A DNA stretch of 64,000 nucleotides, from the NCBI GenBank assembly GCA_964006375.1, contig OZ023270.1:75147891-75211890 (forward strand). The letters run 5' to 3'. The stretch comes from Tillus elongatus (taxonomy: Eukaryota > Arthropoda > Insecta > Coleoptera > Cleridae). Shown here in pieces: positions 1 through 64,000 of the stretch. The notes below the pieces were generated by a model. It saw only the letters and a program-made list of their open reading frames with translations. It had not been told where the DNA came from and ran no database searches. Each line of letters opens with the position of its first letter. Position 1 is the stretch's first letter. Position numbers and translations under genes: made by a program.

Positions 1-139
1 AGAACTTGAAAACCGAGTTCGAAATAGTCTCGACAACCTTAATCCCTTCGAAATATAGCGTGCAACAAGTGATTGAGTTCTATCTCGCTTGGAAAGATGT
101 GTTAATGCAAATGGTGGACAATTTGAACAATTCTTATGA
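1..139 (+). pseudogene. Tc1/mariner-type transposase C-terminal fragment
   Basis: Frame 2 reads NRVRNSLDNLNPFEI, then two stops, then RCVNANGGQFEQFL and a stop at 137-139. The end motif (Cys...Asn-Gly-Gly-x-Phe-Glu-x-Leu) closes this family of mariner-like transposases and recurs at 4166-4212. The in-frame stops mark it as dead. The upstream part is outside the window. Confidence 0.6.
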
Positions 140-231
140 TAATATAATTTCTTTTATGTGTGACAGACATTCACATACATACATAAATACATACATAAAT
201 GCATACATTATTAACATAATACTGTATTGGC

Positions 232-570
232 CGAATTCTGTACTTTTTTTAAATTAAATTGTTAACAACTCAAAAAAAATGGTTTCTAGGTATAGGGAAT
301 GCTAATACAGTTTTAAATAGTGACTTCTAGTGCATCTGATAAAACAATAAAATACAGGGTGTTCTATTGAATAAGTTAATTAATTAACTTTTTTTTGCGG
401 AATTCTGTGTTTTTTTCTAAAAAATGTCAATAACTCAAGAAAAATCGTTTTTAGGTATAGGGAATGCTAATACAGTTTGAAAGAGTGTCTTCAGAAGCAT
501 TTGATAAAATAATAAAATACAGGGTGTTCTATTTGAAATAAACAAGTTTTTTGAGTTTGAAAGCTACGGA
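232..570. repeat. Two tandem ~170-bp AT-rich units with 'acagggtg' boxes
   Basis: Units at about 232-400 and 401-570 share 'gaattctgt', a T-run, 'ggtatagggaatgctaatac' and 'aaaatacagggtgttctat'. The same 'acagggtg' box occurs at other repeat edges in the window. Non-coding, probably a MITE-like tandem. From 570 to 1060 I see only AT-rich DNA with one further diverged 'caccctgta' box. Confidence 0.5.
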
Positions 571-1059
571 ATTCATATACATTATACAAAACACCCTGTA
601 TATGAAATATTGTTTCAATAATGTCGCAACACACCTTTGTTGTCCTGCAATGCACAGTTTAAAAAAATATCCTAACACACCCACCAGAAAGCTAAAATAC
701 CTTTATAAAAAAAGCCTTCTCGTGGCTCGAATTTTCGAAAAAATTGAAATATTTCGATAACATTTGAAGATAGGACTAAGGTTTGTTAATAAAAGTCCAC
801 CTAAAATCAAATAAGCATTCTAAAAATGTAATAATACACAGGCTGTTCTATTTAAAATAACAAAGTTAGCACCTACTTCTGGTAGAACCGGAAGTGCGCC
901 ATTTTGGAAATTATTTTTTTCAGATAGAGCATCTTCTGCAACCCCCATGTGCAAATTTTCAGTATTCAGATATGCATAGTTTGGAAAATAATCTAATAGG
1001 CTACTCAACTTGGGAGACCCTGTATAGTTTGAGATAATTCGATGCAATATGACAAATGT

Positions 1060-1760
1060 AGATTTGGATGTGAGTCGTCAGAGATTATCCAGCTCGTCAC
1101 CGGGGGATGTCGAGTGTTTGCTGCAACAGAGTATAAAGAGAGGCACGACGCAGTTGCGAAAATACTTCATCAAGAAGTGGCTCTAAAACTGGGACTTTAA
1201 AATCATAGTAAGTTGTCCTACTATAGATACACTCCTGAGGCTGTTGTAGAGAACTCAGGTTGTACTGAAATCCGACCGTGCTGACAGACCAACGATTGCC
1301 CACAACAGGCCAGATATAATAATAGTAGATAACTCCTGCAAGTAAGTGACGCTGATTGATATGACCATTCCAAATACTAATAATTTAGAGATAACGTACA
1401 GCGAGCAGATCATTAAATACAGAGACCACGAGATACAAATAAAGAGACAGTGGAGGGCATATAGTGTCCGAGTGATATCAATAGTCATGCCATCAACTGG
1501 TGTGGTTCCTAAACATCTTCGAGAGAACATTAAGAGACTGGGTATCGGAGAGCACCTTTATAAGGTTATGCAGAAGACGGGAACACTTGGAACTGCTCAC
1601 ACCATGCGGATATTCCTGGGAAATGAGGATGTGTCGCGTTGTCGCTCAGGGCCCGATGACTTGAAAAGGGCTCCATCTGAGCTCAGTCCCTTTGTTATCT
1701 GAGATACCTGGGATGAGTGAATGTCTCCCTTTGAGGGAGTGTGAAAGCCCTTCAAGCTAA
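1060..1760 (+). pseudogene. R2/R4-type retrotransposon 3' ORF fragment (restriction-like endonuclease)
   Basis: Broken frames read ERHDAVAKILHQEVALKLGL, then a stretch with YYRYTPEAVVENSG, then HNRPDIIIVD and LIDMTIPNTNNLE. This is the C-terminal PD...D restriction-like endonuclease region of R2/R4-group non-LTR elements. The open part at 1346-1702 continues with KHLRENIKRLGIGEHLYKVM, typical of the extreme C-terminus. At least two stops and one shift interrupt it. It lies directly before a second, longer copy of the same group. Confidence 0.6.
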
Positions 1761-1784
1761 AGTCGATAATAATAATAAACAAAC

Positions 1785-3790
1785 ATGACCAATAAAAATT
1801 GTGGAAAAGTGCAGATCGAGAGGGGCATCTTTCAGGGAGACTCCCTGTCGCCGGTGTGGTTTTACTTGGCACCGAACCCTATGTCGACTGTCCTAAACAA
1901 AACTGGAGCCGGGTATAAACTAAATATGAAAAACCGAAGAAGAATATCCCACTTATTATATATACATGGATGATCTTAAATTATACTCTGAGACACAAGA
2001 TAAGCTCCACTCACTGATTAATACTGTTAAAATCTTAAGCAATGATATAAAAATGTCGTTTGGACTCGACAAATGTGCTATAATCAACGTCAGGAGAGGG
2101 GCAGTCGAAGGTCACCAACAGCCCTTCTGCGATGTTGAGCAACTACCGCCTGAAGAGACATACCGCTACCTAGGGAGTCCTCAGAACGAGCGGGTGGATC
2201 ATAGCCGGCTAAAGCAAGAATTCCAGCACAAATATTGGAAGCGAGTCACGAATCTCATAAATACTAAGCTTTCCGGAGGTAACCTTTGTGCTATCAGTAC
2301 CAGTATTGACATACTCTTTTGGAGTTGTCAAATAGTCTAAGACCGACTTGGATGAACTGGACAGACTCAATAGAAGGCTTCTAACGAAATTCCGGTGCCT
2401 TCACACCAACTCATCTGTTAGAAGACTTTACACACCTCGGAAAGAAGGCGGCAGAGGATTAATCCATATAAAGAACCTCTGCTTTAAGCAGGAAAGAAAC
2501 ATGCGACAACGTTTTCTTGCATCGCATGATGAACTGATGAAGTTGGTGGTGTGCGAGGATAAAGATTATACTTCACTTACGCTGGGTCAGCGCAACTATA
2601 AGTTGGACGACCCAGTTGACCAGGACAGTATAGTCCAGTGGAGTGACCAGGCTATGCATGGAATGTACCCCAGACACCTGCATCCAAATAATGTTGATAA
2701 AACCTCTTCGCTTATGTGGTTGGTTGGGGGGCAACTCTACCCGGAGACGGAGGGTTTTGTGATGGCCATTCAGGATAGGGTTATAAAAACTAAGAACTAC
2801 GAGATAAAATTAGAAGTGGTGAATGAATATCGAAAATGCGCAGCTGTTGGAGAGACCGTTGAACACGTCATGGCAGCATGTCCTGCTCTCTCAGACTCAG
2901 CTTACTTAGGCAGGCATAACCAGCTGGCCAAGATCATCCACCAACAAATTATTTTGAAATACAGCCCCCTGAACCCGTCAACAACACCAGCCTACTACAA
3001 GTATTCTCCGGAGGCGATGCTGGAGTCGGCGGACTTTCTCCTGTACTGGGACCGACTCATGATAACGGACCACACTGTGGACTTCAATAGACCAGAAATT
3101 GTCCTGATAAACAAACAGATGAGGCTTGCTGTGATGATAGATATTGCTGTACCGCTGTCTCATAACATTCAGAAAACTGAAATTGAAAAGATCACCAAGT
3201 ATGAAAACTTGGCATATGAAATAAAAAACGCATGGAAACTCCAGAAGGTGGCTGCATGTCCCTTTGTAATGTAGGCAGAAGGAATAGTCGCCAACAATTT
3301 CATGGGAAATCTAAAGGAACTCGGACTACCAAATAACATCCTCAACGTGGGGCAGAGGGCGGTTCTGCTGCAAACATGTCACATAGTCCGAAAATTCCCC
3401 AGTTAAGTGGCGACCTCAAACACGTCTGCTGTATTGGAGCACCGAAAATCAGACTCTACTGATAATATCGGCATAATGGGATATGATAAATTTCATCCCC
3501 ATCCACCGAGCCGAGCTCCAACGTCGCGCGCGTGGGGTCGGTCAAAAGGTTTCCAGTAGTAATACATCTGTTAATTTAGCATTTTCCAATTTACCTTTAA
3601 AGTTTCCGCTAGCACATTTCTTAAATTGACATTTTAGGGGGCCGGTGTCACGTTATAAATGTCAAATGGAATGGTGTTTTCTTCTAAACATTCGATTCTC
3701 CCTGAAGAACTGCGTATGTGCGTAGAAAATCCTTGCATTTGCTTTACTCGTTGCATAAATAAAAGTAAGAGAGAGGTTTAGCAGGGAATA
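1785..3790 (+). mobile_element. R2/R4-type non-LTR retrotransposon, 5'-truncated, with RT and RLE
   Basis: The first frame carries RT motifs: IERGIFQGDSLSP, then MDDLKLYSE (Y/FxDD class, here YIHG/MDD split by a shift at about 1966) and FGLDKCAIINVRRG. After a stop at 2338, the frame at 2348-3274 carries a Cys-His knuckle (KCAAVGETVEHVMAACP), then YKYSPEAMLESADFLLYWDR and NRPEIVLINKQMRLAVMIDI, the PD...D endonuclease core. About 3290-3405 encodes the C-terminal NILNVGQRAVLLQTCHIVRK. The rest, to the AT-rich end near 3780, looks like 3' UTR. The element copies itself by target-primed reverse transcription; this copy is dead. Confidence 0.75.
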
Positions 3791-3859
3791 CCTAAGTGGA
3801 GAGATGTACAATGATTTTTTAAGACACAATTTACCTCAACTTTTGAAAAGCCTATAAAA

Positions 3860-4212
3860 TCAAAAAAGACGAAGTGTGGTTTCAGCAAGATGGAGCCCCG
3901 CCACACTTTACGCTCCAAGTCAGAGACACTCTAAATAACATGTTTGGAGATAGATGGATTGGTCGCGGTGGCCTGGTAAACCGGCTCGCAACGTCTTCTT
4001 AGCTCACGTCTTTAGATTTTTTTTATTATTTCAGGCATTTATAAAAGAGAAAGTTATGGTTATAACACCAACCGTCAAAATATGTGATAGCGGATTAGAC
4101 AAGCATGTACGTTAGCAACCACCGAAATGCCGAATAATGTGCGCTACTCTTGTCAAAGAAGAATATTGAAATGTTTGAAGGTAAATGGTGGACATTTCGA
4201 ACAACTTTTAAA
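3860..4212 (+). pseudogene. Tc1/mariner-type transposase fragment (catalytic C-terminal half)
   Basis: The frame reads VWFQQDGAPPHFTLQVRDTL, then GDRWIGRGG, then a stop, LTSLDFF and, after a shift, CLKVNGGHFEQLL. The QQDGAPPH segment carries the second catalytic Asp of the DDE/D transposase; RWIGR and the Leu-Asp-Phe-Phe motif follow it in this family. Stops and shifts make it a pseudogene. From 4213 to 4880 I see only AT-rich intron sequence. Confidence 0.7.
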
Positions 4213-4880
4213 ACACAACCGACGTTACACTTAAGGTATTTCATGCTAGTTCTTACTCTCACTTTATTTATTGGAAAATTCGGAAGTATACAACCAGTGA
4301 AGCAAATGAAATGATTTTCTACGCGAATAAGCAGTTCTTTACAGAGAATCAAATTTTTGAAGAAAACACAATTCCATTGGACATTTATAACCCAACACCG
4401 GCTCTTCCAAACAAGGAGGAGGCGTAAACGTTAAAAATATTTCAAAATGTGTCCCCCAAGCCTACTTGTCATCTCATCAAATTTTTAACAAAATACTTAA
4501 GCGGTTTTTCAGATATCCGATAGTAACACTTTAAAATCCTCACCTTGTATACTATGATACTTTGATTTTTGTATAGATTCAGAATAATGCGCGAATTAAC
4601 AACTGTTGCACATCACTTGACTTTAAAAAAATTCTCACCTGTATTTTGCAAACATATTTTTGCCAACCTCCGCTTAACTTTGTGATCTTGGGACGCATAT
4701 TTTGTATTACCCCGGTCTTTTGGAGCTTTATTTTACTTTACTTTCACTGTTACCGTAGGTATCATCTTGTTGTTGACAGGTTTAATACGTTACTATACTA
4801 AAAAATAGTTTATCAGTCCAATCGTAAAGAGCTAATCCTGGGTAGTTCACGTTATTACTAATAAGACCATAATGTTGTAG

Positions 4881-5023
4881 GTACAACAGTCGGCGATCCA
4901 GAGGAAGCAAATGCAATTGATGAAGTATTTTGTACTAACAGAAAGACGCCACTATTAGTAGGTTCTGTTAAATCAAACATTGGACACAGCGAACCAGTTT
5001 CCGGTCTCTGCTCTTTAGTAAAA
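4881..5023 (+). CDS. FASN: FAS exon 1 of window: KS C-terminal catalytic region
   Basis: The acceptor is ...ttgtag and the donor gtaagt. The first two bases complete a Gly codon begun upstream, followed by 47 codons. The peptide opens with [13 protein letters not shown], the segment after the first catalytic His loop of ketoacyl synthases (usually HGTGTKVGDP). It then contains [12 protein letters not shown], whose Lys and His match the conserved KS Lys/His pair used in decarboxylative condensation. The preceding exon, with the active-site Cys and the HGT motif, is not found in the 4.9 kb upstream. Ends in phase 0. Confidence 0.93.
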
Positions 5024-5084
5024 GTAAGTTAATTGTACAACTATAAACATAGCCAAAATAACCTTGTTTTTTTATTATTATTGG

Positions 5085-6835
5085 AGGGGGAATCTTCAGA
5101 AACAGCCCAGAATTAGTCATTGTTGGTTTTATCCCTCATGGGAGTGTCTGCCAACTAAAACCCTTCCTTAATTCCTCCACATTTTAGTTTGGAACTGCGT
5201 AGCATAACTTCACATTGACATGTTTATTTTCCTTTTCGTCTTGTTTCTCTTTTTAATTCTTTTTCATCTCTTCCTTTCTGCCCTAACACTGCTTTTATGT
5301 ACCTGCATATTATTTCCCATTGTTCACTGGTCTTTAGCCTGGTGCTTACTATGTATTCTGCTGTCACTGGTGTTCCTACTATCATTTCATCTCTCTTCCC
5401 TGTCCACCTGTGACACCCAAAAAAAAAACGTGTTGTGGTGTAGTAGCATTCTTTTGTGTCCTTGAGTTCAAACCTCTTTAACTAACTGGGATAGCATCCA
5501 TCTCCACTTAGGAGTTGGGTGATGTGATAATCTATTTCTCCATATTTACGATTCACCTCCAACATGCCTTCCCGTTTCCAGCTCCCATCTATTCTGCCAT
5601 TTGGTTTATTTTGTCTTTTATTTGTTCTCTTTCTGCCGCCTCTCGTTCGTATACCTTTTCCCTCTCCTCAAAGGCGTTCGAGTGGCTTTATCCCCGTGGT
5701 TACCTGGATCGCTTCTGCCGAAACGGTGCAGTACGCACTGCCAACCCGTATTGCCATCCACCTCTGTAGACTGGTTAATATGTTTCTATACTTTCTATAT
5801 TTCATGGCATTTCAAATTGGTACTGCATATGGCATTATAGAGTGGGATACAGAGGCTAGTATTCTTCTTTTGGTGGAGCAGAGATCTCCTATGTTAGGCG
5901 CGACTTTTATCAGAACTGTTACTATCCTCCCTGTCTTTTTTGTCACCTCGGTCACATGCTCGCCCATATATCTGTCTCTGCCAAAGTAGACTCTTAGATA
6001 TTTCACACTGTGTTTCGTTTCAATTGCAGTTCCGTCAATTTCCAGTGTAATGCTCTTTAGTCTGCCTGCTCCGTATATTATCACAGCTTCTGTTTTGGTC
6101 TTTCTCAATTGCAGCTGCTTTTTTCGTATTTTTGCCACTACAATTGCCGTGTCATCAACGTATCCAATCAGTGTTATTCCTTCCGGTGTTGGTGTTTTTA
6201 GAATAGCATCATAGTATAATATTCACAGCAATGGTCCCAGGATTGAACCCTGCGACACTCCCGTAGTTACTTTTACTTCTTGACCTCTCACAAGTATTAT
6301 TATGTGTTCTAAGTAGCTTCCAATTATTCTCCGTAAGTGTTTGCTGACTCCAAACTCGTCCAATATCTCCATTATTCTTTTCCAGGGTACCGTGTTAAAT
6401 GCATTTTTAATGTACAGTGTGATTAACATGGCCTTTCTTTTATGTTAACATGGTTTTCTCTTGCTCTTCTATAATTTTGGTTACTTTCTTCATTGCATCT
6501 GCCGTTGATTTCCCTTTCATAAATCGATACTGGTTTTCGGATATCTTCTCCTGAACTTCTTCCATCAGTCTGTCTTTGATCAGTTGCTCCAGAACTTTTC
6601 GCATAGTATCGATGAGGCATAAGGGTCCATGTTTGATTTCCACGGCACCGTTTTTTCTCCAATATATTTTTTGCTTTTTTTCCAACTATTTGGAAATACA
6701 CCTTGTTTTAATTGTTTGTTCATCGTCTCCCGTATTTCACTCGTTAGTTCACTGATTACTGTTTTGGTTATTTCCGGAGTGGCTGGCCCCGGAGCCTTCT
6801 TATTTTTAATCGGTTTGTGCCTAAAACTAGTTTAG
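5085..6835 (-). mobile_element. R1-like non-LTR retrotransposon remnant, antisense in intron 1
   Basis: Reading the minus strand from about 6700 down, KVLEQLIKDRLMEEV and ENQYRFMKGKSTADAM give RT motifs 1-2. LYIKNAFNTVPWKRIMEIL (6423 down) gives the motif A region with the usual Asp/Phe partly changed, and TTGVSQGSILGPLL gives motif B. Near 6138-5812, KTEAVIIYGAG and KYLRVYFGRD match RT motifs D/E and the region after them. The Y/FxDD box falls near 6170, where the frame is broken. The pyrimidine-rich stretch 5200-5500 is probably its 3' part. Several shifts and stops; not active. Confidence 0.65.
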
Positions 6836-6950
6836 TGTGTATTTTAGGAGCTACGTACGCTCTCAAAATTAAACATAAATGAGATGTTTTTAATGTTTGT
6901 AGTGATATAAACAGTTAGAAAGCAGTAATGTAAAAACATTTAAATTTCAG

Positions 6951-7092
6951 GCGATAATTGCATTTGAAATGGGTGTAATTCCACCAAATCTTCATTATAA
7001 TAAACCAAGAGAGGGTGTTCCGGCTTTAGAAGCAGGAAGGATTAAAATTGTAACAGAAAAAACACCTTTCCAAGTAAACAAAAGTTTGATAG
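6951..7092 (+). CDS. FASN: FAS exon 2: late KS domain
   Basis: The acceptor is taaatttcag and the donor gtaagc. There are 47 codons plus one base, in phase with exon 1. The peptide begins AIIAFEMGVIPPNLHYNKP, matching the KS helix and loop that follow the catalytic His in animal FAS. It continues with an Ala-Leu-Glu-rich stretch and ends before the conserved Gly of the NSFGFGG motif, which exon 3 supplies. No odd residues noted. Intron 2, which follows, contains a SINE and a mariner copy. Confidence 0.93.
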
Positions 7093-7136
7093 GTAAGCAT
7101 TATATTTTATATACTTTTGACCAAATTCTTAGTCAT

Positions 7137-7497
7137 TTGTTGTTTTTTGTTCTTTAACGTCGGCCTATTTCCGCGACTATGGCCAATCGCTGACGCCAGG
7201 GAGCAGTTTCACTTCACTATCCTGAAATTTTGCCGAACCCCTGTCTTTCTGTAAGGAGGGTAAGGATCTTTAACGTACCCAACATCGCATGGACACAAGA
7301 CCCACGGTTTTACGCCCCCTCAGAAGGGAGAAAGTACAGACATTCAACTTGCTCAAATACAATGTCAGTACCTCGGTTGGTATTAATTTTACATGCAGTA
7401 TATACTAGAAAAGTGAAAAGAGAGCCTGGTATCGAACACGGTACCCTTCGGTTCAGATGTACACGTTCTTACCCCTGGACCACCGAGGCCTTTATTT
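7137..7497 (-). mobile_element. tRNA-derived SINE, copy 1
   Basis: On the minus strand the 5' head (about 7489-7425) resembles a tRNA with an A-box-like and a B-box-like segment (ggtatcgaacacgg region read in reverse). The body ends in 'gaaataggccgacgttaaag' read in reverse. It shares most of its length with copies at 34941-35304 and 23518-23836. The 8-bp repeat 'ttagtcat' occurs at 7129-7136 and 7498-7505 and is a likely target-site duplication. Confidence 0.7.
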
Positions 7498-7784
7498 TTA
7501 GTCATAAAATTTGCTTAGACCATAGGCAACAATATTGAGATTTAGGGTATATTGTCCTACGGGTGTGTTTACGGATTTGAATAGAGTTATGAGAACTATT
7601 AGAGTCTTATTAACTTTTCACATTTATGTAAAAACTGAATTAAAACTAGGATTAACAAGCCGTAAAGTGTTTATATGTAATTTCAATCAACGAGTTCGCT
7701 TTTATACAGAACAATTATGTAATTATATTCTTCGCGGCTAGTCACAAATATCATAAACAATAATTTTAATTTATCTACAGGGTG

Positions 7785-8636
7785 TGGCAATTAAAACTTC
7801 CCATCTGGTAAATATCGGAATTAAACAAAAACGAGACACGTCAATTTTGTTTTTAAGGGGGGCACATGATGGCGTAAGTTTTGGTGTCTTGGAGCTTATC
7901 TCTTAGACGGAGGCGCGAAGTATCCTTAAATTTTAATTGCACCCTATGTTCAGCGTCTAAGGCTTTCTCAATTCTGCTCACGACAACATAAGACTTTCTA
8001 AATTTCGGTTTGGATATGGCAACAAAATCATCAAGTAAAGAATAAGACAAAATGCCACTTCCATACAATAATAAAATCTGTGCTCCACTTCCTAACGAAC
8101 ATTTCGAAGCATTTCGGGCGTTATCTGACGCCATTCTTCAACAATTCCTCAAGTGAGTTTGGTCGTGTTGCATAAATTTTCGACTGCAAGTATCCCTATA
8201 GAAAACAGTCTACGGGTGTTAAATCTGGCAATCTGGGAGGCCACTTAACTGGACCTACTATCCAGTGATTTGGAAAATTCTAGTTAAGAAAATCACGGCA
8301 TAATGCGGTGGAGCACCATCCTCCTTAAACCACGCATCGTATTCTGCTAAAGCGTTGTCATCTTAGAATACTTCCACAATCGTCGGGTAGATATGAGTTT
8401 ACAGTGGATCCAGATACATGTTTCCATCCAGATTGCGCGGCAGGAAGAAAGACGCTATGAGGTAGTCTCCCAGTATACCTGACTAAACATTCGATTTCCC
8501 CGGATGCTGCGTGTGAGTTTTACGAAAAACAATTGGATTTTCATCACTCCAGTACCGGCAATTATGGCGGCTGATTTGGCCACCCAGTTGGAACGTACAT
8601 TCATCGGAAAACAGATTGAGTACAAAAAGTCTGTAT
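7785..8636 (-). pseudogene. Tc1/mariner-type transposase, C-terminal part of a split copy
   Basis: On the minus strand, NLFSDECTFQLGGQISRHN holds the first catalytic Asp region. Lower down, WFKEDGAPPHYA holds the second. The C-terminal part runs to about 7855 (VSRIEKALDAEHRVQLKFKD) and lacks the usual terminal motif. Several stops. The matching N-terminal part lies at 10370-10790, separated by two hairpin-family repeats (8637-10356), so one mariner copy was split by later insertions. Confidence 0.65.
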
Positions 8637-10356
<1,720 letters not shown>

Positions 10357-10369
10357 TTAAGATTCGGCA

Positions 10370-10790
10370 ATAACTATCTACGGAAATTCCTGAAGTAGCT
10401 GCAAGTTTCCTGAGACTCAAATTTTGTTTCATTGCGATGTGGTCCAGGACAGCTACCTGGTTACCCTCATCACGTACGACCTTCTCCTCTAGATGCTGGA
10501 TGCAGACAAGAAACAGTTTTTAGTGCCCAAAATTAATGGCTCCTTCATAAGCAACTTGATTTCCAGTCAATTCTGCTGCCAAACAAAATTTCTAAACGAT
10601 TAGGATTTGGATCACTTTTGATGCCGCGCTGTATATTGGTCGCTCATTCTGCGTCGTTTCTGTTAACTAAGCGTTCCTTTTTGAAGCTTTGGCTTCAAAA
10701 TGAGCCCATGGAAATCGGTTGACAAGCAAAAATTATATCCGAAAATGGGAAAAGCTCATTTTTAATCATCCTGTAAATAGGAGGGATACA
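10370..10790 (-). pseudogene. Tc1/mariner-type transposase, N-terminal part of the split copy
   Basis: The minus strand reads GNQVAVLDHIAMKQNLSLRK followed by LAATSGISVDSYCRILKK, the helix-turn-helix DNA-binding region of this transposase family. It is upstream (in minus-strand sense) of the catalytic part at 7785-8636. From 10790 to 11148 I see AT-rich intron with no recognisable feature. Confidence 0.55.
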
Positions 10791-11148
10791 CAAAAAATTC
10801 AAACATCATCATATAGCTTGGGTCCTATTTTATATCTTTTTAGTTGAAATTTGAGAAAGAAATTTTTTTTCTAAACGGGAGCTTCTTGACGATTTAGAAA
10901 ATTTTCAATGTTTTATTGAACGCCCAGTATAAAATGTAGGTAAATTGCCTGATGCTTTGCAGAAAAACTGGCTAATAATGAAAGGATTGTGCTTGCAAAC
11001 GTTTTTAACAGAGTTCAATTTGATCGCGGCAAACGAATGTTACATCGAATTTAGAAAGGGCAAAATTTTCGCGAGCGACGCTTTGAGTGTTGAGTAGTTT
11101 ATTTCTTAAATTCACTGTACTCAACTCTTATTTGTGTTTCTTTTACAG

Positions 11149-11362
11149 GAATTAACAGTTTTGGATTTGGTGGAGCAAACTCCCACGTTGTGGTCAGAGG
11201 ACATTTAAAATCTAAACAAAATAACAGCTTTCCAAGAGACAATTTACCACGTCTGATTTGCGTTAGCGCTAGAATACCCCAAGGCATAAGTTCCATTTTA
11301 AATGACCTAAATTCTAGGGAATTAGATCCTGAATATATTAGGCTGTTTCATAGTATTTTCAG
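11149..11362 (+). CDS. FASN: FAS exon 3: end of KS and start of KS-MAT linker
   Basis: The acceptor is ttttacag and the donor gtaaat. Two bases complete the Gly codon split with exon 2. The peptide starts INSFGFGGANSHVV, the diagnostic C-terminal motif of ketoacyl synthase domains. It runs into a less conserved linker containing LPRLICVSAR, where most FAS have a similar motif leading to the linker domain. Ends in phase 2, with the Arg codon shared with exon 4. Confidence 0.94.
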
Positions 11363-11433
11363 GTAAATATTTTGCTCAAATAATATGTGTTTATTTTTAA
11401 TAATCCTGCTTTATTGTTGTGTTTAACTTTTAG

Positions 11434-11625
11434 AAAAGATCTACCTGGACATATACATCGAGGATACACCATCGTATCAGAAAGCGGTGAAATAACGAGA
11501 TCATCAGAACAATTTTCTGGAGGAAAAGAAAAACTGTACTTTGGGTTCGGTGGTATTGACAATTCTTGGCATGCCATGGGACATGATCTTTTGAAAATTC
11601 CAATTTTCGCCGACTCTATACAAAA
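11434..11625 (+). CDS. FASN: FAS exon 4: linker and start of MAT region
   Basis: The acceptor is aacttttag and the donor gtaagt, after a short 71-bp intron. The peptide includes LPGHIHRGYTIVSE, which corresponds to the linker around the usual 'HPYRGY' segment. Near its end it has YFGFGGIDNSWHAMG, matching the start of the acyltransferase domain (commonly 'FSGMGSQWxxMG'). The usual GMGSQW is altered to GGIDNSW, the first sign of divergence in MAT. Ends in phase 2. Confidence 0.93.
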
Positions 11626-11740
11626 GTAAGTATGCGTATATATTCCTGCAAAAGTACCGAAGACTTATTTAAAAGACTGAGAATACTAGGAGGAGGGTCA
11701 CCTAATCCAATCCAATTGCACCCTGCATGTATTTGCTCCC

Positions 11741-11812
11741 GAAGGTCCGTAAGCCGGGGAATGAAATGAGAGTGATATTCTCTGGTATCAGTTCCCCGGC
11801 TTAAGAACCTTC
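11741..11812. other. Strong 21-bp imperfect hairpin with 30-nt loop
   Basis: The left arm at 11741-11761 ends in AAGCCGGGGAA; the right arm is 11792-11812. Eighteen of 21 positions pair by eye, with the three central positions differing. It lies in intron 4 just before a Penelope-like element, and might be a structural part of that element or an independent foldback. GC content is well above its surroundings. Confidence 0.6.
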
Positions 11813-11859
11813 CAAATGGTTATCGAAAGAGCTGAGTATATTAAAAATTAAACCTTATA

Positions 11860-12680
11860 GTTTTCGGTGAAAAATTCCATTGACTTCATTAATAGAATCA
11901 AAGATATTAAGTTAAAACCAAATGAAGTACTGATCTCTGTTGATGTCAAGCCGTTGTTCCCCAGCTACCTATCCATATAGCTCTTCAGTATTTTCGGGAC
12001 ATGCTTCATGATAACCAGCTATCGGACATGCAGGTGGAGGAATATATTAACTTAACTTCACTATGCATGTTTGAGAGTTTCTTTCGAGTCGGTGGGAAGC
12101 TTTATCGGAAGACGGAGGGAAGCACAATGTTCCTATTGTCTCCCTTCATTGCCGAACTCTTGATAAGCCGATTTGTGAGTGACTTTGCTGGAGTGGTGGA
12201 GTATTCACCGAGGGTATGGTTGAGATATATCGACGATATTTTTGCCATATTTGCCTCAGTGAAGATGATATCAATAGGTTTGTTAGTAAGTTGAAGAGTA
12301 CAGTAAGTCCTTTTAATCAAATTTACTTACGAAATGGAGAACAACGACCACTTACCTTTCCGCGATACTCTTGTCATCAAAAATATAGATAGTCTCCAGA
12401 CATTGTGTATAGATAATAGTACAGGCAATAGAGAATTGGTTTCTGCATTAAACTACACGAGTTATTTTTTTTGATAGATAGGTTCTGAATGACGTACTGA
12501 ATGTAAAAACACAAAATCCTTACAAAATGGGAGGGCGGAAGTGCCGCCATTTTGAGAAAAACCGTTTCGGCCTATATCTCCGTAACCGTGCACTTTAGGT
12601 CAAAAATGTTAATGACCTTTATTGTAGATAATTGCATTTCTCATCTTTTTTGTAAAATAATTTTTTTGTATCACCCACCG

Positions 12681-12763
<83 letters not shown>

Positions 12764-14245
12764 AACGATAACTCAAAAAATAATGGGCCCATTTTGATTA
12801 AATTTGGTGAATACCTTCCTTTCGCAAGTGGCTTGGTAACTTCGTTAGCCAGGAAAATCGGCTCAGGTTTTCCCGGAAAATTTTGTGTTTTCTTTCAAAA
12901 AAAAATCAGATCTCTGGAAATAACAAAGTAAAGACAACCAAATTTGGTACGCCCGTTTATATTATAATAGGTAAATTACCTACCAAAATTTAGTTTTGTA
13001 GGTTGAAAGATGAAAAAGTTATATGCATTTAAAGAAAAATAAATTGGGATTTTCCCCAAAACGTCAAAGTCGCAATTTAAAACGTCAAAATTGGCAATAT
13101 TTACGCAATGAACCTGAAACTAATATAAGCTATGGAAAGAAAATGTCTCAAGACGAATATTTTACAAAGCCTGAAGTCTTAGCTTCAACCGCCATTGTCC
13201 TTCATTTTACTAAAATATTTCCAGAAAAAATTGTCGATTGAAAAGTGCAACATTTAACGCGTTATAACTTTAAAAATATTGATTTTAGAGAAAAAAGTTT
13301 TCAGTAAAAGTTGTGGGAAATTTGTCGATTCAAAAGTTAAGTAATAAGCATTTTATTTCTTAAACAATTATTAACCAATATGTAGGTAAAAAAGTCAATA
13401 AATAAATGCTAATAGTCCTATAAGTTGTAAACGGTGAGTGATACAAAAAAAATATTTAACAAAAAAGATGAGAAATGCAATCGTCTACAATAAAGGTCAT
13501 TACTATTTTTGACCTAAAGTGCACGGTTACGGAGATATAGGCCGAAACGGTTTTTCTCAAAATGGCGGCACCTCCGCCCTCCTAATTTGCAAGGATTTTG
13601 TGTTTTTACATTCAGTACGTCATTCTGAACCCATCTATTAAAAAAATAACTCCTGTAGTTTAGTGCATTATGGACAAGAGTAACGGGCTCCTCTATTGCC
13701 TATACTACAAGTAACTAAGCAGAGGTGGAAAATGTCATTAAGTAACATTACGACATTGAAACCTGAATCCGATGAGGCACCCAAAAAGTTCCTTGTACTT
13801 CCTTTCCATCTCTTTCTTACCAAAGGGTTAGTGAAAATATTCAAAGATAACGAGTTGAGAGTTGTCTAGTTGATAATTTGAAGAACATTTTGGGTGGACC
13901 AAAGTATACTATTGACTTCCGACAAAAATCGGACATTTATCAAATATCTTGTATTAATTGCGAGAAAATCTATATTGATCAAACGCGAAGTTCAATAACA
14001 ACAAGATTCAAAGAGCACATTTCAGATTCAATAGAACAGAAAAATCTAGCGTTGCCCAACATATTATTGAGTCGGGACATAAGGTAGGCAACAGTAATCT
14101 TAAGTTGTTGAAGGCAACCACGGATTATCGCAAGTTAGATGCTTTGGAAATCAGCAACGTGAGTCCACAGAATTTGATGGATTCAGACATGGGTTCGGTC
14201 AATTCAGCATTTTTTGAGATAGCACGGAATAATCCATGATTTCTT
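11860..14245 (+). mobile_element. Penelope-like element remnant, split by a TIR element
   Basis: The RT part: FINRIKDIKLKPNEVLISVD, then KPLFPSY (about 11880-11975). After shifts comes FFRVGGKLYRKTEG, MFLLSPFIAELLISRF and VWLRYIDDIFAIF (12001-12294), with YIDD as the RT catalytic box. The GIY-YIG endonuclease part lies at 13878-14087: IYQISCINCEKIYIDQT and TTRFKEH; the usual 'YIGQT' Gly is Asp. The TIR repeat 12444-13667 separates the two halves. Stops and shifts show it is inactive. Confidence 0.75.
12444..13667. mobile_element. TIR element with ~235-bp inverted ends, nested in the Penelope remnant
   Basis: The arms at 12444-12680 and 13435-13667 are long inverted copies (for example the segment around 'aaaccgtttcggcc' at about 12557 and its complement near 13540). 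The outermost bases are TGCATTAAACTAC and GTAGTTTAGTGCA. No transposase frame lies inside. The interior (12682-13245) is a fragment of the hairpin-(TA)n family in + orientation, including a TA array, so three insertions are stacked here. Confidence 0.7.
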
Positions 14246-14289
14246 TCAATATCGACACAACCGGTTGGGCGTATCCACTGACACAGTCC

Positions 14290-14430
14290 TCGAATTACAT
14301 CACCCGGTGTTACATCATCCGATACTGAGGCATATGATACTGCATCATACGTGTTGCATCATCAGGTATTTCGTCATCGGGTATTGCATCAGCATCCCGT
14401 ATTACACCATCGGGATTACATCATTTTTAG
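14290..14430. repeat. Imperfect minisatellite of ~14-18 bp units
   Basis: Variants of 'attacatcatcgggt' and 'attgcatcatc' repeat about eight times. Non-coding; it lies between the Penelope remnant and an antisense LINE end. Confidence 0.55.
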
Positions 14431-14985
14431 TGCAAAGTTTAGGTATATAATTAGCACAATTTTGCCCATTTTTTTTCTCCCGCAGGGCTCGTCCGTGGCC
14501 ATGCTGCCCCGATAGCACTGCAACCCTTGGCTTATTGTGCATACCCTGTCTTTTTATTCCACCCATTCCAAAATCACTGTGCCTTGAACTAGTCTGCATA
14601 GCGATTGGTAGGGCGAAGTTTTATAATGCTCTGTCTCCGGTCTAGACTGACCGTAGACCAGTTGTCTTTTGCCGTTCAGAGGTTTACACTCACACAAGAT
14701 GTGCTGGGCTGATTCTTCCCCCCGCCGCAGAGTCTGCATGCGAGGTCCCCTTCGAACTGCCCCATTTTATGCAGGTGTTTCTTGACGGCGATGTGTCCCA
14801 TCAAGAGACCTGTTATGTTTCTAAGCTGTCCTCTGCTAAGATTTAGCAGCTCTACAGCTCTCTTTGAACTGGGTTCGTCAATTATTGGTTTCCCATGTCT
14901 GAGCCCTGGACAATCTATTATTGCCCATACAGTTAGTTTAGCGACAGCTACTGGTAAAGAAAGCTTCGTTGTCGAAATGCGTATC
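14400..14985 (-). mobile_element. 3' end of I/R1-superclade LINE (antisense)
   Basis: The minus strand encodes a Cys-His segment (SAQHILCECKPLNGKRQL) and PYQSLCRLVQGTVILEWVE, nearly the same as the + strand copy at 22443-22745. It is followed by the same 3' tail with the GC-rich 'acgagccct' stretch. Only the last part of the second ORF is kept. Confidence 0.7.
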
Positions 14986-15219
14986 TGGCGCGTATTATTT
15001 TTCTGGTTTGTGGGATGATTCTGCTTTTTGTTTCAAGCATGGAGTTCCGAAAAATATGATAATAAATACTGTTTCTAAAAATCATGTGAAAAGTAAAAGG
15101 AGCGATAGCTAAGGTCATTCTAAAAAACCGTGCAGAAATATAGGCCCCTAATGACGAGTTAACTTTTAAACTACAGTGTGCTAAAGCTTACAAAAGTAAA
15201 TCTTCTTTTTATAATAATT

Positions 15220-15507
15220 TTAATAAAACCGTAGATATCTTTGGGAAATTCTGTATGCACCTTTAATGCATTTTTTAATTTCTATCGTAAGTGCAGAATG
15301 TTTACTGAATATTTCTGGAAATAAAATGCAAGAAACTGATTTTGGACATGGAATGGGTATAACTGTTGTTCCTCTAAAATCCTTAATTCTGTTTCGCATC
15401 AGATTTAAAGTGATCGCAACTTGTTCAGTACATGTGCCCGGCTCTTCCTCAATAATATTGAGAGGTGCTTCCTCAATGACTAGTCTTAACTTATCAAGGG
15501 CATCCAT
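15220..15507 (-). CDS. Hypothetical 95-codon ORF (unrecognised)
   Basis: The minus-strand frame starts MDALDKLRLVIEEAPLNIIE and contains CPKSVSCILFPEIF and a basic end (GAYRISQRYLRF). Codon use looks more gene-like than the AT-rich shadows around it. I do not recognise the family. It lies inside an intron, antisense to the FAS gene, between a LINE end and a mariner copy, so it may be part of an unrecognised transposon or a retro-inserted fragment. No splice sites or promoter were identified. Confidence 0.25.
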   Translation of the reverse strand: MDALDKLRLVIEEAPLNIIEEEPGTCTEQVAITLNLMRNRIKDFRGTTVIPIPCPKSVSCILFPEIFSKHSALTIEIKKCIKGAYRISQRYLRFY

Positions 15508-15629
15508 TATTATTGTAGTCTCTTCTAATTGTTAATCTCATTATTAAAACCAGTTTTAATATAGTTAAAAGTATTTTGTTTGATATATTATAGACATAAA
15601 ATAAAACAGGGTTAACCTAAACAGTTCTG

Positions 15630-16475
15630 GTAAACGAGCACGTAAGAAAAATATATCATCGACAGAGTACGCTCAACGAAGAAGTGCAACTTAGCATATT
15701 GTTAGCCGTTTAAGAAAACCATAATATATCTACCAGACAGGTACCTAAAAAGCAAAACATTAGTCAATGTTTAACAGTAAAGATTCGCAAATCTTACAAA
15801 TTTCATCCTTACAAAGAATCCTCCAAGAATTGAATATAGACGGCCCTGGTTTGAGATTAATTTTGCGAGCACGCAATGAATCTGCAAGACAAAAATGACG
15901 TGAATATCAAGAACTGATTTTTGATGAATCAAAGTTAACATTAAACGGTGAGGTAAATCGACAAAATTGTCCCCATTGCACAGACAAAAATCCATACTGG
16001 ATGATGGAAGGCCACATTCAACGCCGAAAAAAAGTCAATAAATCAAGAAAATATGACTGGAGCTAGATATTTGCAATTCCTGCTGCAAGAACTGGTTCTA
16101 AATTTAGCTACTCTGTTTTCGAATAGAAATATCACCATCACGATGGTGAGACTTCTCTTTTTGCAAAATCTCTCCGCCAGTATTTGGATACAGTATTTCC
16201 AGGCAGATGGATTGGTAGAGGGGGAACCATGAAATGATCTCCTGGATCACCCGACAACATTACTTTAAACTAATTTCTATGGGGACACTTAAAAAGCAAA
16301 GTTTTCGAAAAGTAACAGGCAAATCTTGAGGAGTTGAATGCACGAATAAAAAATGCCTATATACTAATTTCCCTCAAAGTTATTTTAAATTTTCAAAAAG
16401 GGTTTCAATTTCGCCTAAGGTACTGCCAAATAGCAATTGGACAACATCTTGTCCATTTATAAAAGAAAAAAGTAA
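15630..16475 (+). pseudogene. Tc1/mariner-type transposase pseudogene
   Basis: The N-terminal part near 15632 reads KRARKKNISSTEYAQRRSAT. LIFDESKLTLNGEVNRQNCP (about 15918) holds the first catalytic Asp. After breaks come YLDTVFPGRWIGRGG (about 16180) and FLWGHLKSKVFEK. The QQDGAPPH segment is degraded. At least five stops. From 16475 to 17271 I see only AT-rich intron. Confidence 0.65.
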
Positions 16476-17271
16476 TCGGATTATTTATGTTTAATGTGTG
16501 TTTTTAAAATAGCACGAAATAGTAACGAGTTTTTTTAAAATACAAAGAATAAAAATTTCTAGACTGGTGGTTTAATTTAGGTTGACATGTACTTTATAAA
16601 TATTCAATAAAAAATTAGGTTTGCCATCTCAAAAAATTATCTGTTTAATATTAAAAAAAAAAAGAACCGCAACTTGAAATACTGATGGACGTGTCCGTGT
16701 ACTTTTTAAAAATAAGCTGTATTTAACGGAATTCATTTTAAGTTACAAACTCGCGATATGTACGTACAGACATACATGTTCATATTCACATTAGCAAAAA
16801 TTGGTGTATCTGTATAAAGTTAGTATAGACAAATCTACATAAATATTTTATAATTAAATAATACTAAAAAAATCTCGTTTTTTCAAATCGATTATATAAA
16901 ACATAAATAAACCAACGCTGTCACAGTACGACAGTTGAAATACTGACAGGATTCATGGTCTGTCTGATTATATGCACCTAAAATTAAAGTAATAAATAAG
17001 TTGCCTTTGTACATCTTTCCTCCGGTTATTATATCATAGGTACATAAAGCAGCTAAATTATATTAAAGGTTTTAATCGCTGTAATAATATCCACTCTTAA
17101 CTTGTTCTAAATATATTTTTATGTTACACTGTGTGAATATTCAACTTATTGTAAGATCTGACTTATGTTAAATAGCAAAGGGTTGTACTAAGCTTTTATC
17201 TCAATACTAATTTGTTATTATGCTTGTTTGTATATTTTAAAATTTATTCTAACATACCAATATTTTTTTAG

Positions 17272-17584
17272 AATACACAATATACTTTCCCAACAAAACA
17301 TCAATATTACCGAGATGTTATTGAACAAGAAAAACAACTTACCAGCATATTACAGTGTTTTGGGTAATCTCGCTGTGCAAATTGGAATTGCGGACCTTCT
17401 GAAGACCATAGAACTAACTCCAGACGGTGTCTTCGGATATTCTACTGGGCAATTGGCATGTGCTTATTTTGATGAAGTTCTAACACTAGAAGAAACTGTA
17501 ACAAGTGCACTAATCATAGCAGGTGCATTTAAAAGTAGCAGCGAGCCAGTAGCCAACGCTGTTGTCAAAATCAGGAGAGAAGAG
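17272..17584 (+). CDS. FASN: FAS exon 5: MAT nucleophile region (divergent)
   Basis: The acceptor is ttttttag. I place the donor at gtaaaa after codon 104, because phase 0 then matches exon 6; the open frame runs on past it to 17629. The peptide aligns with the MAT core. PDGVFGYSTGQLACAY corresponds to the family motif GHSxGE. The Ser nucleophile (codon 17441-17443) is kept, but the His before it is Tyr and the Glu after it is Gln. The Arg that normally lies 25 residues after Ser and holds the malonyl carboxylate is Ile here (17516-17518, in SALIIAG). The second exon half is poorly conserved. Confidence 0.88.
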
Positions 17585-17639
17585 GTAAAACGCGAACACA
17601 TTCAATGTAGTATTACCGGACTACTATAAACTTGCTGTC

Positions 17640-19015
17640 GAGACTTACGTGCAATCGCAATCTTCTTTTTTTTTTGATAAGACCGAATTACTAACATTTC
17701 TTGAAAAACACAGTCTAATCCACGACAGGCAGTATGGATTCCGTCAGCGCAGATCGACTGCCGACCTCCTTTCCTTTGTCACCCATTCTTGGAACAAGTC
17801 TACGGAACTACACGGTGAATCCCAGATTGCTGCTCTAGACATGTGCAAAGCATTCGACCAGGTCTGGCACGCAGCGCTTCTTAATAAACTCCCGGCCTAT
17901 GGCCTACCACCATAACTTTGTACCTGGACACAAATTTCTTCTCCAACAGGAGCATTTCTGTCGTTGTGGATGGCCATTCCTCTAAACTGTATCCAATTAA
18001 AGTAGGAGTTCCTCAAGGTTCAGCTTTAGCCCCTACTTTGTTTCTTCTCCACATCAATGACCTCCTCGCTAGCACATCAAATCCAGTTCACAGTTAAGCG
18101 AACGACAGCACCCTCCACTCAAATATACAATATTCTAAGCCTGTCTCTTTAGCCCAATTAGATGAGGATCGCAGACTCATGGAGGGTTCTGTCTCCGTGG
18201 ATCTCCAAAAAATATTAAACTGGGGAAGTAGAAATCTTGTACAATTCAACCTCACCAAATCTCAGTCTTGCTTTCTTTCTCGTAAGAGATACACCAGCCC
18301 TAGACCCATCACAATGAACAACCAAGTTATTCAAAGTAATGAGTCCTTTTCTCTTGTTGGCATTTCTGTGGATCGAAATCTTAATTGGCACCAACATGTC
18401 ACATCAATTGCAAAAGCGGCTGCTAAGAAATTAGGTTTCCTCTTCCGGGCTCGCAAATACTTTTCACCAGCCAATCTCTATACTTTATATACTTTACAAA
18501 TAAGGCCAAACCTCGAATACTGCTCCCACATCTGAGGTGCAACTGCCGCTTCTACACTCGCTATCCTGTACGCCATTCAGAAGAGAGCTGTACATCTCAT
18601 CGGTGACTTTGCCCCCACCCAAAGGCTGCCATTCCTTGCCCACCGACGTGTCGTTGGTGACCTCTCTCTCTTTTATAGATATCTGCACGGGCACTGCTCA
18701 GAGGAGCTTTCCTCCATAGTTCCCCCATCTGCTGCCCCCAACAGATCTACCAGGGGAACAGAGCGAATGCACCCTTTTACTGTCCAGGTCACCAGACATA
18801 GAACAGCTTGTTATGCCCGCTCTTTTGTCCCGAGGACTTCCAAGTTGTGGAATTCCTTGCCGGCACATGTTTTTCCTTTTCCTCCGAACCTCCAAACCTT
18901 CAAGTCCAGAATAAACAAGTTGCCTCTTTCCTCCTTGTCGACACCCACGGTACGATAGTATTTAGGCTGTAAACCCTCGTGGTGTGTTGTTGAAATAAAT
19001 AAAAAATAAAAAAAG
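17640..19015 (+). mobile_element. CR1/Jockey-group LINE, 5'-truncated copy A
   Basis: LLTFLEKHSLIHDRQYGFRQ and ESQIAALDMCKAFDQVWHAA are RT motifs 1-A. The rest is broken by shifts, but matches the longer copy at 47135-50040 at DNA level almost base for base. It ends 'tcgtggtgtgttgttgaa' plus an (AAATA)-like tail at about 19000. It is inserted 55 bp after FAS exon 5. The 5' end is a typical truncation point. Confidence 0.8.
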
Positions 19016-19263
19016 TTAAAGAAGGTGAATGCATTATTTGTTGACTCACAAAGCTTTATGCTTATAGACATTGTAAGAAAGACATGTTTTAATTCTGCTT
19101 CATACCGCTGCATTTTTACAATTATCAAATCCATGAGGTTTTAATTTTGAAATCAATTGATTTAGTAGGCTCCTTGCAGACACTTTATGGAACTAGATAT
19201 TATCATTGACCGGCTGCCATAAGCTATTCTTCACTGCATTAGATGGTAGTGTCTGCCCCGGGG

Positions 19264-19605
19264 CCGACATATTGAAGAGTCCTACGAAGGACGACACCGG
19301 TCTGTGTCGCCTGCTATACATCTTAGCGTATGTCCCAGCAGGATTGAAGCGATGGTAGCTAGCGAGTAATGTAATTCAATGACGGTCGTGGTATTAGCCT
19401 GGAGAGTTGTCGTTTTCGCTTGCTAGTTTCCTTCCCAGAGCTTCCATCTTGCTGTACTATGTGTACGTGGAAGCTCCTTTGGAACCGTAAAACCGTTACA
19501 CAAACAAATATGACTATTTGCGTTATTTTACATTAGATATCACTGTTTGCGTTAATACGTACATAGGAGTCCAGAAAAAGGACGAAACCGGCATGTGTGT
19601 CCTGC
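19264..19605 (+). ncRNA. Two degenerate hammerhead ribozyme motifs, 290 bp apart
   Basis: Motif 1 (19264-19309): stem I pairs CGACATA with TGTGTCG; stem II is GTCCT, loop ACGA, AGGAC. The core reads TTGAAGA instead of CTGANGA and GACA instead of GAAA, so it should not cleave. Motif 2 (19553-19600): stem II is GAGTCC...GGAC, with GAAACCGG kept, but the CTGANGA box is damaged and the GTC cleavage triplet has lost a base. GAGTCC starts at 19277 and 19567, giving the 290-bp unit. This is the layout of tandem hammerhead repeats (retrozyme or Penelope type). Confidence 0.6.
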
Positions 19606-19620
19606 TATGTAACTCTTAAG

Positions 19621-19740
19621 CTGATCTCGGATATGAGTTCTAGAAGATATAACTTGCGCTCATTTAGAGACATTTTTCGGGAATTTTAAGGTCGTTATCT
19701 CTCTATTAGTAAAATTTTCTTTAAGAAAATTCGCAAAAAA
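19621..19740 (-). repeat. Hairpin-family terminal fragment
   Basis: It contains the subterminal 'ctcggatatgagttctag' segment and the palindromic end around 19706-19735. It lacks the TA array and body. It directly follows the hammerhead pair. Confidence 0.5.
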
Positions 19741-20099
19741 TGATTCACAGAGTCTACTTCGCACTAGCGTCGTATTTTAGTGGCAACTACCGGATCTAGA
19801 TATTAAATTTAGCAAACACTGTAGGAGAGGTTCAAATTAAAACTATATTGCTTATCGTGTTATGTTATAATTAATACATTAGGTCATTATAAAATAAGGG
19901 GTGTACTTTTAGGTTTTTATATAATTTTTAGAAATCAAGCTAGTAGCAAAAAGTAAAGAAAATCTAGTTGCTTCAATAACTGGATTTTGCTGTATCTATG
20001 GGAAACCAAAGAGTTGTCGTGTCAACTACTGATACAAGTGTAAAATATGATCATCGCGGTTTAGATAATTGTTTTCAAAATAAAACTCCGGTCTGAAAC

Positions 20100-21090
20100 G
20101 GTTTAAACGTCAACAAGATGGATCTAGGAACAAGAATTTATTAAGTACGATGATATTACGATTGTGGTAGAAACTACACTGCTGGATTACGAAGATTTCG
20201 TAAGAAAATGGGTTTGAGAACAGGGCCCTGTCTAATAAAAGTGTACTGTAATTTGGTTAACAAATTTGATAGAACAGGGTCTGTAACTGACCTATCGAGA
20301 TCAGGAAGACCTATGATTAGTTATACCAAAGTCGCAGAGGTTGTTCTGGAAAATTAAAAAATAACCAACACTTAGCTGCTAGTAATCAGTGATAGGAATT
20401 CGATATCAAAACGATTGCAAATGCCATACGCCACAATTTGAAAAATTTTACGCAAAATCCTATGAATATATCCCTATAAACTGAAACTGCTGTTGAAATT
20501 AAGTGTTGCAGATTTTCCTATAAGGTATGATTTTTCGTTACGAATATCGGCTCAGATGAAAATTGAACCCGAATGATTCTGCCGTATTTTATGGACAGAT
20601 GAGGCCCATTTCTCTGTAAAAGGTGGAGTCAATACTCAAAACCGTCGAATATGGTCAACACATAATCCATATGTATCGTCTATGAAGGTCCCCATGACAA
20701 CAAAGTCAGTGTTTCGTGGGGTTTCACAGCTACTTTTATCACTGGACCATACTTTTTCTGTGGGAATACAAAAGGCCGTATGTGTAGTTACACATAGCAG
20801 TACTTATTGCTACTGGTGAACGGTACCTGCAAATGTTACGAGATTATGCTATTCCATGGATACATAACGAGCACGAAGGAATTGAAAACACGATTTTTAT
20901 GCAGAGTGGAGCACCTTGCATATTTACCGACCAGTTAAATAATTACTAACTGCTGTTTTTCAAAGTCGTGTTATAAGCAGACACTTTGTAAATTCATGGA
21001 CTCCACAGTCCGCTGATCTTAGCCCAACGGATTACTGGCTGTGGGATTATTTATAAAGTTTGGTGTTTAGAAGACGACCAACAATCCTTT
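20100..21090 (+). pseudogene. Tc1/mariner-type transposase pseudogene
   Basis: NYTAGLRRFRKKMGLRTGPC and VNKFDRTGSVTDLSRSGRPM form the N-terminal HTH and linker (the 'TGSV.D..RSGRP' signature). ILWTDEAHFSVKGGVNTQNR at about 20585 holds the first catalytic Asp. A degraded second catalytic segment lies at about 20900, and SADLSPTDYWLWDYL near 21010 holds the third acidic position. Shifts and stops break it. Confidence 0.7.
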
Positions 21091-21099
21091 AAGAATTAA

Positions 21100-22815
21100 A
21101 GGGCTCTCGGGAGGGGGGTATGAGGTACAGGGCTATGCGGAGGACATTGTCATCATAGTCCGAGGAAATGTCACACAGGCAGCGTGGGAGCGCATGCGGA
21201 CAGCACTGAAAGTGGTGGAAGGTTGATCAAGGGCTTAGGGGGAGCCTCAAGAAAGCAACCGTCGTGCCATTTACGAGGAGGAGCAAGTGCGACAGCCACA
21301 TAACTCTCACTCTATACGGTAGGAGCATTCCAATGGCATTCCAACGGGAGGTTATATATCTTGGGGTCGTATTGGACTCTAAGCTAACCTGGAATGGTCA
21401 CATTGGAACAATACTGCGCAAGGTAATCATGACCTTAGCCGTCACTAGGCGGCTATATGGAAAAACGTGGGGACTAAGACCTAGTATGGCCCACTGGCTG
21501 TACACAAGGGTGGTCAAATCATCGTTAACATATGCGGCAGTGGTCTGGTGGCCTAAGGTGACACAATCCAGTGCCAAACAAAAACTAGGCAAGATCCAAA
21601 GGATGGCTTGCCTAGGCATCACAGGGGCCATGTCTTGAACCCCAACAGCCGCTATGGAGTTGTTGCTGGATCTGCCCCCCCCCTACACTTAGTTATTACG
21701 GGGAGGCCAGGCTAGGACTATACATACTAGCCTGCAATGGTATACTGAAGATCAACCCAGGCTTCAGGGGCCACTGCAAAATTCAGGAGATCGTGAAGGA
21801 GCCCAAGCTTGAAATGAGGCCAGACTTCGCGAGCCCGCGAATGTGCAGGGAAAACAACTTTACAGTGGAAATCCCCGACCGCGAGGCATGGCGGGAGGAG
21901 ACGCCGGGAATACCACGGGACGCGCTCGTCTGGTTCACGGACGGATCATGAGGGGAGCGTGGGACGGGGGGAGGTGTTTACTCGAAAGGACCGAGGGTAA
22001 GTCATAATATTTCCCTCGGAGCTCATGCAACGGTGTCTCAGGCCGAAATGTACGCCATCCTGCACTGTGTGAGGGAGAACAGGTGGAGGGGCTACACCAA
22101 CAAGCGGATCCTCATAGCCACAGACAGCCAGGCAGCCCTTAAGGCACTAAGTAGCCCACGGGTAAAATCCTGGCTGGTGAGTGAGTGCCGAGACGAGACG
22201 AGCGACCTGGCTGGGCAAAATGAGGTGACCCGCATTTGGGTCCCGGGTCACTCCGGGGTCAAAGGCAATGAAGAAGCTGACAGTCTCGCGAAGAAAGGGT
22301 TAGCAGAACCATTTATGGGACCAAAACCGGTTCTGGGCGTGACAAAGAGCACTGCCAGGCTAGACATTAAGTCCTGGGTCAGAAACCAACACAAGGTGTA
22401 CTGGGCGGACTGATAATTGGCGTACCCAGTTCAAAGAGAGCTGTGGAGCTGCTAAATCTTAGCAGAAGACAACTCAGAAACACAACAGGTCTCTTGACGA
22501 CACACATGGCCGTCAAGAAACACCTGCATAAAATGGGGCGGTTCGAAGGGGACCTTGCATGCAGACTCTGCGGCGAGGGGGAGAAATCAGCCCAGCACAT
22601 CTTGTGCGAGTGTAAAGCTCTGGACCGCAAAAGACAACTGATCTACGGTCAGTCTAGACCGGAGACAGAGCAATATAAAACTTCACCCTACCAATCGCTG
22701 TGCGGACTAGTTCAAGGCACAGTGATTTTGGAATGGGTAGAGTAAAAAGACAAAGGGCATGCACAATCAACCAAAGGTTGCAGTGCTATCGGGACGGCAA
22801 GGCCGCGGACGAGCC
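21100..22815 (+). mobile_element. I/R1-superclade LINE: RT end, RNase H and 3' end
   Basis: It is 5'-truncated. Frame 21264-21638 holds the RT C-terminal/thumb region (YLGVVLDSKLTWNGHI, TYAAVVWWPK, KIQRMACLGITGAMS). The RNase H domain is broken at its first Asp (LVWFTDGS region, about 21935) and clear at 22033-22413: SQAEMYAIL, IATDSQAALKAL and WVPGHSGVKGNEEADSLAKK. Frame 22443-22745 is the C-terminal Cys-His stretch. The same family appears at 63190-64000 and 14400-14985. From 22830 to 23118 there is only AT-rich intron. Confidence 0.8.
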
Positions 22816-23118
22816 CTAAGGGAAAAAAAGGTAGCAAGTTTCTGCAATTCAACCAGAAATTCTGAGTAATGCTGTGTATAATTTGAAGAAACGGCTGGTT
22901 ATGGTACAGCAGTAAAATAGACGACATATCGAAAATATGCGTTAACCACTGTTGGATATAATAAATCTCATTATTTCAGTAACAGAATTTCTTTCACATC
23001 CTGTAGTTAACTTAATTTATTAAAAATACATAATAAGCTGAAATATATCCCTCACTTTATGATAACCTTGTATTTTGTGTTTTAAGATTTAATTTACAAA
23101 AAATGTTATATTTTTCAG

Positions 23119-23299
23119 ACCAAGCAACTTCCAAATGGAATCGAAATAACTGGTACATTAAGTGCTGACGAAGTTTTAATTTCTGGTAGTGCTGATGTGA
23201 TGGCACTGTTTGTTAAGGATTTAAAGAATAAGCAAGTTAAGGTTACTGATGCGGGTGTAGTTTACACGGCACTCATAAGCCATAATAGTGAAAGAGTTA
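23119..23299 (+). CDS. FASN: FAS exon 6: MAT second half, catalytic His missing
   Basis: The acceptor is tttttcag and the donor gtaagt. There are 60 codons plus one base. The peptide TKQLPNGIEITGTLSADEV aligns with the MAT segment that usually reads 'VPACHNSxDTVTVSG', but the CHN residues are absent. VLISGSADVMALFVKDLK matches the following helix. DAGVVYTALISHN lies where the family has the 'GVAFHSxxM' motif, so the catalytic His position is Thr (23266-23268). Phases and flanking residues support the exon; the active-site loss appears genuine rather than a frame error. Confidence 0.9.
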
Positions 23300-23517
23300 G
23301 TAAGTATCCAAGATCATCATCATCATCACAATATAACGGCGATGTAGCTTTGTCATCATAACTTACTTTCTGTTTTAAGCAGTTCTTTTAATTTTGTTGT
23401 AGCTCTTGCACTTCATCGTTTGGGATTAGTTCTCCAGAAGCTTTTTTCTTCCATCTTTCGCATAAAGTTCTGCACAAAAATCATAACTTTGTTAGTAAAT
23501 CTTCATTTTGCAACATC

Positions 23518-23836
23518 ATTGCTCCAGCCCTGGGAACTTGTGCCTATGTATGCAAGGGTTCTGGGTACGATCCCTGGTAGGGAATCATTTAATTTTTACA
23601 GCACAACGGAAGTTGTGGCATTTTGTTTGAGCAAGTTGAAAGTCTGTCCGTTCCCCGCTGCGGAGAGTTTGTAAAGCTGTGGGTTTCATGTACCACGCGC
23701 TGTTGGGTACATTAAATACTCATACCCTCCTTACAGAAAAGGATTTCCACAAAATTTCCAGGATAGTGAGATGAAACGACCCCCTGGCGTTGGTGATTGG
23801 CAATAGTCGCGGAAATAGACAGACGAAGAAACAAAG
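23518..23836 (+). mobile_element. tRNA-derived SINE, copy 2 (diverged)
   Basis: The + strand head has a B-box-like 'gggtacgatccctgg'. The body shares 'catttt.tttgagcaagttgaa' and the 'ggagggtatgagtatttaatg'-like block with the reverse of copies 1 and 3. It ends 'agtcgcggaaatagacagac' plus an A-rich tail. It is more diverged than the other two. Confidence 0.6.
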
Positions 23837-24445
23837 AAGAATGTTTATCCTCAAAACCCTACTTAAATATTTATATCGATATGTTATACTTAAGAAAATG
23901 TGGTTTACTTTCAGTCCTTTTCATCAACAGAACATTTAGGCAACCACTCTCCTTACTATTCATCACTTCTTACGAAACTCACCTCAATTTGTATTACCAA
24001 TTTATTATACATTTACCAGTTTTCAGCACAAAATTTTAATGTGTGTACTTGACAACTTATGTATACAGGGTGTCACACAGTCACCGATAGTTAGAAGTAT
24101 TTGGAAAACCGTAAAAGCTGGCAAATCAAACTTTGGTAAGAAGCCTTTAGAGCCTACTATCTATTTATTTAAAATAATTCCAAAATGGCGAAACTTCCCG
24201 AAGTAGTCGTAACTGATAACAACTTAGTTATTTTAAATAGAATGACCATGTTTTCAATATTTTTTTTGTGATTCTACGTTGAATTTTTGGTTGACTTTGT
24301 GCCACATATTACTAACCCAAAACGTCAACTTTCGGAGTTAAAATATGTGAAAACTGGCAAAAATACTCAGGGTTAACAACATTTGTAAGAGTGGAACTAA
24401 CAAACACCAAAATTTTGGAAGTACGCAGTCAAAACATTTAAGTTC

Positions 24446-24565
24446 ATTTTAGTGAATTTTCTTAAAAAAAATTCACTAATGAGATCTCGACTGTTGAATT
24501 TTGAAAAAATTTCTTCAAATGAGCGCTATTTAGGACCCCTGGAACCCAAATCCGAGGTCGGTTTC

Positions 24566-24613
<48 letters not shown>

Positions 24614-25728
24614 GTGTCACACCTATAACTAAAAAAATAATGGACCGATTTTGATAAAATTAGGTGATTACCTTCCTTTCGCGAGTAACTTGGATAAGTT
24701 CGTTAGCCAGGAAAATCCGCCGAGATTTTCCGGGAAAATTTTGTGTTTTCTTTCGAAAAAAATCGAAACAATTTTATATCTCCGGAATTAACAAAGTAAG
24801 GGCAACGAAATTTGGTACACGGGTTTATATCATTATAGGTAAGCTACCTACCAAAATTTAGCGCTGTAGGTAAAAGTTACAGGCATTTAAAGAAAAATAA
24901 ATTTGGGTTTTCCTCAAAACGTCAAAGTCGCGATTTTAAATGTCAAAATTGTTAATATTTAGGCAATGAACTTGAAATTAATATGATCTATGGAAGGAAA
25001 ATATCTAACGAATAATGTTTTACAAAGCCTGAACTCTTAGTTTCAATCGTCATTGTCCTTCATTTTACTAAAATATTCCCAGAAAATTCATTTCAAATAG
25101 ACCCTTTCTCTGATGCTTTAGCAGTAGTGTTGGCTATAGAGTTTATCGTTTAATAGTATATTATTTTTGTCGAATTTTCGTAAAAAATCATTAAAGCGCA
25201 ATATATCCGTTATTATGCAAGTTACGAAAAAAAGTTGTATACATTAATTGCAGGGTGTCTTAAGCTACATCTTAACAAATATTTCCACAATTACAGGGTG
25301 GCCCATAAGTCTTTGGTGATTCAAATTTTCTTTTTTTTAGTGAATTTTTTTAATCGAACAAACCCTATGTTATTACATTTTAGCATTTTCCATTGAAATA
25401 TAATACATCTTTGTAAGAAAAGAAATTCGGGACGCAGCAAGTGCGTTATGGTAGCGAATTTTCATTAAATGCTTCAAATTTTGAATCAATTTGCTATTAA
25501 CCTATAAAGTTGACCAGAAAACCAGTTTTTTCGGGAACAATTTAAGTTTACTTTCGGAAATTTTTGTACATTTTCAAACAATAAAGTTATTTTGATGAAG
25601 CATGGCACATTGTTTCTAATATGTAAATTATACTGGTAACCAAATTTGGTGCCTGCTTTCTTAAAAAAACATTTGCTATTAAAAACATTTTTATGAAAAT
25701 TCACTACCATAACGCACTTGCTGCGTCT
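24446..25728 (+). repeat. Hairpin-(TA)n repeat family, reference full-length copy
   Basis: The order is: palindromic end (24447-24482), 'gagatctcgactgttgaat' subterminal block, (TA)n at 24573-24607, body with the conserved blocks 'cgttagccaggaaaatc' and 'aacgtcaaagtcgcg', then the terminal module 25429-25728 with inverted ends. It ends CGCACTTGCTGCGTC. No protein domain recognised. Its short TA array makes it one of the best copies for judging the family's real length (about 1.28 kb). Confidence 0.7.
25429..25728. repeat. ~300-bp terminal module with ~35-bp inverted ends
   Basis: The left end is GGACGCAGCAAGTGCGTTAT followed by GGTAGCGAATTTTCATTAAA; the right end is its inverted copy. Equivalent modules lie at 8637-8944, 41375-41713, 58019-58316 and 61883-62175. 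This may be a MITE captured by, or ancestral to, the larger family. Confidence 0.65.
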
Positions 25729-26216
25729 AGACTTTTTTAATTAATTCAATCGCTCACAAGGCGGTCTGCAAAAAAATTTAACTGGGTCAACAGAAGAGTG
25801 CAAAAAGTCACTTCTTTTCCGATGACTTGCACTAGAATTCCCAATTTGTTGTTCTATCTTTGTTAGTTCCACTGTTACAAATTTTGTTAACACTGAGGAT
25901 TTTTGTCAGTTTTGATATAAAACAGTTTTTATCTCCAAAAGTTGACTTTTAGGGTGGTATGTCCATAAAGTCGACCTAAAATTCAACACGGAATCACAAC
26001 AACAAAAAAATGGTCATCCTATTTTAAAAAATCAAATTGTTATCAGCTTCTGGTACTTCTGGAAGCTCCGCCATTTTAATGTCATTTTAAATCAATAGAT
26101 AGTAGGCCCAAAAGGTTTTTTGCTAAATTTTTATTTGCTGGCTTTTACGGTTCTCCAAATACTTCTAACCAACAACGACCGTGAGATACCTGTGTGTATA
26201 TGTATGTATGTATGTA

Positions 26217-26323
<107 letters not shown>

Positions 26324-26431
26324 GATTAGGATTAGGAATTAAACTGTTAGTCGAACTGTGGGATATACTGCACTAAAGAAGAGAAAAAAAATTAAAAATC
26401 ATGTTTGATACATGTGCGAAATAATTGGAGG

Positions 26432-27124
26432 TAGTGCTGGGAATTTATCCGTTTGTGTATTCGAATATTCGTTCCGAAAGCTTCACGACTATTCGAATTA
26501 TTCGAGTATTCGAATATTCGTGGAGTATTCGAATATTCGTGGAGTATTCGAATATTCGTGGAGTATTCGAATATTCGTCGAGTATTCGAATATTCGCAGA
26601 GTATTCGAGTATTCGTACAGTAATAAACACTCCCCTAGTTACAACATACAATACAATAACTTTATCATCATATTTTGATTACATTTTGGTGTTTATGAAC
26701 TTCTATGCGCCGCCTATGAGTTAAAGGACAAATACAGCTTTCGACTTACTCAAGTGTTTTCAACTAACTTTAAACAAACTATACCTCAATCTGGAAACCC
26801 AATAATTTATCGCTTTCAACTCGATCAAAGCGCCCTACAATTCAAAGTTTCAAAATGTGTTGCGACACCTTCCGCTTAGTAATCCGACATATGCTGTTTC
26901 TCTGTAGATTTTTATTGGCTCATGAAGGCGTGAAGAAACGGAAAGATTCATAGAAATACTCGACAAAATTATATGGTTTTTAGAAATATTTAGTTGAAAC
27001 CAAGCAAAGAGAGCCTATACAGTGCAAAGCTATTCATAATCACTTATTTGAAGGATCTACTTTTTTCTCCTAGTGCTCCCTGCGATGAGTGCTTCTAAGA
27101 ATCTTCTGGGGATCATTCCCAGCC

Positions 27125-27127
<3 letters not shown>
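26432..27127. mobile_element. Possible hAT-like MITE with TATTCGAATA array
   Basis: The end TAGTGCTGGGAAT at 26432 is mirrored by ATTCCCAGCCATA at 27115-27127 (11 of 13 positions). Just inside lies a 19-bp tandem array (26505-26618) with the palindromic core TATTCGAATA. No matching 8-bp target duplication was found, and no transposase was recognised. Confidence 0.4.
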
Positions 27128-27205
<78 letters not shown>

Positions 27206-27398
27206 GAATATTCTAATATATGGCATATGGGAGTGTTAGCGTCATGATGGTGTGGTTGATGATATGTATTTATATTATATTAGGCTGGGGATTGTTTTGG
27301 GGTGAGCTGTGGAGTTTTTGTGCTAATAAATAAGATTATTCAGCTTTTTATATAAGGAAACTTTTGATTGGTTTGTATTTTTTGTTATTTTTGTGAAT

Positions 27399-27495
<97 letters not shown>

Positions 27496-27890
27496 CTGTT
27501 TCTCTACGCGTGTTGGTTACTTATGGCTATACGTATCTCTTAAATTAAAAGAAATATAGGGACATCTGTTCCTATCGATAGCCGGCATTATCCAAAAATA
27601 CTGCATTCTATACAGGGTGGCTCTTTGTTGCCTGTTTTTTATATTTAAATTCATATAAAATTTAACATAATTTGGAAAATGTCACGGATAATATTCATTG
27701 TTATTAGAAAATGAAATTCCTGTGCAGTATGAAGTTAAATATATTAAACGAAGATGGACGTATTAAATTAATTCGTCGTTGGCTGTTTTTAACCTACGAA
27801 ATGTCACACCATTTGAGTGCCTCCATATTAAATTGACGAAAAATTCAAATGCTTTGGAGTGAGCTGTTTATAAAAAGCAGATACGTACAA

Positions 27891-28055
27891 ACTGGGAGAC
27901 TACTTCTTTGGATTCACTGTTGGGCTCGTTAAAGAACATGCTAGAACATCTAGATTTCAGAAGGACCACTTGTTACAGTTAGCTTACGCGCTGGCTACGT
28001 CCTTTACTTACAAAAACCAAACTTAACAGTAAAGCCAAAGAAGTAGTCTCCCAGT
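27891..28055. repeat. 21-bp perfect inverted repeat with ~123-bp spacer
   Basis: The arms at 27891-27911 and 28035-28055 (ACTGGGAGACTACTTCTTTG...) pair perfectly. Non-coding, in intron 6. From 28056 to 28594 I see nothing else. Confidence 0.65.
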
Positions 28056-28594
28056 CTGTGTGTAGTATGGACCAGTTTCACTAAGTAAGGGCAACAACAA
28101 TAAATGAAAAAGCAGCTACTTAGAGAAATACATAAATTCAAAATGTGGATATCACCTGCTATCATGAATGAAAATAGATTTCAAATAAAAAAAAGTGAGG
28201 AAATTAAACAATTTTATATCATTTTACTCATCAAAATTATTCAAGGTTGTCACCATTATCGCTCCGACTATCCCCTGCACTGTAAGTGCTTTGTATTTAC
28301 AGACTTTGTCATATCCGGATTACTTTCCATTTTTGCACGAATTCGTTACCGTAGATCTTCTAAATGGTTTCGTTTGTTCAGGTAAACAAGCGATTTTAAA
28401 TTATTCCAAAGAAATAAATCTAACGTGTCAAATCAGGTGATCCCGCAAGTCCTCATCGTACGATCCATCTGCTAGGAAACACGTCATTGAAAGTTAACCG
28501 AATGTTGGGACCAAAATAAGAAAACGCTCCATCTTGCTAATCAGCTTAGCTGCAGTTATTACCCTTTAACTAATTAGTATTGTACTCTTTTTAG

Positions 28595-28901
28595 AATCCG
28601 AACTGATACAGCAGCTGAAAAAAGTTATAGCTAAACCAAGGGCCAGAAGTGAGGATTGGATATCATTTAGCCATGAAAAATTAGTATCATCTGAACAAAT
28701 TATTAACTCCCTCTTATCACCATCCAGTTTTGGTGATCTGCTGAAACAGATTCCAATAAAATCAGTAGTGCTGGAAATAGGGTCTGGACAAATTACAAAA
28801 ATATTACAGAAAGGATTGGACTACAAGAAGATTAGAGGTGTTTATTTTGATCATGAAGAACATAAGGATCAAATTGTAACTCTACTACATACTTTGGGAA
28901 G
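28595..28901 (+). CDS. FASN: FAS exon 7: end of MAT region and linker
   Basis: The acceptor is tttttag and the donor gtacat. The peptide begins SELIQQLKKVIAKPRARSED, matching the MAT C-terminal helix and the 'I..PKPRS..W' segment. Further on is QIINSLLSPSSFGDLLKQIP, corresponding to the family's 'YhvnNLvSPVLFxeAL..iP'. VVLEIGSGQITKIL matches 'vviEIAPHaLLQ'; the usual Pro-His is Ser-Gly. It ends HTLGR, the step into the DH domain. The donor gtacat is weaker than the gtaagt used by most other exons. Confidence 0.92.
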
Positions 28902-29082
28902 GTACATACCAATGCAGAGACAAGTAGTAATAGCATTTTAATTAGATGAATTTCTTTCTTAGACAAATCTGAAGATGAAACCTCAAACCCTAATTAGGAC
29001 TTGGTGCGTTTCGTAGATAAAACGTGTATAACGCAGGTGTACCCCTTAGCTTTTTATTTCTTGGCTTAGAAATAAAAATTTC

Positions 29083-29785
29083 GGGACGCAGTAAGTGCGT
29101 TATGGTAGTGAATTTTTATTAAATGTTTCGAACTTGGATAACTCAATTTTCGATAAACTTAGAAAGTTTAGTTTTGGTATGTAGTAAGGCCTTTCCCAAA
29201 GCAACATGTCCCCCGAATGTCATTAAAATAGATTTGTAATTTTCGGAGAAAAATGTTTTTTTTTTCCACAAAAAAAAACTCAAAAATTGAAAACCCAATT
29301 TTCTATAAACTTAGAAAGTTGAGTTTTGGTACATAGTAAGGCACTTCCCAAGGAAACGTATCCACCAGATTTCATTAAAATAGCTTTGTAATTTTTGGAG
29401 AAATTTTTTTTCCAAATAAAACTCAAAATTTGAAAAGCTCAATTTTCTATAAACTTAGAACGTTGAATTTTGGTATGTGGTGAGGCGTTTCCCAAGGCAA
29501 CGTATCCACAAAATTTCATTAAAATAGCTTTGTAATTTTCGCAGTAAAAAATTTTTTTTCGAAAGAAAACTCAAAATTTTCCCGGAAACCCTTGTCCGAT
29601 TTTTCTGGCTAATGAACTCGTCCAAGCCATTAATTAAAGAAACGCACTTGCCGAGTTTCATCGAAATCGGTTAATTATTTTTTGAGTTATCGGTTGGATA
29701 CACACACACACACAAAATTTTTTGCAAAGTCTCACCATCAATACCTCTCTATTAGTGAATTTTTTAAAATAAAAATTCACTAAAA
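29083..29785 (-). repeat. Hairpin-family copy with CA instead of TA array
   Basis: It starts GGGACGCAGTAAGTGCGTTA and ends with the palindrome and ACTAAAA. Inside are three direct repeats of a ~125-bp block ('cttagaaagttgagttttgg' type). A short (CA)n at 29700-29714 sits where other copies have (TA)n. Confidence 0.65.
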
Positions 29786-29870
29786 ATGCAATAGAAAATT
29801 TCTAGACACCTTGTATTATTTACCATTTTCGGGTGCAGAATAAAAAACTACGTTCTAAAACATCAACATG

Positions 29871-30911
<1,041 letters not shown>

Positions 30912-30949
30912 AGGCATTTTTGTAATTGATAAGATAACACCACAAAAAA

Positions 30950-31650
30950 ATATTCATAATGCAAAATCAAGATATCTGTTATAAAAGTTCGTAATATGAT
31001 TTAAACTAAAGTAATTGTTCAAATTGTGCTCCGATACAACTTGACAGTGATATAATCTATCAACAAAATGTCCCACTGAATTTTGTATCATTTCTGGCGT
31101 AATATGGTTGATTTTTTCAGTTATCCGCTCCTGTAATTGTTCCAGATCATTAGGGCCTTTTTCATACACCTAACATTTTAAGTGACTCCACAAAAAGAAG
31201 TCCAGTGGCGACAGGTCTGGAAAACGAGCTGGCCACTCGATTGCTCCTCTGCGCCCAATCCAGCGGCCAGGAAATATTTGGTCCAAATAATCGCGGACAT
31301 TACTCGTAACGTGTGGCGGAGCTCCATCTTGTTGAAACCAAATATTATCACTAGAATGATTAGGCCTCATTTGATTTGGAAAGAGTGCTCTAAGTACTGG
31401 TACAATTTGGTTTCTCAATAAATTCAAGTAGCCATTACCATTTAAATTTCTGCTAATAAAAAAGTCCAATTAATTTGTTTCCGACCAAACCAGCCCACAC
31501 ATTCACTTTTTGAGGATACTGCGTGTGGACTTCCTCCATTCAATGAGGGTTCTTTGTTGACCAGAAACGACAATTGTGCCTGTTAACCGTACCATTCAAA
31601 AGAAATGCTGCTTCAACTGAAAAAACTATTTCATTCACAAAGCTAGGCTA
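30950..31650 (-). pseudogene. Tc1/mariner-type transposase (best-preserved catalytic half)
   Basis: On the minus strand, FFISRNLNGNGYLNLL leads to WFQQDGAPPHVTSNVRDYLD and FPGRWIGRRGAIEWPARFPD, then SPLDFFLWSHLKC (the third acidic position). After one stop, GPNDLEQLQERITEKI reaches RLYHCQVVSEHNLNNYF. The part upstream of 31469 (TQYPQKVNVWAGLVGN) is broken by a shift. The N-terminal HTH is absent. It abuts the end of the hairpin-family copy 29871-30911. Confidence 0.75.
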
Positions 31651-31892
31651 GGTTATTGTCCTCTCCCAGAGTGTCTAACCTTTGGAATGCTTTCCCGACA
31701 GACATTTCCCCCCAGACATTTTCTCTTTAACTATGCAAGAAGAGCTTTGTTTTTCATGAAAAATCTAAGAAAAAATTGTTTTTATTTCTCTTCACGCAGA
31801 AAAATTTACCTCTTTCGTTTTGTCTTTAAACTCTTTTTTGTCCACTTTATCATTAAGCGTTGAAACTACACGTAGCTATTTTAATATTTCAG

Positions 31893-32122
31893 GTTATATA
31901 CCTATGGATACAACTTTCACATAAACCGAATTTACCCTACAGTACAGTATCCAGTGGGTCGTGGAACACCTATGATATCTAATCTTATCAAGTGGGACCA
32001 TTCTGAAAACTGGTACGTTTACAACTACACACCTAAAAAACAATCAAGAACTGGTACTCGTATTATTGGAGTCGCAGTAAAAGGAGATGATTGGAAATTC
32101 ATTACAGGTCATCTGATTGATG
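31893..32122 (+). CDS. FASN: FAS exon 8: N-terminal dehydratase with catalytic His
   Basis: The acceptor is atatttcag and the donor gtaagt. The peptide contains YPVGRGTPMISNLIKWDHSE, a nearly exact animal FAS motif at the MAT/DH border. The DH hot-dog fold starts after NWYVYNY. The exon ends in GHLID; with exon 9 it reads GHLIDGRNLFP, the HxxxGxxxxP dehydratase signature. The catalytic His codon is 32110-32112. The DH removes water from the 3-hydroxyacyl-ACP intermediate. Ends in phase 1. Confidence 0.96.
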
Positions 32123-32404
32123 GTAAGTTTACACAAAATATTGCTTTATGTCTGACAAACCCATCTTTAGTTAGTAATAAATATTTTTAAAACTTTATTC
32201 AGTATGGCAGATGACTTGAATACAATTAGTGCCAAAAATTACAGATATTTCCTTGATTGGTGTTGTCCTTACTTGGTGAAACCGTTCCATACAAAATTCA
32301 CATTTGTGAAGCCTGAGAAAAAGTCTGTACATTTGTCATTTTTTTTCGATGTTTATCTCCATCCTGATAACTTTAGCATAATAATTGTACTAGAATTATC
32401 AGGG

Positions 32405-32489
<85 letters not shown>

Positions 32490-32494
32490 TAAAG

Positions 32495-32820
32495 AAAATA
32501 TTTGGTTTCAACAAGATAAGGCACCATTTAAAGCTAAGCTCAACAAGGGACGCGCAGTGAGTTTTCAAATAGGAGAAGCAATGGGTTAGAGTTAGTTTTG
32601 TAGTTAGTTTTAAAGAATCTTTTCAATGTACCATATTTTATCAAAATTACTTATTGTTTGAAAATGTACAACCATTTTCCGAAAATAAACTTTAAATGTT
32701 TCCGAGAAAACTGGTTTTCTGTCCAACAAACCTTAGGTTAATAGCAAATTGAGTTATTGAAATTTGAAGGATTTAATGAAAATTTGCTATCAAAACACAC
32801 TTACTGCGTCTCGATTTTTT
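32495..32820 (+). repeat. Short mariner scrap followed by a hairpin-family terminal fragment
   Basis: 32498-32560 reads ENIWFQQDKAPFKAKLNKG, a trace of the transposase QQDGAPPH segment. 32618-32815 matches the terminal module and ends 'cacacttactgcgtc'. The (TA)n array 32408-32483 precedes it. From 32820 to 33260 is GC-richer DNA with an antisense open frame (33159-32935) that I do not recognise. Confidence 0.45.
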
Positions 32821-33264
32821 TCTTCAAACATGCACCATATTTCGATAAAAAATTCAAAAATGAAAATCCGGAAAGAACCATAGATTCGTTCTTCAAAGGG
32901 GGGAGGAGATAAATGGGCCACCAACAAAGAGCCATTATAATACAAGGTACCAGTCCCAGTTTGCAGACACGCAAGTCAGCAGGATTAGAAGGCACCTTGG
33001 GAAACAGCGCAGCAAAGTGTGGAAAGCTGTGTCGATATGTGGGAAGTCACCTCTAAGAACAATAGTGCTACGTCCTAGGAGACACATAGATAGAAGACTC
33101 GCCTTCAGCGAGGCGTTAATTCCTGTTTCTTGCCTTAGACTCTGCACTCGGCGTGCCAAAGTTATTATATCACACTTATGCTGATATTTGTATTTGTCAT
33201 TATTTTATACAAGTTTTATGTATCTTATTTAGTAATTTGCGTAATCAATTATAAATTGAGTGAA

Positions 33265-33600
33265 AAATTCAAACGTCTTAACCGTAAAGTTAAGTCGCGT
33301 ACCAAATTTTATTGCCCTTACTTTGTTATGCCCGGAGATATCATTTTTCCGTAAGAAAGCACAAATTTTTCCAGGAAAACCAGGGCAGATTTTCCTGGCT
33401 AACGAACTTGTCGAAGCCACTTGCAAAAGAAAGGTACTCACCAAATTTGATCAAAATCGGCCCATTATTTTTGAGTTATCGGTGTGATAACTGAAACTGA
33501 CCACGGATATGGGTTTTAGGACTCACTTGAAGACATTTTTTAAAATTCAAAAGTCGGAATTTCCTCTTAGTGATTTTTTAAAAGAAAATTCACTAATAAG
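33265..33600 (-). repeat. Hairpin-family fragment without TA array
   Basis: It contains the 'ctggctaacgaacttgtc' block, then goes straight from 'ttatcggtgtgata' to 'ctgaaactgaccacggatat' with no TA array, then the palindromic end. This could be the state before TA expansion or a deletion. From 33600 to 33970 I see nothing. Confidence 0.6.
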
Positions 33601-33973
33601 TACTGACCAGATTCTTCAGATCGAGATGCGGGACAAACGGCCTTAAAACAAAAGTTAGAAATTTAATTTAAAATAATATTGTCGTCAATAAATATGTTTT
33701 GTTCGCCTTATCTCCCATTTTAAATGCGGCCACTAACTATGCAAAATGACAAATATTATTATGTCAGAACGCACTTACCTACTTCTAAGTTAAATCAATG
33801 CGCCCCTCATGTTTTAGATATTCTTTCGTGACGTCGTCATAAAATTGGGGACGTTTGGGGAAAGCGTTTTAATAAAATCCTCTTAAATGGATATCACTGG
33901 GAACTCTTAAAAAGTGCTCTTCCCCTGTAGGGTTTCGAGTGAAACATTAATGAGTTTTAAAACTGCAAAATTT

Positions 33974-34748
<775 letters not shown>

Positions 34749-34940
34749 GCACACCCCACTATACTATATAAGGATACGTTAACTAACGTTTTGTTTACAT
34801 GGTACTTGGCACGGGCTTCATGCCCGGAATATATTAAAAGTATACGCAACAATTAATTACATAATTAGTAGAATTGCCATTGAAACACATTCAAGGACTG
34901 TTTCGATCTTATATGACGTCTCATGTTTAAGTTTAAAGAT

Positions 34941-35304
34941 GTGTGTTTTTGTGTGTGTTTTTGTTTCTTTAACGTCGGCCTATTTCCGCGACTATGGCCA
35001 ATCACCGACGCCAGGGAGCAGTTTCACCTCACTATCCTGGAAATGTTGCCGAACCCCTGCCTTTCTGTAAGGAGGATAGGGATCTTTAACGTGCCCAACA
35101 TCGCATGGACACGGGACCGACGGCTTAACGCCCCCTCCGAAGGGCAGAACGTGCAGACATTCAACTTGCGCAAATACAATGCCATAACCTCGGTTGTTAA
35201 TTTTACAGTTTGTACTGAAAAAAGTAAAAGGAGTACCCCGGGATCGAACCCAGTACCCTTCGGTTCAGAGGCACACGTTCTTACCCCTGAACCACCGAGG
35301 TTCT
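34941..35304 (-). mobile_element. tRNA-derived SINE, copy 3, with 12-bp target duplication
   Basis: On the minus strand the head reads 'cctcggtggttcaggggtaa' (A-box-like), and 'gggttcgatcccgg' is a near-consensus Pol III B box. The 3' part ends 'cgacgttaaagaaacaaaaa'. The 12-bp direct repeat 'aagtttaaagat' lies at 34929-34940 and 35305-35316, which fixes the ends and indicates LINE-type insertion. From 35317 to 35860 I see only AT-rich intron. Confidence 0.85.
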
Positions 35305-35862
35305 AAGTTTAAAGATAAAAAAGAACCTATTTTAAAAGCTTTTATGTTTTCATTTCCCCTATAATATGCTACACTTTCAGTCTAAAACTGTATTTGGGGC
35401 AGTTTATCAAGCTACAAATAAAGTGCATTTTAAAATCTATTGAATCTTCCAGTTAATAATAATTAGGTACATGGAAAATTTTTAATTTCATGTCATCTGT
35501 CATTTGCGATATTTGTAGCCGAGATTTCATGATTGCTGGTTCGGGTAGTATGTTTCATGCCTGTTATTTATTTTGTTTCGTTACCGTTTATGTGTGCTTT
35601 ATACCTGTTGTATGAATCAATCTGCGCATGACAGTTAACTACTCTGTCAGGCATTGTATTTTAACCACTAAGTCGTTTCAACAATGTCTTTCAGATTTTA
35701 TTTTTAATTTGGAAATAAACGCTCAATATTGTAAACCAAATTACTTAAAATTCACAACATAGGTTTATATACCCCATGTCTAGCCACATGTAGTCTCATT
35801 CCAGTTACTCTAATACTTACAAACATATAGCGTTTTCAAAAAATTTTGTATATTGTTTGAGG

Positions 35863-36115
<253 letters not shown>

Positions 36116-36216
36116 ACTGCGTTTAACTGACGCAATGGCAGCTGGTGTAGGCCTATATGGTCACCTTGATTTACGCTGGTTCCTTCTTCATTATGTCTTC
36201 TGAAACTAAGTTTATG

Positions 36217-36561
36217 TTATCCTAAAAAGCAAGTTGCGTCAATGAGCCTCTTTATAATATTCCGATTTTTCTGCACCAACTCGTTGTGCCTTTTATGACT
36301 TTCCCTGAGTTGGTTGTCTAAGGCGTGCTTTATAGGCACTAAATTAAAATGTTCAAGCTTAAAACACGACTCCAAGTGGCAATTGTTGTTGCTATGTCTT
36401 TGGATAATTTTGTGCAATTTGTTCAAGTCCAAAATCCCCACGTATTCCACGATTTTCGTCTTTTTGTCGAAACGTTCATGAAAACAGAAGACGGGACCAG
36501 CAGACCCGTTTAACACTAATATGTTTACTATGTGAAAACTGGAACCTGTGATGAGCACTAA
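36217..36561 (-). pseudogene. Unrecognised ORF joined to inverted repeat, possibly Penelope-like
   Basis: The minus-strand frame runs out of the inverted repeat (from 36600) and continues to 36217: LESCFKLEHFNLVPIKHALD and KRHNELVQKNRNIIKRLIDA. It is lysine/arginine-rich and has no domain I can name. The adjoining repeat has a CTGAAGATG...GAAACG motif common at Penelope ends, so a Penelope 5' region is the favoured reading. Confidence 0.35.
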
Positions 36562-38080
36562 TAAGTACACTTGGAGAACACCCAAATCACCACAACACAT
36601 ATTTCAGAGACCTTACGATCGTTTCGTTGACCAAGTCAACATCTTCAGAGGAAGAAAAATTCTAACATGAAAAACTAGATCCCGTATATTTATATCGCGT
36701 CAAAGAAAACGAACTAGTCCGAAGGAAAGTTGTCGTACAAGAACGATCGTTAGTTTATTGCGCAGTGAAACAGGTCGGAGACCTGCTTTAATCTTTTGGT
36801 CGACAAATTTATGACCCTTATCTAATATAGGTTTAAAAAGGACCGGCGTTCTTTAAAGAGACAGCACGTTTCCTTTCGATCTAGAACTTTACAATGTGGA
36901 TATTGGTTTATGCCGATAAAGACATCTGCTGAGATAAACAACATAAACTCAAATCATCTCTTTTAAAAATAGAAAACTAAAAACCCAGATGTCTGTCTCA
37001 CCGTGTTAACTTTAACAAAGGAAAAATAGTTCAACTAAAATACTACACAAAAACTAAATATTGATTTTAATTCTACGTGAAAATATTTATATTGACTACA
37101 TAAATACAAAAACCGAATAGGTATTTAAATCAACACAAACATAGTGATTAGTATATGTATAAACCGGTCGAGTTATTGACCATAATTTATTATTCTACCA
37201 GACTAATTATGAGTATTTAAGCGGTCAAATGCAAAGAGCAAACAATGGGCTAGAGATTACAGGTGGCGCACGATTTAATGAAGTTTTGTTCTTAATAGAC
37301 CTTAATATGCTTGATTCATTAGAAAGTATTTTTATATTAAGGTCTATTAAGAACAAAACTTCATTAAATCGTGCGCCACCTGTAATCTCTAGCCCATTGT
37401 TTGCTCTTTGCATTTGACCGCTTAAATACTCATAATTAGTCTGGTAGAATAATAAATTATGGTCAATAACTCGACCGGTTTATACATATACTAATCACTA
37501 TGTTTGTGTTGATTTAAATACCTATTCGGTTTTTGTATTTATGTAGTCAATATAAATATTTTCACGTAGAATTAAAATCAATATTTAGTTTTTGTGTAGT
37601 ATTTTAGTTGAACTATTTTTCCTTTGTTAAAGTTAACACGGTGAGACAGACATCTGGGTTTTTAGTTTTCTATTTTTAAAAGAGATGATTTGAGTTTATG
37701 TTGTTTATCTCAGCAGATGTCTTTATCGGCATAAACCAATATCCACATTGTAAAGTTCTAGATCGAAAGGAAACGTGCTGTCTCTTTAAAGAACGCCGGT
37801 CCTTTTTAAACCTATATTAGATAAGGGTCATAAATTTGTCGACCAAAAGATTAAAGCAGGTCTCCGACCTGTTTCACTGCGCAATAAACTAACGATCGTT
37901 CTTGTACGACAACTTTCCTTCGGACTAGTTCGTTTTCTTTGACGCGATATAAATATACGGGATCTAGTTTTTCATGTTAGAATTTTTCTTCCTCTGAAGA
38001 TGTTGACTTGGTCAACGAAACGATCGTAAGGTCTCTGAAATATGTGTTGTGGTGATTTGGGTGTTCTCCAAGTGTACTTA
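36562..38080. repeat. 747-bp perfect inverted repeat with 25-bp spacer
   Basis: The arms 36562-37308 and 37334-38080 have the same length and, wherever I compared them, identical complementary sequence. The spacer is 37309-37333. Each arm has a hammerhead-like 'ctctgaagatg...gaaacg' segment (37994-38025 on +, mirrored at 36617-36648). The arms probably are a Penelope pseudo-LTR in inverted orientation. A perfect palindrome this long can also be a long-read fold-back artefact. Confidence 0.85.
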
Positions 38081-38305
38081 CTAATATGTTTGGTAAACAC
38101 CCCTATAAAAGTGGCGTTTAAACCTTTCCTTTTCCTTCGTTCATTTTAATTACGGTGTTGGTCGACCATCATTTTTAATTTTGTTGTTCCTCGAAAGGCC
38201 CAATCGAAAATGTTTGGTGTCTTAAATTACATATAACACAAACACATTCACAAACTTGTTTGTCACCACTCATAGACGGGTGAGGGAGAAGGACTGCCAC
38301 TGCAG

Positions 38306-39881
<1,576 letters not shown>

Positions 39882-40094
39882 CACTGCAGCTTGCTTCAAA
39901 GATCACGCGCCGACCAATACTGACTCGCGCAAGCGAATTTTAAACCGCTTACTGTAGACGGTATAAACTGCATAAACCATATATAAACAACGACCTTCTC
40001 ATGGACTGTAGTGGTTTAGGAAAAGTTGGGAAAATAAGCGATCATCATCCCAGATTATCGTATTTGCGTGATGTTTTGGATGTTACTTGGGAGC

Positions 40095-40460
40095 GAGATT
40101 CAAAGTGATACCGCCTTAAGTCAAGCGCTGGCGGGTGTCGGGTCCAAAGGGACCCAAGGGTAAATGCCATCTCCAGGAGTGAGATGCACCTGGAGACTGC
40201 GGCTTCCACTGTGTGCTTCGAAACGGACAAACGGCCTTGCTTAAGCGAGGCTCGGGAACGTGGTTCCGTAACATATCGGCTTGAGTTAAGCACTGGCGGG
40301 TGTTGAGTCTAGATGAACCCAGAGGAGATCTAATATCTTTAAGAGATGGATAACATTTCGGAGCAGGCCAACGACCTCGCTTTGATGCTGCTCGGGAGCA
40401 GGACCCCACATGATACTACCCTGAGTCAAACAGTAACGAATGCCTTGTGCAGACGAACTC
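40095..40460. repeat. Two to three ~150-165-bp GC-richer tandem repeats
   Basis: Blocks around 40118 ('aagtcaagcgctggcgggtg'), 40283 ('gagttaagcactggcgggtg') and 40421 ('gagtcaaacagtaacg') recur with shared flanks 'gggagc...'. The segment is clearly GC-richer than its surroundings. Antisense open frames across it are likely incidental. It may be an untranslated part of a retroelement. Confidence 0.5.
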
Positions 40461-40735
40461 TGAGAGAGGCTACCTGTTTGTGAGCGTCGAAACTCCAGTC
40501 AGATGGCACAACACCTAAACAGCAGGCGAAAAAAAGTCCCTAAAGGATCCTGTCAAACAAACTTTTACTTTCCAAAATATAGGCTCCTGCTGGGAGCTGG
40601 ATTTGATGGTGACATTTAACCAATTAGATGTGGCTACAATAGAGCCAAGGACGCGGTGGAGGGACTAAAATAGTCCACTCACATTAAATCTAAGAATCAA
40701 TAGAGATATCACTTTCAATGAGACATTTGTTTTAG

Positions 40736-40926
40736 GCCGTAATTTGTTCCCTGCATCTGGTTACCTGGGTCTGGTATGGGAAACATTTGCTCTTATGACG
40801 GATATCATGACATCTGACATGCATGTGTCCTTTGAAAATGTAAAGTTCCACAGAGCGACTTACGTGGGCAAAAGTGGAAGACTCGAGTTTACTGTGATGA
40901 TTCAAAGAGGAAGCGGCAAGTTTGAG
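40736..40926 (+). CDS. FASN: FAS exon 9: dehydratase hot-dog fold
   Basis: The acceptor is tgttttag and the donor gtaagt. Two bases complete the Gly of the DH signature. The peptide GRNLFPASGYLGLVWETFAL is strongly conserved in animal FAS. It is followed by a beta-rich stretch with VSFENVKFHRATYV and RLEFTVMIQRGSGKFE, typical of the first hot-dog repeat. Intron 8 before it is about 8.6 kb and holds a SINE, a perfect inverted repeat and a hAT element. Confidence 0.96.
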
Positions 40927-41031
40927 GTAAGTTCTTTTACTTTTACAAAAATTTAATGTGGTTCACCTTCACATTTATTTTTTATCTAATATACAAGAGC
41001 AGTTACCATCACAAAGCCTGATTATGGAATA

Positions 41032-41374
41032 ACAGTTGTGTATAAACCGTTTAGTAGATTTTAGCCGTATGTATTAAAATTATATTCAACTATACAGAGT
41101 GTTCAATGTTTCCAGGTAAAACAAACATATTTTTTTAATAGAACACTCCATATATTATTCCATACCAACATACAATACTATTACTATTGCTATTATTATT
41201 CAGCTCATTTTTGTACTCCTGATAACAAATTCTATTATGCTGTACAAATTACATCAAAAGTTACGAAGATCTCTGCAGCAAAATATCAATCAAATAAACA
41301 ATTAATATTTCAAAAGAAACAAAAAAAAAAGAAGAAAAAAGGGGTAAAAAGGAAGAAAAGAAGAAAAAAAATTC

Positions 41375-41393
<19 letters not shown>
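41032..41393. repeat. Donor copy of a 362-bp segment also found at 45930-46289
   Basis: It covers intron 9 sequence from 'acagttgtgtataaacc' to the purine-rich (aaag/aagaa) run and the first 19 bases of the neighbouring hairpin-family terminus. The second copy differs only in A-run lengths as far as I can see. This copy is continuous with the rest of the repeat element, so it looks like the source. Confidence 0.85.
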
Positions 41394-42736
<1,343 letters not shown>

Positions 42737-43259
42737 AAGAGAAAACAAAAAATGGATATAAATGTGAAACAAGAAAAAAGTTAGAATTATTTGTAAAGGA
42801 TGTTCTTCAAAGGTGGACCTGATGAAAGCTTGAAACGCGCTCTGGGTGTTTCACGTTGATATAGGCATCATTATCTTTAACAAAAATAAGAATCATGATG
42901 CCGCAAGACGAACCTGAGAAAGAGGTTTTGTCCTACAATTGCCTTTTTTGCACAAATCAACAAGTTAGCTCGACATATTTATGAATTCATATATTACAGT
43001 TCATATATATAAATATATGGGTGTTCCATTAAAACAACATGTGCGTTTTTGCGCTAAAAACACTGTATAGTTAAAACTAATTTTAGAGTAAGACGCCCAG
43101 GACGTATAATTTTTGCAAATTACTTATTTGAGATCTTGCATAATAATGAACATATCAGGCGCTTTCATACTAATGGGTCAGCCTGTATATGCGGAAGGCA
43201 ACGGAAAAACCGCCGTATTGCAGTTTTTAACCAACCAAGCAGCCATGGCATACAAAGTT

Positions 43260-43400
43260 GATGGTGGGTAGGGGCAGTGGTAATATCGTTAATATTTTTT
43301 CCAATACCGTGTATAGGGGTTCTAAGGGTCCTAATTCGCGCTCGTGTATAGACATGTTTCAACAGTCTGAAAGTTTCGATTTCATTAGCGAATTTTTTCT
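43260..43400 (-). repeat. Hairpin-family terminal fragment
   Basis: It contains 'gtataggggttctaagggtc' and 'cattagcgaattttttctcc', a diverged terminus without body. From 43825 to 44590 intron 10 holds nothing I recognise. Confidence 0.45.
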
Positions 43401-43657
43401 CCTAAAATTGCCAAACAAATAATCATGATTCGATTTTAGACTAACAAATAAATAATAGATTATGCTGATCTACTGACACAATTGCGTAAACTGCAATGGA
43501 ATTTTTGTTTACAATTCTAGCTTTTCGAAGTTTAACGGTTTTGATGTTAAACCAGTCTTTTATGTCACTGATTAAAATCTTTCGGTTATTGTTCTTTGCT
43601 TAAGGAACCTTTGACATAATTCTTATAAAAGTTTGCTTGATTTATATGTTTGTTTAG

Positions 43658-43824
43658 GTAAACGAGTCAGAATACCCTATAGTGACTGGCAGGATAGCTT
43701 TATGTGAACCAGGCAAACAATACGAAATTGATTTACCAATCCGCCCAGATCATTTGAATGGTTCCATTAAAATGACCTCAAAAGATATTTACAAAGAACT
43801 TCGACTTAGAGGATACAATTATAA
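43658..43824 (+). CDS. FASN: FAS exon 10: dehydratase, GYNY segment
   Basis: The acceptor is tgtttag and the donor gtaagt. There are 55 codons plus two bases. The peptide VNESEYPIVTGRI matches the end of the first DH repeat. SKDIYKELRLRGYNYN (the last residue from exon 11) matches the very conserved 'xKDIYKELRLRGYDYG' segment that opens the second DH repeat. The common Asp in GYDY is Asn here. No frame breaks. Confidence 0.96.
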
Positions 43825-44598
43825 GTAAGTATAGTTTCGAACGTTATATTGGACAACCTGTCTGTTATAAATCAATATAATCAATAAGATAAAAAATCTT
43901 ACTACACCCACACTAATAGGTATACTTTCGAAAATTCAGTTCACTACAAAATAGTTTCTAAGCTTAAGTAAAATCCAAGAGGACCTAATTATGTTTTTAG
44001 GCGCATTTGTAAATGTTGCGTACGTGTAGTAGAATATTCAAAGTAGTAAAAAAGTCTGTGGCCAATGGAATGTAAATTCCGAAGTAATATTTACCGATAC
44101 CACCACCAATTCACTACAATCCATTTTTATAAGATGACTCATCTTGTGATAAAGGAAACTATAATGCCGAAATGGCCGCTAAGTTATTGAAAGTTATTGT
44201 GGTGAAATCGGTTTTTCAAACTGCTCTCATCAGTGCTCATCGCAGACTCAAAACATTACTGCGCGTTTTATTAATATGATAATAAACGACATCTTAAATT
44301 GGATTATAAAGCGTATAGTGATTAATTTAATAATTTTAAACTTAGCTGCTGAAGATGAAAAATAATTAAGCGTAGGCTCTTACCATTAAGTATGCCCTTG
44401 GGTTCATGCAATACCTTCAAGTATCTACCACATGCTTCGCCTGTCAGTTGTTTGCTGTGAATAATGGGAACAAACAAGAGAACACAAGTATATTCCAGCC
44501 ACTACGTGAACACCTGTAAAAAAATGTTCCATTATTAAGTGGTCTTGGCAGGGTTAAAAAGATCGCCAAAACAATTATAGTAAATTTAACACCAGGTG

Positions 44599-45106
44599 TG
44601 TTGTTGCGAGAATGCATCTAGTCTTACATACTTTGTCCCTATATTGGGGTAGAAATGGGCCAGGGCTAACAATTTTTTAAATTGTTAGTTAGTTGTATAC
44701 TGTCTCTATTTTTAACACTCTGTGTTATTTGGAGCGGGCGTGACAACATAGTACTTAGTTCCGAACTAGGTGGCGACACGTTCACCACTCACTTAGTGTT
44801 TTAAGACTGGCTATACGATAGCCGTGTTATTTTTGGTGCATTTTTGCTACAATTAGTATGCCGTACTGAAGAGCTCTAATGAGAGCGAAACCGGTCTACG
44901 GTTCTAATTGTTGCGAGAATGCATCTAGTCTTACATACTTTGTCCCTATATTGGGGTAGAAATGGGCCAGGGCTAACAATTTTTTAAATTGTTAGTTAGT
45001 TGTATACTGTCTCTATTTTTAACACTGTGTGTTATTTGGAGCGGGCGTGACAACATAGTACTTGGTTCCGAACTAGGTGGCGACACGTTCACCACTCACT
45101 TAGTGT
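44599..45106 (+). mobile_element. Retrozyme-like insertion: 307-bp unit plus 199-bp partial unit, 8-bp target duplication
   Basis: 44601-44799 and 44908-45106 are direct repeats of 199 bp with only a few mismatches; the unit period is 307 bp. The whole is flanked by 'accaggtg' at 44591-44598 and 45107-45114. No protein is encoded. A hammerhead ribozyme spans the junction between units, and the first unit starts about 10 bases after where that ribozyme would cut. Family knowledge: retrozymes are small non-autonomous retroelements made of hammerhead-bearing tandem repeats that yield circular RNAs. An LTR-type TRIM is the alternative, but the ends lack TG...CA. Confidence 0.75.
44849..44911 (+). 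ncRNA. Type I hammerhead ribozyme with intact core
   Basis: Parts in order: outer stem I ACAATTA (44849-44855), inner stem I CCGTA (44861-44865), core CTGAAGA (44866-44872, fits CUGANGA), stem II GCTCT/AGAGC (44873-44877 and 44882-44886) with loop AATG, core GAAA (44887-44890), stem III ACCGGT (44890-44895), then C44896 as the cleavage base, inner stem I TACGG (44897-44901) and outer stem I TAATTGT (44905-44911). All pairs are Watson-Crick. Stem III is a self-complementary 3-bp helix with no loop, so efficient cleavage probably needs a dimer, as described for short-stem-III hammerheads. Confidence 0.85.
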
Positions 45107-45239
45107 ACCAGGTGAAGTAACAGCGACAACTTGAAAACACGCTGATAAAAAAAATACTAAAATTGATCCTGAAATGTTATAGATCTAAAAAGTGCCTAGT
45201 TGTGTGTAGAAAAGTAAATTATTCCAAAATAAACGTGGA

Positions 45240-45440
45240 AAAGGTAGAGAAACGGTCTGTTTGAAATCAATTTTCTGCAAATACTTGAGTAAAGTGAAGG
45301 ACTGTACCGAGGACAAGACACACTTCTTACGATATCTCTTCTACATAACCGGCGTTCGTTACACCATTTTTGTTCAAAAGTCCCAACATTTTGACGTTTC
45401 AACTCGCGACTTTAACATTTTAAGAAGAAAAATTATACAA
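45240..45440 (-). repeat. Hairpin-family body fragment
   Basis: It matches the 'tgaaggac...acattttctttc...ttttgacgttt' part of the family body with heavy divergence. No ends kept. Confidence 0.45.
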
Positions 45441-45570
45441 TGTTCAAAGTATTTTTTTTGTGCTTCTAGAGCTTTTGCGCCAAGAACACTTAATATTTGT
45501 CTGTAATATTAACTTATTTATATAACGGATAACCATCTTCCATATTATAGATTGATTTTGGCCATAATTT

Positions 45571-46643
45571 TTTAGACAAAAACAAATATTCTTTGATTAG
45601 TAGGATATAATTACCGCCTTATATAAGCAACATCAAAATTATTTACAAATTCTGATTTGTCATGCCAAAAACATAAAGCTGCCAAATTTCAAGGAGATAC
45701 CATTAACATTAAAAAAAATTAAACAAAAATTCTAACTTCGAACACGCTGTGTCATAGTCATATTTGTATTTTTATACCATCAGTTTCGCAATTTCCCATT
45801 ATTTGTGAATCATCCTGTAATCTTAAGATGCAAAAGTTAATACCATTCAGCCATGAATTGTTCCGTAATGGTCCATGTATATAAGAACCGACCTATTTAA
45901 AGTTACTTAGCATCTGTTTACTGGCTACTACAGTTGTGTATAAACCGTTTAGTAGATTTTAGCCGTATGTATTAAAATTATATTCAACTATACAGAGTGT
46001 TCAATGTTTCCAGGTAAAACAAACATATTTTTTTAATAGAACACTCCATATATTATTCCATACCAACATACAATACTATTACTATTGCTATTATTATTCA
46101 GCTCATTTTTGTACTCCTGATAACAAATTCTATTATGCTGTACAAATTACATCAAAAGTTACGAAGATCTCTGCAGCAAAATATCAATCAAATAAACAAT
46201 TAATATTTCAAAAGAAACAAAAAAAAAGAAGAAAAAAGGGGTAAAAAGGAAGAAAAGAAGAAAAAAATTCGGGACGCAGCAAGTGCGTTTAGACAAAAAC
46301 AAATATTCTTTGATTAGTAGGATATAATTACCGCCTTATATAAGCAACATCAAAATTATTTACAAATTCTGATTTGTCATGCCAAAAACATAAAGCTGCC
46401 AAATTTCAAGGAGATACCATTAACATTAAAAAAAATTAAACAAAAATTCTAACTTCGAACACGCTGTGTCATAGTCATATTTGTATTTTTATACCATCAG
46501 TTTCGCAATTTCCCATTATTTGTGAATCATCCTGTAATCTTAAGATGCAAAAGTTAATACCATTCAGCCATGAATTGTTCCGTAATGGTCCATGTATATA
46601 AGAACCGACCTATTTAAAGTTACTTAGCATCTGTTTACTGGCT
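45571..46643. repeat. B-A-B duplication: 356-bp direct repeats flanking a copied 360-bp segment
   Basis: 45571-45926 and 46288-46643 are 356-bp direct repeats that appear identical. Between them, 45930-46289 is a copy of 41032-41393 from 4.9 kb upstream, cut off after the first bases of the hairpin-family terminus. The block ends 53 bp before FAS exon 11. It could be a templated insertion with a long target duplication, or an assembly or haplotype artefact. Confidence 0.85.
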
Positions 46644-46696
46644 CTTAATATATTCAAAATTATCTACATTTTTGTACATTAAAATATCGTTTATAG

Positions 46697-46951
46697 TGGC
46701 AAGTTCCGTGGCCTCGTAGAAAGTGACCTAGCTGCTGAGAAAGGTCTTGTCAAATGGGATGGTAACTGGATCACTTACATTGACAATTTGTTTCAAATGA
46801 AGATACTCCAGATAGACAGCAGGTTCCTGTATGTTCCTACAGGTATTGATAGACTAACAATTGATGGAAAGAAACATATTCAATATTCTCGTACGTTTGG
46901 AGAAGACCCAGCTCTTCCGGTATATGTATACCAAGACTGTAACATTATTAG
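46697..46951 (+). CDS. FASN: FAS exon 11: second dehydratase repeat with Asp/Gln
   Basis: The acceptor is tttatag and the donor gtaagt. The peptide opens GKFRGLVESDLAAEKGLVKW, and WITYIDNLFQ follows. This has the DxxxQ pattern of the second DH half-site, with Asp at 46782-46784 and Gln at 46794-46796. FLYVPTGIDRLTIDG matches the 'R.lyvPTgIe.l.ID' segment. With the His in exon 8, the DH active site appears complete. Immediately upstream (45571-46643) lies a local duplication that does not disturb the exon. Confidence 0.96.
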
Positions 46952-47134
46952 GTAAGTATGTAGAGAAAATAACTTTACAGGTTATTAGTAATGGTTCAGC
47001 AACAATTTTTAGTCATGAAAATATTTGTTCATACGTAAGATAGCGAAAACAGTTTGAAATTTTCATTTATGTTCAGTGTCGGCTCTTCCATGTTTAGTAA
47101 AGATTGTAAGCAAATGTCATCTACCCCTTTTAAC

Positions 47135-49723
47135 ATGTCACCTACAATATAAGGAACGTAGGAGATATATGTGGGTAAAACTGAGGAAATTATAAACAGA
47201 CTTCTCGAATATTGTGGCCTAAATTCTAGCCTGAACTCCGTCAACCATTTCCTCCAGGCTAATAGGCTCCAACTCCTCTTCCTCACCGAAACTCAAATCA
47301 GTGCCAAAACAGTCACTAATCACCTAAATTTTCCGGGGTATGAGCTCCTTTCTTCCTTTAGATTGCATGGAGGCGTGTGCGCGTACGTTTGTAGCAATTT
47401 ACCCTGCACCACACTCCCCAATTTAGAAGCTGGAAGAAAAGACATACTATGAATAAAACTCTCTCTCAGGGATGCAACTAAATTCATCTGTTGCATTTAC
47501 CGGTCACCTTCTGACAAAAACTTTGTCCAGCTCTTTGACTACCTTTCTGAAAAAAACGACCATCTGATTTCTCAATATCCTTCCTCCGAGGTCACTATTC
47601 TTGGTGACTTCAATGTCCATAATAGGGAATGGCTAGGATCTTCAAAAACCGATCCACAAAAAAGAGCAGCGAAGGCCTTTGCAGTCAGCAATTCTTTAGC
47701 CAATATGGTTAAGCATCCCAACACACAGCTCAAATCCCTTGGATCTCCTTCTTACTACAAAACCTGAATGCTATAAGACATCAGTCACCGCCCCCCTTGG
47801 TCGCTCATACCACGGAATGGTCACTGCTTCCTGCGCAATGCAACCCAGGGTCACACAGTCATCACACCCACGCACGTTTCGTTTGGCACTACAACTCCGC
47901 GAACTGGGACGAAATGCGATATTACTTTTCCTCATTTCCATGGGCGTCTGTCTGCTTCTCTCATCCTGACCTCTGTGATATCTCCCAAAACGTCAACGAA
48001 ATTATCCAAGCTGGCATAGAATTATTTATTCCACGTACACAGAAAACCTCCGCAGCCACTCAAAAGCCCTGGTTCTCTAAATCCTGTGACAAGGCCAGAC
48101 TTGAAAAGGTCAAAGCTCACAAAACGCTTCTACACAATCCCAGTCAAGAAAACCGTCAAGCATTTAACGACGCAAGAAACCGCTATGTCAGCATTCTTTC
48201 TGAGGCAAAAAACTCGTTTAATAACCACATCAAAAACAAAGTCCTCTTAAGCTCCAGCGGAAGCAAACCCATCTGGACTCTTGCTAAATCTATTGGGAAT
48301 AATTTCTGCAAGAGCACCTTCCCACCTCTTGTCTCAGGGTATGAAATTTTTTTTACCGCCCTGGGCACGGCTGATCTTTTTGCCTCGTTGTTCGCCGATA
48401 ATTCTACTCTCAACCCACCTCCAAATGTTCAACCACCAACAGTCCCCAATGTCGCGCATAAAATGGCGGATATCATTTTCAAAACTAAAAAGGTACGAAA
48501 GATGCTCTCTTCTCTTAATACCAGGAAACCCCCTGGCCTTGGCGAGATCCCAGCAATTGTTCTCATGAAATACGCACCAGAACTTGCTCCTGTCCTGACT
48601 CGTCTGTTTCAGACTACTTACAATAGAGGCATATTCCCTAGTAACTGGAAAACTGTTCGAGTACAACTTGTCCCCAAAAAAGGATACAAAGCGCTTCCTA
48701 GCAACTACAGGCCTATTTCTCTCCTTCCAGTCGTTTCTAAAGTGATGGAAAAGTATATAAACAGCGAATTACTAAAATTTCTTGAAAAACACAGTCTAAT
48801 CCACGACAGGCAGTATCGATTCCGTCAGCGCAGATCAACTGGTCACCTTCTTTCCTTTGTCATCCATTCTTGGAACAAGTCTATGGAACTACATGGTGAA
48901 TCCCAGATTGTCGCTCTAGACATATCCAAAGCATTCGACCAGGTCTGGCACGCAGCTCTGCTTAATAAACTTTCGGCCTATGGCCTACCACCAAAACTCT
49001 GTACCTGGACAGCAAATTTCCTCTCCAACCGGAGCATTACTGTTGTGGATGGCCATTCCTCTAAACTGTATCCAATTAATGCAGGAGTTGCTCAAGGTTC
49101 AGCTTTAGTCGCTACTTTGTTTCTTCTCCACATCAATGACCTACTCTCTAGCACAACCAACCCTGTTCACAGTTACGCGGACGACAGTATCCTCCACTCA
49201 AATATACAATATTGTAAGCCTGTCTCTTTAGCCCGATTAGATGAGTATCGCAGACTCATGGAGGGTTCTGTCTCCGTGGATCTCCAAAAAATATTAGACT
49301 GGGGAGTAGAAATCTTGTACAAATCAACCCCACCAAATCTCATAAGAGATACACCAGCCCTAGACATATCACAATGAACAACCAAGTTATTCAAATTAAT
49401 GAGTCCTTTTCACTTGTTGGCATTTCTGTGGATCAATATCTCAATTGGCACCAACATGTCACATCAATTGCAGAAGCGGCTGCTAAGAAATTAGGTCTCC
49501 TCTTCCGGGCTCGCAAATACTTTTCACCAGCTAATCACTATACCCTATATACTTCACAAATAAGACCAAACCTCGAATACTGCTCCCACATCTGGGGTGC
49601 TGCTGCCGCTTCTACACTCGCTATCGTGGACTCCATTCAGAAGAGAGCTATACGTCTCATCGGTGACCCTACCCTCACCCAAAGGCTGCCATCCCTTGCC
49701 CACCGACGTGCCGTTGGTGACCG

Positions 49724-49770
<47 letters not shown>

Positions 49771-50040
49771 AGATATCTACACGGGCACTGCTCAGATGAG
49801 CTTTCTTTCATAGCATTTACTGTTCAGGTCGCCAGACATAGAACATCTTGTTATGCCCGCTCTTTTGTCCCGAGGACTTCCGAGTTGTGGAATTCCTTGC
49901 CGGCACATGTTTTTCCTTCTCCCCGAACCTCCAAACCTTCAAGTCCAGAATTAACAAGTTGCCTCTTTGCTACTTGTCGACACCCACGGTACGAAAGTAT
50001 TTAGGCTGTAAGCCCTCGTGGTGTGTTGTTGAAAAAAAAA
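47135..50040 (+). mobile_element. CR1/Jockey-group LINE, longest copy (APE endonuclease + RT)
   Basis: The endonuclease part in broken frames: QLLFLTETQISAKTV (about 47265) and VTILGDFNVHNREWLGSSK (about 47600). Frame 47797-49377 (526 codons) includes RKPPGLGEIPAIVLMKYA, LPSNYRPISLLPVVSKVMEK, ESQIVALDISKAFDQVWHAA (motif A), NAGVAQGSALVATLFLLHIN (motif B) and HSYADDSILHSN (YADD box). After a shift near 49340, frame 49374-49772 continues RKYFSPANHYTLYTSQIRP. A (CT)n run at 49727-49768 interrupts the 3' part. It ends 'gtggtgtgttgttgaaaaaa'. Inactive, but the domains are clear. Confidence 0.85.
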
Positions 50041-50229
50041 AGACTGTATTTAAGAACTGAACCACATGTTGCGAACAAACGTAACTTAATTGATGCTAAA
50101 TCCAACTTAACAACAATAGACTAGATGCAAGGTCCTAACTAGGTCAGATCTAGATTGTAGATTTGTAGATTGTTTAATAAGTTGTCGTATTTGGCCTCTC
50201 AGCGCTGCGACCCTAATGGGTCTGTTGTG

Positions 50230-50345
50230 ATTTATTTAAAAAACTCACTAATAGAGAGGTATCGATGGTGAGACTTTGCATAATTTTTTTCAAATGTGCG
50301 CGAACGAGGAGCCCTAGAATACATATCGGGGGCCAGTTTGAATTT
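50230..50345 (+). repeat. Hairpin-family terminal fragment
   Basis: It has the 'actaatagagaggtatcgatggtgag' subtype of the terminus, then 'ccctagaatacatatcgg', and stops at an 'acagggtg' box (50364). From 50365 to 50640 there is mixed AT-rich sequence with another partial end near 50520. Confidence 0.5.
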
Positions 50346-50639
50346 TTTATATGTTTATATATACAGGGTGAGTTTTTTCCGATGTTTAGGGATCTCGTAG
50401 AGTACTGCAGTTAGAGAGACGGTTAAATAGGGAAAGTATTGCAGTTTTATGAGTGTAATTCAGAACTGTTTTGTTCCCATTAAAAATGTCACGGATTGTA
50501 CTTTTCAAAATTCAAAATCGCGATCTCCTCATTAGTAACTTTTTTTAAGAGAATAGTAAAAGTCAAAGAGAATAGTAAAGACGGCCATTAAAAGTGGCCG
50601 TCTCCTCATTAAATAATTTGTTTTACAGAAATTTTCTAA

Positions 50640-51354
<715 letters not shown>

Positions 51355-51450
51355 AAGGCAAAATGAAGATTAAAATTAAGAAAGTGACTAAATAAAATAT
51401 TTTGCAAATTGGCTTTTAGTAGAGCTTCAGAAAATACAGGCAAAGGCACT

Positions 51451-52160
51451 ATTAGTGAATTTTCTTAGAAAAAATTCACTAATGAGGAGATCTCGACTTT
51501 TGAATTTTGAAAAAATTTCTTCAAATGAGCGCGATTTAGGACCCCTAGAACCCATATCCGGGGTCAGTTTCAATTTTTATATGTTTATATATATATTTAT
51601 ATACCTTTCTTTTGTAAATGGCTTGGATAAGTTCGTTAGCCAGGAAAATCGGACGAGGTTTTTCGGAAAAATTTTGAGTTTTCATTCGAAAAAAATTCTT
51701 ATCTCAAAAAGTAATAGGCCGATTTTAATAAAATTTGGCATGTACCTTTCTTTTGTAAATGGCTTTGACATGTTTGTTAGTTAAGAAAATCGGACGAGGT
51801 TTTCCGGGAAAATTTTGAGTTTTCATTCGAAAAAAAATTTTTTCTCAAAGAATAATAGGCCGATTTTGATAAAATTTGGCATGTACCTTCCTTTTGTAAA
51901 TGACTTTGACAAGTTCGTTAATCAAAAAAATCAGACGAGGTTTTCCGGAAAAATTTTGAGTTTTAATTTGAAAAAAAATTATATCTTAAAAAATAAGAAA
52001 TCTATGATAACCAAATTTGGTAGGTAGGTTTACGATATAAGAAGTAAACGATACACCAAAATTTAGATTTCTATGTTACAAGAAAAAAAAGTTATAATAA
52101 AATATTTTGTGCCAGATCATTTCTATGAAAATTCACTACCATAACGCACTTGCTGCGTCC
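51451..52160 (+). repeat. Hairpin-family copy with three tandem ~124-bp units, no TA array
   Basis: The palindromic end is at 51451-51481. The subterminal block stops at 'atatttatatacct', where only a trace of TA remains. It is followed by tandem units as in 29871-30911, and ends CGCACTTGCTGCGTCC. It lies just upstream of FAS exon 12. From 52702 to 53380 intron 12 shows nothing I recognise. Confidence 0.7.
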
Positions 52161-52301
52161 AGGCTTTTTTTTCTGTAAGGAATGATGTATAGCTTTAAAT
52201 CGCAAATCAATATATACACATCTAATATTATAGCCTAATTTTGTACTAGTGTGTATAAAATTAAGCTATAATACTAAGTATCTAATTAATTTTATTTGCA
52301 G

Positions 52302-52701
52302 ATCCGGCGGTATCGAAATCCGTGGGCTTCAGGCTAGATCGATACCTCGACGCAAACCCCTCGGCGAACCTGTATTAGAAAAATATCTATTTATTCCCAA
52401 TGAAACTAAATTGGGACTTAATCAATCCATGAGAGTTGTTGTACAAATGTGCATGGAGAACGTTGGTGGTTACAAGGTTAAGGCTGTAGAAATGATTGAT
52501 GAATTTACCAAAGAAGATTCAGAACCCCTGTCACCATTTATACACGAGGCCCTCGGCGATTTGCCTTTGATCCAACCAAATATATCAGTTTTTACCAAAA
52601 AGCAAATGACGTTGAATAATATCATAGTCGAAGATAAGAAACTGGTTTCTGAAACTGATTGTACTATGGTGGTAGGAACCAATATACTGTCAAGAACTTT
52701 A
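52302..52701 (+). CDS. FASN: FAS exon 12: end of DH and non-catalytic core
   Basis: The acceptor is tttatttgcag and the donor gtaagc; 133 codons. The N-terminal part, SGGIEIRGLQARSIPRRK, matches the DH C-terminus. LEKYLFIPNETKLGLNQSMR matches the start of the region between DH and ER. DLPLIQPNISVFTK and MVVGTNILSRTL align with the pseudo-methyltransferase/core segment. I see no glycine-rich SAM-binding motif, as expected for the inactive methyltransferase remnant of animal FAS. Confidence 0.95.
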
Positions 52702-53380
52702 GTAAGCCACTTTTGAAACCTACTATCTATTGAATTTATTTGTACATACATGTCTGCAATATTCATCAAAAGCGTGAATATAATGCAAACGTCATTTCCC
52801 AAAGCTTATTCTAGTAGTTTCTAATGTGAACCTACCTTCCGTCATACATACAGTATTTGATATTATCTATATACAGGTTCAATTTTAGACATATGGTTGT
52901 GTTGCCTAAAAATGTATAATCTTTTTGACTGCAAAATAAAATACAGGCTGTCCTCCTACTTCAAAATAAACTAAAAAGTATTTCCGGAAAAGCCAAAAGT
53001 TGTACAGTAATCTGACTAGCGTGGTTTATAGAATACATTTAATTATTTAAAATATTCCAGTGTCCAGTACTTGTTTTAAAAAAGTTAAGGAGGTTTTACC
53101 TTGTAAGAAAGGCCATATTTAACCACAAAAAACCGGTTGATTTTATAAAACTTGAGAATGGGAAAAATTATTCGGAATAAATTCACTATCAAAAGTAAGC
53201 TTTCTAAATGATCCGAGAATCGAAAAGATTCTTCGCAAAGCAGCGCCATCTACATGTAAGACAATAAACATACTTTCTCGCAAAATACAAGCACTTCTCG
53301 CCCTTAATAACACCGTCGACAGATTTCAAATATCCTATTTTGTTTTAAAGAAAATGGCGTATGGAGTTTAAAATAGCACA

Positions 53381-53453
<73 letters not shown>

Positions 53454-53459
<6 letters not shown>

Positions 53460-55378
53460 CATACTTGGTTGTCGGGTTGAACCGCGTCCGGAATTTATGA
53501 AAACTCGACGTTTCGGCTCCTGTTTTGGAGCCATTTTCAAGAGGTAAAGGATGTATGTAACGACACTCTAAGGCATCAACCTGCCCACTCCTTAGAGTGG
53601 TGGACAAAGGTGTGTAAAGAAAATATGTAAGGACACTCTAAGGCCTCAATCTGCCTACTCCTTAGAGTGGTGGACAAAGGTGGGTAAATGAAATATGTAA
53701 GGACACTCTAAGGCGCAATTTGCCTACTCCTTAGAATGGTGGACAAAGGTGGGTAAAGGAAATATGTAAGGACACTCTAAGGCCTCAATCTGCCTACTCC
53801 TTAGAGCGGTGGACAAATGTGGGTTGGGTTGTTGTAGCTCTAGTACGAGGCCTCAATCTGCCTACTCCCACAAATCTCGCCGGAGATCGTCTGTGAGGTC
53901 TCAGTGTGTTTAACCCTAGACCTCAGAGAGATCTGGCAGTTCGTTGCAAGTCTTGTCTTATATATGTCGTTCCGTCTACCTGCTTCGTTATCAGTGAAAG
54001 TAGTGGGGTTACCGTCAATTAAGTGGGGTGCTGTGGTCACGGTACTTAAAGGATGAGGAGGATTAAGAGGGTCACCGGCATTTGTTGAGGCAGATAATGG
54101 GGCAATACATTTGTCTGTGGAATTTATTTTCTTTTTGTGTGTTTGTAAAGAAGATATAATAGGTTTCCAAGTAGACGGAAGGCGAAGACCATCATCCCTC
54201 TTATTTAAACAATCGGGACGTTTTTGAATCTCGATTGCTTCGCGGATAATTCTCGTTTTAAAGTTGTAAACCGGTGCTATTGTTTTGGCATTATCAAAGT
54301 CTATTTTGTGCCCTGTATGAATATGATGCATGGCCAGCGCCGATGAGGGGTCGGATTTTCTAACTGCGAGGGTGTGTTCATATATTCTATTATGAATGCG
54401 TCTATTTGTTTGTCCTACATAAGTTCGGGAACAGTCGGCACAAGGAATTTCGTAAACTCCGTGGGATTCGTTTGGAATCGTATCCTTGGGAGTTTTAATC
54501 AGATTTGACAGTTCTTGCTCTGTTGTGAATACGGTTTTGATACTATGGGTTCTAAAAATTCTGCTGATTTTGTCAGTGACACCTTTAATGTATGGTGAAA
54601 ACGCTGTGTGTTGTTGTGTGGACTGTGTTTGTTCTTGTTGTGGTGTAGTGGTTTGTTGCTGTGCGTTTCTAATGTTTCGTAGTATGTGATTGTTGTATCC
54701 GTTTTCTAGCAATGTCTGTCTTAAAAAGTTTAATTCTGTCTGTTTGTTGTTGTTGTCCGTTAGTCTAAGTGATCGTGTTACTAGTGTTTGAACCACGGAA
54801 TTTAGTTGCGATGGGTGATGGTGAGATTGGGCGTTAAGATAATGATTAGTGTGGGTTGGTTTTATTGCCACATTATCTGCCTCAACAAATGCCGATGACC
54901 TTCTTAGTCCTCCTCATCCTCTAAGTACCGTGACCACAGCCCCTCACTTAGTTGACGGTGACCCCACTATTTTCACTGATAACGAAGCAGGTAGACGGAA
55001 CGACATATATGACAAGACTTGCAACGAACTGCCAGATCTCTCTGAGGCATAGGGTTGAACACATTGAGACCTCACAGACGATCTCCGGCGAGATTTGGGG
55101 AGTAGGCAGATTGAGGCCCCGTAATCGAGCTTCAACAACCTAACCCACCTTTGTCCACCGCTCTAAGGAGTAGGCAGATTAAGGCCTTAGAGTGTCCTTA
55201 CAAATGTCATTTACCCACCTTTGTCCACCACTCTAAGGAGTAGGTAGATTGAGGCCTTGGAGTATCCTTACATACTTCCTTTACCGCTTGAAAATTGCTC
55301 CAAAACATAAGCCAAAACGTCGAGTTTTCATAAATTCTGGACGCAGTTCAACCCGAGAACCAAGTATGTCTCACATTA
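53454..55378 (-). mobile_element. Penelope-like element with inverted flanks and 70-bp tandem repeats
   Basis: The ends are inverted copies: 'gagacatacttgg' at 53456 and 'ccaagtatgtctc' near 55372, with homology running about 500 bp inward on each side. The left flank holds four ~70-bp tandem units starting at 53561, 53631, 53701 and 53770; the right flank holds about two. Each unit contains CACTCTAAGG and its inverse CCTTAGAGTG. A hammerhead-like segment ('ggctcc...ggagccgaaacgtcg', minus strand, 53510-53545) lies in the left flank and a weaker one in the right; both have damaged cores. Confidence 0.8.
53840..54871 (-). CDS. Penelope-like protein C-terminus with GIY-YIG endonuclease
   Basis: A 343-codon minus-strand frame. 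From about residue 140: GVYEIPCADCSRTYVGQTNR (GIY...YVG motif, here GVY and YVG), then RIHNRIYEH, HHIHTGHKIDFDNAK and IREAIEIQKRPDCLN, giving the conserved Arg, His and Glu of GIY-YIG nucleases. The CADC-like pair is typical for Penelope endonucleases. The N-terminal 100 residues are Gln/Thr-rich and probably the tail of the RT region; the RT palm itself is missing. The last ~80 residues run into the flanking repeat. The active-site residues look intact, but the element is truncated. Confidence 0.8.
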   Translation of the reverse strand: MAIKPTHTNHYLNAQSHHHPSQLNSVVQTLVTRSLRLTDNNNKQTELNFLRQTLLENGYNNHILRNIRNAQQQTTTPQQEQTQSTQQHTAFSPYIKGVTDKISRIFRTHSIKTVFTTEQELSNLIKTPKDTIPNESHGVYEIPCADCSRTYVGQTNRRIHNRIYEHTLAVRKSDPSSALAMHHIHTGHKIDFDNAKTIAPVYNFKTRIIREAIEIQKRPDCLNKRDDGLRLPSTWKPIISSLQTHKKKINSTDKCIAPLSASTNAGDPLNPPHPLSTVTTAPHLIDGNPTTFTDNEAGRRNDIYKTRLATNCQISLRSRVKHTETSQTISGEICGSRQIEASY

Positions 55379-55399
55379 AAGACCGCGGGAATCTTTCTG

Positions 55400-56509
<1,110 letters not shown>

Positions 56510-56639
56510 GATTACAGAAAAAAGGACATTTGCGAGCGTCATTTCAGTGACAACGAAGAGGTGAATGCCGCAGTTTGCACATTTTGAGGACAAATCCAAA
56601 AAATATTTTTGGGGTATCCAGCTGCTCCTGCAACGATGT

Positions 56640-56800
56640 AATTATTGCATTGATGTTGGGGGTGGGGGGTGGTTGATTAAGACCTTAAATGTAGGTTCTA
56701 AGAGCTCTAATTCGCGCTAAATTGAAGAAAATTTCCGAGGGTCTTACCATCGTGACTCCTCTATTAGTGTATTTTCTTAATTCACATTCACTAAAAATAA
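56640..56800 (-). repeat. Hairpin-family terminal fragment
   Basis: A G-rich run (56657-56675), then 'gtaggttctaagagctctaa' and 'tcttaccatcgtgactcctc', and the end palindrome. No body. It lies 160 bp before FAS exon 13. Confidence 0.5.
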
Positions 56801-56959
56801 TAGTCACTGCAAAGAAGACTAGGCGACACCATATTTAGACTGTGATGATAAAATATCTAAACAAAATTGTATCATAAACATTCACTTTTAATGTTCTGCA
56901 GACGTAATCTACTACACTGTAATCTATCATAGATCTGAAACAATATGTTTTCTTTTTAG

Positions 56960-57574
56960 ATGCTACAGCAAGCATTTAACGCACTAAAACCTAATGGTTT
57001 CGTTGTTTCAAGAGAAGATATCAACAGTGATGTGTCCAAACTTGATACGAGAGGTATCGATATTGTTAACATCCACAAGTGTGATAAAGAGACATTTGTT
57101 GTCATAAAGAAACCTTTGCAATATCAACATCCAGTTGTCATAGATGTTACCGATAGAAATTTTGAATTTGCCTGGTTGCCACATCTACAAGAGGCGGTTA
57201 AGAACGACACCAACATTATCGTTTTATCTCAAAATGATCCGCTAAACGGTGCAATAGGTTTGGCTAATTGTCTGAGAAGAGAACCAGGTGGAAGTAACAT
57301 AAAATGTTTCTTTATTGTGGACCCAAATGCCCCCAAGTTTAATATTGACCATCCTTTCTACTTTGATCAAGTTAAAAAGAACTTGGCCATAAATGTTTTT
57401 AAAGATGGCACATGGGGAACATACAGACATTTATTATTAGAAAATATTAGTGAAGTCGAAGCAGAACATGGTTACGTCAATGTAATGGTCAGAGGAGATT
57501 TGTCTAGTTTTAGGTGTGTAGAAGGACCATTATCCATGAATTCGTCGTTGCCAGAAGAGAAGGTACTTGTTGCG
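56960..57574 (+). CDS. FASN: FAS exon 13: core (pseudo-MT/pseudo-KR) region
   Basis: The largest exon here, 205 codons in phase 0. The acceptor is ctttttag and the donor gtaagt. It begins MLQQAFNALKPNGFVVSRED, which is internal and not a start codon, matching the 'L..a..aLkpgGFil..E' segment. LSQNDPLNGAIGLANCLRRE and GGSNIKCFFIV match the pseudo-ketoreductase core, where the family has 'NGLvGLvNCLRrEPGG..iRc'. NVFKDGTWGTYRHLLL matches the stretch before the ER. ORFs on the opposite strand here are shadows. Confidence 0.96.
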
Positions 57575-58018
57575 GTAAGTTTAATTTAATTAGTCGTGTT
57601 AGATAGTTGCAAGTGTCATGACCTAGAATTTTTGCAAAAAAACTATAAATATACACATTATCTGTAGAAATTAGTTATTAATAATTCATAACAAGTAGCG
57701 AGACCCTTGTCATATATCAATTACTTTGGTTGTCATATATGACATGGATCGTGTAATGAGATTACAGATATAAAGATTTCAACAACTGAAAACTTTAAGT
57801 ATAAAGAATCCCATACAAAATGTGACGCACTTCTGAAACACAGCGGCTATTCCATTTAAAAAAAAAATGACTTACGGCAGTTTCAAAATTTTCAAATTCA
57901 GTCACTATTTGAGAGCGCCTGTATATAGCATCTTGATTTTTTCGAAAAATAATATAAACGGTAACATCCATAAATGTATCATTTTCATGAGATTGGGCTA
58001 TCTATTGGTAAAAAGTCT

Positions 58019-59287
<1,269 letters not shown>

Positions 59288-59589
59288 ACACCGTATTGCA
59301 ATTTTTGATACGTGATAAAAACGTGAAAATTTGCAAAATAATTGAAATAACTCCAAAACGAGAAACAATATCAAATTAGTTTTCATTACAAACATGCATT
59401 AAATTTCGATGGAAAATGCAAAAAAAGATACGTTTGTATCACCAACGAGCCAGCCTATGATTTTCAAAATAATTTTATAAGATGCAGCTAAAGACATCAT
59501 CTAATTAATGAAGGTACCTATATAGGTTTTTCTTGTATCTTGTATAATAACAGACATATTATTATATATTTTTATTTTATTGATTTATT

Positions 59590-60290
59590 TCTCTGTTTGC
59601 ACTAATTTTACATTACAGCTATAGCTTCTCTCAACAAGCTATTATCTGGGTGGCGGATCTTGTATATTCTGATCTTCAAGTGACCCCACAAAAAATCATA
59701 AGGGTATAAATCAGTAGACCTTGGTGGCCAATTTATGACAACAACACTACCAATGCAACGATTTGGCAATAAATCATTTAAACGAGTTCTTACATCTGTG
59801 AAAAATGTGCAGAACAGCTGTCTTGTTGGAACCAGATCTCCTGATTTTCGCTTGTAACTTCATCCAGTGCACGTCTTACCTTCATTATTAATGAATGAAA
59901 TAGTAGTCCGCATTTAAATTTCCGTCAATTTCAAGTGAACCAATAATTTGGTTATTGAATATTCTCGCCCAGGTATTAATCGTTTGAGGATACTGAGTTC
60001 TGGTAAGAATAGTAATTGTCTCTTTTTCCTGTGCCCAATGTCTTGTATTTTGGACATTTGGTACGTTGTTTAAGGTGAACGCGCACTCATCACTAAAGCA
60101 TATTGATGAAATATTTCGTAACAGAATGCGCTCCTTTTTTCTTCATCAACAGCAAATACCTCCTAATGACACTGCGGCTTGTAGAGATGATACCTGTACT
60201 TCTTTAGTATTTTCCGCACCCTTGATTTGAAGAAACCTAATTCAAGAGATATTTATTTGCCGATAGATGGATTCATGACATTTTTCATCA
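59590..60290 (-). pseudogene. Tc1/mariner-type transposase pseudogene
   Basis: The minus strand has a QQDSCSAHFSQM segment in place of QQDGAPPH (about 59830), then a broken stretch with GHQGLLIYTLMIFCGVT, and upstream (60100-59900) traces of the first catalytic Asp region around 'HYWKISLICFSDECAF'-like frames. Many stops. The oldest-looking mariner copy in the window. Confidence 0.55.
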
Positions 60291-60533
60291 CAAAATCGGT
60301 TCTTATAACTTGTCAACCCTTTGCCGATTACCTACGATATATATTTCTCTTAATTCTTCAATATTATGTTGTAGAAATTGAAATTTTTTATACTCACTTG
60401 TCCTACAGAAATATTAGCACATTTTTCAGATTTGTGTACATACTTTTGTATGGTACTTGTAGAAGGTATTGGTTCGTTGTCAAACTTTACGGCAAACAAA
60501 TCACGAACTCTGTGCAAACTAACGCCACTATAT

Positions 60534-60740
<207 letters not shown>

Positions 60741-60790
60741 AAATTAACTAAAAGCAAAATATTCTAAACAATTGTTGTTTTTTCTTCTAG

Positions 60791-60921
60791 GTTTACTACG
60801 CTTCTATCAACTTCAGAGATGTTATGACGGCTTCTGGTAAAATCAACAGTGACGTCATCACCATGGACAGAACCAAGCAGGAATGCGTTGAAGGATTTGA
60901 GTATGCGGGAAAAACACTTGA
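60791..60921 (+). CDS. FASN: FAS exon 14: start of enoyl reductase
   Basis: The acceptor is tttcttctag and the donor gtaagt. There are 43 codons plus two bases. VYYASINFRDVMTASGKI is the conserved ER entry motif ('VYYApLNFRDiMlAtGKl'). It is followed by MDRTKQECVEGFEYAGK, where the family has 'xxCxLGxEFsGr'. The ER reduces the enoyl intermediate with NADPH; the nucleotide-binding loop lies in exons beyond the window. Confidence 0.96.
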
Positions 60922-61232
60922 GTAAGTTACAAATGAAAGACGCGGGTTGAATTTGATGATTCCGATGGCTAACTATCCATCTGACCTTAATGAGCTGATG
61001 TGTGGTCTAATACCATACCTACACTTTAGCGATCTTTTTTTAAATAAATGCCTGTCATCTCTAATTAAGTGAGCTAAATATTAAGTAATATCATGAGACT
61101 ATATTCCAGTTTGTTAGAGTAAAACATATAACATATGGAGTTTGAATTATCCAACAATAAGAACAAAAAACCATGTATCAAAATGTAAGTCTGTATGTGT
61201 ACATACAAAAAAGTTATGGGCAGTTAAAAAAA

Positions 61233-61480
61233 ATGGAGTTTACCTCAAAACGTCAGCATTCGCAACATTTAGGCAAAGAACCTAAAACAAATACGAATAA
61301 TGTAAAGAAAATATCGAAAGAAGAGTGTTCTGCAACCCCTAAATTTGAGCTTCAATCGTCATTGTCCTTCATTGTACTAAAATATTTACAGAAAATTCAT
61401 TTCAAATAGACACTCTCTCACTCTGATGCTTTGGCTGTAGGTTTAGCTAAGTTGATGCTTTGGCTGTAGGTTTAGTTAAG
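61233..61480 (+). repeat. Hairpin-family body fragment with 30-bp tandem duplication
   Basis: It matches the 'cctcaaaacgtcag...cattgtcctt' body block. The segment 'gatgctttggctgtaggttt' is duplicated in tandem near 61427-61475. Confidence 0.5.
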
Positions 61481-61504
61481 TTTATAGTTTAAATGCCTAT
61501 AATT

Positions 61505-62175
61505 TTTAGCTAATGTTCGTAGAAGAAAATTCGTTAATGAGGAGACCGCGACTTTTGAATTTTAAAAAGATTTCTTCAAATGAGCGCAAACTAGGCCCCC
61601 TGGAATCCATATCCGGGTTTACTTTCAGTTTTTATCTGTTTACATTAATACAGGGTTACGCATTTCTATGGTAAAGCTCAATATAATTGTTATTATACGA
61701 GCAAAATTGTATACGTGAATTATAGGGTGTCTTAAGCTGCATCTTATAAAAATATTTTGACAATCACAGGCTGGTCCAAAAGTCGTTGATGATCCCTGCA
61801 ATTGTTTTTTCGAACATCCTTATATTATTGCATTTTTGCATTCTTTATCGACATATGATGAACGTTTGTAAGCAAAAAATCAAGACGCAGTAAGTGCGTT
61901 GTGGTAGCGAATTTTCATTAAATCCTTCAAATTTAAATAACCCAATTTGCTATTAACCCAAGGTTTGTTGGCTAGGAAACCAACATTGTACGTTTATTTT
62001 CGGATTTTTTTGATTACATTTTCAAACAGTAAGTAGTTTTGATAAAATATGGTACATTGTTTCTACTATATAGGCTATACCGGTAACCAGATTGATGCCT
62101 GCTTGTATTAGAGAGACAATTTGCTATTAAAAATATTTTTATGAAAATTCACTTCCATAACGCACTTGCTGCGTT
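61505..62175 (+). repeat. Hairpin-family copy, degraded end, with terminal module
   Basis: A weak palindromic end near 61515-61537, subterminal block to about 61640, a large internal deletion with no TA array, then the module 61883-62175 ending CGCACTTGCTGCG. From 62176 to 62526 there is no recognised feature. Confidence 0.6.
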
Positions 62176-62526
62176 CTGACATTTTTTATTAATGATTTTA
62201 TTGCCATATTCCAACCAAAATTAAAAGTATTATTTTGTCGTGAGCAGAATTGAGAAAGCTTTAAATTGAGGAATCACTCAACATATGGTGCTATTTAAAA
62301 TTTACGGGTACCTTACGCCCCTGCCTAAGAGGATTTCAAGACGCCAAAACTTAAGCCATCACGTGTCTCCCTTGAAAACAAAGTCTTGGCTTTTTTTCCT
62401 TTGTTTTCAATTCCGATATTTCCCAGGTGGGAAATTTTAATTGGCACACCTGTATCTGTATACTATTATATAACGAAAAGCCTGTAATTTTTTTAAAGAA
62501 CTGGTAATCATTGAATATTTTTATAG

Positions 62527-62683
62527 TGGCAAACGAGTTATGGGAGTCCTACCCGGTGGAGCCTGTGCCTCCTTGGTATGTGGCGACAGCTATTTCATGT
62601 ACGACGTACCCGATGCTTGGACTCTGGAAGAAGCTGCTACAGTGCCGGTTGTATATTCTACAGTGTTTTGTGCTTTTAGCGTG
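62527..62683 (+). CDS. FASN: FAS exon 15: enoyl reductase, substrate side
   Basis: The acceptor is tttttatag and the donor gtaagt. One base completes Asp, then 52 codons. GKRVMGVLPGGACASLV and VPDAWTLEEAATVPVVYST are hallmark ER segments of the MDR-like fold. It ends FCAFSV, where the family has 'YYaLvvRGkm', so the next exon should start with the RG motif and lead to the NADPH loop. That exon is not within the last 1.3 kb, which holds transposon sequence. Confidence 0.96.
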
Positions 62684-62789
62684 GTAAGTGCGCTTGTATT
62701 ACACAATTTCAAAAACATAACTCATTAAGTGTAGCTACTAAATACATACATAATCCAGAAATTAGTTAAGAATAATAAATGCAGCTGCT

Positions 62790-63060
62790 TATGTCAGTAG
62801 AGCACCAGTTCTGAGGATACTTGATAACGAAGGTCTTCCATATTACTTCACACCCGTACACAATTTATTGCGAGCTGGTCTTCCAGCTAAACTACAATTT
62901 TGTCATTTCTTCAGAAACAGAATGCAGATCCACTGCTTGTGAATAAAACACCAGTTGAGGATGAAACTGCCTTTATTCGCCAGGGTGTATTCAACTTCAG
63001 ATGCAAACAATGTGAGGGATAATGGAAATTCATATGTATTAGTTAAGCGGAATTTCCAAC
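62790..63060 (+). pseudogene. Tc1/mariner-type transposase fragment
   Basis: In shifted frames: LPAKLQFCHFFRNRMQ, then EDETAFIRQGVFNFRCKQ, which fits the 'LFTDEAxFTRxGVFNxxN' first catalytic Asp region of this family. No other part of the element is visible. Confidence 0.45.
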
Positions 63061-63189
63061 ATTAATTTAAAAGTTAATACTTGTGTGGAATAACCGGAAA
63101 TCATATCTTAGTTCCAGATGAATTACCATAAAATCCGAATGGAAATTTTTACCTAAATTTTCTACAAAAAGGATGCAGTGGTTTCATTA

Positions 63190-64000
63190 ACGATTTATCC
63201 TTGAATCTAAGGCAGTGTGGGAGCGCATGCAGACTGCACTGAAAGTGGTGGAAGGGTGGACGGTTGATCAAGGGGTCGGGGTGAGCCCCGAGAAAGCAAC
63301 CGTCGTGCCGTTTACGAGGAGGAGGAAGTGCGACAGCCACAGAACTCTCACTCTATACGGTAGGAGCGTTCCAATGGCCAGGGAGGTAAATATCTTGGGG
63401 TCGTATTGGACTCTAAGCTAACTTGGAATGGTTACATTGGAAAAATACTGCGTAAGGCAGTCATGACCTTAGCTGTCACTAGGCGGCTATATGGAAAAAC
63501 TTGGGGACTAAGACCTAATATGGCCCACTGGCTGTACACAAGGGTGGTCAGACCATCGTTAACATATGCGGCACTGGTCTGGTGGCCTAAGGTGACACAA
63601 TCCATTGCCAAACAAAAACTAGGCAAGATTCAAAGGATGGCTTGCCTGGGCATCACAGGGGCCATGTCTTCAACCCTAACAGCCGCCATGGATCTGTTCA
63701 CCGCCCCCCCCCCCCCCACACTTAGTTATTATGGGGGAGGCCAGGCTAGGACTATACAGACTAACCTGCAATGGTAGACTGAAGATCAACCCAGGCTTCA
63801 GGGGCCACTGCAAAATTCAGGAGATCGTGAAGGAGCCAATGCTTGAAATGAGGTCAGACTTCGCGAGCCCGCGAATGTGCAGGGAAAACAACTTTACAGT
63901 GGAAATCCCCGACCGAGAGGCATGGCGGGAGGAGACGCCGGGCATACCACGGGACGCGCTCGTCTGGTTCACGGCCGGATTCGGCGGGGAGCGTGGGACG
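63190..64000 (+). mobile_element. I/R1-superclade LINE, partial (continues past window)
   Basis: It nearly matches 21180-21970. RT C-terminal region: EGWTVDQGVGVSPEKATVVP, WGLRPNMAHWLYTRVVRPSL and TYAALVWWPK, then KIQRMACLGITGAMSSTLTA. The C-run at 63707-63717 lies near the loss of frame. It ends at the window edge inside the start of the RNase H domain (LVWFTAGFGG; the first RNase H Asp is Ala here). Its 5' junction is near 63190. Confidence 0.8.

Follow-up and report, generated by a model that had tools for sequence, protein, structure and literature searches.

What kind of element is the 307-nt noncoding repeat that stands 1.65 times at 44601-45106, in sense within an intron of a FAS gene of Tillus elongatus, and what machinery moves it? 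The window, by which we mean the whole 64,000-nt stretch of DNA analysed here, holds this insertion with the following parts, unit positions being numbered from u1 = 44897.

44591..44598, + strand: left target site duplication, ACCAGGTG, an exact 8-mer repeated at 45107-45114
44601..44907, + strand: copy 1 of the retrozyme unit, u12 to u307 followed by u1 to u11
44626..44627 in copy 1 and 44933-44934 in copy 2, + strand: start site A (u37/u38), from a cluster of arm 3' ends
44849..44911, + strand: type I hammerhead ribozyme, from a motif check, Rfam covariance models, shuffles and genome copies
44866..44872, + strand: catalytic core CTGAAGA, read from the sequence
44873..44886, + strand: stem-loop II, 5 bp (GCTCT/AGAGC at 44873-44877/44882-44886) with an AATG loop
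44890..44895, + strand: stem III, the loop-less palindrome ACCGGT, putative dimer contact, from the sequence and the predicted fold
44896..44897, + strand: predicted cleavage site, between C and T, by the hammerhead rule (position checked)
44908..45106, + strand: partial copy 2 of the unit, u12 to u210, without ribozyme
45102..45106 (44795-44799 in copy 1), + strand: start site B (u206-u210), from a cluster of ends; here the 3' end of the insertion
45107..45114, + strand: right target site duplication, ACCAGGTG, exact 8-mer

Two extra bases, TG at 44599-44600, lie between the left target duplication and the unit, and the partial copy is identical to copy 1 at 197 of 199 positions. In the folding prediction, site B borders an AC-rich hairpin loop on its 3' side. 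The unit has 307 bp and 40.4% GC, and its longest stop-to-stop frame, in the tandem unit, is 44 codons. With neither reverse transcriptase (RT) nor GIY-YIG endonuclease encoded, the repeat is, judged by its coding capacity, not a Penelope-like element (PLE); it is an animal non-LTR retrozyme. The sections of PMC7229834 cited here describe such retrozymes with the same unit length, tandem units, low GC content, lack of protein and type I hammerhead, and with the same target duplications above 4 bp, thousands of copies and coexistence with PLEs. Here the noncoding unit lies within ~150-450 bp, its GC content is below 50% and its target duplications exceed 4 bp.

The earlier note had read an intact type I hammerhead at the junction of a retrozyme-like tandem repeat, and this reading stands: the units are of 307 bp, the motif is intact, and all the hammerhead bases that it listed, the 5-bp stem II and a two-helix stem I with internal loop are present. 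The open stem is stem I, as in type I. GAAA occupies 44887-44890, and the cut is expected 3' of C44896, a position (44896/44897) that we take from the hammerhead rule. A generic hammerhead descriptor finds a single site in the 64 kb window, at 44849-44911. Any site with a stem I of at least 4 bp appears in 4 of 400 dinucleotide shuffles, and none of the 400 has one when stem I must reach 6 bp. The 63-nt ribozyme folds with a z of -3.96, equalled in stability by 1 of 200 shuffles; its predicted minimum-energy monomer fold differs from the active one. The Rfam search proposed alongside the reading gave no match at the gathering score: the best covariance model, Hammerhead_HH9 (RF02275), scores 24.8 bits (E 0.00089) when 701 bases are searched and 27.8 bits (E 0.0088) over the window, yet its gathering score is 52.

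The arms of stem III, ACC and GGT, adjoin directly, a point absent from the earlier note. Because there is no loop between them, a stem III hairpin is impossible. Going by the letters alone, stem III within one RNA would be limited to an A-U pair with a CCGG loop, and two RNAs, or two units, would be able to pair through the ACCGGU palindrome. With such a loop-less helix III, the ribozyme should cut well only as a dimer. The predicted energies are -19.1 kcal/mol for an active monomer without helix III and -22.3 kcal/mol for the best monomer fold, in which part of the core is paired; the double hammerhead is predicted at -47.1, the best dimer fold at -48.6 and two inactive monomers at -44.6 kcal/mol. 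The 307-nt circle is likewise predicted to fold with the same core bases paired as in the best monomer. A single ribozyme copy is thus predicted to be poorly active, and the dimer action that the earlier note mentioned for such hammerheads appears probable here from the loop-less stem III and the predicted energies.

Cleavage as a dimer was reportedly described for PLE hammerheads by Lunse in 2017. Another insect satellite-like hammerhead repeat, pDo500 of Dolichopoda, has a unit of presumably ~500 bp, going by its name. A dimeric form has likewise been proposed for pDo500, in which stem III forms inside a single sequence and stems I and II join two sequences (PMC2837043, in the part cited, where no insertion scars are described). 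Dimer cleavage by PLE hammerheads is treated in a section of the review PMC7761336. HHR_Amex1 of newt and axolotl has a very weak helix III, of one pair plus a palindromic tetraloop, and acts as a dimer, according to the section of PMC7229834 on it. Likened by description, ACCGGU can be read in the same way, as A-U plus CCGG; HHR_Amex1 differs in that here the whole ACCGGU is palindromic.

A lack of related copies elsewhere in the genome would, by the earlier note, have counted against its reading. Exact copies of the 19-mer that spans the cleavage site number 15,943 there, against 0 for the reversed control, and a mid-unit pattern occurs at 11,550 places. Same-strand neighbours within 700 bp are spaced by 305-309 bp in 31 of 32 cases. 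Viral contigs gave no match to a related ribozyme pattern.

Three samples of loci were analysed. The ranked set comes from a DNA search of the species' own genome (1.72 Gb), in which the best 40 of 102 candidates were scored; all rows down to 369 bits were fetched, giving 38 loci, or 39 with the window. The positional sample takes the first 20 clusters from the first 100 listed places of the 19-mer, leaving out a long cluster, C1:2466667. Both sets are selected to contain the cleavage junction, which the 19-mer spans; the unit-middle pattern was chosen for this reason, and its sample comprises 21 clusters out of the first 22, of which 11 had been fetched earlier and 10 were added, C1:3345616 being left out for its length.

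Among the 124 complete ribozyme copies of the 39 ranked loci, the motif is kept in 110, and the core, GAAA, ACCGGT and C are all identical in 101. All five pairs of stem II are kept in 114 copies, and ACCGGT is exact in 112. Measured with majority bases over the 39 loci, window included, divergence from the window unit amounts to 19/2441 sites (0.8%) in the ribozyme region, 344/9374 sites (3.7%) outside it and 1/464 sites in the invariant core. Divergence is low, at 0.2-1.0%, also in u16-30, u61-75, u91-105 and u196-210, the last of which adjoins site B. As a single oddity, one ribozyme copy (L039:983-1051) is 7 nt shorter at its cleavage site, the gap falling between two GGT repeats.

Most sampled insertions consist of two head-to-head arms with their RNA 3' ends outward. 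Opposed arms were found at 31/39 ranked loci, 13/20 loci of the positional, junction-pattern sample and 5/10 further loci; eight of the 39 ranked loci have a single orientation, two of them (L013 and L022) extending past the fetched stretch. The same asymmetry appears between neighbours within 700 bp: in the first 100 places of each pattern, the ribozyme 19-mer gives 12 -+ and 0 +- pairs, and the unit-middle pattern 9 -+ and 0 +-. The longest head-to-head case seen, C1:7512442-7521260, has 17 - units followed by 12 + units, at an exact spacing of 307 nt.

The inner ends of the arms are scattered; the outer ends are fixed, mostly with one of each kind per insertion. In the ranked set, 32 of the 66 arm RNA 3' ends lie at u30-50 (site A), 25 at u200-221 (site B) and 9 elsewhere. 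Over the three sets, 42 loci are complete with two arms: 33 are AB, with one end at u~38 and the other at u~209, 1 is BB, none is AA and 8 have an unusual end. By set, these are 17 AB, 1 BB and 6 with an unusual end among 24 ranked loci; 12 AB and 1 other among 13 positional loci; and 4 AB out of 5 further loci, the fifth (L127) having both ends near B (u222 and u206). The remaining 7 positional loci show other layouts in the alignment used, although in at least one of them, L081, inspection by eye suggests a second arm that is short and diverged. The unit-middle set of 21 holds 10 AB loci, L082 with two unusual ends, L127 and 9 other layouts. When the first 30 loci whose two ends both fall in range are counted, 29 are AB, where half would be expected (P 3e-8, the ends being treated as independent). 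As the ranges of A and B were set after viewing the ranked set, the later samples are the test. The dual-start reading is in keeping with the unit-middle sample and with the long arrays of 307-nt units.

Target duplications of at least 10 nt were found at 27 of 61 loci overall, with lengths of 10-15 nt. They occur at 16/31 ranked loci versus 2/930 mismatched pairs, at 8/20 positional loci versus 1/380 in the control, and at 3/10 further loci, which have no control. Where found, they enclose the whole two-arm structure, and in the flanks examined the ends abut the target duplication with no poly-A tail. The window copy departs from this layout in being single-armed with an 8-bp duplication.

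A PLE protein has been found to nick and extend both strands; synthesis begins internally, in an AC-rich stem loop, and the tail corresponds to the distance between its two start sites (PMC11167929). The retrozyme likewise has two start sites, one of them at a predicted AC-rich hairpin. Mobilisation of both by the same kind of enzyme is the simplest account. EN+ PLEs, such as PAc of Anolis (PMC11167929) and Pen of Adineta vaga (PMC3846280), share further features in the sections cited: head-to-head inverted ends, tandem copies, an optional tail of ~30 nt, a ribozyme upstream of the start sites, and two internal RT start sites with both strands extended, as proposed here. The retrozyme is unlike them in having no protein and in placing its sites ~170 nt apart on a 307-nt unit, versus ~30 nt. 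Target duplications of rotifer PLEs measure 8-10 bp or are absent, according to the part of PMC3846280 cited. PLEs have been called a "strong candidate" for mobilising animal retrozymes (Discussion of PMC7229834), and retrozymes "may rely on PLEs" (PMC8969392, in the passage cited).

We propose that retrozyme RNA is copied by a PLE-type enzyme that uses both ends of a broken DNA target as primers. Multi-unit source loci would be transcribed; neighbouring ribozymes would pair via ACCGGU and cut the RNA into 307-nt units, which a host ligase would close, as in published retrozymes. The single ribozyme of the monomer circle is predicted to be off, so that the circle would last. A PLE-type RT/GIY-YIG endonuclease would then make a staggered break of ~11-14 bp, and each 3' DNA end would prime inside the retrozyme RNA, one at A (u~38) and the other at B (u~209). 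Both cDNA copies would run round the RNA, often for several laps, stopping at varied points, and would be joined at microhomologies, so that target duplications enclose a head-to-head pair of arms. Taken as a whole, this account is in our judgement quite probable. That animal retrozymes move by two-ended rolling-circle target-primed reverse transcription, with a PLE enzyme, a stagger of ~12 bp and a dimer-only ribozyme that spares the circle, seems to us evenly poised between right and wrong; if true, it would settle which machinery moves animal retrozymes.

The template is probably a circular RNA. In the ranked and positional sets, both junction-selected, 63 of 110 arms are longer than one unit and 11 run for more than three laps, the longest arm among the fetched loci reaching 7.6 laps. 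In the unit-middle set, 27/36 arms cross the cleavage junction and 19/21 loci hold a crossing arm, the exceptions being L126 and L134. A cleaved linear monomer is therefore not the template of the crossing and multi-lap arms. It may be that of a minority: two single arms end near the junction, at u5 (L134) and u305 (L131), as a cleaved template would leave them, which is no more than a hint of cleavage.

Long multimeric transcripts, in place of circles, would also yield multi-lap arms, so laps do not prove a circle; they would leave the dual-start mechanism unchanged, and we regard them as a possible template with a minority share of the probability. Multi-unit loci exist and could be transcribed, and the PLE of PMC11167929 needed no ribozyme cleavage in vitro, where it used unprocessed RNA. 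Private variants shared by some but not all laps (43 at the 14 older loci) could also come from a multimer, or from later block duplication. Against multimers, the arms are separated by no more than 12 nt at 41/45 inner junctions, and flank of the source locus is hardly ever carried into insertions; among the four longer gaps, that of L087 is retrozyme, the 238 nt of L042 are not clearly so, and those of 15 and 22 nt are too short to tell. The ribozyme is moreover among the best conserved parts of the unit.

Three would-be tests of the template were set aside. Private variants fall in one lap, some laps or all laps in 108, 5 and 4 cases at 25 young loci, and in 239, 43 and 7 cases at the 14 older ones; these counts are compatible with circle and multimer alike. 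Variants in all laps of both arms were seen at L026, L027, L029 and L038, as expected if each insertion event drew on one RNA species; private variants are mostly confined to a single lap. Junction crossing as proof against a cleaved template is weakened by the selection of the first two samples for the junction: all their 59 loci hold a crossing arm, and beyond one per locus 36/51 arms cross. Arms below ~30 nt would be missed in these samples, the shortest seen being 31 nt. Finally, an apparent cleavage footprint, with arm 5' ends at u1-u12 in 16/73 cases of the ranked set, is a matter of ascertainment, as the query began at ~u10; in the positional sample a hand count gives 2/36, one of which is an alignment split (L087).

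Could the arms have arisen without two primed ends, by self-priming or template switching on antisense RNA, or through satellite rearrangements at a later stage? In rotifer PLEs, pLTRs inverted head to head have been read as self-priming on an antisense template (PMC3846280, in the part cited), inner junctions of the retrozyme overlap in 33 of 45 cases, and some arrays (L041 and L043) show duplication of unit blocks after insertion. Self-priming, however, expects fixed palindromic inner junctions and free outer ends, the reverse of the scattered inner and fixed outer ends observed, and the target duplications, where found, bracket the whole two-arm structure; we judge this origin unlikely. In L041, variants recur every third lap, and in L043 every second lap, which suggests later duplication of unit blocks.

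Twin priming is a known mechanism of L1 elements. It leaves inverted, truncated L1 insertions between target duplications (PMC2837659, in the part cited), and a LINE could in principle move the retrozyme with inverted arms as its occasional product. A LINE-like element with an RVT_1 match (E 9e-29) does lie in the window, and a 21-mer near its end has 15,383 copies in the genome. Among the first 100 places of this 21-mer, however, neighbours within 5 kb give 3 --, 3 ++, 3 +- and 1 -+, with no head-to-head excess. The opposed arms of the retrozyme are common, each of its two fixed outer sites mostly serves once per insertion, and in the flanks examined it ends without a poly-A tail; a LINE is thus a slightly poorer candidate still, and an improbable one.

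The scars of the retrozyme can be compared with those of two resident PLE families, in which the same rule of one tailed and one tail-less arm holds. The first, AT-PLE, has a copy in the window.

53456..55402, both orientations: AT-PLE copy with a head-to-head pair of arms, lying in an (AT)n tract, ends read from the sequence
53840..54913, - strand: open frame with part of a PLE GIY-YIG endonuclease (GIY-YIG PF01541)

The GIY-YIG match has E 4.8e-4 and 20.8 bits, just below the curated 22.6; the open frames of relatives in the genome span 936-941 aa, apart from a single one of 1020 aa. The window copy carries a tail on its right arm and none on its left. In 11 of 11 two-arm copies, namely the window copy and ten pairs picked as - then + matches within reach, one arm ends in ...TCTC and the other has a tail of ~31 nt. 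Without picking, orientation within 5 kb is 19 -+ and 0 +- for the first 100 of 5,681 places, the number of exact genome copies of a 20-mer near the 3' end. All 11 copies examined lie in (AT)n tracts, so target duplications are not measurable.

The hammerhead core of AT-PLE looks degenerate (CTTGAAAAT). By eye, a stretch GTCCACCACTC is common to old retrozyme copies and 70-bp AT-PLE repeats. A candidate homology between AT-PLE and the retrozyme after the ribozyme looked good by eye, but 346 of 3000 shuffles score as well. As there is no significant similarity between the two, the enzyme is suggested by the scars and not by shared RNA.

The second family, PLE-2, was reached via a degraded RT fragment at 11944-12294, a member of an older PLE RT family whose best 150 of 9,988 first-look candidates are 41-78% identical to it (self excluded). 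In a search for PLE-2 ends, with the best 40 of 43 candidates scored, 7 of 9 head-to-head pairs have one tailed and one tail-less arm; in the other two (C4:166290581 and C1:306198027) the right arm is partly aligned and reaches neither end. Target duplications of six pairs are 13, 12, 13, 12 and 11 nt, with one in (AT)n, whereas 30 mismatched control pairs reach at most 8 nt; the pair L107/L108 has at least 11 nt in common at its target. Six of the seven targets seen lie outside (AT)n. Within 5 kb, orientation is 17 -+ and 2 +- for the first 100 places of a hammerhead-like stretch with 6,166 exact 21-mers in the genome. At L107-L111 and L113, this hammerhead-like sequence reads CTGAAGAT-GTTGAC-TTG-GTCAAC-GAAAC and continues into the palindrome ACGATCGT of 8 nt, which may be a further dimer stem III lacking a loop. 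The retrozyme and PLE-2 were compared by short-word BLAST only, with a best E of 0.28 on the opposite strand.

The target duplications are of comparable length, 11-13 nt for PLE-2 and 10-15 nt for the retrozyme where found. This match, together with six of seven targets outside (AT)n, makes PLE-2 the better candidate of the two families; that PLE-2 itself moves the retrozyme is possible, falling somewhat short of an even chance in our estimate.

What is new here is the layout of the retrozyme copies, with arms set head to head and two start sites at fixed positions. Neither is described for the retrozymes of PMC7229834 in the sections cited, and the words "inverted" and "inversion" are absent from its main text. 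In the retrozyme and PLE literature covered, which includes few subscription papers and some papers in part, we found no description of inverted arms or dual start sites of retrozymes. Two fixed, complementary start sites, as in PLEs and unlike the LINE of the same genome, turn the candidacy of PLEs into a testable claim, and the scars are consistent with the model, seen in vitro with a single PLE, of internal starts and use of both strands. The template being short, its start sites can be mapped to a few nucleotides in thousands of copies.

The insertion in the window lies between two exon regions.

40669..40956, + strand: upstream FAS exon region, first part of the dehydratase domain, from profile and structure-chain matches
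46683..46955, + strand: downstream FAS exon region, second part of the dehydratase domain, from FAS structure chains

The upstream region matches Pfam PKS_DH_N at 21 bits (curated cut-off 27) and FAS chains with E down to 4.8e-10. The downstream region matches FAS chains of solved structures with E down to 3.7e-14, with no Pfam match. Further FAS domains (KAsynt_C_assoc, Acyl_transf_1 and FAS_pseudo-KR) are encoded on the same strand. With FAS exon matches on either side, the element lies in sense within a FAS intron; the location given in the earlier note is thus borne out by flanking matches to FAS dehydratase domains.

The note had also suggested that 307-nt circularisable RNAs could be released from the intron transcript. 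Two cuts are needed for a circle and a single ribozyme is present, as copy 2 ends before its own, so the intron copy yields none. Release "from the element itself", the other part of that suggestion, fails likewise at the window copy and is possible only from multi-unit copies elsewhere in the genome. That the intron copy is a regulatory device, in which an active ribozyme would cleave FAS pre-mRNA and set free a circular RNA, is very improbable: its core is intact and in sense within the intron, but its one ribozyme can free no unit, its stem III is loop-less with a competing predicted fold, and it is one of thousands of copies with ordinary insertion scars. The window insertion is one truncated, single-armed copy of an animal non-LTR retrozyme.

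Several larger repeats were noted on the way. Two loci on C7 ~60 kb apart, L015 and L024, have flanks that are reverse-complementary on one side, as after duplication or inversion between copies. At C1:6330677-6356816, retrozyme and PLE-2 motifs recur at the same spacing ~23.25 kb apart, which suggests a segmental duplication. In the FAS intron itself, a 356-bp stretch occurs twice at 100% identity (window 45571-45926 and 46288-46643), and the sequence between these two copies, 45930-46289, is a 99.4% copy of 41032-41393; the repeats at 41032-41393 and 45571-46643 reflect either a recent duplication or an assembly artefact.
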